From Bacteroidota bacterium (GTDB lineage: Bacteria; Bacteroidota; Bacteroidia; NS11-12g; UBA9320), in the NCBI GenBank assembly GCA_016124755.1, contig WGNA01000006.1:124001-188000 (forward strand): a DNA stretch of 64,000 bases, given 5' to 3'. This document shows, piece after piece, positions 1 to 64,000 of this stretch. Position 1 is the stretch's first letter. Each line of letters opens with the position of its first letter. Both the position numbers and the translations under genes were made by a program. Below the pieces are notes generated by a model that ran no database searches, was not told the origin of the DNA, and worked only from the letters and a program-made list of their open reading frames with translations.

Positions 1-194
1 AACTTCTGGTTCAGCGAAATTGTACCCGACTTTTATTTGAGAGTTTTACCCCGGAAGAATTGAAGCGGGAGGGCATTGCCAATGGATATGTTATGAGTGT
101 AAATGCGATTGGTTTCATCATTACCGGTCACACATTGCACCATTACCAAATTCTCAGGGATCGTTATTTTGCGGCGGAGAATTTTCCGACGTAA
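1..194 (+). CDS. DinB-like family protein, C-terminal end (partial)
   Basis: The reading frame is open from the window edge to a TAA at 192-194, so only the last 63 residues are visible. The tail contains ANGYVMSVNAIGFIITGH followed by HHYQILRDRYF. This resembles the last helix of DinB/YfiT-type four-helix metalloenzymes, where a His in the GH..HH segment completes a metal site. Those proteins include thiol transferases and many uncharacterised members. The start and the other two metal ligands lie upstream of the window, so the substrate cannot be guessed. Confidence 0.6.
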   Translation, partial: LLVQRNCTRLLFESFTPEELKREGIANGYVMSVNAIGFIITGHTLHHYQILRDRYFAAENFPT

Positions 195-200
195 AATCAA

Positions 201-749
201 ATGAATATTACGCTCACCACATTTTTTCTGGCCATACTTGGTTTTTTGGTAATCCGGTTTGCAACACGCATCGCCTTGAAACTTCTGGGTTGGGCTTTAC
301 TCATCTCTCTGGGAATCTTTCTCCTCTTTTATTTTGGAATCGGCCCGTTTCATGAAAACCCGGTTTCCATCAATACACTCAAAGAACATTACTGCGAACC
401 GAATCAGGATTCTTTAAAAAACAAATGTGATTGCATTGTTCGCATCGTTGAAAAAGATATTCATAAACGTTGGTCTGATGCGGAACTTGAGGAATTGAGC
501 GACAACCGAACCGAAATGGGCTACATTTTTACCCGGAGTTTTGAGGCAAGTCAGGATCAGATAAAAGAGTGCTTAGAAAAAAGAAATGCCGGAAATGAAT
601 TACAGGAATTCAAAAGAGATCTTATTCCCGTAAAGAACGAGTGGCTTAAAAAATTAGATGACTGGAAAGAAAGAATTCAACAAAAATCTGAGCAGGCCGT
701 TGATTCGTTCATCAACAGAAAGCATGAAATCGACCGTAGGTATGAATGA
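201..749 (+). CDS. hypothetical membrane-anchored protein
   Basis: 182 residues; the ATG lies 6 bases after the preceding stop, suggesting co-transcription. Two hydrophobic stretches (about residues 5-20 and 27-47) form an N-terminal membrane hairpin or anchor. The rest is a charged, probably helical domain with four Cys, including a CDC pair (EHYCEPNQ, KNKCDCIV, and a C near residue 135). The C-terminus is strongly charged and could be coiled coil. I do not recognise a family. The Cys pattern could reflect disulfides if the tail is periplasmic. Confidence 0.7.
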   Translation: MNITLTTFFLAILGFLVIRFATRIALKLLGWALLISLGIFLLFYFGIGPFHENPVSINTLKEHYCEPNQDSLKNKCDCIVRIVEKDIHKRWSDAELEELSDNRTEMGYIFTRSFEASQDQIKECLEKRNAGNELQEFKRDLIPVKNEWLKKLDDWKERIQQKSEQAVDSFINRKHEIDRRYE

Positions 750-753
750 TGAT

Positions 754-1131
754 TTAAGCGCCGAGAGCGTTTCTTAAATCCTGAACCTGACTTTCCCAGA
801 GAAGTGAAGTTTCTTCCGCCTCATCTTCATCTGCATAATCTGTAACTACCAATGCGATATCTCCGGTGAGTTCATCTTTCCGGATTTCCATTTCGAAGAA
901 TTCCTCTTCTATCGAATCTTCCCATTGAAAGCGAACATATTTACCGTTTACCTTTTTAATGAGTTCGGCGTTCATTTCATCGCCTTCCCAAATAAATGTA
1001 TATCGCTTGCCTTTTACATTCACGTCATCGGCAAACCATTCAAGCAACCCCGAAGGAGTTGAAATGTAGTTGAACAAGATATTGGGCGAAGATTTGATCA
1101 TAAACTCCATTTCCAACTTGACTCTATTCAT
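754..1131 (-). CDS. START-like domain protein (AHSA1/SRPBCC fold)
   Basis: 125 residues, the usual length of the short Bacteroidota START-like proteins. The sequence opens with KLEMEFMIKSSPNILFNYISTPSGL and then EWFADDV. This is the typical beginning of an SRPBCC helix-grip domain, with the WEG and RFQWE strands following. The fold binds hydrophobic ligands in other families; no ligand is known here. The tail (DYADEDEAEETSLLWESQV) is acidic and conserved in this group. It is transcribed divergently from the PAP2 gene, 80 bp away. Confidence 0.85.
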   Translation of the reverse strand: MNRVKLEMEFMIKSSPNILFNYISTPSGLLEWFADDVNVKGKRYTFIWEGDEMNAELIKKVNGKYVRFQWEDSIEEEFFEMEIRKDELTGDIALVVTDYADEDEAEETSLLWESQVQDLRNALGA

Positions 1132-1193
1132 ATCAAAAACCTCTAATGTTTCAAAGTAAACACTATTTGCAAAATAAAAAAGACCGGCACTAT

Positions 1194-1201
1194 TAATTTT
1201 G
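1194..1201 (+). promoter_or_regulatory. Bacteroidota -7 promoter element (TAATTTTG)
   Basis: TAATTTTG exactly fits TAnnTTTG, the -7 element of the Bacteroidota housekeeping sigma factor. A TTTG lies 24 bases upstream (1166-1169) as a possible -33 element. The ATG of the PAP2 gene is only 10 bases downstream, so the 5' leader would be very short. Confidence 0.6.
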
Positions 1202-1211
1202 CCGCGACCTC

Positions 1212-1883
1212 ATGCTTCACAAACAGCTATACGAACATCGCTTTGCATATTTCATTTGGTTGTGTTTTTTCCTTACAGGGATTGGCCTGATCACTTTTAC
1301 CAAACCCGAATTTGCCATTCTCGGGCTCAATAAATTTTATTCATACACACTCACCGTTTTCTTCGAATGGGCAACCCGATTCGGTGAAGTGCTGGGTTTC
1401 GGCATCGCTTTTTTCTGGATCTTGCTATCCGGATCTTACCGGCAGTTTTTCGGGTTTCTTATGGCGTGCCTCATTACATTAATATTAGTGTGGATTCTCA
1501 AACATCATGTGTTTCCGGATGCTATTCGTCCGATTGTATATCTCGAAAAACTCGGTCTTGAATTGCCAAACCGGAGTTCTTTTAGTCTGAACCGGCAATT
1601 CAGTTTTCCCTCTGGGCATACCACTTCTGCCTTTACCTATTTCTTTTTTGTGGCCCTTTGCCGTAAGGTAAAACCGGAAGTTTTTTTGGCTGTAATGATT
1701 GCCGTTTTGGTGGCAACCTCTCGTGTTTATCTCGCTCAGCATTTTGTGATCGATGTTACAGCCGGAAGTGCAACCGGAGTAGTCGTGTCATCTGTTTCTT
1801 ATTACTTGTGGGATTATCGATGGAAAACCAATTCCGAATTTCTGAACCGAAAAATTATCAACCCGGGTCGTGCGAAAAATTAA
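1212..1883 (+). CDS. PAP2-family membrane phosphatase
   Basis: 223 residues with about six membrane segments. The phosphatase signature is complete: K97 and RP106-107 (motif 1, with slightly wider spacing than usual), PSGH at 133-136 (motif 2), and S170-R171...H177...D181 (motif 3, exact SRx5Hx3D). Family members remove phosphate from membrane lipids such as undecaprenyl pyrophosphate, phosphatidylglycerol phosphate or lipid A, using the motif-3 His as nucleophile. The 3' end overlaps the following GT39 gene by 14 bp. Translational coupling is therefore likely, and a joint role in lipid-linked sugar transfer or lipid A modification is an inference. Confidence 0.9.
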   Translation: MLHKQLYEHRFAYFIWLCFFLTGIGLITFTKPEFAILGLNKFYSYTLTVFFEWATRFGEVLGFGIAFFWILLSGSYRQFFGFLMACLITLILVWILKHHVFPDAIRPIVYLEKLGLELPNRSSFSLNRQFSFPSGHTTSAFTYFFFVALCRKVKPEVFLAVMIAVLVATSRVYLAQHFVIDVTAGSATGVVVSSVSYYLWDYRWKTNSEFLNRKIINPGRAKN

Positions 1884-3564
1884 TCCGTATGTACTCATCG
1901 CCATCGGTGTAATGGTGTTGTACGTTCCGTTTCTCGGATCAACTCCGCTGTTCGATTGGGATGAAATCAATTTCGCCGAATCTGCCCGTGAAATGATTGT
2001 TACCGGAGAATATTCCAAAGTGATGGTGAACTACGATGCCTTTTGGGAAAAACCGCCGATGTTTTTCTGGTTGCAGGTGGTTTCCATGAAGATTTTCGGA
2101 GTTAATGAATTTGCTTCGCGTTTCCCGAATGTTCTCACCGGACTCGCAACTCTCCTCATTATTTTTTGGATCGGGCGAAAAGTAAAAGATGAAAAATTCG
2201 CCTGGTTCTGGGTTTTATTGATGACGGCTTCACTCACACCGCATCTCTATTTTCACTCCGGAATTATTGATCCGCTGTTTAATCTGTTCATATTTTTATC
2301 GGTGTTTCAACTTTTTAGAACAGTTGAAAATGCAGACTACAAGCCCTGGCTTTATGCGGGAATTTTCACCGGACTTGCGATCTTAACAAAAGGACCGGTT
2401 GCGGTTCTCATTTCCGCAATCGTGTTTGTCACCATTGTTATCCGCAAAGGATTCTGGTTTCGATGGATTCATTTTTTATTATGGCCTTTGCTGGCACTGT
2501 TCATTACTTCGGTTTGGTTTCTTCCTGAAGTCTTTCGCAATGGTTGGGGATTTCTGTTGAACTTTATCCGATATCAACTGGATTTGTTTTCACAACCGGT
2601 TGCATCTCACGGCCAACCTTGGTTTTATCATTTTGTGGTTTTGCTTTTCGGAGCAATACCGGCTTCTGTACTTATGTTGCCGGCATTATTCCGCGTGGAA
2701 TCGGGAGAAGATAAATTTTCGCAGTTCACCGTTTGGATGAAAGTTCTTTTTCTCACCGTGCTAATTCTTTTTTCCATCGTCACCACCAAGATTGTTCATT
2801 ATTCTTCGATGTGCTATCTGCCCATGACCTTTTTGGCAGCAATCACGCTCCATGAAATCAGCGTTAAAAAATCTATTGTTCTGTTCACCGGTGTGATTTT
2901 GTTTTTGGTTTTTATCGGACTGGTAATACTTCCTTACATTGGGTTGCATAACCTGGAGCTATTGAAAAAATATGGTGATCTCATTAAAGACGAATTCACA
3001 AAAGCCAACTTGGCCGTCGATGGAAATTGGTCTCTTTGGGATTTTATTCCGGCAGTTCTGATGATGGTGGGTTTGCTTGTGCTATTGTTTGCTTTGCTAA
3101 AAAAGAAGTATTGGCTGATTCCGGCTTTTCTGATTTTAAGTTTCGCAAATACCACCAGTGTTTGGATGCTCGCTCCCAATGTTGAAAGACATACGCAACA
3201 TTCTGTAATCGAATTTTTAAAAGAAATTGAAGGTGAAGATTGTTATGTAGAACCCTTTCGCTACAAGAGTTATGCGTCGTATTTTTATGCTAAAGTGAAA
3301 CCACTAAAAGCAACGGATTCTTTATATATTAAAAAACGGGAATGGTTGAATTCTTTTAATGCGAACGAATTAACCGACCTCATGGAAGAAGACCGGAATG
3401 TTTATCATCAGAAATTAAATGAATGGCTTCTGCACGGCGAAATTGATAAACCGGTTTACCTCATTTGTTTAGAGAAAAAAATCAGTCTTCTTGAAACAGA
3501 ACCCGAATTGAAAATGGTAATGCACCGCGGCGGATATGCAGCCTTCCGACGGGAAAAGAAATAG
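1870..3564 (+). CDS. ArnT/PMT-like glycosyltransferase, GT39 family
   Basis: 564 residues, GTG start inside the end of the PAP2 gene. The N-terminus has FLGSTPLFDWDEINFAESAR, the first-loop acidic motif (DWDE, about residues 29-32) typical of ArnT-like C-type glycosyltransferases. EKPPMFFW (about 60-67) is the second family hallmark. Around ten to twelve hydrophobic helices follow, then a soluble C-terminal tail of about 120 residues. Such enzymes move a sugar from a polyprenyl-phosphate donor to a periplasmic acceptor such as lipid A or protein. The acceptor cannot be told from sequence. An alternative is a general dolichyl-phosphate-mannose-type mannosyltransferase. Confidence 0.85.
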   Translation: MRKINPYVLIAIGVMVLYVPFLGSTPLFDWDEINFAESAREMIVTGEYSKVMVNYDAFWEKPPMFFWLQVVSMKIFGVNEFASRFPNVLTGLATLLIIFWIGRKVKDEKFAWFWVLLMTASLTPHLYFHSGIIDPLFNLFIFLSVFQLFRTVENADYKPWLYAGIFTGLAILTKGPVAVLISAIVFVTIVIRKGFWFRWIHFLLWPLLALFITSVWFLPEVFRNGWGFLLNFIRYQLDLFSQPVASHGQPWFYHFVVLLFGAIPASVLMLPALFRVESGEDKFSQFTVWMKVLFLTVLILFSIVTTKIVHYSSMCYLPMTFLAAITLHEISVKKSIVLFTGVILFLVFIGLVILPYIGLHNLELLKKYGDLIKDEFTKANLAVDGNWSLWDFIPAVLMMVGLLVLLFALLKKKYWLIPAFLILSFANTTSVWMLAPNVERHTQHSVIEFLKEIEGEDCYVEPFRYKSYASYFYAKVKPLKATDSLYIKKREWLNSFNANELTDLMEEDRNVYHQKLNEWLLHGEIDKPVYLICLEKKISLLETEPELKMVMHRGGYAAFRREKK

Positions 3565-3566
3565 AA

Positions 3567-4148
3567 TTAATGCATCCGGTCTCCGCGATATTCGAGCGTT
3601 TGAATCATTTCCGCTTCGAAGGTCAGGAACGCATCCCAACGTAGTTTAACATAATTTTTATTGGCAAATTTTTCGGCGAGATCTAAAAACAAACGGTAAT
3701 GACCGGCTTCCGAAACCATGAATTCGTGATAAAATTCTTTGAGGTTTTCGTCATTAACATAAAGAGATAACAACCGGAAACGCTCGCAACTCCTGGCCTC
3801 AATCATCGCACAAACGAGTAATTGCTCCACCAATTGATCTTCCCGTTTCCCGCCTTTTTTAATAAAGGTTTGCAACTTATTTACGTATTCGTCTTTGCGC
3901 TGTTTTCCGAGATCGAAACCTCGTTTTTTTAATTCTTTAATCACCTTACGGAAATGTCCCCATTCTTCTGCAACCACCGGCGAAACCTGATCAACAATTT
4001 CCGGATATTCCGAAAATTTAACGATGAGTGCTATTCCGGAGGTAGCTGCTTTTTGCTCACAAAAGGCATGATCGATCAGAATTTCTTCAATGGATTTTTC
4101 TGCAATATTTACCCAGCGCGGGTCGGTGGCCATTTTTAATCCGAGCAT
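3567..4148 (-). CDS. miaE: tRNA-(ms2io6A)-hydroxylase-like diiron protein
   Basis: 193 residues, typical MiaE length. Ferritin-like diiron ligands are visible: E31 (CEQKA), E62-x-x-H65 (EEWGH), E117 (IEARSCER) and E147-x-x-H150 (SEAGH). MiaE hydroxylates the isopentenyl side chain of 2-methylthio-N6-isopentenyladenosine at tRNA position 37. The miaA gene for the first step of this modification lies about 12 kb away in the same window. It follows the polytopic membrane protein gene by 3 bp on the same strand and meets the GT39 gene end-to-end. Confidence 0.9.
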   Translation of the reverse strand: MLGLKMATDPRWVNIAEKSIEEILIDHAFCEQKAATSGIALIVKFSEYPEIVDQVSPVVAEEWGHFRKVIKELKKRGFDLGKQRKDEYVNKLQTFIKKGGKREDQLVEQLLVCAMIEARSCERFRLLSLYVNDENLKEFYHEFMVSEAGHYRLFLDLAEKFANKNYVKLRWDAFLTFEAEMIQTLEYRGDRMH

Positions 4149-4151
4149 CGG

Positions 4152-5654
4152 TCAGTCAAAATTTTCGGGCAAAACTAAACCGTTGTTGTGATACATGGTT
4201 CGGATCGTTTCAGAATTGGATGTCTGCAACCATGCCGGGTATGGAACTTCAAGCCGGGTAAAGGTTCCGGTTTTTAGTTGAAGATTTTCTTCGAGATGCT
4301 GACCCCAGTCGAGCCACAAAATGTTTGGGTAAACTTTATCCATGGTTTTTGTGAATTGCCAGAATCTCCTTTCGTATCCCGGGTGAATGGTATTCATGTT
4401 TTCTAAAACCGCACATCCGTAATTGTATTTGTCTGACTTGCTCACAAAAACAAGAACATCCGCATTTTTTTCTTTGGCGATTCCGGCAATCTCCCGACAT
4501 TCAAGTATGAGTCGTTTGATGTTTGTTACCTGCACCAAACCCGGATTCGTACTTTTTGCATGCAGAATCACTTCTTCCTTTTTAAATACATGAAATGCAA
4601 AACCCGAAATACAAATTAAAAGTGAGGGAATGATCCATTTGAATACAATATCTTTTCTTATGGTTCCAACAACCAGTATTAAAAAAACCGGAACTGCCAG
4701 ATACATTCGGGTATAAGGATAGAAAATATTAAAACGGGCGTCGTAAACTTTATTTAAGCCCAACGATAAAATCATTAGAACCATTAAAAACGACCAAAGA
4801 ATGCCTGCCTTTTTATTAAGTATAAATAGCGCAATTGCTATCGATAAAGCGATTATTATACAAATAAGTCCATTGAATGCCAGCGGAAGATTCCAGGCAT
4901 ATATTTCCTGAGTTTGATGAAGTCCGCTGAAGAGTCTCTGAAAGCTGAAATCCATTTCCCATAATTTGTGAACTACTTCCTTTTGATGATTAATGCGATA
5001 CATTTCTAAAAAGGAAAGCACACATACGACAGAAAGGACGGTTATAATAAATCCAATTCTTTTTCTTAATAACCCTTTTAGTTCGGGCCATTCAAGCATC
5101 AGCAATGGAAAAATAATCAGCAGAACATTCGGATTAAAAACGAACGATATCAGCATTAAAAACAGACCGGTGAATTTGAAATAATTTTTAGTTTGTTTAA
5201 ATAAATAATACCCCAGAGTGAGAATAAAAATTCCTCCGGAAAATCCTCTGGCCATCGCGGCAATCATGTGATATTCGATTGGTAGAAGGAAGTAAATTAA
5301 GGCCGTTGCGGTAACTCCCCAAAGATTTTTAGTTCGAAAAAAATACAGAAGTGGAAAAAGAAAAGGAGCAAAGCCAATAAAGTTTGCTGCCCATGGAACC
5401 GCCGTATAAACCTTCATTCCGAAGAAAATAAAAGGAGCTGCAATCCACGCCGATAGCATGTTGTTGTACAACTGTCCATAATAAAAAGGTGTATGAAAAC
5501 TTCCCTGTGAAATGTCTTTTGCTGCCAGCCAGGTTATTATCTGGTCACTATCCGTAAGTCTCTCTGAAAAGATTTTCCCGAGCCAGATCCGGTGCATCAA
5601 CATCAAAAAAATAATGAGAAAAGAAATATTTCGCGATGTCAGGTATTTTCTCAA
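4152..5654 (-). CDS. polytopic membrane protein, possible glycosyltransferase
   Basis: 500 residues, TTG start (5654); no better in-frame ATG exists before the first helix. About ten to eleven hydrophobic segments are followed by a soluble C-terminal domain of roughly 120 residues. LTDSDQIITWLAAKDISQG in the first extracytoplasmic loop recalls the acidic loop of GT-C glycosyltransferases, but the classic DxD/ExD is not convincing. An unassigned GT-C or O-antigen-type enzyme is my best guess. It probably shares an operon with miaE, 3 bp downstream. Confidence 0.75.
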   Translation of the reverse strand: MRKYLTSRNISFLIIFLMLMHRIWLGKIFSERLTDSDQIITWLAAKDISQGSFHTPFYYGQLYNNMLSAWIAAPFIFFGMKVYTAVPWAANFIGFAPFLFPLLYFFRTKNLWGVTATALIYFLLPIEYHMIAAMARGFSGGIFILTLGYYLFKQTKNYFKFTGLFLMLISFVFNPNVLLIIFPLLMLEWPELKGLLRKRIGFIITVLSVVCVLSFLEMYRINHQKEVVHKLWEMDFSFQRLFSGLHQTQEIYAWNLPLAFNGLICIIIALSIAIALFILNKKAGILWSFLMVLMILSLGLNKVYDARFNIFYPYTRMYLAVPVFLILVVGTIRKDIVFKWIIPSLLICISGFAFHVFKKEEVILHAKSTNPGLVQVTNIKRLILECREIAGIAKEKNADVLVFVSKSDKYNYGCAVLENMNTIHPGYERRFWQFTKTMDKVYPNILWLDWGQHLEENLQLKTGTFTRLEVPYPAWLQTSNSETIRTMYHNNGLVLPENFD

Positions 5655-5839
5655 AACCGATAAATGAATTCGTATACGTCAATTATTTCCCGGACAATTA
5701 TACCTCAAAAGGAAACGAATTTATGAACAGTTGATTTGATCTGAAGTTGATAACAAAAGCGAATCTGATCACACGGTCATTTGCCTTGGTATGATAAAGA
5801 TCTGAACGGGGAGAATTAATTTAGTCTCATTAAAATGCA

Positions 5840-6709
5840 ATGAGAGCTGTATCCTTTTTTACGTTTTTGTTGGTTGTGAATTGTCAGCAGATTTTTGCCC
5901 AATCCATTATTGAAGAATTGGTTGTGGTCAATCGCTTTTGGATTAATAGGGATTCTATTCTTCCGGATAATAACGCAGAATGTGTAATTCCAACCGATCG
6001 GGAGAGAATTCGAATGCATCTCCATTTGGTGATTGATAATTTAAAATCTCATTCATCTGAAAGTATTTCTGATGAGGCCAGGAAACAGCGAAATGAATTA
6101 CTGAAGGAATTGTCGGTTTACGCTGCGAACGGTATTTTTCCGATGAACACCAGACATAAAGAGCGGACTCCCTATTTTATCGATCATCGAGGAGTTGCCT
6201 GTGCTGTTGGATATATGATTATTCAATCGGGATTTGAAGAATTGGCAGAACAAATTCATCGGGAAAACAACTATGGTTATTTGATGGATCTTGCCGTTCT
6301 GTATCCGCAAATTAGTAGTTGGGCAAAGGATCATGGTTTTACCTTAGAAGAGTTGGCCTGGATTCAACCAACGTATCATCATCATTTTGAATTGAATGAT
6401 TCTACTTGTTACGACGGACTATTTATTCCGGTGTTCGAGCGTCAAGATTCCAGCAATTATCAATTTGCCTGGTATCGGCAGGATTCCACCTTTATTGGTT
6501 TCTCGAATACCAATCCCAAAGTTTGCCGGGGGGAATCCATATATGTAAAAGTTATTAGAAATAAAAGAGACACCTTACCGGATGCTTCCATTAGATTGGA
6601 ACTTATAAGCGGGTTCACATTTATAACCGGAAACGTAATCAGTCTTGCTCCAATACTGAGACTTCCGCCGGGTATTAAACCAAAAGAATATGAATGGAAG
6701 GCTGATTAG
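5840..6709 (+). CDS. secreted CAVG-core protein, truncated paralog
   Basis: 289 residues. Residues 1-21 form a signal peptide (FFTFLLVVNCQQIFAQ). The core at about 73-178 carries PYFIDHRGVACAVGYMII, ENNYGYLMDLAVLYPQ and HGFTLEELAWIQP. I have seen this FID.RG..CAVGY core in uncharacterised exported proteins but know of no function. The next gene is a paralog; 301 bp of the core (6069-6369 versus 7086-7386) differ at only about 19 positions. This copy stops at KPKEYEWKAD, where the paralog continues for about 145 residues including its T9SS sorting domain. It therefore probably stays periplasmic, or is a decaying copy. Confidence 0.75.
   Translation: MRAVSFFTFLLVVNCQQIFAQSIIEELVVVNRFWINRDSILPDNNAECVIPTDRERIRMHLHLVIDNLKSHSSESISDEARKQRNELLKELSVYAANGIFPMNTRHKERTPYFIDHRGVACAVGYMIIQSGFEELAEQIHRENNYGYLMDLAVLYPQISSWAKDHGFTLEELAWIQPTYHHHFELNDSTCYDGLFIPVFERQDSSNYQFAWYRQDSTFIGFSNTNPKVCRGESIYVKVIRNKRDTLPDASIRLELISGFTFITGNVISLAPILRLPPGIKPKEYEWKAD
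6069..6369 (+). repeat. duplicated gene core, copy 1
   Basis: Aligns without gaps to 7086-7386 with about 19 differences in 301 bases by hand count. The flanking coding sequence is much less similar, and synonymous sites are conserved too. This fits a recent partial duplication or gene conversion. Confidence 0.85.
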
Positions 6710-6850
6710 TTTTTTTAATTTTAGATTGAATACTTTCCTTTTTAAACCAAACGGTTCTGTTTTTTGAATCTTAAGATTTCGTCATTTTGCCGGTAACAAT
6801 TGCAAACAGACAACTTCTGAAAGTATCTTGTGATAGCAATACAAACTAAA

Positions 6851-8134
6851 ATGAAATACATTCAATTCGTCTTCCTTTTTCTGCTGTTTGCTTTTGGATG
6901 TAATGTGGTTTTCTCACAATCGCTGTTTAATGAAATGGTGAAAGTAAATAAGTTTTGGGAGGGGAGAGATTCCGTTGTTTCGGATCTCCCAACCGAATAC
7001 ACATTTCAGACAGATCGGGAGCGAATTCAAACGCATCTCAATTTGGTGATCGAAAATTTGAAATCTCATTCGCCGGAAGGTTTTTCTGATGAGGCCAGGA
7101 AACAGCGAAATGATTTATTGAAGGAATTGTCGGTTTACGCTGCGAACGGTGTTTTTCCGATGAACACCGGACATAAAGAACGGACTCCCTATTTTATCGA
7201 TCATCGAGGAGTTGCATGTGCGGTTGGATATATGATTATTCAATCGGGGTTTAACGATCTGGCAGAACAAATTCATCGGGAAAACAACTATGGTTATTTG
7301 ATGGATCTCGCCGTTCTGTATCCTCAAATGCGTAGTTGGGCAAAGGATCATGGTTTTACGTTAGAAGAACTGGCCTGGATTCAACCTTCTTATCCGTTCA
7401 AGCCAAATATTTGCGACTCCGTTTGCCTGGAAGGGCATTTTTATGCGGAGTACAATGGGGATATCGTTCGCAATTATACCGCTTGGTACCGGGAGGATTC
7501 CACCTTTATTGGATACTCAGATCTCAATCCAAAAGTTTGTTCGGGAGAATCTATTTATGCTAAAGTAATTTTCTACGACAGCGGGGACACCATTCCGGAT
7601 TCCTTAGTTGCTCTTTGGGGAGGTCTTGATTATATCGATGGTAATGTATTAACGCTTCCCAAAACCAAACCCTTGAAGTATGACGTAAAAATAAATCCGG
7701 ATATGGGTAATTGTACGGGCAGTGTTTTGGTGAATTCAGTAAACGAATTTGGAATTCGAAGTTGGAATCTGAGAAATCTGGAAAACCGAAAGTATTATGC
7801 TCCGAACAATGTGTGTCATTCAACATACGAATTATCGGTCTTGGACGAGAGAGAATGTCGGTATGTTGATACCATTACGGTTGATTCTTCATACATACAT
7901 CCGAAAGCTTATTTGATTGCGCAATCGCCGGGAGAGATGAAAATAAATCTCGATGGAGATTACTGGAAAGCACCATCGGTTCAACTGATAGATTTATCCG
8001 GAACTGCACAATCCTCAACTTTATCTGAATCGCAAGTCAACGAATTCGTTTTCCAAAACCTGAAATCCGGAATTTACGTGCTCACCATTTTAGAAGGCGA
8101 TAAAAAAGTGCAAAAGCGAATATTTGTTTATTAA
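6851..8134 (+). CDS. secreted CAVG-core protein with T9SS sorting domain
   Basis: I chose the ATG at 6851, because it gives a clean signal peptide (MKYIQFVFLFLLFAFGCNV then FSQS). A GTG at 6830 would add seven residues. The protein has 427 residues. It repeats the core of the upstream paralog (PYFIDHRGVACAVGY, ENNYGYLMDL, LEELAWIQP). A middle beta-rich region with several Cys follows (GNCTGSVLV, NNVCHSTYEL, RECRYVDTI). The last 75 residues look like a type A T9SS sorting domain: QLIDLSG, LKSGIYVLTI and a terminal KRIFVY. Delivery to the cell surface or medium is therefore expected. Function unknown. Confidence 0.85.
   Translation: MKYIQFVFLFLLFAFGCNVVFSQSLFNEMVKVNKFWEGRDSVVSDLPTEYTFQTDRERIQTHLNLVIENLKSHSPEGFSDEARKQRNDLLKELSVYAANGVFPMNTGHKERTPYFIDHRGVACAVGYMIIQSGFNDLAEQIHRENNYGYLMDLAVLYPQMRSWAKDHGFTLEELAWIQPSYPFKPNICDSVCLEGHFYAEYNGDIVRNYTAWYREDSTFIGYSDLNPKVCSGESIYAKVIFYDSGDTIPDSLVALWGGLDYIDGNVLTLPKTKPLKYDVKINPDMGNCTGSVLVNSVNEFGIRSWNLRNLENRKYYAPNNVCHSTYELSVLDERECRYVDTITVDSSYIHPKAYLIAQSPGEMKINLDGDYWKAPSVQLIDLSGTAQSSTLSESQVNEFVFQNLKSGIYVLTILEGDKKVQKRIFVY
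7086..7386 (+). repeat. duplicated gene core, copy 2
   Basis: Partner of 6069-6369 (offset 1017 bp, no indels). It encodes the SDEARKQRN...LAWIQP region in both paralogs. Confidence 0.85.
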
Positions 8135-8212
8135 TAAAAATGTTTCTGATCTACTCTGATGAATTAAAAGATAGAGTGAATTTCGATTCGAAATCACCAA
8201 TGCATTTTGTAT

Positions 8213-9553
8213 CTAAAACAAATAGAGTGAAATCAGATAAATGGTTCCGGCTGCGAGCATAAAAAGAGTTGACCACGGCAAAATATCCCGGGCTTTTAAT
8301 CCGGTTATGCCCAGCAACGGCAGAGCCCAGAAAGGTTGCAGCATATTGGTTAGTTCATCTCCGTAAGAAAGTGCCATAATAATTCGGGAATAATCGACGC
8401 CTAATGATTTGGCAGCATCCATTAAAATAGGACCTTGTAACTGCCACTGTCCGCCTCCGCTCGGCACTAAAATATTAACCAACGCACTACTGAAATAAGC
8501 GAAAAATGGAAAAGTATCTGCCGTTGAAAAAGAAACAAACCAGTCGGCAAAAACAGTGAGCAAGCCGGTGTATTTCATAATTCCCATAATGCCGGCATAC
8601 AGTGGAAACTGGATAAGAATTCCGGTTGTTCCTTTGATGGCTTCCTCAGCAGCTTCCGTAAAAGCGTGAATCGAACCATGACCTATAAACGCAATTCCAA
8701 GCAATAAAAAATTAACGGTATTTAATTGAAAATAGGAGAGGAGGTTTCCCGAAGAAAACATTTCTCCCAACGCTAAAATCAAAATAACAGAACCGAGAAT
8801 TATTCCGGGAAAACGCGAATGATCAAGTCGTTCCGCAGCAAATTCTGTTTGAATATCGGGATTAATTTCCGGAGAAATGGTTCCCCGTATTAATTGATTC
8901 TGGTTTTGAGATCCGGCTAATAAAAATGCCATTACCGGCAAAACGATGAGAAGAGAAACCAACGAAAAAATATTTCTCGCGGAAAATAAAGTTTCATTAA
9001 TTGGGATAATACCGATGGTGGATTCAAGACTGTGTCCGGGTGTTGAAACCGTTAACGGCGCGGTGCCTGACAATCCTCCATGCCACACCAATAACGATAA
9101 ATAACCACACGCACCGAGTAAACCGAAATTGACTTTAATATTTCTGCTTCCCAGATTTTCGGCAACTTTTCGGGCGAGTATGGCACCGAAAATTAATCCG
9201 AGTCCCCAGTTTAAATATCCTGCCAACACAGAAAATACGGCGACATACAATGCAGCTTGTTTCGGCGATTTACATTGAGTTGCCAAACGATTAATGAATC
9301 CCGAAACAGAGGGAGTGAGTGCGATGGAATGTCCGAGAACCAGCATTATCATCATCTGCATGGCGAATTGAAGCAAATCCCACAACCCTTTTTCCCAGGC
9401 CGAGGCGATAAACCATGTTAAGGATTCACCATCGGAAGGAGTGGCAAATACGGCAGCCAGAATTGCGGTAATAACTGTTAAAAGAATGGCAATGGTTAAA
9501 GGTGACGGAAGAAATTTACGAACGACTAAGATGTATTTTTCAGTAACCGTCAT
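8213..9553 (-). CDS. atoE: short-chain fatty acid transporter, AtoE family
   Basis: 446 residues, about twelve hydrophobic segments, family-typical length. The opening KFLPSPLTIAILLTVITAILA, the WEKGLWDLLQFAMQMMIMLVLG segment and LVPSGGGQWQLQGPI near residue 365 are characteristic of AtoE/TIGR00366 carriers. In E. coli, AtoE imports short-chain fatty acids such as butyrate or acetoacetate. An hbd-type dehydrogenase and etfBA elsewhere in the window fit fatty acid or butyrate metabolism, but no atoDAB is adjacent. The gene follows the GAF reductase gene by 4 bp and is probably co-transcribed with it. Confidence 0.88.
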   Translation of the reverse strand: MTVTEKYILVVRKFLPSPLTIAILLTVITAILAAVFATPSDGESLTWFIASAWEKGLWDLLQFAMQMMIMLVLGHSIALTPSVSGFINRLATQCKSPKQAALYVAVFSVLAGYLNWGLGLIFGAILARKVAENLGSRNIKVNFGLLGACGYLSLLVWHGGLSGTAPLTVSTPGHSLESTIGIIPINETLFSARNIFSLVSLLIVLPVMAFLLAGSQNQNQLIRGTISPEINPDIQTEFAAERLDHSRFPGIILGSVILILALGEMFSSGNLLSYFQLNTVNFLLLGIAFIGHGSIHAFTEAAEEAIKGTTGILIQFPLYAGIMGIMKYTGLLTVFADWFVSFSTADTFPFFAYFSSALVNILVPSGGGQWQLQGPILMDAAKSLGVDYSRIIMALSYGDELTNMLQPFWALPLLGITGLKARDILPWSTLFMLAAGTIYLISLYLF

Positions 9554-9557
9554 TTCA

Positions 9558-10001
9558 TTAATTCAACAGTTCACAAATTTTTTGGAGATATTTTGCATCC
9601 GTCTCATCAAATGTATTGTAGTCGCGACTGTCGATATCCAATACTCCGTAGACCGTTTCATTTTTAATTAATGGAACCACGATTTCAGAATTACTCTCAG
9701 CAGAACAGGCGATATGTCCTTCGAATTGATGCACATCCGGAACAACTAAGGTGTCTGCTTTAGCCCAGGCTGTTCCGCAAACTCCTTTGTTGAAAGCAAT
9801 ACGGGTACAAGCCACCGGACCCTGAAAAGGCCCCAATACCAATTCGTTATTTTTAACGATATAAAAACCCGTCCACCAAAATTGAAATGCATTGTGAATG
9901 GCGGCTGAGGCATTCGCCATATTGGCAATTTCGTCAACTTCATCTTCCAGCAAACCTTTTATTTGTGTATAGAGATCAATGTATTTTTCTTCCTTCGTCA
10001 T
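9558..10001 (-). CDS. msrC: free methionine-(R)-sulfoxide reductase (GAF domain)
   Basis: 147 residues made of a single GAF domain, the normal size for fRMsr. WWTGFY (42-47) and the three conserved Cys are present: C65 (VACTRI), C75 (GVCGTAW) and C99 (HIACS), with LDIDS at 121-125. These Cys reduce free L-methionine-R-sulfoxide with electrons from thioredoxin; trxB is in this window. It is the first gene of a probable two-gene unit with the AtoE-like transporter. A cyclic-nucleotide-binding GAF role is unlikely given the intact Cys set. Confidence 0.88.
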   Translation of the reverse strand: MTKEEKYIDLYTQIKGLLEDEVDEIANMANASAAIHNAFQFWWTGFYIVKNNELVLGPFQGPVACTRIAFNKGVCGTAWAKADTLVVPDVHQFEGHIACSAESNSEIVVPLIKNETVYGVLDIDSRDYNTFDETDAKYLQKICELLN

Positions 10002-10122
10002 GGTACGGATCAGTCAAAGAACGGCAACACCTGTTTGATTTTAAAAATTATTTAATGTACTTTGTGTTGAAAATTTCCGGGAATCATTTACCCGGAGGTT
10101 TCAGAACTAATACTACTAAACG

Positions 10123-10203
10123 ATGAACTCAAAACACGTAAAGGTGCTTGTTGCAGCAATGCTGTTCAACATAATTGCACTCACCTATCTTCTGATGTCT
10201 TAA
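10123..10203 (+). CDS. possible 26-residue membrane peptide
   Basis: ATG at 10123, TAA at 10201-10203: MNSKHVKVLVAAM followed by LFNIIALTYLLMS. The basic N-terminus and single hydrophobic helix look like a small membrane protein. A TTTG (10034-10037) and a near-consensus -7 element (TACTTTG, 10058-10064, one base short of TAnnTTTG) lie upstream. It occupies an otherwise empty 205-bp gap between two minus-strand genes. There is no homology argument, so it could be chance. Confidence 0.35.
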   Translation: MNSKHVKVLVAAMLFNIIALTYLLMS

Positions 10204-10206
10204 CGA

Positions 10207-10974
10207 TCAAACGGAAATAACGAGTTGATCATGGGCGAGCCGGATTCCGCCTGGGAGTTCGGAAGAAACCTCTTCGTGCCTTCCAAGTTGGTGGCTGATA
10301 TGGGTGAAATATGTGGTTTCTGCTCCGATCTTATCTGCCATCACCAAGGCTTCTTCCAGATTGAAATGGGAGATGTGTTTTTCTCTCCTTAATGCATTTA
10401 ATACAACAACACGGCTGCCTTTTATTTTTTCTATTTCCTCTTCGGAAATAAAATTAGCATCCGTGATATAGGTGAAATCTTCAATCCTAAAACCATACAC
10501 CGGAAGTTTATAATGCAGTGTTTTAACAGGAGTGATGAATGTATTGCCGATAAAAAACGGGTCGTCATTAATTATGTGAATATTGGCTCGTGGTACTCCG
10601 GGATACGTTACTTCAGCAAATACATAATCAAAATCTTTTCGGAGAATATGGTCAACTCTTTCATCGGCATACACTTCCATATCGCGCTGCTGAATAAAAT
10701 TAAATGCCCGTATGTCGTCGAAGCCAGCTGTGTGATCTTTATGTCCGTGTGTAAACAAAACCGCATCGAGATTGGTAATTCCGGAACGTAACATCTGCTG
10801 ACGAAAATCGGGACCGGTATCTACTACAATGCTTTCGGTCTCGGTTTGTATGTGGATGGAACTTCTTAGCCGGTTATCCATCGGGTCTTTTGAAAGACAA
10901 ACATCACATTGACATCCGATCAGCGGCACACCCTGCGAAGTTCCCGTACCCAGAAAAGTAACCTTTACCGACAT
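10207..10974 (-). CDS. MBL-fold hydrolase, PhnP-like
   Basis: 255 residues. FLGTGTSQGVP (7-17) is followed by a three-Cys cluster (C21, C23, C26), which binds a structural zinc in PhnP-type proteins. The metal motif THGHKDH (75-81) and later His residues (NALRREKHISHFN, YFTHISHQ) complete the dinuclear site. PhnP is a phosphoribosyl 1,2-cyclic phosphodiesterase in phosphonate breakdown. No other phn genes are seen here, so the true substrate is open. The shorter Bacteroidota relatives are usually annotated only as MBL-fold hydrolases. Confidence 0.85.
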   Translation of the reverse strand: MSVKVTFLGTGTSQGVPLIGCQCDVCLSKDPMDNRLRSSIHIQTETESIVVDTGPDFRQQMLRSGITNLDAVLFTHGHKDHTAGFDDIRAFNFIQQRDMEVYADERVDHILRKDFDYVFAEVTYPGVPRANIHIINDDPFFIGNTFITPVKTLHYKLPVYGFRIEDFTYITDANFISEEEIEKIKGSRVVVLNALRREKHISHFNLEEALVMADKIGAETTYFTHISHQLGRHEEVSSELPGGIRLAHDQLVISV

Positions 10975-11013
10975 GGTGCAAAAAAGGTCACTTTCCCTGA
11001 GAATCTGAAGAAA

Positions 11014-12936
11014 TCATTCATTCAATTTAATCGCTGAGATTTTAAGTTTTTGTAATTGACGATCGATGTTCATCCGGGCTTCATCACTTAAATACCAGCC
11101 GAGCGGAATATTTTCATGATCGTCGCGCCACAAGTGAATTTCTATGAGGTTGTCTCCGTATGCCGCGAGCAGATTACGGGCACTTTGCAACGCTTCATCC
11201 CCTGTGTTTTCCCAAATATTCGAAAAAGTAATCATGGGCGACATCAACTCAAACATACCCCGAACCGGTTTTTCACGACTGGTGGTTTTTGTATTTCGGA
11301 TAGCAATAAGATGAAACCTGACAGGAAATTCTCTGCGAACAGCAATCACTTTTAAAACCTCGTACACTTCGAGCATGGTTTTCACACCGAGGTTTTCATA
11401 ATAACCACCGTCAACCAGACTGCCCCAAACTTTTCCATTCGGTTTTCTAAGGAGTGCAGGTGGTGTCATAAACGGAAATCTGGAACTCAGGCCAATGGCC
11501 GTGCTGATGGGAATGTCGCATTGCAAGGTGTCTAAAACGTCTTTAATATGACCTTCCCGCAAACGGTTGAGTTTAACATTGCTGATCACTGCACGCATTC
11601 CACTTTCCACATGGGTTGAATTCAGAATAAAGAGTGGGAAGTCGTTGTTGGCAAAAGTGGAAATAAAGCCGTTGTTCCAATTGATGGTTGACTGGTTGTT
11701 GTTGCAGTATTTCCAGCCCTGTTCCCAACTGTGTTCTAAAATTCTCATCCGGTCAAATTTTACCACCGGAAAGGGAATAAACCGTTGAAGCATATCCTGA
11801 AATGTGAGTCCTGCGGTTACCGGCGCCAGATAATCCTCAGACAACATAAACCTTGAACAATTACTGATTTCACCGGGACTTTTATTGGTTACCGAACCCA
11901 GTACCATGGTTCCTAAAGCGCCACCCGAAACGGCGCTGTATGCATAAATGTGATTTACAAAATCCGGATGATCTTCATTGAGTTTTCCGATCACCCCGCT
12001 TGTCCAGTAGGCTGAGCGAATGCCGCCGCCTTCTGCCATAACCAGATAAACATCAAGACTGTCGCGATTCTGAAGATGCGTATTAACCCAATGCGTAAAA
12101 TGGTCTTCCAGATCCGGTCTTTCCGCAACTGCACCGTTCAGTTTTCGGATATCGTGGTTGTTGTTGAAAAAGGAGAAGAAAACCAGACAGAGAACTATCG
12201 TAAACGAAAGCGGGAATTTTAGATATTTTTCTAAGAACACAATCAGGGAAGCAATTATCAGCCACGACCCAAAGGCGAGTAAAACCACTGCAGCAGATCC
12301 CAGATATCGCGGAAGTGAAACCGGAAAAAGATAGATCGCTAAAAAGAGTAAGCCGACTACCAACAATCGGAAAACCACCCAGTGTTTTTGTTTGCTCCAG
12401 ATAAATGAAGCCGGATAGGTTCCATTTTTAATAGGAATGTAATCCGGAATAAAACCGTGAAACCACGGACGCCTTGCCCGGATCCAGACAATAATATTTT
12501 TTCGGTAATGCAGAAAAACGAAAAGCCAGATGCTGCTGCTGATCAGAATAAAGACGAATGAGGTAAACCTGCCGCGTGCCACATAAATTCCATAAGCCAA
12601 AAGCCAGTAGGGAATTAACGCGAGAATTCTCGGCACCAGAACCTGCGCTCTCAGTGAGTATGCCGGTTGGTAACTCCAGAAATTAAAATACGAGAAATGC
12701 AGCAGAACTCGGGAGGATCTGAACGATTGCCACGACCACCACGTAACAGCCAGATAAACCATTAACGTGTGTCGCAGAACAATTCCCTTTCCTTCAAATC
12801 CGATCGTTCTGAGAATATCCTGCCCCTGATCAAAACTCACCAGGGCGAAATATCCGATGGCAACAAACATCAGAATGAACCAGCAGTTTTTAACTACCAG
12901 ATAGTAATTGGATATCCGACGAAAGATCTTCCTCAA
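11014..12936 (-). CDS. membrane-anchored patatin-like phospholipase
   Basis: 640 residues, TTG start (12936); an in-frame stop lies just upstream and no ATG precedes the first helix. Residues 1-260 hold about seven hydrophobic segments. Residues 295-620 form a patatin domain with the oxyanion motif GGGIR (303-307), nucleophile elbow AVSGG (Ser337) and DGG (Asp509) for the Ser-Asp dyad. The elbow deviates from GxSxG in having Ala at its first position. Known patatins hydrolyse acyl esters of lipids. The membrane half suggests action on membrane lipids; which face the catalytic domain occupies is not clear. Confidence 0.82.
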   Translation of the reverse strand: MRKIFRRISNYYLVVKNCWFILMFVAIGYFALVSFDQGQDILRTIGFEGKGIVLRHTLMVYLAVTWWSWQSFRSSRVLLHFSYFNFWSYQPAYSLRAQVLVPRILALIPYWLLAYGIYVARGRFTSFVFILISSSIWLFVFLHYRKNIIVWIRARRPWFHGFIPDYIPIKNGTYPASFIWSKQKHWVVFRLLVVGLLFLAIYLFPVSLPRYLGSAAVVLLAFGSWLIIASLIVFLEKYLKFPLSFTIVLCLVFFSFFNNNHDIRKLNGAVAERPDLEDHFTHWVNTHLQNRDSLDVYLVMAEGGGIRSAYWTSGVIGKLNEDHPDFVNHIYAYSAVSGGALGTMVLGSVTNKSPGEISNCSRFMLSEDYLAPVTAGLTFQDMLQRFIPFPVVKFDRMRILEHSWEQGWKYCNNNQSTINWNNGFISTFANNDFPLFILNSTHVESGMRAVISNVKLNRLREGHIKDVLDTLQCDIPISTAIGLSSRFPFMTPPALLRKPNGKVWGSLVDGGYYENLGVKTMLEVYEVLKVIAVRREFPVRFHLIAIRNTKTTSREKPVRGMFELMSPMITFSNIWENTGDEALQSARNLLAAYGDNLIEIHLWRDDHENIPLGWYLSDEARMNIDRQLQKLKISAIKLNE

Positions 12937-13004
12937 GGCTTTTGAAATCTACCTTTAAAGTACAACATCGTAAACTGTAAAATGTCTGTCGGTCGCCATT
13001 TAAT

Positions 13005-13168
13005 CCCACAATATGCGTTAGAAAATCTACTGCGAGCACAAACCCAATCACCACGTGGATGAACGGCATTTTTCTCATTCACCATAGCGGTGCTATGCTT
13101 CATTCGTTCAATACCGCTTGGTTTCAGGTTTTGCGCTCTCGCTACGAAGTTCCAATGCATAATGTGGG
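13005..13168 (+). repeat. MITE-like element with imperfect terminal inverted repeats
   Basis: The 164-bp noncoding segment begins CCCACAATATGC (13005-13016) and ends GCATAATGTGGG (13157-13168). The ends are inverted copies matching at 11 of 12 positions, with weaker pairing continuing inward (GTTAGAA against TTCCAAT). Inside are a hairpin CATAGC-GGT-GCTATG (13083-13097) and a palindrome CCACGTGG (13051-13058). No target-site duplication is clear. It lies between the PorP-like gene and the patatin gene. I cannot test whether it is repeated in the genome. Confidence 0.5.
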
Positions 13169-13180
13169 TTAACTAACATG

Positions 13181-14110
13181 TCAATATATCCTTTTTAAGT
13201 TGTCGATCAGATTATCGGTTGATGGCTTTATTTTAAAGAGTGACTTGTTTAATGTGATTCGAAGTTGGTTGAAATCGAAACCCGCGTCTAACACCTGAAG
13301 GTAGGTAGTGCTGAAAAACATTTTCTTAAATCGCAGATTCAATCCGAATTCAATCTGTGGATGCGAATTGTTCATTTCATACTGACCAACAATTCCGAGA
13401 ATTTTGGAACTGAAAGTCAATCCTAACGAAAGCAGTTGATTGCTTCCTTTAACACTGTACAAAGCATTTGGTACCAACCGGGTTTCGTCACCAATCGGAA
13501 CAAAGCCGAACAACGATGCAGTGAGGTCGATTTTCGCGTTGTGTACCAGATTATTTTGGATGGAAATATCCGGTGTATTCAGGTTTCTGGCGCTAATTCC
13601 AAAAACCAGGTTTTTATACAGAACAGAAGCCCCTGCTCCCAAACGGAAATCGCGGTTGTTCAGTGAAAAATTATTCTTATTGGTTGAATCGAGTTGGTAA
13701 AAGAACCCTTCGAAATCTTTAATTAAATCTGAACTTGTGTTACCGGATTGCCCGAAAATTTTGTTTTCGAATTGAATGTCAGCCGCAAGACGTATATCGA
13801 TTCCAACCTTTGAAAAAACTTCGCGGGCGTATGAAGTTTTAAAAATACGTCGCTCCAGATCTTCATTCTGGTTCCCCTGATACGACATGCTCAGGTAGTT
13901 TTTGGAACCCAGAATACGCGATTCGAAACCGAGTAAATATTCGTCAGACTTATTCGATAAAATCCGGAAACGATTGAGCACTCCGCTAAATGCGGGATTG
14001 AGTTGTGCTAATGTGCTTAGTTCTTTATACCGCTGAAAATCGATGTCCTGAGCTTTAAGGCTATCGAAAAAAATCGAAAGGGTTGCGAACAAAAACCACC
14101 GGAGCTTCAT
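13181..14110 (-). CDS. PorP/SprF-family outer membrane protein
   Basis: 309 residues with a signal peptide ending near FDSLKAQD. QRYKELSTLAQLNPAFSGV is the hallmark of PorP/SprF, followed by repeated amphipathic beta strands (LRFKKMFFSTTYLQVL). PorP is needed for T9SS function, and SprF-like paralogs help secrete particular adhesins such as SprB. Such paralogs usually sit next to a large T9SS substrate; here the neighbour is the patatin gene, so the partner is not obvious. Confidence 0.85.
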   Translation of the reverse strand: MKLRWFLFATLSIFFDSLKAQDIDFQRYKELSTLAQLNPAFSGVLNRFRILSNKSDEYLLGFESRILGSKNYLSMSYQGNQNEDLERRIFKTSYAREVFSKVGIDIRLAADIQFENKIFGQSGNTSSDLIKDFEGFFYQLDSTNKNNFSLNNRDFRLGAGASVLYKNLVFGISARNLNTPDISIQNNLVHNAKIDLTASLFGFVPIGDETRLVPNALYSVKGSNQLLSLGLTFSSKILGIVGQYEMNNSHPQIEFGLNLRFKKMFFSTTYLQVLDAGFDFNQLRITLNKSLFKIKPSTDNLIDNLKRIY

Positions 14111-14117
14111 ACAGCAT

Positions 14118-14125
14118 CAAAGGTA
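14118..14125 (-). promoter_or_regulatory. -7 promoter element (TACCTTTG) of the PorP-like gene
   Basis: TACCTTTG on the minus strand fits TAnnTTTG, only 7 bases upstream of the ATG at 14110. The transcript would have almost no leader. No TTG at -33 is evident. Confidence 0.5.
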
Positions 14126-14237
14126 TTTTATTTACAGTTCGGCCTTTAAGCGGCTCATGTCGGGTTATCCTCAATTTATTCAACTTGTTTTCAGATCGAT
14201 CTGTTTTATGGAAGTCTTCGCGATAAAGTCAACCGAA

Positions 14238-14245
14238 TAACTTTG
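14238..14245 (+). promoter_or_regulatory. -7 promoter element (TAACTTTG) of cca
   Basis: TAACTTTG fits TAnnTTTG and is followed by CGGCG and the ATG of cca at 14251. The promoter abuts the start codon, so the mRNA is probably leaderless or nearly so. Confidence 0.55.
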
Positions 14246-14250
14246 CGGCG

Positions 14251-15666
14251 ATGAAACAGTATCTCGATCATCCGGTATTTGATCTGGTGAGGGAAGCCGG
14301 GAAAGAAACGGGGCAGCCGGTTTATGTGGTCGGGGGATTTGTTCGCGACAGGCTTTTACATCGTTCGAGCAAAGACATCGATTTTGTAACCGTAGGCGAC
14401 GGATTAAAATTAGCCAAAGCCGTTGCCGACAAATTGCCGGGAAAATTTGAAGTACATTATTTTAAAAATTTCGGAACGGCGCATATCCATTTTCACGACT
14501 GGGATTTCGAATTTGTCGGTGCCCGCAAAGAATCGTATCAACGCGACAGCCGCAAACCGGTAGTGGAGAACGGTACTTTGGAAGACGATCAGAACCGACG
14601 AGATTTTACCATTAATGCATTAGCCATTAGTCTTAATGAAGTGGACTACGGAGATCTGATTGATCCGTTTGGCGGAGTTCGCGACCTTGACGACGGAATA
14701 CTTCGAACACCTTTAGAACCCGAACGAACATTTTCGGATGATCCGCTTCGGATGATGCGGGCGGTTCGGTTTGCAACCCAATTGGGTTTTAGAATCGATG
14801 AAAATACGTACAATGGAATTTGTGCGATGGCGCCTCGTCTTCACATCATTTCTCAGGAGAGGATTACCGAAGAACTCAATAAAATCATGCAGGCGGATAT
14901 TCCCTCAATTGGTTTTAAACTAATGTTTGATACGCATCTGCTTCACGAATTTTTTCCGGAAATGGTTGCGCTTCAGGGAGTAGAAGTTCGAAAGGGTCAA
15001 TCGCACAAAGACAATTTCTATCACACCTTGGAGGTACTGGATAATGTTGCAGCCATGAGCAACGATTTGTGGTTGAGATGGGCGGCCTTGTTGCACGACA
15101 TTGCCAAGCCTCCGACAAAAGCATTCAGCGAAACCGAAGGATGGACTTTTCATGGTCACGAATACCTCGGGATGAAAATGGTTAAGCCGATTTTTAAACG
15201 CTTAAAACTACCTCTCGATGCTAAATTGAGATATGTTCAAAAACTAGTGCAACTGCATTTGCGCCCTATTGCTCTTACTAAAGAAGTGGTAACCGACAGT
15301 GCAGTTCGAAGATTGATTTTTGATGCCGGAGACGAATTAGACGACCTCATGATTTTGTGCCGGTGCGACATCACCTCCAAAAATGAAATGCGGGTTAAAC
15401 GCTATCTAAAAAATTTTGAATTGGTGGAACAAAAAATCCGGGATGTCGAAGAACGGGATCGCGTCCGGAATTTTCAACCTGTTGTAACCGGAGAAGAAAT
15501 CATGGAAATTTTCGGATTGTCGCCATCTAAAGAAGTGGGACTCATTAAAAACGCTTTGAAAGATGCGGTTTTAGATGGTGTGATAAAAAATAATCGGGAG
15601 GAGGCTATTAATTTTGTGCTCGGTAAGGGGAAGGAAATTGGTTTGAACCCCCTGAATTTACAGTAA
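14251..15666 (+). CDS. cca: tRNA CCA-adding enzyme / poly(A) polymerase family
   Basis: 471 residues. The class II nucleotidyltransferase core shows VGGFVRD (27-33), the metal-binding DID (42-44), RRDFTINALAISL (about 115) and DPLRMMRAVRFA (RNA- and nucleotide-binding motifs). A C-terminal HD-type domain follows (LLHDIAKP near residue 280, then HGHE). Such HD fusions act as 2',3'-cyclic phosphodiesterase/phosphatase in bacterial CCA enzymes. The enzyme adds or repairs the 3' CCA of tRNA. It heads a three-gene unit with a pRiA4b-ORF3-like gene and miaA. Confidence 0.92.
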   Translation: MKQYLDHPVFDLVREAGKETGQPVYVVGGFVRDRLLHRSSKDIDFVTVGDGLKLAKAVADKLPGKFEVHYFKNFGTAHIHFHDWDFEFVGARKESYQRDSRKPVVENGTLEDDQNRRDFTINALAISLNEVDYGDLIDPFGGVRDLDDGILRTPLEPERTFSDDPLRMMRAVRFATQLGFRIDENTYNGICAMAPRLHIISQERITEELNKIMQADIPSIGFKLMFDTHLLHEFFPEMVALQGVEVRKGQSHKDNFYHTLEVLDNVAAMSNDLWLRWAALLHDIAKPPTKAFSETEGWTFHGHEYLGMKMVKPIFKRLKLPLDAKLRYVQKLVQLHLRPIALTKEVVTDSAVRRLIFDAGDELDDLMILCRCDITSKNEMRVKRYLKNFELVEQKIRDVEERDRVRNFQPVVTGEEIMEIFGLSPSKEVGLIKNALKDAVLDGVIKNNREEAINFVLGKGKEIGLNPLNLQ

Positions 15667-15669
15667 CAC

Positions 15670-16293
15670 ATGATTGTTTACAGGTTTAAAATAACGTTTG
15701 AAGACATTGACGAGGTTGAGCGTTTCATCGATATCCGCGCAAACCAGTCGTTTCAGGATTTATATCGCATTGTGGTAGAATCAATCGGTTTTGATCCGAA
15801 TATTAACGCATCCTTTTTTATTTCCGGAGACAATTGGAGAAAGGGAAAAGAAATTTCCAACAACGGAAAAGAAGGGGTTGCAACAATGGCGAACACACGA
15901 TTAAATACTCAGGTGAACGACCCGCACCAGAAAATTTTATTGGTGACGCACGACGAAATGGAATGGACACTGCGAATCCAGCTTTTTAAAATTCAAAAGA
16001 TGGATGATAACGCGGTTATAAAAAATCTCTTCAAATCGGTTGGTGAAGCCCCCAAACAATTCAAAATCGTTTCCATCGGTAAACCCACCAATGAATTTGA
16101 AGAAATGGTGGACGAAATTGTTCGTGAAAACGAAAGTGTTGATACCAGCGAAATGGGCTTTGATGACGAATCCGGTTTTGATCACAACGACAGTTCTGAG
16201 GAATCGGAAGACGACGACATGGAAGAGTTCGACGACAATGAGGATCAGGATGAAGGTGGAGACGATTCTTTTTACGAAGACGACGAGGATTGA
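15670..16293 (+). CDS. pRiA4b ORF-3-like protein with acidic tail
   Basis: 207 residues, ATG 3 bases after the cca stop. MIVYRFKITFEDIDEVERFIDI, the SFQDLYRIVVESIGF segment and ISGDNWRKGKEI resemble the plasmid pRiA4b ORF-3 / IS1096 TnpR-like family, whose function is unknown. After about residue 150 the protein becomes an extreme acidic tail of Asp, Glu and Ser runs, likely disordered. Its TGA overlaps the TTG start of miaA, so the genes are translationally linked. A link to tRNA processing is inferred from position only. Confidence 0.8.
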   Translation: MIVYRFKITFEDIDEVERFIDIRANQSFQDLYRIVVESIGFDPNINASFFISGDNWRKGKEISNNGKEGVATMANTRLNTQVNDPHQKILLVTHDEMEWTLRIQLFKIQKMDDNAVIKNLFKSVGEAPKQFKIVSIGKPTNEFEEMVDEIVRENESVDTSEMGFDDESGFDHNDSSEESEDDDMEEFDDNEDQDEGGDDSFYEDDED

Positions 16294-17213
16294 TTACATC
16301 CTTTGAATCTGAGGGAACACTCGTCGTAGTTGGAGGAGCTACCGCCTCCGGAAAAACCGGGCTTGCCATTGAGTTGGCCAAATACTTTCAAACGGAAATT
16401 ATTTCGGCCGACAGCCGGCAGTTTTATTCTGAACTCAACATTGGTGTTGCTCGTCCGGAAGTGGAAGAACTTCAAGCGATAAAACATCACTTTATTGCCG
16501 ACCGGTCGGTTGAGCAGGAACTCACAGCCGGTGAATTTGCGCGGGAAGCATTGCCGGTAATCAACCGGCTATTAAAAGAAAAGTCTTTTGCCATTTTGGT
16601 TGGCGGGAGTGGGTTGTACATAAAAGCGCTTACCAATGGTTTTCACCCGGATTTTACCAATTCGAAAACGAGAAGTCTTACGGAAGAAATATTTCAACAG
16701 GATGGACTTTCCGGTTTGCAAAATCATCTTAAAAAAATCGATCCCGAAGCGTGGTTGATAATTGATCAGCAGAATCCTCACAGATTGATGCGCGCAATTG
16801 AAAGGGTTGAATCTTCCGGATTAACACACGCAGAACTTCGAAAGGAAAACAGAATATCACCCCGTTTTCGAATAATTGAATTGGGCATCGACTGGCAGCG
16901 CGATCTCCTGTATAAGCGAATTGAAAACCGGGTTGATCGGATGATTGAATCAGGACTGAAAGAAGAAGTTGAATCCGTGAAACAATTCAGAAATCTCAGA
17001 ACACTTCAAACTGTCGGATACAAAGAGATTTTCAATTATTTCGATGGTAAAACCGATTGGCAGCAAACTATTTCAGGTATTAAACAAAACACGAGAAGAT
17101 ATGCCAAACGGCAACTCACCTGGTTTCGGAATCAACACGAAATAATCTGGTTAGATCCGGAGAATGCCGTTGAACAAGCGATTCAGAAAACCAAGGAATT
17201 ATCAGGAATTTGA
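16290..17213 (+). CDS. miaA: tRNA dimethylallyltransferase
   Basis: 307 residues. TTG start at 16290 overlaps the previous TGA (TTGA). GGATASGKT (15-23) is the P-loop, SADSRQFYSELNIG and VGGSGLYIKAL are the prenyl- and tRNA-binding motifs, and QTVGYKEIFNYF and KQNTRRYAKRQLTWFR close the protein. MiaA adds a dimethylallyl group to N6 of A37 in tRNAs reading UNN codons; the product feeds MiaB and then MiaE (also in this window). The 3' end overlaps the convergent DUF5723 gene by 12 bp. Confidence 0.95.
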   Translation: MITSFESEGTLVVVGGATASGKTGLAIELAKYFQTEIISADSRQFYSELNIGVARPEVEELQAIKHHFIADRSVEQELTAGEFAREALPVINRLLKEKSFAILVGGSGLYIKALTNGFHPDFTNSKTRSLTEEIFQQDGLSGLQNHLKKIDPEAWLIIDQQNPHRLMRAIERVESSGLTHAELRKENRISPRFRIIELGIDWQRDLLYKRIENRVDRMIESGLKEEVESVKQFRNLRTLQTVGYKEIFNYFDGKTDWQQTISGIKQNTRRYAKRQLTWFRNQHEIIWLDPENAVEQAIQKTKELSGI

Positions 17214-18686
17214 ACTGGCCTTCTTCTCAGCTTCCTTCTTTTCCTTCTTGGCTTTTTTCTCTGCTTTGCGTTCTTTCCGATCTTCTTTAGCGTTCGGATC
17301 TTTACGGTTAATCGTAAGGTTGAATCCTGCCCGCATATTAACATTCTGCACATCTGCCGGAGCGAATACGCCTCCGATATTGTCGGAAACCATATACACC
17401 TGAAGCGGACCCACATTTACGGAAACGCCCAAGCCCAGATTTACCGGACTGGTATTAATAGCCGAATAAGAGGCAGATACTCCCAAAATTCTTGTTATGC
17501 GACTGTTCCAGCTCAAAGTGAAAGAAGGGTAGAGTTTCTTTTGATAATAATTTCCGGTAAAGAGTATTCCGGCATTATGATGCTTGGCAAAATTGTACTG
17601 GCCTCCAAAATAGAACTGAGCGAAGAGGTTGGTTTTAAAAGTCTCTTTGTGTTCTTCTAATCGAAATCTTTCTTTCAGCGTATCGATTACATTATTGGTG
17701 TTTCCGAGTGCTGTGCCGTCTGATTTAAACACATCATTAATTTTTACACCTTTATATGTATACGATGCACCGGGATTTTCGGAGGCAAGTGTAAACGAAG
17801 TGTTGGTCCATTTGATAAAACCCAGATTATTCACACAAGCCGAGAGGGTAATCTTTTCTGTCAATTTTAAACTAACGCCAATGTCGATCGCCTGACCTGT
17901 ATTTCCGGAAGCGATCGTACTTACTCCGTTATCAAGTGAATCGAGAATTCCACCGATACTGTCTGCATTTGCCAGTGAAGAAGCAAAATTAATTTTGATA
18001 TTGGAGGCTACGGTCAGATCGAAAGTGTTCGGGTCTGTAGAAAATTTCAGATCATTTTTCTCTGTGTGAACTACATTAATTCCCTTGATAAACCGGTAAC
18101 GGGCACCAATGGTTAAACGGTCGCCGAGAAAGGTATGATTGAGTCCGATGCCCGCATCAATATATTGAAGCAAATCAATTCCGAATCCCAGATCAAACGT
18201 TTTGTCGATGTTGTCGCCGGCATTTCCCTGAGCCACAAGTTTGAACAAATCGCCGGGATAGGTGAATCTGAACTCCGAATTAAATGAACTGGTGAGATAC
18301 AGATAAGTTTTGGGTCTTACCCGCATCCCAATTGAAAATATATCGAAGCTGTTTGAAATGCTGATGAAGTTTTCTTTGTTGAATAAACCGGCTGCTTTAT
18401 TAATGTTGATCACGCTGGAATCAGGACCGGCTTTATCAATGGTTGAAGCAATTTTGTTGAGGCTAAAAGCTGAATTCCGAAAATCAACAAACTGGGAAGA
18501 AACACCCGGCAAAGCAATAAAGGTTTTCGCATCACTGTTCATCGCCGGATTTATGTAAACCCTTTGTGGTATGGTTTTCATAAAATACAACGTCTGATTA
18601 CTTTGTGCCAGAAGGGAGAAAGGAATCGCGAAAAATGAGAGAAGAATCAGGAAGTTTTTTTTAGTGTTTTTGATTGTCATTTTCAT
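17202..18686 (-). CDS. DUF5723-family outer membrane protein
   Basis: 494 residues. A signal peptide (FLILLSFFAIPFSLLAQ) is followed by YFMKTIPQRVYINPAMNSD, a PorP-like start seen in DUF5723 proteins. Alternating strands such as FGFGIDLLQYIDAGIGLNHTF predict an outer-membrane beta barrel. The C-terminus ends in a Lys/Glu-rich tail (about residues 465-494) probably outside the barrel. Function is not known. It follows the lipoprotein gene by 4 bp on the same strand, so the two are likely an envelope pair. Confidence 0.8.
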   Translation of the reverse strand: MKMTIKNTKKNFLILLSFFAIPFSLLAQSNQTLYFMKTIPQRVYINPAMNSDAKTFIALPGVSSQFVDFRNSAFSLNKIASTIDKAGPDSSVININKAAGLFNKENFISISNSFDIFSIGMRVRPKTYLYLTSSFNSEFRFTYPGDLFKLVAQGNAGDNIDKTFDLGFGIDLLQYIDAGIGLNHTFLGDRLTIGARYRFIKGINVVHTEKNDLKFSTDPNTFDLTVASNIKINFASSLANADSIGGILDSLDNGVSTIASGNTGQAIDIGVSLKLTEKITLSACVNNLGFIKWTNTSFTLASENPGASYTYKGVKINDVFKSDGTALGNTNNVIDTLKERFRLEEHKETFKTNLFAQFYFGGQYNFAKHHNAGILFTGNYYQKKLYPSFTLSWNSRITRILGVSASYSAINTSPVNLGLGVSVNVGPLQVYMVSDNIGGVFAPADVQNVNMRAGFNLTINRKDPNAKEDRKERKAEKKAKKEKKEAEKKASSNS

Positions 18687-18690
18687 CCGC

Positions 18691-20373
18691 TTACTGCCCC
18701 CCCTGTATCATTTTTAAAACTTCCCCTTTTACCGTCGATTGAACGCCAACCTTCACATAAATTCCGTATTTACTCAGGAATTTAACCTCGGGTTGAGCTC
18801 CACCTCCCGAAGGTTTATATGTATTAAGCGTTCCCCGGATAATCGCTTTTTTAGCTTTCAGAATGTTTTGAACGCCTTGGTGATCCACAACAAAATCGAT
18901 GGTTTTAGACGTGTGACCCATTGACTCTCCTTTTGAATCAACTGGCGGACTTGCCAGTAGCAATTGATATGGTTTTACGAGTGAATCAACAATATTTCCC
19001 TGCTCATCTGCAAAATAAACCTGAAGACCAACGTCGATCGGGAAATCATTTTCTATGTATAACCGGATGGTTGCAGATTCGATTGAATCAATATTACTAA
19101 GATCTGCGTCTAAGGTTAACGGCTGCTCGTCTTCAATTACAAATCCGTCTGCGGATGCATAAAACGGAATGTCAACCGACAAGCCAACGTTCACTTTGCT
19201 GTGGTAAAGAATAAAGTTGCGCTGTTTCGAGCCCGGAGGGTTTACCTGCATGGCTACATTATAAACTACTTTGTCGGGTACATTGGAGAGCAGACTACGG
19301 ATATTCGAATTGTTTTTGTCAAGAGAAAAAGAATCCGTCAGCGTTTTTCCGACTTGCGCATAAGTTGGAACCGGAATATTGAGCGGATCGGGATAACCGG
19401 TTAAGGTGTTGTTTCCGTATTTCGGTGAAATAGTGGTAAGCTCAATAATTTTGGATTCGATAGGAAGACCATAAGAATTGGAAATTCGGATTTTTACTTT
19501 CGGATCGTTCAGAGAGAATGTTCCGGTAGTTCCGCCCTTGTTTGTATTATTAAAAATATTGAGATTAATAGAATCTGCTTCAGCCGGTGAAATGTCGATG
19601 TTGCCGACAAATCCATAAAGCACTTCGTATTCGTTGTAAAGAAAGTCGGTGTTGAAGTGTACCTCATCATCGGGATCAACCGGGTTGTCGTCGACTTTGT
19701 TTACGGTGATATTAAATTCGGCTTTTAACTGACTAAATTCTTTGTCGCCACTTTGCGATAAATTAAAATCGGAATTGGAGAGGTCAATATTTCTTTTGCT
19801 TGTTGAGCCTCCCGCTTTATATGGCATATCGTATTTAACCGAAAACTTTTTGCCTTCCTTGTCGGTAATTCCCGGGAGCGAAAAAGTAACGGTAACATCG
19901 TGCTGTATGCTGGAGGTAAGTGTGGAAACAAAACCACAGGCATTCATAATAATTGAATCCAGTTCCATGTCTTTCGGACCGAAATCGAAGACCGTACTGA
20001 AATTGAGACTGGTGGTTCCGTTGTTCTGAAGATCCAGAATCTGAAACGGAAATAATTTTATGGATCCGTCAAACTTCTGATCCGGAATAGAAATCACCTG
20101 ATTGGCTTCCAAACTGAGAAGATCACCATTATAAATTAAGTGAAGGAGATCATCGTCGTCAACCAGAATATAACTATTGGAAGTCTGATCGAGAATGTCG
20201 GCTAAGGTGAGTCTTGAACTAACAATCGGAGCTGCGACCGATGGATTCCATTCGGCACCTTTAACATTTTCAAACTTTTTTAAAGGCTCTTCCAAATCAC
20301 TCAGGCACGAGGTAATCCCAAGCACGAAAGGAATCATTAAGCCTAAAAGGGCTTTTTGAGTTTTTAGTTTCAT
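18691..20373 (-). CDS. hypothetical lipoprotein
   Basis: I use the ATG at 20373 (MKLKTQKALL) rather than a TTG five codons earlier, as it gives a compact lipoprotein signal ending GITSC (Cys23). The 560-residue protein begins its mature part with SDLEEPLKKFENV and ADILDQTSN. It is dominated by beta-rich, Ig-like or carbohydrate-binding-like repeats with many Asp and Asn. I do not recognise a named domain. It is probably an outer-membrane-anchored partner of the DUF5723 barrel encoded 4 bp downstream. Confidence 0.8.
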   Translation of the reverse strand: MKLKTQKALLGLMIPFVLGITSCLSDLEEPLKKFENVKGAEWNPSVAAPIVSSRLTLADILDQTSNSYILVDDDDLLHLIYNGDLLSLEANQVISIPDQKFDGSIKLFPFQILDLQNNGTTSLNFSTVFDFGPKDMELDSIIMNACGFVSTLTSSIQHDVTVTFSLPGITDKEGKKFSVKYDMPYKAGGSTSKRNIDLSNSDFNLSQSGDKEFSQLKAEFNITVNKVDDNPVDPDDEVHFNTDFLYNEYEVLYGFVGNIDISPAEADSINLNIFNNTNKGGTTGTFSLNDPKVKIRISNSYGLPIESKIIELTTISPKYGNNTLTGYPDPLNIPVPTYAQVGKTLTDSFSLDKNNSNIRSLLSNVPDKVVYNVAMQVNPPGSKQRNFILYHSKVNVGLSVDIPFYASADGFVIEDEQPLTLDADLSNIDSIESATIRLYIENDFPIDVGLQVYFADEQGNIVDSLVKPYQLLLASPPVDSKGESMGHTSKTIDFVVDHQGVQNILKAKKAIIRGTLNTYKPSGGGAQPEVKFLSKYGIYVKVGVQSTVKGEVLKMIQGGQ

Positions 20374-20442
20374 AAGATAGCGTTGCAAGATAAAAGAATA
20401 ATGGTGAGTGGCACAGCCGGCACCTAATTTAAATTGTGGTTC

Positions 20443-21096
20443 TCACTCACTTTTCCACGTTTTCAATTGATTTATTCTTAAAATTATGATTTCGGCAATA
20501 ATCAGATTCGGAATAAATCCAAGCCACGTTACTGTTTGATAAAGAAGTAATGGATCGGGTGCAATTGTGCGGGCTAAAACCAATTTCCAAATGCGAAGTG
20601 TAATCGCCGATAATGTGAGCGCGTAACTCCGGATCATAAATTTTTGGTGTAGATCGAAACGCTTAATCTGAGCAAACCGGTAAGCCTTTAGTGTGAAATA
20701 AAACCACAATACGGCCAGCAAAGTGAAACCGATTCTGCTTGGGAGTCTTCCATTCGCAAACAGACCGAGAACAAAACCCGATGGAGCACCCAACATCAAA
20801 ACAGTCATTATGTAAATCATACCGAATCGGCGATGTGCTTTGGCGAATTGCAATCTGAATTTTTTGCTGAATTGAGTAAAGCCGGCAGGAATGGTAAAAA
20901 CGGCGACCAAGGCGTGAATAAAAAAACTGATCAGCCAGAATTTATTGTTGATATATTGTTGTTTTATTCTGAGAAAGGCAACTTCGGTATCGAACGATAA
21001 ATACGGCCGGATGATTTGCAACATCAGCCATAGAAAAAATGCGAGTGCGACATATAAAAGCCATCGCAAAAAGAACTTTCTGTTAAGCCTTTTCAA
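20443..21096 (-). CDS. DUF2306-family membrane protein
   Basis: 217 residues, TTG start (21096), no upstream ATG in frame. Five to six hydrophobic segments are seen. FIHALVAVFTIPAGFTQF, KAHRRFGMIYI and FDLHQKFMIRSYALTLSAITLRIW are typical of DUF2306; the regularly placed His residues recall a haem-binding or b561-like bundle, but that is inference. The start lies only 14 bp from the divergent lipoprotein gene. Confidence 0.8.
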   Translation of the reverse strand: MKRLNRKFFLRWLLYVALAFFLWLMLQIIRPYLSFDTEVAFLRIKQQYINNKFWLISFFIHALVAVFTIPAGFTQFSKKFRLQFAKAHRRFGMIYIMTVLMLGAPSGFVLGLFANGRLPSRIGFTLLAVLWFYFTLKAYRFAQIKRFDLHQKFMIRSYALTLSAITLRIWKLVLARTIAPDPLLLYQTVTWLGFIPNLIIAEIIILRINQLKTWKSE

Positions 21097-21110
21097 CTAC
21101 TTTCGAAACT

Positions 21111-22121
21111 ATGAAATTCCCACTATCCATTCTTGCCTTATGCTCATTTCTCTGCGCGCTCGTTTTGGTCTCCTGCTGGAAAAAAGCAAGTGAACATGCA
21201 GAAGACAAAGTTGTAGATTCAACACCTGAAGTTAAAAGTATCACCTATTTTAACAACCTGAAGGAAGACGAGGTCGCTTCTGTTTCAGAACGCATTGTTG
21301 CCGATGTAAATCAACTAATCGGTCTGTGGTTTGGCGCTTTTGAAATGGATTCTCTTCGCAAATATCTAGTTCAAATGAACGACTCGATGGAGATGGCGAT
21401 GTATGGTGAATACGAGCTGTCTGATGAGGAATTGGCTTCATTTCAAAAGCGAACTGCCGCCACTAAAAAGAAATATGCCGATTATTTTTATACTGATCCT
21501 TTATATGGAGAGATATACGTAAAAAATCCAAATTCTGTAAGTCTGATTATCGAATCGGTTGTTGATGATTCTGTTTTCGGGAAATCAGTATGTGCCGGAA
21601 ACGAAAGACGCGTGAAAGGTAAATTCACCAAACTGAGCGCCAGGGTTTTTGAATTAACTCTGAGAGAACCCGGTGACAATAAATACGATGGAGTTTTTCA
21701 ATTACAATTAAATACACAGATGTCGACTTTGGCGGGCAAATGGACTCCGTTCAACGCTCAGCAAATTACAAAGAATTTAACGCTGAAACCGGCAATTTTT
21801 AACTATGCACCTGAAGGAAAGGAGTGGGCAATAGATGAGGGGTTAATTGGTAAGAATGTTTCTCTAAAAGTGCTGACTGAACAAGATGTGGAAGAACATT
21901 CCAAACAACATCTCCGCATTTTGAGAAATCTGATATTCGCGCGTCATGGATATTCGTTTCGTAATCCTGATGTGCGAAATTATTTTGAAAGTTTTAATTG
22001 GTATATACCGGTATCGACAGATGTTCGATCAGAACTCACATCAATTGAACAGAAAAATATCGCACTTATGAAGCGATACGAAGAGTACGCCGAAGATTAT
22101 TACGACGAATTCGGAAGGTGA
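21111..22121 (+). CDS. YARHG-domain lipoprotein
   Basis: 336 residues. A lipoprotein signal ends at LVSC (Cys22), giving an anchored mature protein. The C-terminus contains LRILRNLIFARHGYSFRNPD, the YARHG domain signature (here FARHGYSF), found in extracellular bacterial proteins of unknown role. The middle (LQLNTQMSTLAGKWTPF) looks like a beta-sandwich. The gene is 14 bp from the divergent DUF2306 gene and ends 2 bp before a convergent gene. Confidence 0.85.
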   Translation: MKFPLSILALCSFLCALVLVSCWKKASEHAEDKVVDSTPEVKSITYFNNLKEDEVASVSERIVADVNQLIGLWFGAFEMDSLRKYLVQMNDSMEMAMYGEYELSDEELASFQKRTAATKKKYADYFYTDPLYGEIYVKNPNSVSLIIESVVDDSVFGKSVCAGNERRVKGKFTKLSARVFELTLREPGDNKYDGVFQLQLNTQMSTLAGKWTPFNAQQITKNLTLKPAIFNYAPEGKEWAIDEGLIGKNVSLKVLTEQDVEEHSKQHLRILRNLIFARHGYSFRNPDVRNYFESFNWYIPVSTDVRSELTSIEQKNIALMKRYEEYAEDYYDEFGR

Positions 22122-22123
22122 AA

Positions 22124-22969
22124 TTATTTCACACCGAACGTAAATCCGATCTGAACATTCGCCTGAAGAAATGTGAAATGCTGTTCGGCTTTTTCGCCCG
22201 GAATCAAAGTGGTTTTTACGTCGGGCAGGTTTATGTATCCGGCCTTTGCTTCCGTACAAATGGTAAACCGGTTGAACAACAAAGCCTGCAAACCAACTTT
22301 GGTGCAAACGCCATAACCCGCGTTGTGAAAAACATTCGCGGCCTTGGTGTTTAGAACAGATACATCCGATCGCGGACGCAACAAGCCTGGTGAAAAACCA
22401 ACAACCGATTCCATTTGAAATTTTGATTTCTTAATAAAACGATCGTGACGATTAATTTCCAGCAATACGAAGTTTAATCCGTTTGTGTGCTCGTATCGCA
22501 AAAAGTCTTTCTTTAATTCGATTGTTTGGCCGTCGTAAATTCCGTCGTAGTCGGTATCCGGCGCATCAATTCGTCCGTAAATTTTAACCATCTGGTTTTG
22601 AACCATTACGTATTTCATGTGGTCAAAACCCACGGCAACGCTGTAATGATTGTTGATGTAATAACCGAGTTTCAGATTGGTTTGCGGCACACTAATTTGT
22701 GTAAAATACAGATAATGCCGGAACGAAAACGGAGTCTGGCGATCTTTTGCCTGAATCTGCTCAAGTGTGTAATCGTAATTTTTTCCGATCATGTGCAGAT
22801 CCGATTTGGAATACCGGGCACGGTTCCAACCCCAATAGAGGTAAAACCTGCTTTTCATATTTTCTACGGTATGAGGATTTGATTTGGGTTCGGAGGTTTT
22901 AGAAGCCATCGATGCAAATGGCATTAGCAACGTGCATAGTAAACACGCTACAGCAAGGTAGTTCTTCAT
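22124..22969 (-). CDS. hypothetical outer-membrane protein
   Basis: 281 residues with a signal peptide (LAVACLLCTLLMPFASMASK). It shows alternating amphipathic strands: FYLYWGWNRARYSKSDLHM, LKLGYYINNHYSVAVGFDHMKYVM and a final FTFLQANVQIGFTFGVK. The aromatic C-terminal strand suggests a small beta barrel. The WGWNRA.Y motif is one I associate with Bacteroidota porin-like proteins without assigned function. It ends 2 bp from the YARHG lipoprotein gene. Confidence 0.75.
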   Translation of the reverse strand: MKNYLAVACLLCTLLMPFASMASKTSEPKSNPHTVENMKSRFYLYWGWNRARYSKSDLHMIGKNYDYTLEQIQAKDRQTPFSFRHYLYFTQISVPQTNLKLGYYINNHYSVAVGFDHMKYVMVQNQMVKIYGRIDAPDTDYDGIYDGQTIELKKDFLRYEHTNGLNFVLLEINRHDRFIKKSKFQMESVVGFSPGLLRPRSDVSVLNTKAANVFHNAGYGVCTKVGLQALLFNRFTICTEAKAGYINLPDVKTTLIPGEKAEQHFTFLQANVQIGFTFGVK

Positions 22970-23037
22970 CTGTTTTTTTAAGCCGCGCTAAAATACATAT
23001 TCAATCTTTTATGAATGGATTGAATACACAATCCTTG

Positions 23038-23625
23038 TCATTTATACCGGTCGTTCAGGCCTTTTCCGGACATAATTAAAGGAATTATTTTTTCAATTCG
23101 ACGGAGTCTGGTGGCACTTTGCTTTGCCTCGAGAACGTATTCAAGATATTCCTTTTGTTTCCCGGGGCTCAGAATTGCGAAAGCGTTTTGCAACGATGCA
23201 TCAGATTCAAGAGCAGTTGAGAATTCGGCCGCTACCGGTATGTTCTTTGGTTTTGGCTTAACGGATTTACCCGCCAGAGCATTAGCAATTGCCTGTTCAA
23301 CAAAATTTCGGATCAGTGCTTCGTCGATTTCAGATGCAGAGTTAAACCGCATTTGTCGCTGTGCCTTTGTTGTTCCCTCCTGAGCATTAACCAATCTATC
23401 TTGCGGATCATCCAGAAAAACACCCTGAAAAAACCAAAGTGCAAAATGATTTTTGAATCCGGTCATCCCAACGATGTTTTTGCCTTTGATCGAATAAACC
23501 GGAGTTCCCCATTTTATGTTTTCTTCCATTCCAAAAGCACTCAGAATTTGATGAAGCTTTACGAGTTCATCATGCCATCGGGTGGTGGAATTAAGGAATT
23601 CGTCTATGTTTTTCGCTTTCGTCAT
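23038..23625 (-). CDS. YdeI/OmdA-like protein with DUF1801 domain
   Basis: 195 residues. The N-terminal half (WGTPVYSIKGKNIVGMTGFKN then HFALWFFQGVFL) is a DUF1801/YdhG-like fold. The C-terminal part (AFAILSPGKQKEYLEYVLEAK and ATRLRRIEKIIPLI) matches the bacteriocin-protection YdeI/OmpD-associated segment. The function of this family is poorly defined. It follows the haem-binding gene by 7 bp. Confidence 0.85.
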   Translation of the reverse strand: MTKAKNIDEFLNSTTRWHDELVKLHQILSAFGMEENIKWGTPVYSIKGKNIVGMTGFKNHFALWFFQGVFLDDPQDRLVNAQEGTTKAQRQMRFNSASEIDEALIRNFVEQAIANALAGKSVKPKPKNIPVAAEFSTALESDASLQNAFAILSPGKQKEYLEYVLEAKQSATRLRRIEKIIPLIMSGKGLNDRYK

Positions 23626-23632
23626 TAAAAAC

Positions 23633-24076
23633 TCAATGCGAATTCGCCTTAAACCAATCTACCAATTTTGCGGTTTGATCACTGTTGAGTTTCGCGTTTG
23701 AATGCATCCATAAATATTGATCCATCGGCATTTCCCCCTCCTCAACCAACTCTGCACATTCTTCCATTTTATGTTTCATCCTTTTATCGGGATAGGTTGA
23801 CCATACAGAGAAGTTCAGATGTTTACGTCCGTCTTTAATATGATTTCCCAACAACCAGGAGACCGGAGCAATGTTAGAATACCATGGATATACCGTCTCA
23901 TTTGAATGGCAATCGTAACAGGATGTTTTCAGCATTAGTGCAATGTCTGAAGGAACTTCCATGCTTGCGGTAATATCCTTAGCTCCTTCCGGAACAGTTG
24001 GAACCGATTTGTCGATACGTATAAATTGGATCAGTACCAGAATGGCGACTAAAGCTAAAATTACTTTTTTCTTCAT
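23633..24076 (-). CDS. haem-binding domain protein (periplasmic c-type cytochrome-like)
   Basis: 147 residues. An N-terminal hydrophobic anchor (VILALVAILVLIQFI) is followed by CYDCHSNE (C53, C56, H57), a CxxCH haem-attachment site. YPWYSNIAPVSWLLGNHIKDGRKHLNFSVW and AELVEEGEMPM follow. This arrangement is characteristic of the Bacteroidota haem_bd domain; Met residues downstream could be the sixth ligand. A role in electron transfer is inferred. It is first in a minus-strand run. Confidence 0.88.
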   Translation of the reverse strand: MKKKVILALVAILVLIQFIRIDKSVPTVPEGAKDITASMEVPSDIALMLKTSCYDCHSNETVYPWYSNIAPVSWLLGNHIKDGRKHLNFSVWSTYPDKRMKHKMEECAELVEEGEMPMDQYLWMHSNAKLNSDQTAKLVDWFKANSH

Positions 24077-24196
24077 TGGATTTTATCGAATCAGATGGCT
24101 TGCAATTTATTCATTATACCGAAGCCGTGGATGTGTTTGGAAGTTAAAAAATCTGATCGACTTTATCTAAAAGCAAAGAAATAGCGCGTATAAGTT

Positions 24197-24217
24197 GCGG
24201 TCAGTAAAATTGACCGC
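24197..24217. promoter_or_regulatory. perfect dyad in divergent intergenic region
   Basis: GCGGTCA (24197-24203) and TGACCGC (24211-24217) form a perfect 7-bp inverted repeat around GTAAAAT. It lies midway between the divergent haem-binding and SixA genes (209-bp gap). No T-run follows on either strand, so an operator is more plausible than a terminator. Confidence 0.4.
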
Positions 24218-24285
24218 GATTCTGTTTTATGGTGAATTAATTATTCGAATTTTGCCATCATAATCTGTCCGTTTAAAAAAGATTC

Positions 24286-24777
24286 ATGAAATCACTGCTG
24301 CTCATCCGACACTGCAAATCTGATTGGGGATTTTTAGGTTTGTCGGATCACGAACGACCGTTGAACGAGAGAGGGACTTCAGATGTACCCAAGATCGCGG
24401 CAAGGTTGAACAAGTTGAAACCGGTTCTTCAGAAAGTGTATTACAGTACAGCCCGCAGAGCTAAAGACACAGCGGAAGGTATTCTGGATTTGCTCGATCA
24501 GCCGATTCCCAGAGAAAGCACACCCAGACTCTACACTTTCTCCGGAGATGAATTATTGGATTTCATTAATGAACTTCCGGAATCTGAAAATGCAGTCGGA
24601 ATTGTTTCACACAATCCCGGGCTAACCGAACTAATTGTTGAGATTACCCATATACGGCTGGATAATCTTCCAACCGGAGGATTTTGTTTCGTTCACTTCG
24701 ACACCAATTCGTGGAAAGACGTCGGCACCATAGAAGGGAAGGTTGATTTTTTAGAATACCCGAAAATGCTGGGTTAA
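24286..24777 (+). CDS. SixA-like histidine phosphatase
   Basis: 163 residues, a compact histidine-phosphatase fold. LLLIRHCKSDWG carries R8-H9 (the phospho-accepting His); the position after it is Cys where most relatives have Ala or Gly. ERPLNERG, STARRAKDTAEG and GIVSHNPGLTEL (second catalytic His) follow in the expected order. SixA dephosphorylates phospho-His on signalling proteins such as ArcB or PTS proteins in E. coli; the target here is unknown. Confidence 0.87.
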   Translation: MKSLLLIRHCKSDWGFLGLSDHERPLNERGTSDVPKIAARLNKLKPVLQKVYYSTARRAKDTAEGILDLLDQPIPRESTPRLYTFSGDELLDFINELPESENAVGIVSHNPGLTELIVEITHIRLDNLPTGGFCFVHFDTNSWKDVGTIEGKVDFLEYPKMLG

Positions 24778-24779
24778 AA

Positions 24780-25649
24780 TTATTTCACCCGAAAGATGGT
24801 TTTTCGACCTCTGATGTCTGCCTCGGCAAAGAGATCACAAGCCTCATCGTCGTATGGGTTATAGTTTATTTTAATAATGTGATCACTGTCTTGAGTTGAC
24901 GTAACGGTTAATTCACCTTTCACAAAAGTGAGGGCGCAACCCAATTCCAGTTTTTTAATGAGTGGCTCTGTTATCTCAACTGAATACTCCTCACCGAAAC
25001 GGTTTTTACCTTTCGCTTCTCCGGTAACCTGATAAATATCTCCCCAGATTCCGGGGCCATTATCACTCACCAATTCAATAATCCGGTGACTTTCCCAGGT
25101 GAGAGAAAAATCTCCGGTGAGCAAAGTAGCGTCGGTCATATCAACTTTAATGGCGGTTAAACCCGAACGCGTAATCGTAGTTTTCCCGATGAGTTGAAAC
25201 ATTTCACTTCCGTTGCCGGTGAAATAATTATCAGCCAAATCAATACGAACATCCACCTTAAACTTAGGATCGATAAATTTGGTTTCTGCGGTAATATGAA
25301 TTTTTCCGGCCCGGTACCTTCCATCCTGACAAAGAATACCTTTCGGAACTTTATCGCCGAGTTCTCCGAAATCAACAATCAGTGAAATTCCATCACCGTC
25401 GCTAAAAGTTGTATCCTCATACGTAACGGTTGCTCCGGAAGGAAGTAGCGTTGATTCCGCTTTCATCAATTTTCCATCGGTGGAAACAACGTCGTAGATT
25501 ACATCGAATGCGGAGAAGAAATGGGTTTCGGCTTGGGCGTTATCCTCGGCAGAATAAATTGTATCCTGCAGTTCATCCGGTCGGTCTTTACAACCGGAAG
25601 CAAACAGAACAAGAGACAGAAGAAGGAAACAGAACTTTTTAGCCGACAC
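24780..25649 (-). CDS. hypothetical lipoprotein
   Basis: I choose the GTG at 25649, giving MSAKKFCFLLLSLVLFASGC, a short lipoprotein signal with Cys20. Longer frames reach 25802 but would overlap priA and begin upstream of the -7 element at 25674-25681, so they are unlikely. The mature part has about 270 residues with a beta-rich pattern (FKVDVRIDLADNYFTGNGSE, YQVTGEAKGKNRFGEEYSVE). I recognise no named domain. It is divergent from priA and convergent with sixA, 2 bp away. Confidence 0.8.
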   Translation of the reverse strand: MSAKKFCFLLLSLVLFASGCKDRPDELQDTIYSAEDNAQAETHFFSAFDVIYDVVSTDGKLMKAESTLLPSGATVTYEDTTFSDGDGISLIVDFGELGDKVPKGILCQDGRYRAGKIHITAETKFIDPKFKVDVRIDLADNYFTGNGSEMFQLIGKTTITRSGLTAIKVDMTDATLLTGDFSLTWESHRIIELVSDNGPGIWGDIYQVTGEAKGKNRFGEEYSVEITEPLIKKLELGCALTFVKGELTVTSTQDSDHIIKINYNPYDDEACDLFAEADIRGRKTIFRVK

Positions 25650-25673
25650 GTTGATTGTTTGTTTGAAGCTGTG

Positions 25674-25681
25674 CAAATATA
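25674..25681 (-). promoter_or_regulatory. -7 promoter element (TATATTTG) of the lipoprotein gene
   Basis: TATATTTG on the minus strand fits TAnnTTTG and lies 24 bases before the GTG at 25649. It decides the start choice, since longer starts would lie upstream of the promoter. Confidence 0.5.
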
Positions 25682-25759
25682 ACGTGCGGCTTTTCTGCAT
25701 TTTTTCACAGATTTGTAATATCAAAAAATAGCGAAAACCCCTGTAAAATAAGGCCTTCT

Positions 25760-28219
25760 GTGACCGATTATACCATTCTTTATATACGCGTTCTGTTGCC
25801 ACTCGCCCTCAGAAATGAATACACCTATCGCGTACCACAGGAGTTAAATGAACTGGTTGATGTCGGGAAAAGGGTTGTCGTTCAATTCGGGAAAAGGAAG
25901 ATATATACCGGATTGGTTTTGTCTGTGGGAGAGGAGTCACCAGCCGAATACGATTCAAAATATATTCTTTCGGTGCTGGACGATGTTCCGGTTGTAAGTG
26001 AAACGCAATTCAAATTCTGGCGTTGGATCAGTTCCTATTATTTGTGTTCATTGGGTGAAGTGATGAATGCCGCTCTTCCTGCTGCAATGAAACTGGAGAG
26101 TGAGAGCAAGGTTTCTCTGAAAGATGGAGTTGATACCCAAAATGTTGAGTTAGACCTGGGCGAGCAGGCTATTGTTCATCTGCTTGAAGATTCGGGAGGA
26201 ATGAGCCTGAATGAACTCGATAAAATCACAGGCAAAAAGAGCAACTTCCGGTATATAAAATCGCTGTATGAAAAAGGACTGATTTCTATCCGGGAGGAAT
26301 TGCTGGAAAGGTATGTTCCCAAGTTTGTTACCTATGTTTCTTTCCGGAATGAATTTGCCGAACACAGCAACCGAAAGGACTTATTTAATGAATTAGAAAA
26401 TAAATATCCGCTTCAACTGGAAGTGCTACTGAGACTCATCTCTGCAGATCCGGGCAACGAAGGTGTTGACCGGAACCAGTTTATTAAACAATTTAAACTG
26501 AGTAAGTCGTCGGTTAAAACGCTGGTGAAAAATCAGATATTAAAAGAGGAAAACCGGGTTGTGGATCGTGTTCGGTTTGATCTGGATGATGAGTTGAAGG
26601 AAAATCATCTTACCGGGGATCAGGCTGAGGTTTATGCTAAAATGAACGAATTGTTTCCGGAAGAGAAACCAGTGCTTTTGCAGGGAATTACTTCTAGCGG
26701 TAAAACCCATGTTTATATTCAACTAATTGAAGATGCAATTAAGAACGGGCGGCAGGTACTTTATTTATTGCCCGAAATTTCTCTTACTACGCAATTGATT
26801 CATCGCATACAAAGCTATTTCGGAGATCTGGTTGCGATTAACCATTCTAGGTTTAGTGATGAAGAACGACAGGAAATATGGGATAAGGTATTCAGAAATG
26901 AAGTGAAGATTTTGCTCACACCGCGTTCGGGAATTTTTATGCCGCTCCACGATATCGGATTAATAATAGTGGATGAGGAACACGAGCAGGCCTTCAAACA
27001 ATCGGAACCGAACCCGAGGTATCACGCGCGGGATTTATCCATTGTGCTGGCAGGTTTGTACAAAGCACATCTCGTACTGGGAAGCGCCACACCTTCGGTG
27101 GAAACCCAGTTTAATGCCCGCCATGGAAAATACGGTCGTGTAGTTTTGGAAAACCGTTTTAAAGGAGTTGCTCTCCCCGGTTTTGAATTAGTGGATATGC
27201 GGCAGGAAAGATTGCAGAAGAAAAATTCAGGTGTTTTTTCAAGTGTTTTGGTAGATGCCCTGAAGAAAACTTTTGAACAGGGTGAACAGGCCATTTTATT
27301 TCAAAATCGAAAGGGATATGTTCCGATTACCGAATGTCCTGAATGTTCCTGGACTCCCCGCTGTGTAAACTGCGATATCACACTCACATATTACCGTTTT
27401 GAGGATCGGCTCAAATGCCATTTCTGTGGTTATTCAACCCCTCCGGTTACCGAGTGCAAGGCTTGTGGAAGTCCGGTTTTAAACATTTCCGGTTATGGAA
27501 CCGAACGCATCGAACATGAACTACTCGATCTTTTTCCAGACATACGCGTGCACAGAGTTGATCAGGAGTCGACGCGAAAGAAACACGCTCTCGAAAACAT
27601 CATCCGGAAATTCGAAAATCGGGAGACCGATGTTTTGATCGGAACCCAGATGATTGCCAAAGGTCTTGACTTTGACCATTTGAAATTAGTGGGAATAATC
27701 GACGCAGATCACGCACTCAATTTCCCGGATTTCCGTGCGTTCGAAAGAAGCTTTCAATTGTTTACACAGGTTGCCGGAAGAGCAGGAAGAAGATCGGATC
27801 CGGGAACGGTAATCGTGCAGACGAACCAGCCGGAACATCCGGTTCTTGCCAGTGTGGTTCAACACGACTACGAAACCTTTTATCAATCTGAAATACAAGA
27901 GCGGAGTAAGTTTCAGTATCCTCCGTTTTCAAGACTAATCAGAATTACCCTTAAACATAAAGACAAGGCAATTGTGCATCAGGCATCTCAACATCTGGGA
28001 ATGATGATGAAACAGCGACTCGGAGATTTTTTATTAGGTCCGCTTGAACCGTATGTTTCCAGAATCCGCGGACTGTTTCTCCGCCAGATGATCGTTAAGA
28101 TTGTGTCTCCGTTACCCTTAAACGGAACCAAACAGTTTGTTGATCAGTGCGTGCAACTCACAAAGGGAGAACGCTCTTTTTCAACGGTAAGAATTATTGT
28201 AGATGTGGATCCGTATTGA
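25760..28219 (+). CDS. priA: primosomal protein N' (replication restart helicase)
   Basis: 819 residues, GTG start. N-terminal 3'-binding domain (YIRVLLPLALRNEYTYRVP), winged-helix region, Walker A GITSSGKT (309-316), DEEH (405-408), and an eight-Cys zinc cluster (C526, C529, C535, C538, C553, C556, C566, C569). Helicase motifs follow (IGTQMIAKGLDFDHL, QVAGRAGR). PriA reloads the replisome at stalled forks. It is a single full-length copy ending 1 bp before the trxB stop in convergent orientation. Confidence 0.96.
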   Translation: MTDYTILYIRVLLPLALRNEYTYRVPQELNELVDVGKRVVVQFGKRKIYTGLVLSVGEESPAEYDSKYILSVLDDVPVVSETQFKFWRWISSYYLCSLGEVMNAALPAAMKLESESKVSLKDGVDTQNVELDLGEQAIVHLLEDSGGMSLNELDKITGKKSNFRYIKSLYEKGLISIREELLERYVPKFVTYVSFRNEFAEHSNRKDLFNELENKYPLQLEVLLRLISADPGNEGVDRNQFIKQFKLSKSSVKTLVKNQILKEENRVVDRVRFDLDDELKENHLTGDQAEVYAKMNELFPEEKPVLLQGITSSGKTHVYIQLIEDAIKNGRQVLYLLPEISLTTQLIHRIQSYFGDLVAINHSRFSDEERQEIWDKVFRNEVKILLTPRSGIFMPLHDIGLIIVDEEHEQAFKQSEPNPRYHARDLSIVLAGLYKAHLVLGSATPSVETQFNARHGKYGRVVLENRFKGVALPGFELVDMRQERLQKKNSGVFSSVLVDALKKTFEQGEQAILFQNRKGYVPITECPECSWTPRCVNCDITLTYYRFEDRLKCHFCGYSTPPVTECKACGSPVLNISGYGTERIEHELLDLFPDIRVHRVDQESTRKKHALENIIRKFENRETDVLIGTQMIAKGLDFDHLKLVGIIDADHALNFPDFRAFERSFQLFTQVAGRAGRRSDPGTVIVQTNQPEHPVLASVVQHDYETFYQSEIQERSKFQYPPFSRLIRITLKHKDKAIVHQASQHLGMMMKQRLGDFLLGPLEPYVSRIRGLFLRQMIVKIVSPLPLNGTKQFVDQCVQLTKGERSFSTVRIIVDVDPY

Positions 28220-28220
28220 T

Positions 28221-29177
28221 TCAGGCAGATTCAGCAAAGTGTTTTGAACTGAGATAACGCTCAGCATCGAGAGCCGCCATACAACCTGAACCGGCAGCCG
28301 TAACCGCTTGACGATAAATTTTATCCTGAGCATCACCGCAGGCAAAAACACCTTCAACATTGGTTTTGGAACTTCCTGGAATCGTTTTGATATAACCTTG
28401 TTCGTCCATGTCGATAAAGTCTTTAAAGATCCGGGTGTTCGGTGTATGTCCGATCGCCACAAAAAATCCGCTGATCGGAATTTCCCGCATGTCGCCCGTT
28501 ACATTGTTTTTAACCCGCACACCTTCAACAACCATTTCACCAAGGATCTCGTCGGTTTCTGTGTTGTACAAAATTTCGATATTCTCTGTATTCTCCACCC
28601 GGTGTTGCATGGCTTTGGATGCACGCATTTCATCCTTTCGAACAATCATGTACACCTTGTTGCAGATTTTTGCCAGATAAGATGCTTCCTCGGCAGCGGT
28701 ATCACCACCACCAACAATTGCCACATCTGAACCCCGGTAAAAAAATCCGTCGCAGACTGCACACGCAGATACGCCGCTACCGTTTAATTTTTTCTCGCTC
28801 GGGATGTTAAGCCATTTGGCAGAAGCACCGGTGGAGATAATTACCGTTTCCGCAACTATTTCCTTTTGTCCGTCGACCCAAACTTTGTGCGGAGGTTTTG
28901 AATTGAATTCAACTGAAGTGATCATGCCGAACCGGATATCAGTTCCGAGTCGATCCGCTTGTTTCTTAAAATTATCCATCATTTCCGGTCCCATGATTCC
29001 GTCGGGGTAGCCCGGATAATTTTCGACATCAGTAGTTATGGTTAACTGTCCACCTGGTTGCATTCCTTCATACAACACAGGTTTCATATCTGCACGGGCA
29101 GCATAAATAGCAGCCGTGTATCCGGCAGGACCGCTGCCGATTATGAGACATTCAACTCTCTCTGGTGATTCGTTCAT
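28221..29177 (-). CDS. trxB: thioredoxin reductase
   Basis: I use the ATG at 29177 (MNESPERVEC), not the TTG nine codons earlier; this gives the usual length of 318 residues. FAD-binding GSGPAGYTAAIY (14-25), the redox pair CAVC (139-142), NADPH-binding GGGDTAAEEA (156-165) and GVFACGDAQD near the end are all present. It reduces thioredoxin with NADPH, and could supply electrons to the free methionine sulfoxide reductase (9.6 kb). Confidence 0.95.
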   Translation of the reverse strand: MNESPERVECLIIGSGPAGYTAAIYAARADMKPVLYEGMQPGGQLTITTDVENYPGYPDGIMGPEMMDNFKKQADRLGTDIRFGMITSVEFNSKPPHKVWVDGQKEIVAETVIISTGASAKWLNIPSEKKLNGSGVSACAVCDGFFYRGSDVAIVGGGDTAAEEASYLAKICNKVYMIVRKDEMRASKAMQHRVENTENIEILYNTETDEILGEMVVEGVRVKNNVTGDMREIPISGFFVAIGHTPNTRIFKDFIDMDEQGYIKTIPGSSKTNVEGVFACGDAQDKIYRQAVTAAGSGCMAALDAERYLSSKHFAESA

Positions 29178-29324
29178 TTTAGTATTTGTAATTAAAGCCT
29201 GCAATATTACAACGTGCTCTCACAAATGTTCAGGTGAAAAAAACAATGACCGGATAGTTTTTGAATATGTTAATCAATGAATTAAATATTCGTTAATCTG
29301 TAATTCATCTAAATGACAATTTGA

Positions 29325-29358
29325 TTGCTAAAACAAAAGTTAGATGCATATAATTTTG
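29325..29358 (+). promoter_or_regulatory. Bacteroidota promoter (TTG-N23-TAATTTTG)
   Basis: TTG at 29325-29327 and TAATTTTG at 29351-29358, spaced 23 bases, fit the TTG-N17-23-TAnnTTTG consensus reported for flavobacteria. The TTG start of the DUF2834 gene is 23 bases downstream. Confidence 0.65.
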
Positions 29359-29381
29359 CCCCGCACTACTAAACAAATCGT

Positions 29382-29777
29382 TTGAAGAAAATATATTTGA
29401 TTCTGGCCATCATCGGCTTTGTATTGCCAAACATTTTTGTAATCCGCGAATCTTTACTTACCGGAAATGTTCTGCTCTGGCTCGATCCGAAAAGCACAAT
29501 TAAGTACATGTTTGCAAATAATGTGAACAGTACTTTCTCCATTGATCTGCTCTACGTCGTTATGATATTTTTCATCTGGACATATCAGCAGTCTGTTCGA
29601 TATCGCATCAACAATGTCTGGATCGTTTGGTTAACAACCGGTTTGTTTGGTCTGGTAGGTTCGTTCCCACTTTTTCTTTACTTGAGGGATGATAAGCGCA
29701 AGAAAAAAGGCACCAGCACCAAGACCCGTCACATGTCGAGAAGTGAAGCGAAATCAACTTCCAAAGACGAAGACTAA
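29382..29777 (+). CDS. DUF2834 membrane protein
   Basis: 131 residues, TTG start after a good promoter. Three hydrophobic segments (about 4-20, 55-70, 83-102), with GFVLPNIFVI, FSIDLLYVVMIFFIW and FGLVGSFPLFLYLRD, match the short DUF2834 family. The C-terminal 30 residues are basic (KKKGTSTKTRHMSRSE) and probably cytoplasmic. Function unknown. Confidence 0.8.
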   Translation: MKKIYLILAIIGFVLPNIFVIRESLLTGNVLLWLDPKSTIKYMFANNVNSTFSIDLLYVVMIFFIWTYQQSVRYRINNVWIVWLTTGLFGLVGSFPLFLYLRDDKRKKKGTSTKTRHMSRSEAKSTSKDED

Positions 29778-29797
29778 GAATTTTATTTTAACCGGCT

Positions 29798-30409
29798 TCA
29801 GTCTTTTCTGCGATTAATTTCATCGCGAAGAATAGCTGCTTTGTTGTAGTCTTCACTTTGAATTGCTTCCGAAAGAAGTGATTCAAGTTCTTCGAGAGAT
29901 AAGCGAGAGTAATCAGTGCTTTCTCCGATATTGGAGAGCAGATCATCGTCGGAATCGGGGCGTTCCGGCTCGTCGAATTCACTGGCTTCTTCTTCTTCCT
30001 CCAGATTAATTCCCGCGGCATTCATAATTGAATCGTTGGTAAAAATCGGACAATTGAAACGCACTGCCAGAGCAATTGCATCACTGGTGCGGGCATCTAT
30101 CTCGTGAACCACACCGTCTTTTAAACATTTAATTCTCGAGTAAAAGACGCCTTCAACAAGGTCGGAGATATAAACTTCTATTATCTCAACACTGAATTCT
30201 TCAGCAAAACTTTTAAACAGATCGTGGGTAAGAGGTCGCTGCGGTTTTATGTTTTCAAGAACCAAAGCGATTGCCTGAGCTTCGTATGCACCGATAACAA
30301 CAGGGATTCTTTTATCTCCGTTTTTTTCACCCAACACCAAAGTGTACGATGCATTTTTGCTCGTATGCCCCGAAGTGAGGCCCGCTATTTCCAGTTCTAT
30401 TTTTTGCAT
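29798..30409 (-). CDS. bifunctional nuclease (DUF151) with UVR motif
   Basis: 203 residues. KNASYTLVLGEKNGDKRIPVVIG and EAQAIALVLENIKPQRPLTHDL then IDARTSDAIALAVRF are the DUF151 bifunctional nuclease core. After an acidic linker (about 140-168), SRLSLEELESLLSEAIQSED and YNKAAILRDEINRRK form a UvrB/UvrC (UVR) motif. Plant and bacterial relatives show DNase and RNase activity; the UVR motif suggests a protein partner. Its ATG overlaps the etfA stop by one base. Confidence 0.9.
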   Translation of the reverse strand: MQKIELEIAGLTSGHTSKNASYTLVLGEKNGDKRIPVVIGAYEAQAIALVLENIKPQRPLTHDLFKSFAEEFSVEIIEVYISDLVEGVFYSRIKCLKDGVVHEIDARTSDAIALAVRFNCPIFTNDSIMNAAGINLEEEEEASEFDEPERPDSDDDLLSNIGESTDYSRLSLEELESLLSEAIQSEDYNKAAILRDEINRRKD

Positions 30410-31359
30410 TAAAGGCCTTTGAGCTGCCTTGCGCGTTCAATCAGTTTCGGAACAACTTCAAAGGCATCACCTACAATACCGTAATCGGCAACTTTGAAGA
30501 ACGGAGCTTCCGGATCTGTATTAATAACGCATATAACCTTGCTACTGCTAACACCTGCAAGATGCTGAATAGCGCCGGAAATTCCAATGGCTATATAAAG
30601 ATTGGGTTTAATGGTGATTCCGGTTTGGCCTACGTGTTCACCATGAGGTCGCCAATCCAGATCTGCTACCGGTTTAGAACAAGCAGTAGCGGCTCCCAGA
30701 ATGTCGGCGAGCTCTTCGATCATTCCCCAGTTTTCTGGTCCTTTCATTCCCCGGCCGGCACTCACAACGAGTTCTGCTTCGGTCAACGGAATTTTGCCTT
30801 TCACTTTATCAACTTCCAATGATTTGGTGAGAACGGAAGTAGAAACAGATATAGATTCTACAGAAGGAGTTAAACCGAATGACCCGACTTCAAATGAATT
30901 TGGGATGAGGCTTAAAACTTTGCGATCCGATTTAACATTCACCATCGTGAAAGCTTTATTGGAGAAACAGGATTTACGAACCACAAAACCATTGGATAAA
31001 TCCGGTTCTGAAACAACTCCGGTAACACAACCAGCCTTTAATTTAACAGAACAAATCGGAGCCAGAATTTTACCCGCATAAGTACCAGCCATAATGAGTG
31101 TGGTAACACCTTTTTGCTTACATACTTCGCTGATAGCAGTGGCATGTCCTTCGGGTGTGAATTCGTTCAGATTCCCGTCGGTAACATGAACAATAGCATC
31201 TGCTCCGGCATCTCCCAAATCAGATGGAACTTCACCTCCCGCCACAATAGCAATACTCTGAGCAGAATTTTTAACGGCTAAATTTTTAGCATACGAAAGC
31301 GCTTCGAGAGAAGATTTTTTTGCGCGTCCGTTTTCTCTTTCTATATAAACAGCAATCAT
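30409..31359 (-). CDS. etfA: electron transfer flavoprotein, alpha subunit
   Basis: 316 residues. The C-terminal FAD domain has VVSAGRGMKGPENWGMIEEL, GAATACSKPVADLDWRPHGE (short by one site only), VGQTGITIKPNLYIAIGISGAIQHLAG and INTDPEAPFFKVADYGIVGD. ETF passes electrons from acyl-CoA dehydrogenases to ETF:quinone oxidoreductase. It forms a unit with etfB upstream (10-bp gap) and the bifunctional nuclease gene downstream (1-bp overlap). Confidence 0.95.
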   Translation of the reverse strand: MIAVYIERENGRAKKSSLEALSYAKNLAVKNSAQSIAIVAGGEVPSDLGDAGADAIVHVTDGNLNEFTPEGHATAISEVCKQKGVTTLIMAGTYAGKILAPICSVKLKAGCVTGVVSEPDLSNGFVVRKSCFSNKAFTMVNVKSDRKVLSLIPNSFEVGSFGLTPSVESISVSTSVLTKSLEVDKVKGKIPLTEAELVVSAGRGMKGPENWGMIEELADILGAATACSKPVADLDWRPHGEHVGQTGITIKPNLYIAIGISGAIQHLAGVSSSKVICVINTDPEAPFFKVADYGIVGDAFEVVPKLIERARQLKGL

Positions 31360-31369
31360 GCTTCTGAAA

Positions 31370-32107
31370 CTATATCAATTTTTTTTCGGATCTGAGAAGG
31401 TCTATGAGTTCACCGGCATTTGCCGGATCAATCAGTTTTACTGCACCTTTTGCAGGAGGTAAATCATAGGATAAATATTCTGTATCGTTGTAAGCATCGG
31501 CATATTCAACGACATTAAGTTGTTTGGTTCTGGCTTGCATAATTCCGCGCATGTTGGGAATTCGCGGTTCGCATAAATCTTTTTGAGCAGAGGCTACACA
31601 GGGAAGCGGATGACTTACCTTTTCTTTTCCGCCGTCTATATCCCGGGTGGCAATTACATCACTGCCTTCAACTTCAATGGATGTAACGATGTTCAGCAAA
31701 CCCATTCCGAGGAGTTCTGCGAGCAATCCGGCAACCTGACCACTGTTGTAATCAATAGATTCCCTGCCTGTGAAAATCAGGTCGAAGGATTCATTTGAAA
31801 TCGCAGAATGTATCGCCTGTGCTGTGTGAAGAGAGTCAACCGGATCACAATTAACGCGGATGGCTTTGGCAGCACCGATAGCCAGAGCTTTTCGGATTAC
31901 CGGTTCTGTTCCTGCAGTTCCTACCGTAATTACAGTTACTTCACCACCGTGTTTTTCGGTTAATTCAAGGGCACGGGTTAATGCGAGTTCATCGTATGGA
32001 TTGATGATAAACTGAACACCTTCCGTATTGAATTTTGTGTTGTTATCGACAAACGTGATTTTTGTGGTCGTATCCGGCACAGGGCTCACGCAGACAAGAA
32101 TATTCAT
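31370..32107 (-). CDS. etfB: electron transfer flavoprotein, beta subunit
   Basis: 245 residues. CVSPVPDTTTKI, FIINPYDELALTRALELTE, ALAIGAAKAIRV and FTGRESIDYNSGQVAGLLAE are the ETF-beta signature and AMP-binding loops. It pairs with EtfA. A -7 element lies 38 bases upstream. Together with the hbd-type dehydrogenase and AtoE-like carrier, it suggests fatty acid oxidation, although no acyl-CoA dehydrogenase gene is present in this window. Confidence 0.95.
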   Translation of the reverse strand: MNILVCVSPVPDTTTKITFVDNNTKFNTEGVQFIINPYDELALTRALELTEKHGGEVTVITVGTAGTEPVIRKALAIGAAKAIRVNCDPVDSLHTAQAIHSAISNESFDLIFTGRESIDYNSGQVAGLLAELLGMGLLNIVTSIEVEGSDVIATRDIDGGKEKVSHPLPCVASAQKDLCEPRIPNMRGIMQARTKQLNVVEYADAYNDTEYLSYDLPPAKGAVKLIDPANAGELIDLLRSEKKLI

Positions 32108-32144
32108 AGAGTTTTTTGTGTTTGCTCGTGTCTTAAAAGTGGTG

Positions 32145-32152
32145 CAAAATTA
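32145..32152 (-). promoter_or_regulatory. -7 promoter element (TAATTTTG) of etfB
   Basis: TAATTTTG on the minus strand, exact TAnnTTTG, 37 bases upstream of the etfB ATG. It likely drives etfB-etfA-nuclease. No TTG is seen at the proper -33 spacing. Confidence 0.5.
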
Positions 32153-32180
32153 AGGTAAAGATTGAATTGAGCAGGGCGTC

Positions 32181-32504
32181 GTGGATAGAATAAGTCAACT
32201 CCTCAAATTTCTTGAAAATGAACCGGATGATCCTTTTCTGAACTACGCTTTGGCGATGGAATGGATCGGTAAAAACGATGATAAAAAGGCAACGGAGCTT
32301 TTGGAAAAACTCATTGAAAACCATCCGGAATATTCAGCTTCTTATTATCATCTCGGTGCGATTTATCAACGACGTGGAAATAAAGACCTCGCCGAAAAAA
32401 TCTATCGGTCGGGGATTGAAATAACCCGTAGAAAAAAAGAACAACACCAATTGGCCGAGTTGCAATCGGCGTTAAACAACATGCTTTACGATGAAGAATT
32501 TTAA
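32181..32504 (+). CDS. small TPR-repeat protein
   Basis: 107 residues, GTG start. Two to three tetratricopeptide helices are visible: DPFLNYALAMEWIGKNDDKK, LLEKLIENHPEYSASYYHLG and AIYQRRGNKDLAEKIYRSGIE, the latter a near-canonical TPR. It lacks a signal peptide and is likely a cytoplasmic adaptor. It overlaps the following thioesterase gene by 14 bp, so translational coupling is likely. Confidence 0.85.
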   Translation: MDRISQLLKFLENEPDDPFLNYALAMEWIGKNDDKKATELLEKLIENHPEYSASYYHLGAIYQRRGNKDLAEKIYRSGIEITRRKKEQHQLAELQSALNNMLYDEEF

Positions 32505-32928
32505 TGTGCTGAATCCGGATTACGAATCCGATATCCGGGAGAAGTTACAACGACAGTTTTTTATGAAACTGATGGGGTTTAACATCGACTCGATTCAACC
32601 CGGAAGAGTTACAGGATCACTGCAAATTGAGGAGAAACACATGCAGCAGAATTATATGTTGCACGGGGGAGCAATTGCAACCGCTGCCGATATAGTAATG
32701 GGTTTTGCTGCCTACAGTCTTGCTCCGAAAGGAAGCGGTGTGGTTACTATAGACCTTCAGGTTTCTTATCTCAATCCGGGTAAAGGTGAAATGCTGATTG
32801 CCGAAGGTTGGGTCGTAAAACCCGGAAGCAGTATTTTCTTTTGTTCAGCCGATTTATATGTTATCAGAGACGGCGAAAAAATTCACACCAATCGGGCAAA
32901 CGCCACCATGCATCGGATCGTGTTTTGA
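32491..32928 (+). CDS. PaaI-like hotdog thioesterase
   Basis: 145 residues with the hotdog fold. MQQNYMLHGGAIATAADIVMGFAA contains the HGG motif and the acidic residue of 4HBT/PaaI thioesterases. VTIDLQVSYLNPGKGEMLIAEGWV and the PGSSIFFCSADLYV strands follow. It probably hydrolyses acyl- or aryl-CoA thioesters. The start overlaps the TPR gene by 14 bp. Confidence 0.88.
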   Translation: MKNFNVLNPDYESDIREKLQRQFFMKLMGFNIDSIQPGRVTGSLQIEEKHMQQNYMLHGGAIATAADIVMGFAAYSLAPKGSGVVTIDLQVSYLNPGKGEMLIAEGWVVKPGSSIFFCSADLYVIRDGEKIHTNRANATMHRIVF

Positions 32929-32973
32929 AAAAATGATTCCTGTTGTATATCTTGCTTCTGTATTTAATCCCCG

Positions 32974-34185
32974 ATGAATATGAAGAAGATTTTTACACTC
33001 TCTGTTTCCTTTGCTTTATTGTCTAATGCGATAATCGTAAATGCGCAAGACATGTTAAAAGGCGATAACAAATCTATTGGAGTAAAGGAAGTTCCGGCCT
33101 CCTCTCTTAAAAAGGCAACCGTTCCCAATTGGTATGATTACGTGTATGCAGCCGGGGAGTTTGGTGTAACCTGGACCCGAATTACCAACGCAACACTGTT
33201 CCCGGATTCTTTGGTTTATCAGCTCTATGGAAATGGAGCAGGAGGAGTTCAATTAGGGAGAACTGCAACTCACAGTGTAGGTCAGATTTTCGATGCAACA
33301 GATGAAAATGCATTTTTTGATGACCCACACTTTTTATCGCGGTTTAATCCATACACATTTGACACATTGGCCATTCGATACCGGTATTCGTATAATGTGC
33401 CCGGTTCAACGGATACCTTATTAATTCAATTCTATAATAATGATAAGATTCAACGAACCATATTAACTACCAGCCAGCGCCCGACTGCAACAGTTGGTTA
33501 CGATAAAGCCGGCAACAAAGGATCCGGGGCAACATCTCAAATCAGAATATTATTAACAGCGGAGGATACAAGTAATTGGGCAGACAATACAGATTACCGG
33601 GTTATTCTGGTTCCGGTTCCGAACGGAGGAATTAAAGTACCGGCCGACGGATTGTGTGCCTGGACGATGTCTTTCATTCCGGGTTACGAATACGAAAACG
33701 GAGATACGATTCAACAGGACTGGAGTACTCCACCAACCAAAAAACTGAATCATTTTCTGGCTCCCAGATACAGAGATAATTCGAAGCTTATGGCGTTTTA
33801 TCCGAGTTATAATACCGGAATAAGTGCGAACAATTCTTCGAGATATACTTCTGATTTCTGGAACAACCTGTACATTTCGGGCCATGCCTGGTACGATTAC
33901 GATGAGTGCTATTATTCTTTCTTTCACATAATTGCCGAAAAAGTTTCAGTGCCGGAAATAGGGGAGAATGTGAAAATTTATCCCAACCCATCAGTCGCCA
34001 CCCCAACATTAATTACAGGATTACACGATTTAACTTCGATCACAGTCTCTGATCTTAGCGGAAAAATTGTTTCTGAAATAAGGACATCCGAAAATACAGT
34101 TGAGTTAAATCTTCCTGCCGGAGTTTATGTAATGAGTCTTGAATGTAATGGAATAATGTCCACGCACCGAATTATCCGGTATTAG
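32974..34185 (+). CDS. T9SS-sorted secreted protein
   Basis: 403 residues. Signal peptide (MKKIFTLSVSFALLSNAI then VNAQ); a second ATG two codons in would also work. The middle is beta-rich with many Asn, Tyr and Asp. KIYPNPSVATPTLITGLHDL, VSDLSGKIV and LPAGVYVMSLECNG, ending RIIRY, form a type A T9SS C-terminal sorting domain. I cannot assign a domain to the body of the protein. Confidence 0.85.
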   Translation: MNMKKIFTLSVSFALLSNAIIVNAQDMLKGDNKSIGVKEVPASSLKKATVPNWYDYVYAAGEFGVTWTRITNATLFPDSLVYQLYGNGAGGVQLGRTATHSVGQIFDATDENAFFDDPHFLSRFNPYTFDTLAIRYRYSYNVPGSTDTLLIQFYNNDKIQRTILTTSQRPTATVGYDKAGNKGSGATSQIRILLTAEDTSNWADNTDYRVILVPVPNGGIKVPADGLCAWTMSFIPGYEYENGDTIQQDWSTPPTKKLNHFLAPRYRDNSKLMAFYPSYNTGISANNSSRYTSDFWNNLYISGHAWYDYDECYYSFFHIIAEKVSVPEIGENVKIYPNPSVATPTLITGLHDLTSITVSDLSGKIVSEIRTSENTVELNLPAGVYVMSLECNGIMSTHRIIRY

Positions 34186-34200
34186 CGCAAACTTTAATTA

Positions 34201-34236
34201 TTTGACTCTGAGCTAACTGTAGTAGCTGTAATTTTG
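34201..34236 (+). promoter_or_regulatory. promoter of the sigma-factor gene (TTTG-N24-TAATTTTG)
   Basis: TTTG at 34201-34204 and exact TAATTTTG at 34229-34236. The TTG start of the sigma gene is 8 bases after the element. The locus therefore seems to begin from a housekeeping-type promoter. Confidence 0.6.
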
Positions 34237-34244
34237 TTCCGCCA

Positions 34245-34757
34245 TTGTTGAGCTTGGAGGAACAGTTTAAAAGAATTTATTACCAGCATTTTGAAGCACT
34301 TTGTCGCTTTGCAGAATTCTATTGCAAAGATTCGGATGAAGCATCTTCTGTTGTTCAGCAGGTATTTCTGAATTTGTGGGAGCGACGTGAGGAACTTCTT
34401 AAAGGCGATGATCTTCGTGCCTATCTCTTTACTGCCGTTCGCAACCGGGTCTTCACTTCCGTAAGAAGAAAAAAAATTACCGAGGAGTTGGATGCTGTGG
34501 CGGAATTACCTGCGGATCATCAATCCACCAGAATTGAAATCAGAGAATTACAGGAACAAATTCGTTCGGCCATACAAAGTCTGCCGGAAAGGTGCCGGTA
34601 CATTTTTGAAATGAGCCGGTTTGAAAATATGACCTATCAGCAGATTGCCGATCGGCTCGATTTATCGGTTAAAACGGTAGAAAATCAAATTTCTAAGGCA
34701 CTGAAAATTTTGCGAAAACGAATTTTATCGTCTGATAATCAGACTTCTGAAAATTAA
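34245..34757 (+). CDS. ECF-type RNA polymerase sigma factor
   Basis: 170 residues. Region 2: ALCRFAEFYCKDSDEASSVV and QQVFLNLWERREEL. Region 4: IQSLPERCRYIFEMSRFENM then TYQQIADRLDLSVKTVENQI (helix-turn-helix). TTG start, next to the promoter. It is followed by FecR-like anti-sigma genes, a TonB receptor and a DUF4249 lipoprotein, the usual cell-surface-signalling order. It probably activates that operon in response to a substrate, but neither the substrate nor the target promoter is visible. Confidence 0.92.
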   Translation: MLSLEEQFKRIYYQHFEALCRFAEFYCKDSDEASSVVQQVFLNLWERREELLKGDDLRAYLFTAVRNRVFTSVRRKKITEELDAVAELPADHQSTRIEIRELQEQIRSAIQSLPERCRYIFEMSRFENMTYQQIADRLDLSVKTVENQISKALKILRKRILSSDNQTSEN

Positions 34758-34817
34758 TTTAAAAACAGAATAGGGGGGGAGACCGACTCAGGTGTACTTA
34801 AGATACAAACCCGGGTT

Positions 34818-34973
34818 ATGAATTACTTGCAAGGAAATACTCTCTTGAGGTATTTGATGAATGAGTGTACCGCTGAAGAGCGCGAGCATTTAGACAACTG
34901 GCTGAACGAAAGTCCGCAGAATAAAAATACCTTAAATTATTTGAGAGCTCAGGTTAATTTGTTGATGGCTTAA
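34818..34973 (+). CDS. 51-residue FecR-like N-terminal fragment
   Basis: ATG at 34818, TAA at 34971. TLLRYLMNECTAEEREHLDN, WLNESPQNKNTL and YLRAQVNLL look like the cytoplasmic anti-sigma (sigma-binding) N-terminal domain of FecR proteins, but no transmembrane or periplasmic part follows. The intact fecR begins 63 bp downstream with its own version of this domain (REELILKKLQGQLSDAEVKQ). It is either a truncated duplicate or a separate mini anti-sigma factor. Too short to be certain. Confidence 0.5.
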   Translation: MNYLQGNTLLRYLMNECTAEEREHLDNWLNESPQNKNTLNYLRAQVNLLMA

Positions 34974-35036
34974 TCTCCGGATCAAATCCTGAAAAAAGTT
35001 TTGCTCTCCGGAGCGAATATGTCGTAGAATACAAGA

Positions 35037-36023
35037 TTGAATAAGTTTCGATTGAACCGAGAAGAACTCATATTAAAAAAGTTGCAGGGCCAACTGTCTG
35101 ACGCGGAAGTGAAGCAATTCGATTCACTGATGTCTGAAGACACAACTTTTGCAAACCAGTATCAGGATTATCAACTGATCTGGGATACTGCACCTGCTGC
35201 TTCCGATTCTTCTCATAAAGATACCTCCGGGATTGATAATTCCTGGAAGCAATTTGAGCGATTGCGTGATGAACAACCTGCCCGTATTGTTAAAATGCCG
35301 GTTTGGAAATCGCTCTCAAGGGTTGCTGCTGTTGCCATTATTATTTTCTCTGCCGTCTTCCTTTACAGAAGTTTTAACGGCAAAGATTTCGAAACAGGAA
35401 TTACCTGTGAAACTGAAAAAGGGAATGAAACCCTGTTCACCATGCCCGATGGTTCAGAAATATTTCTGAATGAAAACACCCGGCTCGAAGTGGATAAAAA
35501 CTACAATCGGGAAACACGAACTACCCGGTTGAACGGAACCGCCTTTTTTGTCGTAAAACCAGATAAAGACAGAGTCTTTGAGGTGGTCACTGACCACCTC
35601 AGGACTGTTGTCAAAGGTACTACTTTTCTAATCAGAACCGATGATCATTCCACCACTGTTGGCGTTCGGACCGGTGTTGTGGAAGTGCAAGTTGGCAATC
35701 AGACTGAGACACTTAAAGCAGGAGATGAAATTACTGTTTCTACTGCTTCCGGTGGGATGATCGAACGTTCTGAAACCAATCAGGTGGCAATCGACCGCCT
35801 TTTGTCTTCTACTGTTCGTTTTAAAGACGCAACTCTTAGAAGCATCATCAAACAAACAGAAAAGATTTACAGTGTTCAGATTACTGCACCGGATAAATTG
35901 TTGAATAATCGTTACAACCTTGATCTGGAAGGCGTTTCAGCAGAGGAAGCACTTTCTGTAATCGCTACTCTTACACAAACCACGGTATCCCGAAACGGAG
36001 ATTACTTTGAATTAAAGCAGTAG
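35037..36023 (+). CDS. FecR-family anti-sigma factor
   Basis: 328 residues, TTG start preceded by an in-frame stop. N-terminal sigma-binding domain (about 1-60), one membrane helix (AAVAIIIFSAVFLYRSF, near 95-111), and a periplasmic FecR domain: GSEIFLNENTRLEVDKNY, LNGTAFFVV, VVKGTTFLIRT, VGVRTGVVEVQVGNQTETLKA. The C-terminal 80 residues resemble the DUF4974 STN-like module (YNLDLEGVSAEEALSVIATL). It should hold the upstream sigma factor inactive until the TonB receptor signals. Confidence 0.9.
   Translation: MNKFRLNREELILKKLQGQLSDAEVKQFDSLMSEDTTFANQYQDYQLIWDTAPAASDSSHKDTSGIDNSWKQFERLRDEQPARIVKMPVWKSLSRVAAVAIIIFSAVFLYRSFNGKDFETGITCETEKGNETLFTMPDGSEIFLNENTRLEVDKNYNRETRTTRLNGTAFFVVKPDKDRVFEVVTDHLRTVVKGTTFLIRTDDHSTTVGVRTGVVEVQVGNQTETLKAGDEITVSTASGGMIERSETNQVAIDRLLSSTVRFKDATLRSIIKQTEKIYSVQITAPDKLLNNRYNLDLEGVSAEEALSVIATLTQTTVSRNGDYFELKQ
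35580..35600. repeat. perfect inverted repeat inside fecR-like gene
   Basis: GAGGTGGTC (35580-35588), ACT, GACCACCTC (35592-35600): 9-bp arms, 3-base loop, encoding EVVTDHL. A strong hairpin in a coding sequence; function, if any, unknown. Confidence 0.6.
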
Positions 36024-36032
36024 ATTTACCCG

Positions 36033-38624
36033 GTGAGCCGGGGTGTTCTTCGAAGTCTGCTTTTACTCATTATTGCTTTAGGTTTTCAATCATCAGCCAA
36101 AGCACAGTGCAATCAACTCGATAGCATATGTGTCTTTTCCTGCACTAAAATCACACGGGAAAATGCACTCAACAAATTCGCAGAGCAGTTCCATCTCCGT
36201 CTCAACTATCCTTCAAACAGTCTGGATAACGATTTAATTTCGGTTGATTATAAATCAAAAACAGGAAGGGAGGTTTTAAAAGCAATTGTCGGAAGTAATT
36301 TTCTTTCGGTTGATTGTCAGGGAAACAACTCTTTGGTTTTATACATTTCTAAAAAATTCAATTATGTGGTAGCCGGGTTTCTGAGAGATGAAGAGACCGG
36401 AGCCCCAATTCTCGGTGCGTTGCTAATAAACGGATCGTCATGGGTAGAAACCGACGCCGACGGGCATTTTATTTTATCTCTGAATAAAACTCCGGCAGAT
36501 GTGGAGATTTATCATCCGGGATATAAATCTACAGTTCGCCGGGTTGACTCATCGGGTGGAGATGAGCATATTTATTTCTGGAGATTAAAGGCGGATGCTT
36601 TATTAACCGAAACCGTCGTGAATATTTTTGACTCGATACTTTTTGTGGGGAAGACCGGCGGAGTAAATGTGAACATGAGCGAGGTTGAAAAGATTCCCTC
36701 TATTTCAGGGTCGCCGGGAATACTCAACAGTCTCCGGTTTATCCCCGGATTTCAGAGCACTTTAGAAGTAAACGGCGGAATGATTGTTCGGGGCGGATCG
36801 AAAGATCAGAATCTAGTGCTGCTCGACGGAATGGATCTGTACAATCCCATGCATCTGTTCGGTTTGTTTTCGGTATTCGGACAAAATTCCATTCAAAGTG
36901 TGGAATTTTATAAAGGTGCTTTTCCGGCCAAATACGGTGGCAGACTTTCGTCGGTGCTGGATGTGCGCACCAAACAAGGAGACTTTCAGAAATGGCATGC
37001 AAACCTCGATTTTAACCCGGTGCTTTTTGAAGCTTCCGTAAACGGACCGATTAAAAAAGGTAAAACGTCTTTGCTCATTTCCGGTCGGAGGTCCTTCACC
37101 GATTTCTTTCCTCTGTTTTATGAACAAATCCAGAAACAGAATCAGCTTTCGAGATTCAAGTATTATTTTTTTGATCTCACCTCCACAATCAATCACCGGT
37201 TTTCGGAAAGAAGCAGTTTATATCTCACAAATTATATCGGGGGAGACAAAGGATATATCCGCGGTAAATACGACACGGGAAACAGCAATATTAAGGAGTC
37301 GAACAACGATGAATTTCTACAGGCTAACTGGCTATCGACTTTAGGCTGGAAAATGTGGGTTTCCAAAACATTTGATATTCATGCCATAGTGGGGTATTCC
37401 CGTTACGTTTTTGATCACGAAAATTCGTACAATCTTACAATCGATGATGAGCAGTCTCCATACAGTCGAATCACAAAACTCAATCATCAAAGCCGGGTAG
37501 AAGATTGGAAAAGTGGCGTTTATTTTCACTTTGTTCCGTCTTCTAAAAGTGTTTTCCGAACCGGATTTGAATACATCCGACATACATTAACACCTTCCAG
37601 ACTTTCCTATTTCCTTCAGGAAAACGACTTTATTCCGTACGATACTTTGTTTCTAAAACGCAAAGCAGATGTGAATGAAGGGCGCTTTTTTCTGGAGCAT
37701 AGACTCAACCTGAAAAAGGTTCGTTTGATGACCGGAATTCATTACGCCAACTTCGACAACAATGCGAATTATTCTTCTCTTCAACCGCGAATGAGTCTCG
37801 TTTACGAACCGGGAACTAAAAATAAACTTGAAACGGGTTTCGCCCAGACTACACAATTTATTTTATCTGTTCCAAACAACTTACTGGGTATTCCGATCGA
37901 CATCTGGATACCGGTCGACAGCAATATCGCTCCACAGAAATGCACCAGTTTTAATATTGGTTATTCCAGAAAAATCGGCAAAAATTCGGTTTTCAGAATT
38001 GATGCCTACCATAAACATTTCGATAATGTGGTAGAATTCAGATCGGGTGTTGTGGATTTTGTAGCTGAGTGGGACAAAGCATTACTCACCGGTAAAAGCC
38101 GTTCAAACGGAATTGAGTTTTTATTAAAAAAAGAAAAAGGGAAATTTAACGGATGGCTCGGATATACACTTTCAAAAACCGAAAGGTCGATGCCCCAAAT
38201 ACAGAATGGAGCCTGGTTCCCTTTTCAATTCGATCGACGGCACGATTTTAATGTTGTGCTTAATTATCAACCGACAAAATCAATCGTAATCGGGTGTACC
38301 TGGACCTACGCTTCCGGACATTATTTAACCACTCCCGAAACTCAGTTTTTAATTGATGTAGAAGGAAAGCGATATCTCATTCAACAATACGGCTCGAAAA
38401 ATAATCTGAAACTTCCCGCATATCACAGATTAGATCTGGGAGTTCATTATTACAAAAGCAACGGAAACGCCCGCGAAACCTGGAGTTTTACGGTTTATAA
38501 TGCCTATAACAGACAAAATGTATATTATGTTAATTCGTCTGTTAATGCCAGCGGAACGGTAGCCTTTCACCCGATTTCCATTTTACCGGTTTTACCATCA
38601 ATTAATTATGCGATTTCATTTTAA
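36033..38624 (+). CDS. TonB-dependent receptor with STN and carboxypeptidase-like domains
   Basis: 863 residues, GTG start. Signal peptide (LLLLIIALGFQSSAKAQ), STN secretin/TonB N-terminal domain (about 38-108), carboxypeptidase regulatory-like domain (FLRDEETGAPILGALLING, 115-185), then plug (SGSPGILNSLRFIPGFQS, NGGMIVRGGSKDQNLVLLDG, GRLSSVLDVRTKQGDF) and beta barrel. The STN domain is the module that signals to FecR. It is likely an importer of a substrate shared with the DUF4249 lipoprotein, whose gene overlaps it by 17 bp. Confidence 0.93.
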   Translation: MSRGVLRSLLLLIIALGFQSSAKAQCNQLDSICVFSCTKITRENALNKFAEQFHLRLNYPSNSLDNDLISVDYKSKTGREVLKAIVGSNFLSVDCQGNNSLVLYISKKFNYVVAGFLRDEETGAPILGALLINGSSWVETDADGHFILSLNKTPADVEIYHPGYKSTVRRVDSSGGDEHIYFWRLKADALLTETVVNIFDSILFVGKTGGVNVNMSEVEKIPSISGSPGILNSLRFIPGFQSTLEVNGGMIVRGGSKDQNLVLLDGMDLYNPMHLFGLFSVFGQNSIQSVEFYKGAFPAKYGGRLSSVLDVRTKQGDFQKWHANLDFNPVLFEASVNGPIKKGKTSLLISGRRSFTDFFPLFYEQIQKQNQLSRFKYYFFDLTSTINHRFSERSSLYLTNYIGGDKGYIRGKYDTGNSNIKESNNDEFLQANWLSTLGWKMWVSKTFDIHAIVGYSRYVFDHENSYNLTIDDEQSPYSRITKLNHQSRVEDWKSGVYFHFVPSSKSVFRTGFEYIRHTLTPSRLSYFLQENDFIPYDTLFLKRKADVNEGRFFLEHRLNLKKVRLMTGIHYANFDNNANYSSLQPRMSLVYEPGTKNKLETGFAQTTQFILSVPNNLLGIPIDIWIPVDSNIAPQKCTSFNIGYSRKIGKNSVFRIDAYHKHFDNVVEFRSGVVDFVAEWDKALLTGKSRSNGIEFLLKKEKGKFNGWLGYTLSKTERSMPQIQNGAWFPFQFDRRHDFNVVLNYQPTKSIVIGCTWTYASGHYLTTPETQFLIDVEGKRYLIQQYGSKNNLKLPAYHRLDLGVHYYKSNGNARETWSFTVYNAYNRQNVYYVNSSVNASGTVAFHPISILPVLPSINYAISF

Positions 38625-39531
38625 TCGGAAATATCGACTTTGGTTAATCACGGTAATAATGCTGTTGAATCAGGCGTGCAACGATGATCTTGTTTACACC
38701 GGTTCTCAGGATGATAAAAAAATTGTTGCGGTTATTCGGGCGGAAAGCGATTCTCTACTGAAAATTTATCTTCAGGAAAGTCAGTTAATTACGGAAGATA
38801 CTTTTTCTCAACCGCTTTCTGATGCTGAAATCCGGTTATACAAATCGGAGGTTCTTCAGGAAACGATGAAATCACCGGCTTCCGGAAAAGTAAAATCAAC
38901 GTTTAAGGTAAAACCCAATGATTCTTTGGGAATTGCCATTCGAAAAGACGGATACAACATTGTGCGTGCAGATGTACAGGTACCCGAGTTCGTGAGCATT
39001 ATTTTGTTTGATACAGTTACACGGATAGGCAACGATCTGTTGTTAAAAATGTCGTTTATTGATCTGGCCAGTCGCCGCAATTTTTATATGGTGGAATTAT
39101 TTGCTTTGCGCTGGAAATACATTTTGCACCCACTAACAGGTGCCCGAATTGATTCGACCTGGGAGAAGGAAGAATTAGAAATGGAAAGCGTAAACCGTAT
39201 ATTTTTCTCGGATCAGAACATCGTTACCAACCAGCAAAAATTTGAATTATTTAACGATCAGATTTTTAATGGCCAGATATTTTCCTTAGATATGAGCATT
39301 AATTCCTTTAACCTGAAAGAGAGCCAGGCAAAGGGGAGAGCCGAACAGCTTGAAATCCGTTTCCGGAATATCAACATCGATTATTATAATTTCTTAACGT
39401 CGTTAAGCCTGAACCGGCCTGTTTATGGCGGACCGTTTTCCATCACATCTCAGGTGCCGGGAAATATTGAAGGTGGATATGGAATTTTTGCCGCGTACAG
39501 TACAACAACCCGTCGTATTATTATGAAGTAA
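38608..39531 (+). CDS. DUF4249 lipoprotein (TonB receptor partner)
   Basis: 307 residues. An N-terminal signal ends at LNQAC (Cys24), a slightly irregular lipobox. DDLVYTGSQDDKKIVAVIRA, SDAEIRLYKSE, GIAIRKDGYNIVRADVQVPE and GGYGIFAAYS fit DUF4249, routinely paired with STN-containing TonB receptors in Bacteroidota. It would sit on the outer membrane as a surface partner of the receptor. The 3' end overlaps the convergent saccharopine dehydrogenase gene by 11 bp. Confidence 0.85.
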   Translation: MRFHFNRKYRLWLITVIMLLNQACNDDLVYTGSQDDKKIVAVIRAESDSLLKIYLQESQLITEDTFSQPLSDAEIRLYKSEVLQETMKSPASGKVKSTFKVKPNDSLGIAIRKDGYNIVRADVQVPEFVSIILFDTVTRIGNDLLLKMSFIDLASRRNFYMVELFALRWKYILHPLTGARIDSTWEKEELEMESVNRIFFSDQNIVTNQQKFELFNDQIFNGQIFSLDMSINSFNLKESQAKGRAEQLEIRFRNINIDYYNFLTSLSLNRPVYGGPFSITSQVPGNIEGGYGIFAAYSTTTRRIIMK

Positions 39532-40858
39532 TTGTTTCAGTGAAACGGATGTTGAATTTTTCTAATTCAGCCAGAACCGGAGTGTAAATGTCTTTAGTAA
39601 TCGGTAGAATGGTACCGGTTTGCTTCACTTTTTCCTCAAGAATCATCCGGCAACCCAGCGCTAATGGTAGTCCGACAGTTTTGGCCATTGCCGTTCGTTC
39701 ACCCGGCTCCCCTTTTACAACGGTTGAACTGTTGATGTGAACCGTGTTTTTATGCTGATCTTCAAACACTACTTTATGCCACATCACGATCATGTCTTTG
39801 TCCTCAGTTTTCAGCGACCATTTCTTTTTTAAAATATGTTCTAAAACCTGTGCCGGTGTGGCGTCTTTCAGTCCTACTTTTTCATGTGTGAAGACATCAA
39901 GCCATTCGAGTTTTTCCCACAGATCCACATCGTCCTGATCAATTTTTAAATATTGCCGGAGTTTTATTTCAACCGAATCGTGAATATTATACGCAAGAAA
40001 CGTATTAATAAAATCGCGGTGTGTCATGTTTTCAGAGTCGGGCAGAACATACGAATCGTCTGTTGCTCCCAATTGAACAAATAAGTCCCAGGCACGACAA
40101 AACCCCGGTCTTCGCAGCGTTCCGCGATACATGGTTTGTACATCCTGCAATCCGTATGTTTCCCGGTATTTTAACGAATCGCGGTTGGCATATCCTTCGA
40201 ATTTCCCGTATTTATCAATTTCTATTATTTCGGTTCTTCGAAATAATTTGTGATACGGAATAAATTTATACATGCCGTTCTGAATAAATTTTACAGCGCC
40301 TCCCTGTCCGGCCAGAACCACGTTTCTCGGATTCCAGGTGAATTTATATTTCCAGGGATTGTCTTCCGATTCGGGTGCAATTAATCCACCGGTAAAACTT
40401 TCGAACTCTAAAATATGATTGCCGCCTTCTCTCAACTTGTCCAGCAGCTTCATTGCCGATAAATGATCGAGACCGGGATCGAGTCCCATTTCATTCAGAA
40501 AAACCAGACCGGCTTTTTTAACTTCCGGATCAAGGGCTTTCATCTCGTCTGTTAAATAGCTGGCGGTGCAGAGGTGTTTTTTGTATTGAAGACAGTATCT
40601 GGCAACTGACATGTGCATGTGAGCCGGCAACATCGAAACCACCAGATCGTGATCTGAAACGAGTTTTTCGAGATGATGGCTATCCGAAATATCCAACAAT
40701 GTTTTGCGGGTTTTATCGGATTTCACGTGAGCGTCGATCATGTGCTGATCTCGATCGGCCACAGTGAGTTCCCAGTTCTCCGCAGCAGCATGTTGTTCAA
40801 TATATTCAATCAGGAAGAGTGTTGATCTTCCCGCACCTATTAACAGAATTTTCTTCAT
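39521..40858 (-). CDS. saccharopine dehydrogenase family protein
   Basis: 445 residues. ILLIGAGRSTLFLIEYI opens an NAD(P)-binding Rossmann fold; DHDLVVSMLPAHMHMSVARY and GLVFLNEMGLDPGLDHLSAM are typical of saccharopine reductase/dehydrogenase enzymes. GGLIAPESEDNPWKYKFTWN and RRPGFCRAWDLFVQLG complete the substrate-binding part. In eukaryotes and some bacteria it acts in lysine metabolism; the Bacteroidota members are often annotated as such without proof. Confidence 0.88.
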   Translation of the reverse strand: MKKILLIGAGRSTLFLIEYIEQHAAAENWELTVADRDQHMIDAHVKSDKTRKTLLDISDSHHLEKLVSDHDLVVSMLPAHMHMSVARYCLQYKKHLCTASYLTDEMKALDPEVKKAGLVFLNEMGLDPGLDHLSAMKLLDKLREGGNHILEFESFTGGLIAPESEDNPWKYKFTWNPRNVVLAGQGGAVKFIQNGMYKFIPYHKLFRRTEIIEIDKYGKFEGYANRDSLKYRETYGLQDVQTMYRGTLRRPGFCRAWDLFVQLGATDDSYVLPDSENMTHRDFINTFLAYNIHDSVEIKLRQYLKIDQDDVDLWEKLEWLDVFTHEKVGLKDATPAQVLEHILKKKWSLKTEDKDMIVMWHKVVFEDQHKNTVHINSSTVVKGEPGERTAMAKTVGLPLALGCRMILEEKVKQTGTILPITKDIYTPVLAELEKFNIRFTETITS

Positions 40859-40991
40859 TCAGCAGTCGGATTAATTCCGGTGTAATGCGATGGCAAAGAT
40901 GAGAAGACTCCAATAAATCAATGGCATACCGGATAAGAAGTTAGTCACAAAATTTCGAGAAGAAACTCGGTTTGTTTATGCCCTATTGAGG

Positions 40992-41921
40992 CTAATAATT
41001 CCTTTGGAATAAAAGTTTTTCTTCATTTAGGTGGTTAAAAAAATTCATGGAGATGCCACTCTCGATTGGAAATGTGAAATCAATTTGATCAAATTTAGAT
41101 TTCCATTTTTGATATTCTTCGATCAAATGTGTACTGCTCTCAGCTGAATAAAACTTAACCGCTTGTTTTGCCTCAAAAGAAATTCCTGTTATCTGTGCAT
41201 TTTCTAAATTGACTTTTACCAACTTTGATTTGAATACGAAAGGTAATATGCTAGATTGATGTTCATTTTGACCGAAGTCCCAAAGTGGTGTGCAAGCAAA
41301 TAAATATGAATTGGGTTCCTTCTTGTTATTTATAAAGAGGAGTCTTAAATCATATAGTATTTTATGCTCAGAATTAATTTCGATCACTACGCCATTATTT
41401 AGACTTGAGTCTTTCATTTTCTTTCTAAAATTATTCATTTGTTCCTTTCGCTTCAGGCGCAATGAAACATCTTCATACATTTCATTAATTAACATACTGA
41501 TTCCTTGTATTTTATTCCATACAACAGCACCTGCGAAACTATGACTCTTTGGATGGGCATAATGATTACGTAGTGATTCTAAATACTGAATTTGTTTATA
41601 ATCAGTTTCGAATAAATGATGTTTGTTAAGTGTGGCTAAAAGTGGTTTGAAACTTTTATTTCTGGCCGAAGCATCAAAATCGGATAGACGAATTTTCATA
41701 GCCATCTCGAATGTGTGTAGAGCTTTAGAATATGCTTCGTCAATAAGCTTGTACTCATAATAACTGAAAGCAAGTAGAGTTTTAATAACCTCAAAATTCC
41801 TGACAACATCCTCCGGTACTTCAGCTTTAAAATAAAATTCTGGGATATTATCACAATGCTCATTAAATGTCTTATGTACAAAGAAAGCGTGTGGCTTTAG
41901 ATATTTTTCTTGCCAAGTCAT
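40992..41921 (-). CDS. HEPN-like domain protein of unknown function
   Basis: 309 residues, no signal peptide. The N-terminal 160 residues are all-helical and contain YYEYKLIDEAYSKALHTFEM and LESLRNHYAHP. R118-N119-x3-H123 fits the R-x4-H motif of HEPN RNases, with a basic KSHS tail after it. The C-terminal half is beta-rich (FACTPLWDFGQ). The gene is noticeably more AT-rich than its neighbours. It follows a secreted WG-repeat gene by 8 bp. A toxin or defence role would fit but is inference; a non-catalytic HEPN scaffold is also possible. Confidence 0.55.
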   Translation of the reverse strand: MTWQEKYLKPHAFFVHKTFNEHCDNIPEFYFKAEVPEDVVRNFEVIKTLLAFSYYEYKLIDEAYSKALHTFEMAMKIRLSDFDASARNKSFKPLLATLNKHHLFETDYKQIQYLESLRNHYAHPKSHSFAGAVVWNKIQGISMLINEMYEDVSLRLKRKEQMNNFRKKMKDSSLNNGVVIEINSEHKILYDLRLLFINNKKEPNSYLFACTPLWDFGQNEHQSSILPFVFKSKLVKVNLENAQITGISFEAKQAVKFYSAESSTHLIEEYQKWKSKFDQIDFTFPIESGISMNFFNHLNEEKLLFQRNY

Positions 41922-41929
41922 GTGAAAAA

Positions 41930-43207
41930 TTATTTCATAAAAACCAATCCAGAAGAGGAAACAAAAAATGTTTTGCCACCCCTCTCAGTAAGCATATAAA
42001 TAAGACAATTCTTTTCTACATCGGTGTATTCCCCGGACTCTTCAAATCGGATAAATTCGCCGTTCATTTTCTTTAAAACTCCGTTTTCGTTACGATAAAC
42101 TTGGTAATAGTCAGACTCGCGATAAATAAAAAATCCTCCCCGATAGCCGCCAAATTGAACCACCGGTTTTTCATTTAATAATTTTCCATCTTTAATAATC
42201 GCATAACCCGAATCCGTCGAGGCTACCAGTATCATGTCCAACTGTTCATAGTATTTATTAAATCCCAGATATACCGGTGGCACAACCAAAGTGTGAGTGC
42301 CTTTAATTATTAAACCAAACCTTCCGGAATTCCGATCTTTTACAACGGCAAATTTCCCGTGGCACATGCCGGTAAATTCTAATTTATACGGTTTAATTTT
42401 TAAAGTTGATCCGGCCGAAATTCCTTCACATGCCGATAAAGGCACTTTTGATAATGCATTATCTATTCTGATTCGGAATACCTCATCCAACTCGTTCAAT
42501 TCAAAATCATTCGATGTAATGGTTTCAACAAAAGATGATATTCTCAATTTTTTATTAAGAAAAAACTGACTCCCGGACGTATCTGTTATATAGAAAAAAG
42601 GCCCCCAGTCTGATTTAAGATTTTTGGGAATATTCTGCTGATCGACATAATGAATTTGAAAAATCATTTCCGTAATCATTTTTCGGGTGTCAGAATTATA
42701 AATTCCTATCGTACCGTAATTATCCTCCACCGCAAAGAGTTTGTATCCGGCAGAAGCACCGGTTATGGATTTGAACCTTGGCGGAATTAATACATGCGTT
42801 TCGTAATCGAGCAGGCCACATTTTCCATTCAACTGAACAACAAACGCCTGAGAATACACAGCAATATTGTCGTATTTGGCTTCAATAAAAACAGGATCTT
42901 TCGCCGGAGAATTTCGAATTACAAGTCCGGTTTTGCCGTTTAATTTTAAATAAAACTGATTGTTCTTTTTATAAACTGTATCGTACGCCGGAGATATAAT
43001 TAATTCACCGGTAAACTTGTTGGCAAATCCCCACTTGCCCCAGTAATTATAAGGTATTGCCACTTCCTGAAAAATCTGATTTTGCTGAGCCATGGAATTG
43101 GTAAAGGCTAAAATCAACAGACTAATCACTGAACAACTTTTTTTCAAGTGGGATTTTAAGACTTGAAAATACCGGTCTGAGTTAAACATTACTTTTTCTT
43201 TGGTCAT
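41930..43207 (-). CDS. secreted WG-repeat protein
   Basis: 425 residues. Start at ATG 43207; a second Met (residue 7) is possible. A signal peptide (SVISLLILAFTNSMAQ) at about residues 28-43 means export. Degenerate WG/KWG-type repeats follow: YNYWGKWGFANKFTGELIIS, LKLNGKTGLVI, VQLNGKCGLLDYETHVLIPP, GIYNSDTRKMI, KDRNSGRFGLIIKG. WG repeats occur in uncharacterised exported proteins and often mediate binding. It is upstream of and likely co-transcribed with the HEPN-like gene. Confidence 0.8.
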   Translation of the reverse strand: MTKEKVMFNSDRYFQVLKSHLKKSCSVISLLILAFTNSMAQQNQIFQEVAIPYNYWGKWGFANKFTGELIISPAYDTVYKKNNQFYLKLNGKTGLVIRNSPAKDPVFIEAKYDNIAVYSQAFVVQLNGKCGLLDYETHVLIPPRFKSITGASAGYKLFAVEDNYGTIGIYNSDTRKMITEMIFQIHYVDQQNIPKNLKSDWGPFFYITDTSGSQFFLNKKLRISSFVETITSNDFELNELDEVFRIRIDNALSKVPLSACEGISAGSTLKIKPYKLEFTGMCHGKFAVVKDRNSGRFGLIIKGTHTLVVPPVYLGFNKYYEQLDMILVASTDSGYAIIKDGKLLNEKPVVQFGGYRGGFFIYRESDYYQVYRNENGVLKKMNGEFIRFEESGEYTDVEKNCLIYMLTERGGKTFFVSSSGLVFMK

Positions 43208-43279
43208 TGCGGGTTCCGAATTTAAACGAGATCAGTTGCAATTCGCAGTAAAGGTTTAATTTCCCATTCAATTATCAGA

Positions 43280-43747
43280 ATGGAAGTAAAAGAAATCTGC
43301 AAACTCACTGTTTCCGAAGACCGGAGTTCATTTAATCCACAGGTTCAGCAGGCAATTGATGCCTCTGTTGAAGCGATGAACAGGTCGCATGCTCCGTATT
43401 CGCATTTTCGTGTCGGTGCTGCAGTTTTATACGACGACGGAACACTTTCCAGCGGTAGTAATCAGGAGAATCCTTCTTTCCCAAGTGGCTTGTGTGCCGA
43501 GCGTGTCGTCCTTTTCAATTCCATGGCCAATCATCCCGATAAAAGAATCACTCATCTGGTAATCAGCACCAGCGACGAAAACAATCTTTCCCATCCGTTT
43601 GCACCTCCCTGCGGAGCCTGTCTTCAGGTAATCGACAGCGTTGAACACCGTCAGCAAAATCCGATTACCATCATCCTCTGCGGCCTGAAGGAATTTTATG
43701 TTGCGGAAGGAGTGCGGCAGTTTTTGCCGTTTAGATTCAACTTTTGA
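43280..43747 (+). CDS. cdd: cytidine deaminase
   Basis: 155 residues. C72-A-E74 (zinc ligand and proton shuttle, SGLCAERVVLFN) and C111-G-A-C114 (PPCGACLQV) are the complete zinc site of the tetrameric cytidine deaminases. APYSHFRVGAAVLYDDG is the substrate loop. It converts cytidine or deoxycytidine to uridine forms in pyrimidine salvage. The stop is directly followed by GCGAAAA repeats. Confidence 0.95.
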   Translation: MEVKEICKLTVSEDRSSFNPQVQQAIDASVEAMNRSHAPYSHFRVGAAVLYDDGTLSSGSNQENPSFPSGLCAERVVLFNSMANHPDKRITHLVISTSDENNLSHPFAPPCGACLQVIDSVEHRQQNPITIILCGLKEFYVAEGVRQFLPFRFNF

Positions 43748-43749
43748 CA

Positions 43750-43768
43750 AAAGCGAAAAGCGAAAAAT
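43750..43768 (+). repeat. GCGAAAA repeat, left arm
   Basis: AAAGCGAAAAGCGAAAAAT immediately follows the cdd stop. It is the reverse complement of the TTTTTCGCTTTTCGC-type repeats at 44365-44479, so the four-helix gene lies between inverted arms. Confidence 0.6.
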
Positions 43769-43812
43769 TAAAATCGAATCGGTTCTCAGAATTATTCCAG
43801 TGATGAGAAAAT

Positions 43813-44157
43813 TCAAATTATTCTGTTCAATCTCGCCTTTTTAATCATAGAGATCACAATCGCAATAATCTCATCGCATTCCGAAATCAAAGGATTTGTT
43901 TTATGTTTTGGCATTATTTCAAGGGATTGGATCAATTCGATAAAATATTGAACTTCGTCACATTCTTCCTCCACAATTTTTAATTTATGGATGTAGTCGG
44001 CAACTGATTTTGAACGGGAAGCTGCTCTGTAATTTGCACCAACAGAAGTCGAACATCTTATTAATTGCCTACACAGGATTTGTGTCAATTCATTTTTAGT
44101 GATGATCGAACAAAACCGGATAATTTCAACTGCAAATTGAAAAGTCCTTTCTTTCAT
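43813..44157 (-). CDS. four-helix-bundle protein (S23/23S-IVS type)
   Basis: I use the ATG at 44157 (MKERTFQFAVEII); one at 44172 adds five residues. 114 residues of amphipathic helices: TQILCRQLIRCSTSVGANYRA, ASRSKSVADYIHKLKIVEEE and CDEVQYFIELIQ. This is the four-helix-bundle family first seen in intervening sequences of 23S rRNA and related to the Avd protein of diversity-generating retroelements. No reverse transcriptase or rRNA is present here. The role is unknown. Confidence 0.85.
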   Translation of the reverse strand: MKERTFQFAVEIIRFCSIITKNELTQILCRQLIRCSTSVGANYRAASRSKSVADYIHKLKIVEEECDEVQYFIELIQSLEIMPKHKTNPLISECDEIIAIVISMIKKARLNRII

Positions 44158-44364
44158 ATTGCATCGGTTCATGGATGCAAACCTCCGGCAAAAAGCTAAA
44201 TATTAATTCAATTTAAACGCTTAAGTTGATTGGTTAAAGGCGGGCAATTTGTTATTCACCGAATGTTCCCATGTAGTTATGCTCTAGGTCGCCTTTTCTT
44301 CCTTTTTTGATTTTCGAATTTTCTCTATTCGATATTGCTAATTGTAGTGTTCGATTTTCGTGTA

Positions 44365-44479
44365 TTCGCTCTTCGCTTTTTACCGGATGTTGGTTTCGCT
44401 TTTCGCTTTTCGTTTTTGGCTCTTCGCTTTTAACAAGTGTTGGAATTCGCTTTTCGTTTTTTCGCTCTTCGCTTTTCCT
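44365..44479 (-). repeat. TTCGCTTTT repeat array, right arm
   Basis: This stretch holds three CTCTTCGCTTTT units, spaced about 45-51 bp (starting near 44369, 44420 and 44465), with TTCGCTTTTCG copies between. Two long units also share GATGTTGGTTTCGC / AGTGTTGGAATTCGC. It sits directly beside the argS stop (44481) and is the inverted counterpart of 43750-43768. It fills most of the 307-bp gene-free gap 44173-44480; the rest of the gap shows nothing. Confidence 0.6.
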
Positions 44480-44480
44480 C

Positions 44481-46247
44481 CTACATTCTACTCGGCATTT
44501 CAATCCCCAGCAATTCCCCGCATCTCTTGAGCATATTGGCGGTTTGAAGCGTAAGATACAAACGGAATTGAATCTGGTCTTCTGAGTTGGCGCGAAGAAT
44601 CGGACACTGATTGTAAAAGGTATTAAACGACTTCGCGACTTCGTACATGTAATTAGCAATTACCGACGGACTAAAATTATCCGCTGCTTCCTCTAATTTT
44701 TCGAAATACTGGGTAAATAACACCAGCAGATTTTTCTCAGAAGGTTCGTGATGTTCGGGTAAACGCACGGGTTCAGAAAATTTTCCGTTTCGAAGAATAG
44801 ACCGGCAACGCGCATGGGTATATTGAATAAAGGTTGCCGTGTTTCCCTGAAAATCGATCGACTCGTTCGGATTAAAAAGTATTCGTTTTAACGGATCCAC
44901 TTTTAATAAGAAATATTTCATCGCACCGAGCCCGAGTATCTCGTACAAATGATGAAGTTCGCTCTCCGGCATTCCTTCGGTTTTGCCTTGCTCTTCGGTT
45001 CGTTCTTTTGCGGTTGCGAACATTTCATCCATCAGATTGTCGGCATCCACTACCTTTCCTTCCCGGGTTTTTAATTTTCCCTCGGGAAGTTCCACCATGC
45101 CGTAACTCATGTGAAAAATTCCATCAGCATACGGGCGACCGAGTTTTTGCAGAATGGATTTTAACACTTTGAAATGATAGTCCTGCTCGTTACCAACCAC
45201 GTAAACCGAAGCGTTCATTTTGTAATCCTGATACTTCAGATCGGCGGTTCCGAGATCCTGCGTCATATAAACACTTGTTCCGTCTTTGCGCAGGAGTAGT
45301 TTTTCGTCAAGACCTTCATCTGTAAGATTAATCCAGACAGAACCATCTTCTCGTTTATAAAAAACACCTTTGGATAATCCCTCTTCCACGATGTCTTTAC
45401 CAAGAACATAGGTTTCTGATTCGTGGTAAAATTTGTCGAAGGAAACACCCATTCGTTTGTAGGTTGCATTAAAACCCTCGTAAACCCAATTGTTCATTTT
45501 CTCCCAAAGAGTAATGATTTCAGGATCTTTTTCCTCCCACTTTACAAGCCATTCACGGGCTTCTTCCATTAAGGGTGTCTGGCGTTCGGCATCTTCTTCC
45601 GAAACTCCTTTTGCCATTAGCTCAACAGCTTGCTTTTTATTTTCATTTCCAAAAAGCACATAATACTTGCCCACGAAATGGTCGCCTTTCATTCCCGCTT
45701 CAGCAGGTGATTCACCGTGACCAAACTTCGCATACGCCAGCATGCTTTTGCAGATATGAATTCCGCGATCGTTGATGAGGTTCACTTTTATCACTTCATG
45801 ACCGTATGCTTCTAAGATTCTGCAAATGGAATAACCCAAAAGGTTGTTGCGCACATGGCCGAGGTGAAGCGGTTTATTCGTGTTGGGGGAGGAGTATTCC
45901 ACCATCACTTTCTGCCTTTTTGTTTCGTCTGCTGGTTGAGTATTAAAATCAGATTTTAGCACAGATTTCAACCATGCTTCAACAGGAATACTAAGATTTA
46001 AAAAGCCTTTAACAACATTCCACGAATCAATTATTTCGGGACAATTCTTCTCTAAATATTCTCCGACTAAAGTTGCAGTTTCAACCGGATTTTTCCGGCT
46101 TTGTCGCAAATACGGGAACACCACAAAAGTGAAATCTCCCTCAAAATCCTTATTCGTGATTTCGAGTTTTACATCGTTTGAAGGAACTTCAATATCGAAT
46201 AATGCCTTTAATGCATCACTGATAAAAGGCTTAATGTTTTCGGTCAT
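44481..46247 (-). CDS. argS: arginyl-tRNA synthetase
   Basis: 588 residues. HIGH motif in PNTNKPLHLGHVRNNLLGY (HLGH at 128-131), the KMSKS-like KLKTREGKVVDADN, and a C-terminal DALR anticodon domain (IQYTHARCRSILRN...MLKRCGELLGI) are intact. The N-terminal Add1 domain is at 1-85. It is the terminal gene after a thioredoxin-fold gene 21 bp upstream. Its stop abuts the CGCTTTTC repeat array. Confidence 0.96.
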   Translation of the reverse strand: MTENIKPFISDALKALFDIEVPSNDVKLEITNKDFEGDFTFVVFPYLRQSRKNPVETATLVGEYLEKNCPEIIDSWNVVKGFLNLSIPVEAWLKSVLKSDFNTQPADETKRQKVMVEYSSPNTNKPLHLGHVRNNLLGYSICRILEAYGHEVIKVNLINDRGIHICKSMLAYAKFGHGESPAEAGMKGDHFVGKYYVLFGNENKKQAVELMAKGVSEEDAERQTPLMEEAREWLVKWEEKDPEIITLWEKMNNWVYEGFNATYKRMGVSFDKFYHESETYVLGKDIVEEGLSKGVFYKREDGSVWINLTDEGLDEKLLLRKDGTSVYMTQDLGTADLKYQDYKMNASVYVVGNEQDYHFKVLKSILQKLGRPYADGIFHMSYGMVELPEGKLKTREGKVVDADNLMDEMFATAKERTEEQGKTEGMPESELHHLYEILGLGAMKYFLLKVDPLKRILFNPNESIDFQGNTATFIQYTHARCRSILRNGKFSEPVRLPEHHEPSEKNLLVLFTQYFEKLEEAADNFSPSVIANYMYEVAKSFNTFYNQCPILRANSEDQIQFRLYLTLQTANMLKRCGELLGIEMPSRM

Positions 46248-46268
46248 ACTAAAAAATAATTGGAAAGC

Positions 46269-46811
46269 TCAGGAAGGCTCGTTACCCGGTTTCCATTTGA
46301 TTGAACATCCCACCGGTTGAATTTCCGGAAAATCAACTTCGAGTCCGTCGAGTGCTGCTTCAAGCGCATCTTCCAGATAAACACGGGTTACCGAATTGGC
46401 ATTTTCCCAACTGTCGTCGATAGCACCTTTGTAAACCAAATCTCTTTTCGAATTAAAAAGAAAAACTTCCGGAGTTCTGGTTGCACCAAGCTTTTTGGCA
46501 ACTTTCTGATCTTCATCCATCGCGTACACAAACGGATTTCCCAATCCATCCATTAGCTTAACCATGTTCTCAAAACTGTCTTCCGGATATTGTTGCGGAT
46601 CGTTCGGGTTAATGGCGATTATTCCCAAATTGTCTTCCTCGTAACGACTGTTGAGTTTTTTCAACCGGTCCCAGTATGCCCGGGCATACGGACAATGATT
46701 GCAGGTAATTACAATGAGGAGAGCTGTGCGGTCGGCGTATGAAAAGTTGGAATACATTTCTCCGTCGGTAGCTTTCAACTCAAATCGAAATAGTTTGTCT
46801 CCAATGTTCAT
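46269..46811 (-). CDS. thioredoxin-fold redoxin family protein
   Basis: 180 residues. ALLIVITCNHCPYARAYWDRL has the CxxC pair C37-N-H-C40. AINPNDPQQYPEDSFENM and KKLGATRTPEVFLFNSKRDLV (cis-Pro loop RTPEV) and YKGAIDDSWEN are typical of AhpC/TSA-like redoxins. The reductant and target are unknown. A -7 promoter element precedes it. argS is 21 bp downstream. Confidence 0.9.
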   Translation of the reverse strand: MNIGDKLFRFELKATDGEMYSNFSYADRTALLIVITCNHCPYARAYWDRLKKLNSRYEEDNLGIIAINPNDPQQYPEDSFENMVKLMDGLGNPFVYAMDEDQKVAKKLGATRTPEVFLFNSKRDLVYKGAIDDSWENANSVTRVYLEDALEAALDGLEVDFPEIQPVGCSIKWKPGNEPS

Positions 46812-46840
46812 ACTAATGTTTTCTGTTGTCTTTTGGCCGG

Positions 46841-46848
46841 CAAATATA
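46841..46848 (-). promoter_or_regulatory. -7 promoter element (TATATTTG) of the redoxin gene
   Basis: TATATTTG on the minus strand fits TAnnTTTG, 29 bases before the ATG. It may drive redoxin and argS together. No clear -33. Confidence 0.5.
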
Positions 46849-46886
46849 CCTATGCACTTTCTGAATCGAAATGGTAAAACCGGCTT

Positions 46887-48476
46887 TTAATGGATGATAA
46901 CAGAACGTATTTCCGGAATGTTCAGCGGGTTGTTTTTCATGCCGCTTATTCGTTTTGAAGTGAGTCGCAAACTCTCATCGTAAAACAACACAATCACCGG
47001 AGCCTGTTTTAAAATTATAGAATCCATATCGCGATAAAGTTCCGATCGCTTCTCTTCATCGCTTTGTTCTAATGCTTCTTCATACAACCGATCGAATTCG
47101 GCATTGGAAAAGTGTGTGTAATTCGGCCCCGAAGGAGAAAAGTTTCCGCTGTAAAAACACGAGAGGTAGTTTTCGGCATCCGGATAATCCATAATCCAAC
47201 TCGCCCGGAAGAAGGAAAGTTTTCCATTGCGTTTTTCCTCTTTTAATTGCGATGAAGGAATCGTATTAATGGCGCACTTTACTCCGATTTCCCGAAACTG
47301 CTTCTGAACGTAAATACACAAATCGGTATAATCCCGGGTCGTTGTTAAAACCAGTTCAACAGGCTGTTTCAGGTAGCCGCTCGTTTCTATAAGTTCACGG
47401 GCTTTTTCCATGTTAAAAGGAAGTTCAACCGTTGAGTAACCCGTTAGCCCTACCGGAATAAAACCGCCATCTGCCGGATGCCCGAGATTATTTCGCAGAT
47501 GGCGAATCATTTCTTTTCTGTCAACTGAAAACGATAGCGCCTGCCGGAAATCTTCATTGTTCACCGGGAATTCTGAATGATCTGCATCTACAAAAAAAGC
47601 GAGGTATTCGGTGTTGAGAAACGGTGCGATTTCGAGATGAAATTTTTCTTTCAGTTCCGGTTTGAGTTTTCCTTCCGGCGTGAGGATATAATCTTTCACA
47701 GCTCCGGTTAATCCGTTGCACATATCTAATTCACCTTCCAGAAAGAGCATAAGTGCCATCTGCCGGTTTTGAATAAAAGTTATCTTAATGGCATCGGCGT
47801 TTCCGGAAATCTCAGACTTTTTAAAGTAATCGGGATTTTCATTAAGGTAAAGTGCGACATCTTTTTCCCATTGTTTAAAGCGGAACGGACCGGTACCGAT
47901 CGGATGTGTTCCCGCTTCTTTCCGGTAGTAGGAAATGGCTTCCGGCTGAACCACCGAGCAATAAGGCATTGAAAGAATTCCAAGAAAAGGAGCGAAGGGT
48001 TGTTTCAGCCTGATGATAAAAGTGGAATCATTGGGTGCAGAGAAAGCATTTGAGTCGACCTTGTCATTAAAGATCCACGCGCCGGGCGAAGCGGTTTTGG
48101 GATCCATGATTCTGTTAAAGGAGAACACAAAATCCTGTGCGGTAACTTTCCGGGCTGATGACATTCCGAGTTCTTTGTCCGGATGGAAACGGACATTATC
48201 GCGGAGATAAAATGTGTATATCTTTCCATCAGCACTGATGTTCCAGCGATGCGCAATTCCGGGTTGAGAAGTGAGGTTTTCGTCGAGTTCCGTAAGCCCG
48301 CTAAAGATCTGATGAACCGCCCAAATGTTATCTTGCGTGGAAGCAAAAGCCGGATCGAGTGAAGTAATGTTGTTTTCGCAGTTGTACCGAAACACTTTCA
48401 AATCGCGGTTCTCATCACTTCCGGAACAGGATATCAACAGTATGGTGATGTTAATAAGTACGAATATCCTGTTCAT
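46887..48476 (-). CDS. oligopeptide ABC transporter substrate-binding lipoprotein (family 5)
   Basis: 529 residues. Lipoprotein signal ends LLISC (Cys17). CENNITSLDPAFASTQDNIW, IAHRWNISADGKIYTFYLRD and ARKVTAQDFVFSFNRIMDPK are the family 5 solute-binding signature of OppA/DppA/NikA-type proteins. VDADHSEFPVNNEDFRQALS and DLCIYVQKQFREIGVKC follow. No permease or ATPase genes are adjacent, so the transporter is elsewhere or absent. A peptide or nickel substrate cannot be told. Confidence 0.9.
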   Translation of the reverse strand: MNRIFVLINITILLISCSGSDENRDLKVFRYNCENNITSLDPAFASTQDNIWAVHQIFSGLTELDENLTSQPGIAHRWNISADGKIYTFYLRDNVRFHPDKELGMSSARKVTAQDFVFSFNRIMDPKTASPGAWIFNDKVDSNAFSAPNDSTFIIRLKQPFAPFLGILSMPYCSVVQPEAISYYRKEAGTHPIGTGPFRFKQWEKDVALYLNENPDYFKKSEISGNADAIKITFIQNRQMALMLFLEGELDMCNGLTGAVKDYILTPEGKLKPELKEKFHLEIAPFLNTEYLAFFVDADHSEFPVNNEDFRQALSFSVDRKEMIRHLRNNLGHPADGGFIPVGLTGYSTVELPFNMEKARELIETSGYLKQPVELVLTTTRDYTDLCIYVQKQFREIGVKCAINTIPSSQLKEEKRNGKLSFFRASWIMDYPDAENYLSCFYSGNFSPSGPNYTHFSNAEFDRLYEEALEQSDEEKRSELYRDMDSIILKQAPVIVLFYDESLRLTSKRISGMKNNPLNIPEIRSVIIH

Positions 48477-48496
48477 TTATACACTGTATTTACAAG

Positions 48497-48504
48497 TAGT
48501 TTTG
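48497..48504 (+). promoter_or_regulatory. -7 promoter element (TAGTTTTG)
   Basis: TAGTTTTG fits TAnnTTTG, 19 bases before the ATG of the MBL hydrolase gene. Possibly serves the whole plus-strand run through parA and parB. Confidence 0.5.
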
Positions 48505-48523
48505 GCACCAGTATTTTCAGGGA

Positions 48524-49210
48524 ATGCAGGCAAAAATAGAGTATTTGGGACACTCATGTTTTCTACTCGAAACGGGAGAAACGAAGGTACTTTTTGATCC
48601 GTTTATTACCGGCAATCCGAAGGCAAAAGACATCGATATCCACAACATTAAAGCTGATCTTATTTTAGTGACACACGGACATGGAGACCACACGCAGGAT
48701 CTTTTAGCCATTGCCAAAGAAAATAATGCCTTAGTGATTTCGAATTATGAGATCACCAATTGGGTAACCGATAAGGGCCACAGCAAAATCTTCGGTATGA
48801 ACTACGGAGGAAGCAAGACCTTTCGGGATGTTCGGGTAAAGATGGTAAACGCGCTGCACAGCTCATCGTTACCAGATGGAACATACGGAGGTAATCCTGC
48901 CGGCTTTTTGGTTTTCTTCGGTGATAAAACGTTGTATTATGCGGGAGACACAGCACTGCACTACGACATGAAACTGATCGGGGATCACGAAAATGTAGAT
49001 CTGGCCCTGCTTCCGATGGGGGATGTTTTTACGATGAACTACACAGATGCTTGTCTGGCTGCAGATTTTGTAAAAGCCAAATCCATCGTTGGAATGCACT
49101 TCGACACATTCCCGCCAATTGAGATTGATCATGATGCTGCTAAAAGTCATTTTCAATCAAACGGCAAGTCGTTAATCTTGCCGAAGCGCAGAGAAATTAT
49201 TACGATTTAG
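48524..49210 (+). CDS. MBL-fold metal-dependent hydrolase (UPF0173 type)
   Basis: 228 residues. IEYLGHSCFLLETGETKVLF and DPFITGNPKA are the UPF0173 start. Metal motif HGHGDH (51-56) and later His/Asp residues (YYAGDTALHYDMKLIG, GMHFDTFPPIEID) are intact. Substrate unknown. It precedes parA by 23 bp. Confidence 0.9.
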   Translation: MQAKIEYLGHSCFLLETGETKVLFDPFITGNPKAKDIDIHNIKADLILVTHGHGDHTQDLLAIAKENNALVISNYEITNWVTDKGHSKIFGMNYGGSKTFRDVRVKMVNALHSSSLPDGTYGGNPAGFLVFFGDKTLYYAGDTALHYDMKLIGDHENVDLALLPMGDVFTMNYTDACLAADFVKAKSIVGMHFDTFPPIEIDHDAAKSHFQSNGKSLILPKRREIITI

Positions 49211-49233
49211 ATAAAGAAATTATCACACAGAAT

Positions 49234-50034
49234 ATGACTAAAACGATTTGTATAGCGAATCAAAAAGGTGGTGTTGGGAAAACCACTTCCGCAATCAACC
49301 TGGCGTACAGTCTGGCAATTCTTGAATATAAAGTTTTGTTGGTAGATGCCGATCCGCAGGCCAATTCCACCTCCGGTATGGGCTTCGATCCGAAGAATAT
49401 CAAAATCGGTTTGTATGAAACTCTTGTTCAGGATATCAATCCGGAGGATATTATCCTGAATACCATGAATCCGATGCTCGATCTGTTGCCGTCTAATATT
49501 GATCTTGTCGGAGCCGAAATTGAAATGATCGACCTTCCGAACCGAGAAAAACTGATGTTGCGGGTTTTAGGTCGGGTGAAAGACAATTACGACTTCGTAA
49601 TTATTGATTGCTCGCCTTCACTTGGTCTGATCACAACCAATGCTTTGGCTGCCGCCGATTCTGTGATCATTCCGGTTCAGTGCGAATACTTTGCTCTCGA
49701 AGGATTGGGCAAACTGCTCAACACTATTAAAATTATTCAGCGAAGCATTAATACAACCCTCGAAATTGAAGGACTTCTTTTAACTATGTACGATGGCCGT
49801 TTGCGTTTGTCGAATCAGGTGGTTGATGAAGTTAAGCTGCATTTTCAGGAATTGGTTTTTGAAACCATCATACAACGAAATACCAAACTCAGTGAAGCTC
49901 CAAGTTTCGGTGTTCCGGTTCTGGAACACGATGCCACTGCAAAAGGAAGTGTGAATTATCTTAATCTTGCGCGCGAAATTCTGCAGAAAAACGGAATGAC
50001 TAAAATGGCATCAACTGAAAAAATGGTAGGCTGA
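49234..50034 (+). CDS. parA: chromosome partitioning ATPase ParA/Soj
   Basis: 266 residues. Deviant Walker A KGGVGKT (11-17), LLVDADPQANSTSGMGF, DFVIIDCSPSLGLITTNALA and IIPVQCEYFALEGLGKLL are typical of chromosomal ParA. It moves ParB-parS complexes during segregation. It is followed by parB after 1 bp. Confidence 0.95.
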   Translation: MTKTICIANQKGGVGKTTSAINLAYSLAILEYKVLLVDADPQANSTSGMGFDPKNIKIGLYETLVQDINPEDIILNTMNPMLDLLPSNIDLVGAEIEMIDLPNREKLMLRVLGRVKDNYDFVIIDCSPSLGLITTNALAAADSVIIPVQCEYFALEGLGKLLNTIKIIQRSINTTLEIEGLLLTMYDGRLRLSNQVVDEVKLHFQELVFETIIQRNTKLSEAPSFGVPVLEHDATAKGSVNYLNLAREILQKNGMTKMASTEKMVG

Positions 50035-50035
50035 A

Positions 50036-50941
50036 ATGGTGAAGAGAAACGCTTTGGGTAAGGGATTAGGAGCATTGTTGGACAACGCGGATACCGACAT
50101 TACATCGGGCAACGTCCACCGGTCTCCGAACTCGGTAGCGATGATCGATCTGTCGATGATTGTTGCGAATCCGTTTCAGCCCAGAACCGAATTTGAAGAA
50201 GAAGCACTCAACGACCTCGTTGCTTCCATTCAGCTTCACGGAATTATTCAACCGGTTACGGTTCGTAAGGTAGGAACCGACAAGTTCGAACTGATCAGTG
50301 GTGAACGAAGAACCCGCGCTGCGATTATGGCCGGTTTGTCTGAGATTCCCGCATACATCCGGTTGGCCAACGACCAGGAAATGCTGGAGATGGCGCTCAT
50401 TGAAAACATTCAACGGGAAGATCTTAACGCCATTGAAATTGCGCTGAGTTACCAGCGACTTTTAGAAGAATGCGGTTTAAAACAGGAAGAACTCGGTGAT
50501 CGGGTTGGGAAAAAGCGCAGCACCGTAAACAACTATCTCAGGCTGCTTCGGCTTCCGGAAAATATTCAGGCCGCGATAATCGACGGGCAACTTTCTATGG
50601 GTCACGCACGGGCCATTATTAATATTGAAGATGTTGATGTGCAACAAGCGATTTTCGAACAGATAGTTCGCGATCATTTATCGGTTCGCAAAGTTGAAGA
50701 GCTGGTTAAATCGTGGCAGAGCGGAGATTTTCAACCCGCAACTGTTCCCGATGTTAAAGCACCACGCGAGCCGAAAGCCACTTTCAAAGAATACAAACCG
50801 TATAAAGATTTATTAGTCGATAAACTGGGTTCTAAGGTTGAATTCAAATCGATGAAAGGAGAGAAAGGGCAAATCGTGATTCACTTCGACGATAAATTGC
50901 ATCTCACCGATATTCTCGAAAAGTTGAGAGATATCCATTGA
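50036..50941 (+). CDS. parB: chromosome partitioning protein ParB
   Basis: 301 residues. RNALGKGLGALL, IVANPFQPRTEFEEEALNDL, GIIQPVTVRKVGTDKFELIS and GERRTRAAIMAGL form the CTP-binding N-domain; ENIQREDLNAIEIALSYQRL and VGKKRSTVNNYLRLLRLPE are the DNA-binding HTH. It loads at parS; I found no convincing parS in this window. parAB-DUF5683 is a common Bacteroidota order. Confidence 0.95.
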   Translation: MVKRNALGKGLGALLDNADTDITSGNVHRSPNSVAMIDLSMIVANPFQPRTEFEEEALNDLVASIQLHGIIQPVTVRKVGTDKFELISGERRTRAAIMAGLSEIPAYIRLANDQEMLEMALIENIQREDLNAIEIALSYQRLLEECGLKQEELGDRVGKKRSTVNNYLRLLRLPENIQAAIIDGQLSMGHARAIINIEDVDVQQAIFEQIVRDHLSVRKVEELVKSWQSGDFQPATVPDVKAPREPKATFKEYKPYKDLLVDKLGSKVEFKSMKGEKGQIVIHFDDKLHLTDILEKLRDIH

Positions 50942-50960
50942 TATAGAACAAATTTGCGGC

Positions 50961-51578
50961 ATGCGCCGGAGTGCTTTAGCCCTGTTACTTTTTGTGTTAA
51001 CGATATTTCATCCATCCGTTTCGGATGCGCAGGTTTCGTGCATGTACCGGAATTCTTCCCCGGTTTTGGTGAAACCATCTTTCTCCTTTTCATCGGGATT
51101 GCTGTTAAATACAAATGATACAGCAAGAATGACGAGTCCTAAAAGAGCGGCTGTAATGTCTGCAATATTTCCGGGGCTTGGTCAGATTTACAATGAAAAG
51201 TACTGGAAGGTTGGGATTATTTACGTTGCAGGTTTTGCCATGAGTTATGGTCTGAAATACAACATCGACAGTATGCAGCGATACCAAAGAGCCTATCGCG
51301 CAAGGGTTGACACGAGCTCTGTTACCACCGATATCTGGTATCCGAATTTGTCGGATACAAAAGTGAAAAGTGAACGGGATGCTTATCGGAAGAACCGCGA
51401 TAAACTCATCATGGGTCTGGCCGGGTTGTACGCCTTACAAATAATAGATGCCAGCGTCGATGCGCATTTAAAGGAATTCGATATTAACGATGACCTGTCG
51501 GTAAAAGTAACTCCGGATTTTGGCCTTATTCGCGGAAATTCATTCCGATCCGGTTTGTCGGTTCGCCTCACTTTTTAA
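50961..51578 (+). CDS. DUF5683 membrane protein
   Basis: 205 residues with a signal peptide (LALLLFVLTIFHPSVSDAQ). SPKRAAVMSAIFPGLGQIYN and EKYWKVGIIYVAGFAMSYGL are the DUF5683 hallmark; DRDKLIMGLAGLYALQIIDA-like text (NRDKLIMGLAGLYALQ) and DASVDAHLKEFDI follow. CAAATTTG (50949-50956), one base off TAnnTTTG, is followed by CGGC and the ATG. Conserved after parAB; function unknown. Confidence 0.88.
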   Translation: MRRSALALLLFVLTIFHPSVSDAQVSCMYRNSSPVLVKPSFSFSSGLLLNTNDTARMTSPKRAAVMSAIFPGLGQIYNEKYWKVGIIYVAGFAMSYGLKYNIDSMQRYQRAYRARVDTSSVTTDIWYPNLSDTKVKSERDAYRKNRDKLIMGLAGLYALQIIDASVDAHLKEFDINDDLSVKVTPDFGLIRGNSFRSGLSVRLTF

Positions 51579-51647
51579 ACTAATTACCAAATATTCATTT
51601 GGAATCTTTCCGAATTCGGATCGCGGTTCATCGTACGTTCTAATTGG

Positions 51648-51655
51648 TATTTTTG
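51648..51655 (+). promoter_or_regulatory. -7 promoter element (TATTTTTG)
   Basis: TATTTTTG fits TAnnTTTG, with CCGC and then the ATG of the dehydrogenase gene at 51660. The start codon is 4 bases after the element, so the transcript would be leaderless. Confidence 0.55.
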
Positions 51656-51659
51656 CCGC

Positions 51660-52559
51660 ATGATTGAAAGCATCCGAAACATTGCCGTGATTGGTTCCGG
51701 AACCATGGGAAATGGCATCGCACACGTATTTGCGCAAAACGGTTACTCCGTAAATCTGATCGACATTAAACCCGAAGCATTAGAAAAAGCAGTCGCTACG
51801 ATTGCTAAAAATCTGGATCGTCAGGTTTCAAAAGGACTCATTGATGAAGCCGGAAAAAATGCCACGTTAGCCAATATTAAAACCCACACCAACATTCCGG
51901 AAGGTATTTCAGAATCGCATTTGGTTGTGGAAGCGGCAACGGAAAGACTGGATCTCAAACTGAAAATTTTTGACGAAATGGATGCCCATGCTCCGTCAAA
52001 CTGCATCCTGGCAACCAATACTTCTTCCATTTCCATCACGGAACTGGCAGCCGCCACCGGACGACCAGACAAGGTGATCGGAATGCATTTCATGAATCCT
52101 GTTCCGGTTATGAAACTGGTTGAAATTATTAACGGATACAGCACCAGTACAGAGGTAACGGATGCCATTATTGCTCTTTCGAAAAATATCGGAAAGGTTC
52201 CCGCGATGGCAAACGACTATCCCGGTTTTATTGCCAACCGAATCTTAATGCCAATGATCAACGAAGCGATTTATACCTTGTTTGAAGGTGTTGGGAAGGT
52301 TGAAGAAATTGATACCGTTATGAAACTCGGAATGGCACATCCGATGGGGCCGCTTCAATTAGCAGACTTCATCGGACTGGATGTTTGTCTGGCCATCCTG
52401 AACGTGTTGCATGATGGTTTTGGTAACCCGAAATATGCACCTTGTCCGTTGCTGGTTAATATGGTGATGGCAGGTAAACTCGGTGTGAAAACCGGTGAAG
52501 GATTTTATTCCTGGACACACGGAACCAAAGATCTGGTGGTTGCTCAGCGATTTGCCTGA
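51660..52559 (+). CDS. 3-hydroxybutyryl-CoA dehydrogenase
   Basis: 299 residues. NIAVIGSGTMGNGIAHVFAQ (NAD-binding GxGxxG, 12-17), LVVEAATERLDLKLKIF, ILATNTSSISITELAAATGR, VIGMHFMNPVPVMKLVEII, MANDYPGFIANRILMPMINE and MAHPMGPLQLADFIGLD are the full 3-hydroxyacyl-CoA dehydrogenase set. It interconverts acetoacetyl-CoA and 3-hydroxybutyryl-CoA. The 3' end overlaps the convergent deacetylase-like gene by 16 bp. Confidence 0.94.
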   Translation: MIESIRNIAVIGSGTMGNGIAHVFAQNGYSVNLIDIKPEALEKAVATIAKNLDRQVSKGLIDEAGKNATLANIKTHTNIPEGISESHLVVEAATERLDLKLKIFDEMDAHAPSNCILATNTSSISITELAAATGRPDKVIGMHFMNPVPVMKLVEIINGYSTSTEVTDAIIALSKNIGKVPAMANDYPGFIANRILMPMINEAIYTLFEGVGKVEEIDTVMKLGMAHPMGPLQLADFIGLDVCLAILNVLHDGFGNPKYAPCPLLVNMVMAGKLGVKTGEGFYSWTHGTKDLVVAQRFA

Positions 52560-53845
52560 GCCGCCTTTTCTAACAGATATTCATACATCTCTCTCCAACC
52601 TTTCCAACGGCCATCCTCGCTGATGGATTCGTTGTGCCAAAGGGTAGCCATCAATCCACCCACTTGCTGAACTTCCCAGATCAGGTCATCGATTTTGTTT
52701 TTTGCTCCCTGCAAAACGAGTTGGTCGTAATGCATCGGGGTAATGTCCATGAGACAAAAGGGAACTAAGATTAGTTCGGTAGAGACATTTTTAGTTAAAT
52801 CAAAAAAATGAAAAGGAGCCGCGATGCCGGCCCGGAATCCCGAATGTGTTGAATAACCCATTGTGTGGTCTTCCGTAATTCCGATATCCAATAATCGCTG
52901 ATAGGTTTCCGGAAAAGTGTGAATCAGATAATGTTGACGACTCACTTTAATTTTTGCTCCGATGATATCCTGCAGTCGTTTTAATTCGGATGCGATTTTT
53001 TCGGGGTACGAATTGGACTGATAGGAGGGATGAATACCCACGGAATGTTTATCGTTCATTTCCCGGATGAGCTTTCTGAAAGAGTGGTTTGTGTACCGGA
53101 TGTTTTTATCAAACTGACCATAATCCCCAACCTGAAAAAAATATTGAACACGGACTGCAAAATATTCGTGAATGCGGTTCTGCCATTCAAAATTGAAAAA
53201 CGGATCTTCCCCTTTTCCAAACAGAATTTGAAATCGCTCTTTAGCACAAACCCAATCGCGATCTTTAATCTCTTTTGCCAGACCTTTTAACCAACGCAAA
53301 ACACCTTTATTCTTGAATTTCCACGCCTGATCAATATCGATGGTAGAAAGAAATTCAAATCTCCGGGGTTTGAAATCCGTTTCGGGATAGCGGTCTTTAA
53401 TTAGGTCTGCCAACCGATTCAACCAGAGATTCACCAAAGGTTTTTGAATCAGACCGGTTTTTACCAAACAACTCGATTCCGCTGGAAAACGATTGTGTGC
53501 ATCCGGGGTAAAGTTCCCATATTCCTCGTATCGACTCACGAGGTAAAACGACATGGCCAGCGGGTCGAAAAAGTTTTCCGTTTCAAATAGCAGTGTGGGC
53601 AATCCGTACCAGGGACTTCCTTTTAATATATCTCGGAACTCAATTTTGTCTTCAAATAAAAGTGAGGAAGGCGCAAGCGTTATTGGCGCTTCGAGATTAT
53701 TAGAATAACTGATCTTAGCGCCAAGATGATTGTTAAACGTTTCGACACTGTCGGTAAGATTGGTCTGAGCACCGCTCAATTCCCCGAATAAATGTAAAAT
53801 GTACTCCAGCCTCGGAGTTTTTTGATCCGAATAAAAGAGGATCAT
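52544..53845 (-). CDS. polysaccharide deacetylase-like protein (Bacteroidota type)
   Basis: 433 residues. LTPRLEYILHLFG-like start, then VSRYEEYGNFTPDAHNRFPA (family-specific), FEFLSTIDIDQAWKFKNKGV (DID metal-like pair), KHSVGIHPSYQSN (HPSY) and LIHTFPETYQRLLDIGITED, HTMGYSTHSGFRAGIAAPF. These match the long Bacteroidota proteins with a degenerate NodB/polysaccharide deacetylase fold. Activity and substrate are not shown. Last gene of a minus-strand run of six. Confidence 0.82.
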   Translation of the reverse strand: MILFYSDQKTPRLEYILHLFGELSGAQTNLTDSVETFNNHLGAKISYSNNLEAPITLAPSSLLFEDKIEFRDILKGSPWYGLPTLLFETENFFDPLAMSFYLVSRYEEYGNFTPDAHNRFPAESSCLVKTGLIQKPLVNLWLNRLADLIKDRYPETDFKPRRFEFLSTIDIDQAWKFKNKGVLRWLKGLAKEIKDRDWVCAKERFQILFGKGEDPFFNFEWQNRIHEYFAVRVQYFFQVGDYGQFDKNIRYTNHSFRKLIREMNDKHSVGIHPSYQSNSYPEKIASELKRLQDIIGAKIKVSRQHYLIHTFPETYQRLLDIGITEDHTMGYSTHSGFRAGIAAPFHFFDLTKNVSTELILVPFCLMDITPMHYDQLVLQGAKNKIDDLIWEVQQVGGLMATLWHNESISEDGRWKGWREMYEYLLEKAAQANR

Positions 53846-53847
53846 GC

Positions 53848-54093
53848 TTAATTGAATTGTTCGAAAACCGAATCCAGATATACAGCGAGTTTCCGATCGC
53901 GTGACGTAACAATATTTCCTGCATCGTGTGATCGAAGTGTGCAGATTACCCGGTTGTAAACATTAGTCCATTCAGGATGATGGTTCATTTTATCGATACC
54001 TTCAACTGCAGTTTGCATAAAACGGATTGCTTTTGCAAAATCTGTAAAGGTGTAAGTTTTATGAAGTGCGTTGTTTTCTTCTTTCCAGTCCAT
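53848..54093 (-). CDS. phhB: 4a-hydroxytetrahydrobiopterin dehydratase
   Basis: 81 residues, slightly short for the family. The active-site motif is present as KMNHHPEWTNVYNRV (H38-H39-P40). The later SHDAGNIVTSRDRKLA has Ser where TH is usual. It recycles the pterin cofactor of aromatic amino acid hydroxylases, though none is encoded here. Gaps of 1-2 bp tie it to both neighbours. Confidence 0.88.
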   Translation of the reverse strand: MDWKEENNALHKTYTFTDFAKAIRFMQTAVEGIDKMNHHPEWTNVYNRVICTLRSHDAGNIVTSRDRKLAVYLDSVFEQFN

Positions 54094-54094
54094 G

Positions 54095-55714
54095 CTATTG
54101 CCGGATGACTTTCCACGACAATGTTACATCATTTTGTTGCACATTCAGAATGTACATTCCGGATGCGAACTGATCCGGGGAAAATTCAATTTTAGAATAG
54201 CCGTTAACCTCACTAAGCAATTGACCGGTCATGTCGTAAACCGAAACTTTTAATTCCGATTCATCTCCAGACTGAACGATCAGACTTCCGGTTCCGGAGG
54301 CAAATCCGGTTGTATTTAAAATTTTAATTTGACTCGCCGGAGTGATAACCGGAACAGCGGCTCCCCAATGCAAAATGCCGTATTGAACAAAACATTCTTT
54401 AACCGGATAATAATGTCGGCCACCGAACAAAAGCGTATCGATTTTCAAAATGATTTTCGCCATTTCCGGCATGGTTGTATTCGTGGTCTGGTAGAAAAGA
54501 TGTTCCATAACCAGCGAATCGGTTACACCCTGACCAATGCTGTCGTACAAACACATTAAAGGTGATGACCATAGTTCGCGGTCGTGATTCAGACTGTTTT
54601 TAAAATCATTCGGGTAATTCATCGGATCACCGGTTCGGATGCCGTTCCAGAACTCGTTATGACCATCCCAATTAAAAACATCCTGCCAGGCATGATCAGT
54701 AAAAGTTCGAGAATAACTGGTACTGAAATAATCGGCATTCCCTTCTTCCATTGCGGATCGTTCAGAACCTTTAACAGTGTTGGGTGAAGCTTGAAATGAA
54801 AGTGAATGACCAAATTCGTGAATAACAACTTCGCCGTCTTCAGCATCATCAACTCCACCGGTTCCAAACTCAAGCTGAACCGGATTCACCATATAGTTGA
54901 AGGAACTCAAATCGGAACCATTATAACCGTGTGCGTCGATAACCAAGGTATCCACCAAAAGATTTTTATAACCCCGTTTTTCGACATGATCTGCATATCG
55001 GGTGAGATGATAAAAAGCATTCACGTCTTCAAAACCATCCTGATCCCGCGTAAAATCAAAGGAATCGGTTAAAGAATATAGTGGGGGAGTGGCAGGTGCC
55101 GAAACTTCACCAAAGATGAACCGATCGTTTCGCAACCAGAACGTATCTTCCTGCAACGTAACTTTAAAACTTACCCATTTCTCCTGATCAACCAACTGTT
55201 GAACATAGCCGTCGGAAGAATCGACATACGGTGATCCGTAAGGAACCATAGCTGTATTCAACGGATTAATTAAAAATACACGGCCGTGCACCAATGTGTC
55301 GGGTTCCGAAAGAAAAAGTTTTCCGTGATCGGTATAAATCACTTCATCATTATAAAGCAGAACACGCGTATCGAGTTCATCGCCGATTACAACCCAGTGT
55401 GCAATCACCCATTCGTTGTTCAATCGAAACCAGTTGTATTCATTGGGATTCAGATTTTGAAAAGGAGAAACCGAATTGATTTTTACGGTTTGATCTTTCT
55501 TCCAGATGAGTTCGCCATTAATATTTGTGTGAAGATCGAATCGTCCGCCGAAAACCGGGATTCCGTTGTGAAACTGAACATACGATTTATGATTTCCTGT
55601 GAAGCTGTTCCGCTCGTATTGCAGAACTAAAGAATCGCCGTTTTCAAGAACAATATTTTGAGCCGATACACTCAGCATAAAATTCAGAATAATTGCCAGC
55701 CACAGCGTTTTCAT
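54095..55714 (-). CDS. T9SS-sorted gluzincin metallopeptidase (M36/M4-like)
   Basis: 539 residues. Signal peptide (MKTLWLAIILNFMLSVSAQ), an FTP-like propeptide region (about 20-90, with FHNGIPVFGGRFDLHT), then catalytic HEFGH at 299-303 and EEGNADYF (E323/E324, D328) as third ligand. LEFGTGGVDDAEDGEVV precedes the site. The last 75 residues are a T9SS sorting domain (VYDMTGQLLSEV, FASGMYILNV, WKVIRQ). Likely a secreted protease. Confidence 0.85.
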   Translation of the reverse strand: MKTLWLAIILNFMLSVSAQNIVLENGDSLVLQYERNSFTGNHKSYVQFHNGIPVFGGRFDLHTNINGELIWKKDQTVKINSVSPFQNLNPNEYNWFRLNNEWVIAHWVVIGDELDTRVLLYNDEVIYTDHGKLFLSEPDTLVHGRVFLINPLNTAMVPYGSPYVDSSDGYVQQLVDQEKWVSFKVTLQEDTFWLRNDRFIFGEVSAPATPPLYSLTDSFDFTRDQDGFEDVNAFYHLTRYADHVEKRGYKNLLVDTLVIDAHGYNGSDLSSFNYMVNPVQLEFGTGGVDDAEDGEVVIHEFGHSLSFQASPNTVKGSERSAMEEGNADYFSTSYSRTFTDHAWQDVFNWDGHNEFWNGIRTGDPMNYPNDFKNSLNHDRELWSSPLMCLYDSIGQGVTDSLVMEHLFYQTTNTTMPEMAKIILKIDTLLFGGRHYYPVKECFVQYGILHWGAAVPVITPASQIKILNTTGFASGTGSLIVQSGDESELKVSVYDMTGQLLSEVNGYSKIEFSPDQFASGMYILNVQQNDVTLSWKVIRQ

Positions 55715-55729
55715 CGTGTAAAAGTAGTT

Positions 55730-56353
55730 TTATAAACTCAGGTCGCTTTCGGCAACCCATTCAAAATTTGGTAATTCTTTAAGGATAGCCTGCCACAACT
55801 CATATTGACTGTATTCGATCTCCATTTTAAAATACCCGCCTGGTTTAACAGCAGCTTCTGATATTTCAGCATGAAAGCGATTTGCCAATTCATAAATCAT
55901 ATAGTCCTTCGCCGTTATTTCCCGAATCGAAATTTTTAATTTGGGTTGGGTTAATTCAATAACTGAATTCTCCAAAGCAAGTCTGGCAGTTTCACCATAA
56001 GCCTTTATTAAACCCGGAACACCAAGTTTTTTTCCGCCATAAAATCGGGTTACGACAACAAGAGTCATCACAACATCGAACGACAACAACTGCCGGTAAA
56101 TCGGCGCTCCCGCAGAATTTCCGGGTTCTCCATCGTCTGAATACCGATAATTTTCACCGTTAATTCCGATTCTAAAAGCATAACAATAATGGGTAGCTCC
56201 GGGTTTTTCAGATTTAACTTTTTCTAAATATTCACTTACCTGATCTGTACTTTTAACAAAAAAGACATCGCCGTAAAACCGGCTGTTCATCTCCTTTAAA
56301 AAAGAAGTGCCGGTCTCTTTAACAGTTCGGTATTTCGGAATTTCAGGATTCAA
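55730..56353 (-). CDS. YigZ/IMPACT family protein
   Basis: 207 residues. SKPGATHYCYAFRIG-like text (KPGATHYCYAFRIGINGE), YRYSDDGEPGNSAGAPIYRQ, VVVTRFYGGKKLGVPGLIKA and YGETARLAL are the IMPACT N-domain signature; a ferredoxin-like C-terminal domain follows. In eukaryotes IMPACT regulates Gcn2; the bacterial role is unclear. The ATG overlaps the DMT stop by 4 bp. Confidence 0.93.
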   Translation of the reverse strand: MNPEIPKYRTVKETGTSFLKEMNSRFYGDVFFVKSTDQVSEYLEKVKSEKPGATHYCYAFRIGINGENYRYSDDGEPGNSAGAPIYRQLLSFDVVMTLVVVTRFYGGKKLGVPGLIKAYGETARLALENSVIELTQPKLKISIREITAKDYMIYELANRFHAEISEAAVKPGGYFKMEIEYSQYELWQAILKELPNFEWVAESDLSL

Positions 56354-57219
56354 AAACCGGAAATTAATACGATGGCTAAAACAGCGGTGATAAGCCCAAC
56401 CACATTGAGTCTTCCCAAATGTTCTTTAAAAAACACTAATGAAACAAGCGTTGAAACGAGAACCACACCGACATTATTAACAGGAAAAACCTGAGCTGTT
56501 TTTAAAAAACCGGAATGGATTGTCATGTATAAAAAGTAAATACTAAAGAAATTCGGAATCCCCAATAATACCCCGGCTAAAACGTGTTTGCGATCCATCT
56601 TCTGAACCGGTTTGGTCGCTGGTAGAAAGAGCATAACGCTTCCCGCAATGGCGGCTGAAGCGAAGATTAAAATAACAGGCCACTCTTCCGGAACATTAAC
56701 CGGAGTTTTTGATTCCAAAATTTTTAACGACATATCGATCGTTCCCGAACCTACAAATACCAGAAACGGAAGCAAGCCCAGAACGGTTGATTTTGCTTTT
56801 TTCCCTTTCAGTTTATTTCTGGAAATCAACCAAACACTCAACAGGCTTAGTGCAATACCAACAACAATTTTCGAGTCAAGTGATTCGTGCAGAAAAACCA
56901 TAGCGTACGTCACCGGGAATACTACGCCCATTTTTGCTGCAACCACCGAAACACTGATTCCCTCAACCTGAGCCGTAATTGCCATACCGAGGAAAACTAA
57001 TAAGAACATTAAACCGAGAATTAACGAAGCCCGAACCCAAAATTCGCTGAGATGAATTAATTCACTTCCGTTACCTCCAACCACCATCAGTCCGGTGAGA
57101 ACACAAGTGAAATAATTAATGGTAATTGCCAAACGGTTTTCAATTTCAAAACGCTGAAAAATTTTGAATACCGCATTAATGAGTGTGGAAGAGAGGATGC
57201 TGAGAACGAGATAAATCAT
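56350..57219 (-). CDS. EamA/DMT-family transporter
   Basis: 289 residues, ten hydrophobic segments in two EamA-like halves. VAAKMGVVFPVTYAMVFLHE and SLDSKIVVGIALSLLSVWLI close the first half; VFPVNNVGVVLVSTLVSLVF and FKEHLGRLNVVGLITAVLAI close the second. These proteins export small metabolites. It overlaps ribD by one base and the YigZ gene by 4 bp, so it is firmly in the operon. Confidence 0.88.
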   Translation of the reverse strand: MIYLVLSILSSTLINAVFKIFQRFEIENRLAITINYFTCVLTGLMVVGGNGSELIHLSEFWVRASLILGLMFLLVFLGMAITAQVEGISVSVVAAKMGVVFPVTYAMVFLHESLDSKIVVGIALSLLSVWLISRNKLKGKKAKSTVLGLLPFLVFVGSGTIDMSLKILESKTPVNVPEEWPVILIFASAAIAGSVMLFLPATKPVQKMDRKHVLAGVLLGIPNFFSIYFLYMTIHSGFLKTAQVFPVNNVGVVLVSTLVSLVFFKEHLGRLNVVGLITAVLAIVLISGF

Positions 57220-58199
57220 TAGTTGTAGTAATGTCGAATGAGATCGTTACCTAATTGAAATATCTCGCTGTTGTTGCGCTTCATTTCAGGGGCTTTAATT
57301 CCATTTTCCCAACGCACGGGAGCTTCTATTTCGAACGCTTCATTCCATTCTCCGGATTGCAAAAACGATTGCAGGGTTTCACTTCCGCCTTCGATTAAAA
57401 GTCCGGTAATATTTTTATTTTGACAGTAGGCGAATAATTCGGAAATGCTCGTCATGCGGATTACATCGTCGCGATCTGATTTAGATTTTCCCAAATAAAA
57501 TTTAACCGGATCGGAGCCAGGCCAGAGTCGGTTGGTGAGTTGCGGATTGTCGAGTTGTAGTGTTTTAGAACCAACCACAATTCCCATAAGTTCAGACCTG
57601 AGTTTGTGAACGAATAATGCGGAAACTTCGCTGGATATTTGCCTTGAGCCATGATCATCTTTCGCTCTCCCCATAATTCCATCCAGCGTTCGTGCCCATT
57701 TTAAAACCACATACGGTTTTCCGGTTTCATGAAAATGAATAAAAGATTTGTTGAGATTGCGGGCTTCCGGTTCCAGAATTCCCACCGTTACACGAACGCC
57801 GGCCTCTTGAAGTTTTTGAATTCCGTTTCCGGTCACCACCGGATTCGGATCGCGCATGGCGATGATTGCTTCCGGAATTTCTTTTTCAATAATAAGGTTG
57901 GCGCACGGAGGTGTTTTTCCGAAATGTGAGCACGGTTCAAGTGTTACATACAATCGACTTTCTTTCAAAAGTTTTGGATTTTGAACAGATCGAATTGCCT
58001 CCACTTCGGCGTGTGGTGCTCCGAAACGGCTGTGAAATCCTTCCCCGATAATCGTATTATTCCAAACAATTACACATCCTACCATTGGATTCGAAAGAGT
58101 TTTTCCCCGTCCATGAACAGCGAGTTCCAGAGAACGGCGCATGAATTTCTCATGTTCGGCAACACTACTGTTATGATGCGATTGACTACTTTCGGCCAT
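57219..58199 (-). CDS. ribD: riboflavin biosynthesis deaminase/reductase RibD
   Basis: Start at ATG 58199 (MAESSQSHHN); a TTG nine codons earlier would overlap prmC. 326 residues. Deaminase half: HAE (63-65), PC (89-90) and C99 as zinc site, LEPCSHFGKTPPCANL. Reductase half: YVVLKWARTLDGIMGRAKDD, SRQISSEVSALFVHKLRSEL and LLIEGGSETLQSFL. It performs two early steps from GTP-derived pyrimidine. It heads the six-gene minus-strand run. Confidence 0.93.
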   Translation of the reverse strand: MAESSQSHHNSSVAEHEKFMRRSLELAVHGRGKTLSNPMVGCVIVWNNTIIGEGFHSRFGAPHAEVEAIRSVQNPKLLKESRLYVTLEPCSHFGKTPPCANLIIEKEIPEAIIAMRDPNPVVTGNGIQKLQEAGVRVTVGILEPEARNLNKSFIHFHETGKPYVVLKWARTLDGIMGRAKDDHGSRQISSEVSALFVHKLRSELMGIVVGSKTLQLDNPQLTNRLWPGSDPVKFYLGKSKSDRDDVIRMTSISELFAYCQNKNITGLLIEGGSETLQSFLQSGEWNEAFEIEAPVRWENGIKAPEMKRNNSEIFQLGNDLIRHYYN

Positions 58200-58214
58200 T
58201 GATTTTCGGGGTGA

Positions 58215-59090
58215 ATGGACGCACAAAAGTATTCATGTTTACAAGCGGTAAGAACGGATTTTAATGAACAGCTTGTTCATCTTTACGATTCCCGGGAAAT
58301 CAAAAATCTGTTTCATCTGGCGGTGGAACATGCGACCGGATTTAATGCCGCTGAAATTGTTATACACCTTAATGATGATTTGGATGCTGAAATTTCAGAT
58401 CAGCTTTATTCACTTTTAACCGATTTAAAAACCGGTAAACCGATTCAATATATTCTGGGGAAAGCCTGGTTTATGGAAGCAGAATTTTTTGTGAACGATT
58501 CGGTTTTAATTCCCCGACCGGAAACGGAAGAATTAATTCATTGGGTTCTCGATGATAATCCTCAAACATCCGGAAATTTTAGGGTGCTGGATATTGGAAC
58601 CGGCAGCGGAATAATTCCGGTAAGTCTGCAAATTCATCGTCCGTTCTGGGAAATTTTTGCCTGCGATATTTCGGAGGATGCTATACGGGTAGCACGAACG
58701 AATGCGTCTTTAATTCAAACATCACGCAAACCGGATTTTTACTTAGAAGACATTTTCAATCCGGTTCATTTATTTGAAAAACCCTTTGACATAATTATCA
58801 GCAATCCGCCTTATATCCCGAAGTCCGAGCTTTCGGTGATGAACAAGACGGTGACGGATTTCGAACCGGAGATTGCGCTTTTCGTCCCGAATCAGGATCC
58901 ACTTTTATTTTATCGGGTAATTAGTATTTACGCTAAAAATAACCTTAGTAAAAAGGGGGTATTGTATTTTGAAATTCATGAAGATTATGCTTCTCAGGTT
59001 GCGGAACTGCTGAATCCTGATTTTGCGGATATTAAAATTCGACAGGATTTGCAGGGGAAAAACCGAATGGTTAAAGCTTCCCTCCGGTAA
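58215..59090 (+). CDS. prmC: peptide chain release factor N5-glutamine methyltransferase
   Basis: 291 residues. GKPIQYILGKAWFMEAEFFV, LIPRPETEELIHWVL, VLDIGTGSGIIPVSLQ (SAM-binding) and IISNPPYIPKSEL (NPPY catalytic motif) are intact. It methylates the GGQ glutamine of RF1/RF2. The prmC-ribD divergent pair is common in Bacteroidota; the gap here is 15 bp. Confidence 0.95.
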   Translation: MDAQKYSCLQAVRTDFNEQLVHLYDSREIKNLFHLAVEHATGFNAAEIVIHLNDDLDAEISDQLYSLLTDLKTGKPIQYILGKAWFMEAEFFVNDSVLIPRPETEELIHWVLDDNPQTSGNFRVLDIGTGSGIIPVSLQIHRPFWEIFACDISEDAIRVARTNASLIQTSRKPDFYLEDIFNPVHLFEKPFDIIISNPPYIPKSELSVMNKTVTDFEPEIALFVPNQDPLLFYRVISIYAKNNLSKKGVLYFEIHEDYASQVAELLNPDFADIKIRQDLQGKNRMVKASLR

Positions 59091-59134
59091 AAAATCACCT
59101 TAGAAAGAATCACTCCTCCGCGTAAATTAGCGGC

Positions 59135-60625
59135 ATGACATTAAGCCCGATAATTTCCGGATTCAGAAGAACCTCAGCCATTTTGCTGGCAACGATCTTC
59201 TATCACCAGGTTCTGATTGCACAGGTAGCCGATCCGAATTTGATTCCATTACCAAGAAACGGAAATATCGGTGTGTTAAAAGTGTTACCGGTTAAACCCA
59301 TTGCCACCGAAAATTACACACGACCTGAAAAACCTCTTCAACCCAGTGAAATAGCGGATTTTAATCGTCCGGCCACGGTACAGGTTGTTGCTGATGTAAA
59401 AGTGAATGTTCAGTACCCGCAGCCTTTTACCTTTAATATGGTTCTGCTGAGTTTTGATGCAAAACGAAAAGCGGAAACCGGGGAAATTGAGAACAGTGAT
59501 TTCTCGATTATCAATTACATGCTGAATCAGATCGCACTTCGTCCGGCCGAATATTTCCGTGCGTCACTGCAACTCATGCAGGCTCAGGTTCGGTTTACAT
59601 CAACCGGTTCCGGTGCTTTTATTACTCCGGATGGATATTTAGTGACCAATGCACACGTGGTTCAGGCAGATGCTCAACGACAAAAATCAAATGCTGCGAC
59701 TCAGGTTTTAGGAACATTAGTGGGAAATGAGTTGGACAAACAAATTCAACAATACGGCGGACGGGTTGATGAGAATATTTACAACAATTGTGTGGCTTCC
59801 ATTTTTAATGAATACGCGAAATACATTCGCATTGTAAGCCACGAAGTTGATTATTTCATTAAAACCGGGAAAACCATGGAGAACGAATCGTATCAGCTCG
59901 ATGCAAAGCTCATTACCATGGGAAGTGAAATTCCGGGAAAGGATGTGGCGATTTTAAAAGTGGAAGGAAACAATTTCCCGACTGTGGCTTTGGGGGACGA
60001 CACCAAATTAAAAGCCGGAGATAAATTATATGTAATGGGCTATCCCGGAGTAGTGGAAACGCATTCAACTTTAAAAGAGAATAAAATGCGGGAACCTTCT
60101 TTTACCGAAGGAATGATGAACGCACGCCAGGAAACCTCAACCGGCTGGACGGCCATTCAGCTTGATGCGGCAACTTACCGTGGTAATAGTGGCGGTCCCG
60201 TTTTTAACACGTACGGAGAAGTTGTGGGATTACTCACATTCGGCTCGCTGAACGAAGACAAATCCGCGTTGGTTCAGGGTTTTAATTTTATTGTTCCGAC
60301 TTCGGTCGTCTCCGGTTTTATTCGCTCATCCAACATTACACCGACGATGGGAGAATCAACGATCTGGTGGCGTGAAGCACAGATGCTGGTTTCAACAAAG
60401 GCAAAAAAATCAAATGAATTACTACAGCAAATCGCGCTTTCCAATACAGACTGGCCGTATTTGCTCACCTTTAGAAATGAGGTTAATGACGCATTGTTAA
60501 ATCAGAAAGATCCGTGGTACAAAGCGATTTTTACGCAATTCGGTTTGAAATGGTATCAAATGTCGGCCGTAATTATTGCACTACTATACGGACTGGCCTG
60601 GATTATCCGGAAAATATTTAAGTGA
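59135..60625 (+). CDS. S1C-like trypsin-fold protease, membrane-anchored
   Basis: 496 residues. Signal peptide (AILLATIFYHQVLIAQ); catalytic His174 (TNAHVV), Asp270 (GKDVAILKVE) and Ser352 (YRGNSGGPVF). No PDZ domain is seen; the final helix at about 475-492 (AVIIALLYGLAWIIRKIF) would anchor it. TAAATTAG plus CGGC precedes the ATG, one base off a -7 element. Likely a periplasmic protease related to DegP-type enzymes. Confidence 0.87.
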   Translation: MTLSPIISGFRRTSAILLATIFYHQVLIAQVADPNLIPLPRNGNIGVLKVLPVKPIATENYTRPEKPLQPSEIADFNRPATVQVVADVKVNVQYPQPFTFNMVLLSFDAKRKAETGEIENSDFSIINYMLNQIALRPAEYFRASLQLMQAQVRFTSTGSGAFITPDGYLVTNAHVVQADAQRQKSNAATQVLGTLVGNELDKQIQQYGGRVDENIYNNCVASIFNEYAKYIRIVSHEVDYFIKTGKTMENESYQLDAKLITMGSEIPGKDVAILKVEGNNFPTVALGDDTKLKAGDKLYVMGYPGVVETHSTLKENKMREPSFTEGMMNARQETSTGWTAIQLDAATYRGNSGGPVFNTYGEVVGLLTFGSLNEDKSALVQGFNFIVPTSVVSGFIRSSNITPTMGESTIWWREAQMLVSTKAKKSNELLQQIALSNTDWPYLLTFRNEVNDALLNQKDPWYKAIFTQFGLKWYQMSAVIIALLYGLAWIIRKIFK

Positions 60626-60987
60626 TTCTGATTATCATTTAAAAACAATACTGGTTTCCACAGATCCTTCGGATACACATTTTTGGTTTTTTTCAGAATT
60701 AATATTTGGTAATGAAATTTTTGCTGAATTTACTTTTGAGTATGGCCCAATTCGTACAGGTGTTATGACACACAGGATTATCGGAGCAATTTTGGTTGTG
60801 TAAGTTCTTTTTCAGTAACCATCGAATATCCGTGGCATTTCAGAATCTGGTGATTCGTGATCAATTAGGAAGAATAATTTTTGAGCTCCCGGAAAATCAG
60901 AATTACTGCCAACTCAAACCCGGAATATATTTTCTCAAGGCAGAACAAAATGGTTTTATCCAAACCCAGAAATTGATTGTTCAATAA
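60626..60987 (+). pseudogene. remnant of a T9SS-sorted protein, frameshifted
   Basis: Three frames carry pieces of one domain order. Frame A (to about 60745) reads THFWFFSELIFGNEIFAEFT; frame B (about 60750-60830) reads SYRCYDTQDYRSNFGCVSSF then SVTI, like the Ig-like repeat before a sorting domain; frame C ends NLVIRDQLGRIIFELPE...LKPGIYFLKAEQNG and QKLIVQ, a T9SS C-terminal domain. No intact start exists. Two shifts of the same sense could also be sequencing errors. Confidence 0.55.
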
Positions 60988-62640
60988 CTACAATCTCAAT
61001 CCGAATTTTTCGGCAGTTTCAATAGCCGTTTCATAACCGGCGTCGGCATGTCTGATAACACCCATCGCCGGATCGTTGAATAAAACTCTTCGCAGTCTTT
61101 CATGAGCATCATCGGTTCCGTCGGCAACGATTACCATCCCTGCATGTAAGCTGTAACCCATTCCAACTCCGCCACCGTGATGAAACGAAACCCAGCTTGC
61201 TCCGCCTGCCGTGTTTATCAAGGCATTAAGAATCGGCCAGTCGGCAACCGCATCAGTTCCATCTTTCATAGCCTCGGTTTCCCGGTTTGGAGATGCAACT
61301 GAGCCGGTATCCAGGTGATCACGACCAATTACGATAGGAGCAGATACTTCACCGTTTTTCACCATTTCATTAAAAGCCAACGCCGCTTTTTCACGCTCTC
61401 CCATTTTTAACCAGCAGATTCTGGATGGCAATCCCTGAAAGGCAATTTTTTCTTTGGCCATTTTCAACCAGCGAATCAATCCGGTGTTTTCCGGAAAGAG
61501 TTCCATCAGTTTTGCATCAAGTGCCGCGATATCACTCTCGTCACCGCTTAGAGCAACAAATCGGAATGGCCCGCTTCCTTCACAGAACAAAGGTCGGATG
61601 TACGCAGGAACAAAGCCCGGGAAATCGAAGGCATTGGTTACTCCTTGGGTCAAAGCCTGACCCCGGATATTATTTCCGTAATCAAACGTAATGGCACCTC
61701 GACTCTGAAGTTCCAGCATCAAGGTAACGTGTGTTGCCATGGAAGCCAACGATTTTTTGCGGTATGTTTCCGGATCGGAATCGCGAAGTGCATTTGCCTC
61801 TTCCACCGAAAGTCCTTCCGGGAAATACCCCACCAATTCATCGTGAGCAGAAGTCTGATCGGTAAGTGTATCAGGAGTAATATTTCGTTCCACCATTCTT
61901 TTCAAAAGGTCGATGGCATTGCAAACCACACCGATTGAAATGGCTTCATTGTTCTTTGCCGCGTCCATAGACCAGTCAATTGCCTCATCAATATCGGATG
62001 TCATTTTGTCGAGGTAACGGGTTTCTAAACGTTTACGAACTCGCCATTCTTCCATTTCTGCGGCGAGGCAAACACCTTCATTCATGGTGATAGCAAGAGG
62101 CTGAGCACCGCCCATTCCTCCGAGCCCCGCTGTAACATTTAACTTGCCTTTCAAACTTCCATCGAAGTGTTTTTTTGCCAAAGACAAATATGTTTCATAA
62201 GTACCCTGAACAATTCCCTGTGATCCGATGTATATCCATGAACCGGCAGTCATCTGTCCATACATGATCAGACCTTTTTTTTCTAATTCATTAAAATGAT
62301 CCCAGTTCGCCCAATGACCAACCAGATTCGAATTAGCAATAAGAACACGCGGAGCATCTTTATGAGACCGGAGCACACCCACGGGTTTGCCGGATTGAAC
62401 CATCAGGGTCTGGTCTTCTTCCAGCGTTTGCAGAACTTCCAGAATTTTATCAAAACTTTCCCAGTTGCGGGCGGCTTTCCCCCGACCACCGTAAACGATA
62501 AGATCTTCCGGTCTTTCGGCCACTTCCGGATCAAGATTATTCTGAATCATTCGGAAAGCAGCTTCCTGAACCCAGCTTTTGCAATGAAGTTCTTTACCTC
62601 TTGGTGCGCGGATTACCCTTTTTTCATTCGATGTCTGCAT
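60988..62640 (-). CDS. hutU: urocanate hydratase
   Basis: Start at ATG 62640 ([15 protein letters not shown]); seven extra codons upstream are unlikely. 550 residues. [56 protein letters not shown] (NAD-binding) and [20 protein letters not shown] (the family's conserved Cys) are all present. It converts urocanate to imidazolonepropionate in histidine breakdown; no hutH or hutI is in the window. Confidence 0.96.
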
Positions 62641-62658
62641 GCGTTTTTCTTTCGGCGA

Positions 62659-62666
62659 CAAAATTA
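62659..62666 (-). promoter_or_regulatory. -7 promoter element (TAATTTTG) of hutU
   Basis: TAATTTTG on the minus strand fits TAnnTTTG, 18 bases upstream of the hutU ATG. It lies 18 bases from the divergent element of the nitronate monooxygenase gene. Confidence 0.55.
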
Positions 62667-62684
62667 GAAAAAGCCTTTAAGTGA

Positions 62685-62692
62685 TACTTTTG
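62685..62692 (+). promoter_or_regulatory. -7 promoter element (TACTTTTG)
   Basis: TACTTTTG fits TAnnTTTG, 16 bases before the ATG of the nitronate monooxygenase gene. Back-to-back with the hutU element. Confidence 0.5.
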
Positions 62693-62708
62693 AAATCGAA
62701 GCTTACAG

Positions 62709-63668
62709 ATGGAATTTAACACTTCACTCACCCAAATGCTCAATATCCGGTATCCGGTAATAATGGCTCCCATGTTTTTGGTTTCCAACACGGCAATGGT
62801 AAAAGCCGCTATTGATTCAGGAATTACCGGTGCCATTCCGGCTTTAAATTACCGAACCGATGAGGAATTGCGGGATGCAATCAGCGAACTAAAAAAGCAT
62901 GGCGGTCCATTCGGAATAAATTTGATCGTGAACCAATCGAATTTCCGTTATCGCGAACAATTGCAAACATGTTGTGAAATGGGAGTCGATTTTATTATTA
63001 CCTCATTAGGAAGTCCGGAACACACAATCCGGGAAGCACACAAACACGGAGTTAAAGTTTTTTGCGATGTAACGGATCTCAAATTCGCTCTAAAAGTTGA
63101 AGCTCTCGGAGCAGATGCGCTGATTGCGGTGAACAATCAGGCAGGCGGACATGCAGGACGAATTTCGCCGGAAGAACTGATAACAGAATTAAAAACGAAT
63201 TGCAAAATTCCGGTGATTTCTGCCGGGGGTGTCGGTGACCGCAAGTCGCTGGACTACATTTTATCGTTGGGCGCAGATGGTGTTTCGGTGGGAAGTATTT
63301 TTATCGCAACACATGAATCACCGGTGAGCCAGGAATACAAAGACGCCATAATTAAATATGGAAAATCCGATATCGTTTTCACAACCAAACTTTCGGGAAC
63401 GCCGTGCACCGTAATTAATACTCCGTATGTAAAAGAAATCGGCACCGAACAAAACCGGCTCGAACGCATTTTAAACCGGAATAAAAAATTAAAAAAGTGG
63501 TTTAAAGCCATCACGTTTATTCGCGGAATGCAGAATCTCAGAAACGCAGCTTTCTCTGCAACCTACAAAACAGTTTGGTGCGCCGGCCCCACCATTGAAT
63601 ATGTACACGATATTACCGGAGTGAAAGAAGTGGTTGAAAGGTTGGTGAGAACGGACGGGAATGATTGA
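62709..63668 (+). CDS. nitronate monooxygenase (2-nitropropane dioxygenase family)
   Basis: 319 residues. IRYPVIMAPMFLVSNTAMVK, GGPFGINLIVNQSNFRY, EALGADALIAVNNQAGGHAGR (FMN-binding), IPVISAGGVGDRKSLDYILS and GADGVSVGSIFIATHESP are typical of the FMN-dependent TIM barrel. The family oxidises nitronates or acts as other FMN oxidoreductases. It ends 5 bp from a convergent T9SS gene. Confidence 0.9.
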   Translation: MEFNTSLTQMLNIRYPVIMAPMFLVSNTAMVKAAIDSGITGAIPALNYRTDEELRDAISELKKHGGPFGINLIVNQSNFRYREQLQTCCEMGVDFIITSLGSPEHTIREAHKHGVKVFCDVTDLKFALKVEALGADALIAVNNQAGGHAGRISPEELITELKTNCKIPVISAGGVGDRKSLDYILSLGADGVSVGSIFIATHESPVSQEYKDAIIKYGKSDIVFTTKLSGTPCTVINTPYVKEIGTEQNRLERILNRNKKLKKWFKAITFIRGMQNLRNAAFSATYKTVWCAGPTIEYVHDITGVKEVVERLVRTDGND

Positions 63669-63673
63669 AATAA

Positions 63674-64000
63674 TCAATTACTGATTAGAATAAATTTTAA
63701 TGTATAAGAGGCGAACCCCGACTGCAGATACACGTAGTAAACCCCGTTTTTTAGGTTACTGACGGAGATCAACGGATCTGATAGAGTAACTTTCCCTGAC
63801 TGAATTTCTCTGCCGTTTAACTCAAAAATGGTGTATGCAAGAAGTGCTTCATCAATTCCAACAATCCGTAGTTGATCATTATCGATTACAACTGAAAAGT
63901 CGTTATTCAATAAATTGTCGTCAATACCTACGATTTCCTTTTTATACACATATATAGAAGTATCAGATGGGCAACCATTTTTATCCGTAATTACACATTG
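63674..64000 (-). CDS. T9SS-sorted protein, C-terminal end (partial)
   Basis: The frame is open from the window edge (QCVITDKNGCPSDTSIYVYK, an Ig-like repeat ending) to the stop at 63674. The last 80 residues form a T9SS sorting domain: YTIFELNGREIQSGKV, LKNGVYYVYLQSGFAS and KFILISN. The start lies beyond the window. The remnant at 60626-60987 has the same layout and could be a relic of a related gene. Confidence 0.8.
   Translation of the reverse strand, partial: QCVITDKNGCPSDTSIYVYKKEIVGIDDNLLNNDFSVVIDNDQLRIVGIDEALLAYTIFELNGREIQSGKVTLSDPLISVSNLKNGVYYVYLQSGFASYTLKFILISN

Follow-up and report, generated by a model that had tools for sequence, protein, structure and literature searches.

The intergenic region between a PorP/SprF-like gene and a patatin-like gene, both on the minus strand, contains a 164-bp imperfect palindrome, and this raises the question of whether the palindrome belongs to its locus or is a mobile element that was inserted there. 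It lies in a stretch of 64,000 nucleotides, called the window below, which corresponds to positions 124001-188000 of contig C31 in a 4.05-Mb draft genome of 39 contigs (G000, the own genome). A first-pass annotation had read it as a MITE-like element, of a short inverted-repeat kind often moved by a transposase encoded elsewhere. Comparison of its copies and ends in many genomes makes it very probable that it is a non-autonomous transposable element (MITE) moved by an IS1380-family transposase encoded elsewhere.

The palindrome and its neighbourhood

The features of the locus are collected in Table 1. The inverted ends proposed by the first-pass annotation do match at 11 of 12 positions (CCCACAATATGC at 13005-13016 against the reverse complement of 13157-13168, CCCACATTATGC). 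Taken alone, this match is at chance level: inverted 12-bp pairs of the same quality, 100-250 bp apart, number 40 in the window for a mean of 44.6 in eight dinucleotide shuffles. The proposed interior hairpin is present at 13083-13097, where it forms the longest well conserved stretch of the interior, the element contains no ORF reaching 80 aa, and the boundaries are upheld by homologous copies. The element is placed immediately beyond the stop codon of the PorP/SprF-like gene, whose product also matches TIGR03519 (E 3.6e-10) yet stays under the cut-off of that model.

Table 1. Positions of the element, its parts and its neighbours in the window
Feature	Position	Strand	Basis
MITE, 164 bp	13005..13168	- (A→B strand, whose RNA folds better across the family)	Match to covariance model R1; repeats in the own genome
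Left target-site duplication, TTAAT	13000..13004		4/5 identical to the right flank; TTNAA-like as in other copies
Right target-site duplication, TTAAC	13169..13173		Flank comparison
Terminal inverted repeat, B end, CCCACAATATGCGTTAG	13005..13021	+	Same end type on IS1380-family insertion sequences
Terminal inverted repeat, A end, CCCACATTATGCATTGG (minus-strand reading)	13152..13168	-	End pattern; IS1380 ends
Central hairpin, CATAGC-GGT-GCTATG (minus strand: CATAGC-ACC-GCTATG)	13083..13097		Conserved to Algoriphagus and Rhodonellum
Neighbour, PorP/SprF-like membrane protein gene	13181..14110	-	Pfam PF11751, E 4.4e-7
Neighbour, patatin-like phospholipase gene, downstream	11014..12936	-	Pfam PF01734, E 2.5e-7

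Folding of the whole element (taken as 13005-13172) gives a single imperfect hairpin, with z-scores of -6.3 for RNA of the minus strand, -6.1 for RNA of the plus strand and -3.2 for DNA (plus strand); none of 200 shuffles folds as well in any of the three cases. A covariance-model search of the window against Rfam at the gathering score gave no match. A repeat search of 12900-13300 was also negative, and the imperfection of the arms is the probable reason. The literature, searched by title or abstract start, provided no earlier description; preprints and most subscription papers lay outside this scope, so one may exist. The words CTAATGCATAA and TTATGCATTAG were found in no paper on bacterial repeats by title.

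Dispersed copies, target duplications and an empty site

The own genome contains 11 matched pieces at E≤0.001 (63-100% identity), which correspond to about ten copies. Nine of them are two-ended, while the tenth (C1:295260) has a single recognisable end. Over its matched part, each of the five best other copies shows 81-92% identity with the window copy. End-like sites with up to three mismatches number 18 in this genome, for one site with a control pattern. Without flanks, the two-ended copies measure 164 bp (three copies), 184 bp (two), 194 bp (two), 72 bp and 52 bp, the last being a weak match (E 0.05). Exact 5-bp duplications flank six of these nine copies (TTTAA twice, TTAAA twice, TTGAA and ATAAT; permutation mean 1.2, p 0.00016), and the flanks of the other three, including the window copy, are identical at four of five positions.

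Some of these copies are miniatures or carry inserts. The 72-bp (L041:8231-8312) and 52-bp (L047:4893-4954, the weak match) copies have kept their ends, and it is the first that bears the ATAAT duplication. In L043:369-562 and L045:5132-5325, arm B is interrupted at an identical spot by a 20-bp insert containing CCTGCCGGCAGGCAGG, while L042:4271-4474, L046:5187-5390 and a copy near 4761-4900 of L041 carry a hairpin insert of about 30 bp in arm A, of the TACTGACGACC...GGTGTCAG type.

Target duplications are also seen outside the own genome. In f16, a family of Cytophagales, 40 copies from 35 genomes, chosen for high score and not at random (L201 has the same sequence as L149), show 24 exact 5-bp duplications and 33 with at least four of five positions identical; the permutation mean is 10.2, and none of 100,000 permutations gave a value as high. 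These exact duplications include CTAAG/CTAAG, i.e., not only TTNAA. In a further set of other elements, 11 of 15 have exact duplications; this set counts the insertion sequence (IS) L115 as one of the 15 and omits the pairs with a doubtful second arm (L097, L102, L106) and the ISs with imperfect flanks (L114, L117, L120).

A relative provides the empty site. The patatin gene, sought in 39 genomes, is present in 15 including the own genome, and 13 relative loci were read, none of which contains a match to R1, the covariance model of the element, up to E 1. The PorP gene lies beside the patatin gene in two of the 13 (G001 and G005). G001 keeps both flanking genes with no element between them, and its gap measures 67 bp versus 244 bp here; the gap of the window minus the element and one target copy amounts to 75 bp, the two intergenic sequences being too diverged for base-by-base alignment. 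Both kinds of support called for by the first-pass annotation were thus obtained: the ends recur on several copies, and the site is empty in a relative. The element is short, contains no transposase gene and has shared terminal inverted repeats, target duplications, dispersed copies and an empty site in G001, as is found for MITEs.

A palindromic, mostly intergenic sequence with many copies and a GTAG in its A arm could also be of the REPIN or GTAG-REP kind, with a Y1 tyrosine transposase (RAYT) as its mover. REPINs consist of 20-40-bp REP units that are tagged with GTAG at one end, and they lack target duplication (GTAG/CGTC REPs were compared from the accessible part of PMC3733652), whereas the element is one unit of about 164 bp whose GTAG is internal, has exact 5-bp target duplications and shares its ends of about 17 bp with DDE-type ISs. 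This explanation is therefore extremely improbable.

Ends shared with IS1380-family insertion sequences

CCC ends and 5-bp duplications are traits of the IS1380 family, and they prompted the idea of an IS1380 helper. The support for this idea came from other genomes, after a negative test in the own genome: no match to an IS1380 transposase was found in this 39-contig draft or in two carrier relatives, and in the order, matches are limited to 3 of 108 genomes, with none above the cut-off. The draft state of the assembly could hide an IS copy. The domain PF01609, searched in five genomes, gave one match each in three of them, that of the own genome being at C23:5599-6096.

The ends themselves are widespread. 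Sites with the AACCCRNNTTATGCATTRG core (at most one mismatch) occur in 17 of 108 genomes of the order, with two control hits, and sites with TTNAACCCRNNTTATGCATTRG (type CCCRNNTTATGCATTRG, at most one mismatch) occur in 39 of 395 genomes of the class, with 267 sites including those of the own genome and again two control hits. Such ends are found both on short gene-less elements and on IS1380-family ISs. Among 29 loci of the class that were read, 13 end pairs, three of them doubtful, bound stretches of 62-374 bp. The interiors of these stretches are mostly different, and L086, L090, L091 and L110 share the core of the window element.

Other sites are of a different kind. Single-arm matches such as L052, L054 and L093 were rejected, as they are probably due to chance or coding sequence. 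The highest count, 76 sites, is that of G434, a class genome of 2.4 Mb. In two genomes (L098 and L099), such an end lies about 510 bp from the ORF of a small protein that looks HTH-like by eye, and a short conserved ORF separates the two; this is possibly a larger passenger element, whose second end was not found.

An end of this type adjoins what is left of an IS1380 transposase in both G306 and G222 (NF033539, E 1.2e-25 for G306). Furthermore, four complete IS1380 elements have such ends and duplications identical at all five positions: L115 (TTTAA), L186 (TTAAT), L187 (TTCAA) and L188 (TTTAA). They are 1.39-1.42 kb long, have open frames of 440-456 aa and score 253.8, 261.0, 259.6 and 258.5 bits, respectively, with NF033539. 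Their ends deviate from the pattern by zero and three mismatches in L187, one and one in L188, and three and four in L115, while one end of L186 reads CCCAAATTAAGCATTAG. The five other IS1380 loci with an inverted repeat have imperfect flanks (4/5 in L120 and L185; 2/5 in L114, L117 and L182). These nine loci come from 13 of 50 that passed an ORF filter, and the search required CC/GG ends, so it was neither unbiased nor complete.

The presence of IS1380 is also associated with that of the ends at the genome level. In the class, IS1380 matches occur in 18 of 39 end-positive genomes versus 39 of 356 others (odds ratio 7.0, p 3.6e-7), or 14 of 39 versus 22 of 356 if only matches at E≤1e-8 are counted. 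In f16, they occur in 21 of 63 R1-positive genomes versus 26 of 133 others (p 0.048), or 17 of 63 versus 12 of 133 at E<2e-8 (p 0.002); in both comparisons, the stricter cut was chosen after the tables were seen. No IS1380 match was found in 21 of the 39 end-positive genomes of the class and in 42 of the 63 R1-positive genomes of f16. A candidate helper alongside the element is seen in the carrier G670, a single-contig genome, where the L187 IS coexists with 14 or more R1 matches.

Among the elements matched by R1, different end subtypes exist. The copies read in G569 and G494 have CCCGGAATTGTCATTAG at one end and CCCGGATTTGTCATTAG at the other, and an IS1380 in G492, which belongs to the same genus as G569, has the ends CCCAAAATTGTCATTAG and CCCAGAATTGTCAATAG. 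The end variants of MITE and IS thus agree on one side within one genus (CCCGGAATTGTCATTAG and CCCAAAATTGTCATTAG), in different species, since G569 has no IS1380 match and G492 no R1 match. The agreement is not universal: in G550, the MITE has the ends CCCAAATTTGTTATTAG and CCCAAAATTGTCATTAG, whereas the one IS1380 that was examined has ends of the CCCAAATTAAGCATTAG type.

The ends could be used by another DDE transposase, for example of IS1634 or another IS4-group family, the match with IS1380 being incidental. This would fit the negative searches in the own genome and its order, and L115 and L114 score weakly with IS1634. These scores (60.6 and 55.6 bits) are below the family cut-off of 100, and such ends stand at both boundaries of several IS1380 elements, four of them with exact duplications; the matching end variants within one genus and the genome-level association also argue against another transposase, which is very unlikely.

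The mover is thus most likely an IS1380-type transposase, because ends of the same type are found on IS1380 ISs, four of which have exact 5-bp duplications. A DDE transposase of this family, encoded elsewhere, would recognise the ends of about 17 bp, act in trans on the element and insert it at 5-bp TTNAA-like targets, which would be duplicated. The helper would since have been lost from the own genome, whose copies look like old leftovers of earlier activity because no IS1380 match was found there and none above the cut-off in the order. With no helper detected in the own genome, we infer the dependence on IS1380 from the ends and not from a finding in that genome. The transposase 'encoded elsewhere' of the first-pass annotation is therefore assigned to the IS1380 family by ends in other genomes, and none was detected in the own genome. 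By eye, the interior of the MITE does not resemble the IS1380 interiors examined, which indicates that it is no simple deletion derivative of those.

Covarying interior, strand preference and known systems

A scan for the central hairpin over genome_contigs (one genome per species for 84,980 species, genomes very near the own genome having perhaps been left out) gave four loci, which belong to an uncultured Cyclobacteriaceae bacterium, a Bacteroidetes MAG, Rhodonellum psychrophilum and an Algoriphagus MAG; Rhodonellum and Algoriphagus are Cytophagales. In an alignment of ten diverse copies, including that of the window (184 columns), 24 of 53 pairs have changed on both sides, and none of 500 shuffles gave as many. 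The covariance model R1 was built from these ten copies, and the window copy covers all its 176 positions (13000-13173 with flanks; 170.2 bits). At E≤0.001, R1 finds matches in 63 of 196 genomes of f16, which includes Rhodonellum (G554), with at least 14 scored copies in ten of them. All the matches listed span model positions 1-176, and 46 of 52 A→B matches measure 173-178 bp with flanks (range 168-204).

Among 53 aligned matches (52 distinct, one row, L013, being on the opposite plus strand), 45 of 53 base pairs have changed on both sides, and 92.9% of paired cells can pair versus 79.2% in shuffles, these alignments having been fitted to R1, which favours the structure; sliding the partners lowers the value to 28-43%. 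Elements with these ends are spread over the class, and the hairpin interior is kept with base-pair covariation. This extends the first-pass reading of a moved short inverted-repeat element: the mobility stands, and the class-wide ends and the conserved, covarying interior go beyond it.

The top copies fetched within G508, G505, G561 and G533 are on average 86-96% identical and up to 100%, which is consistent with recent spread in these genomes. In G009 (L017:1319-1757), an element of about 170 bp lies inside a repeat of about 438 bp, which has its own inverted ends (about 34 bp, 91%). Over this repeat, eight other loci are 96.7-99.5% alike and one, L018, is broken up, and it seems that an outer element captured the smaller one and spread recently.

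The A→B strand, which is the minus strand in the window, gives the better RNA fold in 50 of 51 copies, after one opposite-strand match was dropped and duplicates were merged (50 of 52 rows before). Shuffle-corrected z-scores favour it in 42 of 51 rows (mean -8.7 versus -6.9), a set that leaves out the lowest-scoring row, L006, and keeps one duplicate. One-sided changes give 141 G-U versus 24 A-C cells (40 rows), with a structure derived on that same strand; with pairs predicted from both strands, the counts are 31 and 9 (41 rows), and the consensus energies are -35.6 versus -10.6. Within four genomes (51 copies), 61 one-sided changes lead to G-U and 16 to A-C. Unpaired positions in the same genomes lean likewise, 66 to 37 (Fisher p 0.032), so part of the asymmetry may be mutational. 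Taken together, these data suggest that selection likely acts on a single-stranded, perhaps RNA, form of the A→B strand, and mutation bias or palindrome correction may contribute. Template switching at quasi-palindromes could also yield compensatory changes.

The orientation of flanking genes relative to the element was counted for 52 copies: ++ 16, +- 15, -- 14, -+ 5, and two undetermined on one side. The upstream gene is co-oriented in 31 cases and opposed in 19, and the downstream gene in 22 and 30; these are raw counts based on simple ORF picks, and five copies overlap the picked ORF. Only 5 of 52 copies lie between divergent genes, and between tandem genes the orientations are nearly balanced (16 versus 14), so simple read-through regulation is not indicated, and the orientations do not support a role in read-through RNA.

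These counts also bear on a rival explanation, in which the palindrome would not be mobile but would belong to the neighbouring operon as a fixed structured RNA or regulatory element. The long conserved fold with covariation and the strand preference would suit such an RNA. Nevertheless, about ten copies are dispersed in the own genome, target duplications flank them, the same intergenic place in G001 is empty, and between tandem genes copies lie both with (16) and against (14) transcription. This explanation is therefore highly improbable.

For a MITE moved by an IS1380-type transposase, the strand data allow a tentative proposal. The element may be a mobile carrier of a strand-specific hairpin of about 165 nt, with conserved internal loops and the central CATAGCAYCGCTATG hairpin. 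In several families of Bacteroidia, selection would act on this structure as RNA (or single-stranded DNA), and the body would keep its fold while the ends change to fit the available IS1380 subtype.

Bacteroidota thus gain a MITE family that is widespread, has a likely helper and, in its interior, combines base-pair covariation across many genera with a clear strand preference. If this covariation reflects an RNA function, such MITEs would do more than travel passively between transposase sites, and the element would lend itself to asking what these hairpins do for the element or the host. Some intergenic hairpins of Bacteroidota genomes would be explained as insertions.

The element resembles IS1380-family ISs (L115, L187, L188) in the type of its ends, which start with CCC, and in its TTNAA-like 5-bp duplications; unlike them, it lacks a transposase gene, and its interior is dissimilar to the IS interiors examined. 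In the accessible parts of the sources, IS1380 is used as an outgroup of eukaryotic piggyBac (PMC10813416), and the Paracoccus IS1247 is given with a 5-bp direct repeat (PMC3281130). Other MITEs of Bacteroidota share their ends with an IS: as described in the available portions of the papers, those of P. gingivalis match IS5-family elements (PMC4596501) and MITECca01 of Cardinium matches IS982-family elements (PMC9769881). They differ from the window element in the IS family and in sequence. ERIC/IRU and NEMIS/Correia are also small palindromic mobile elements, for which effects at the RNA level, such as mRNA stability and cleavage by RNase III or RNase E, are reported in the consulted sections of PMC2229807 and PMC10969869. 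Compared with these, as far as those sections describe them, the window element has other ends and another sequence, an identifiable helper family, and pairing with covariation between genera.
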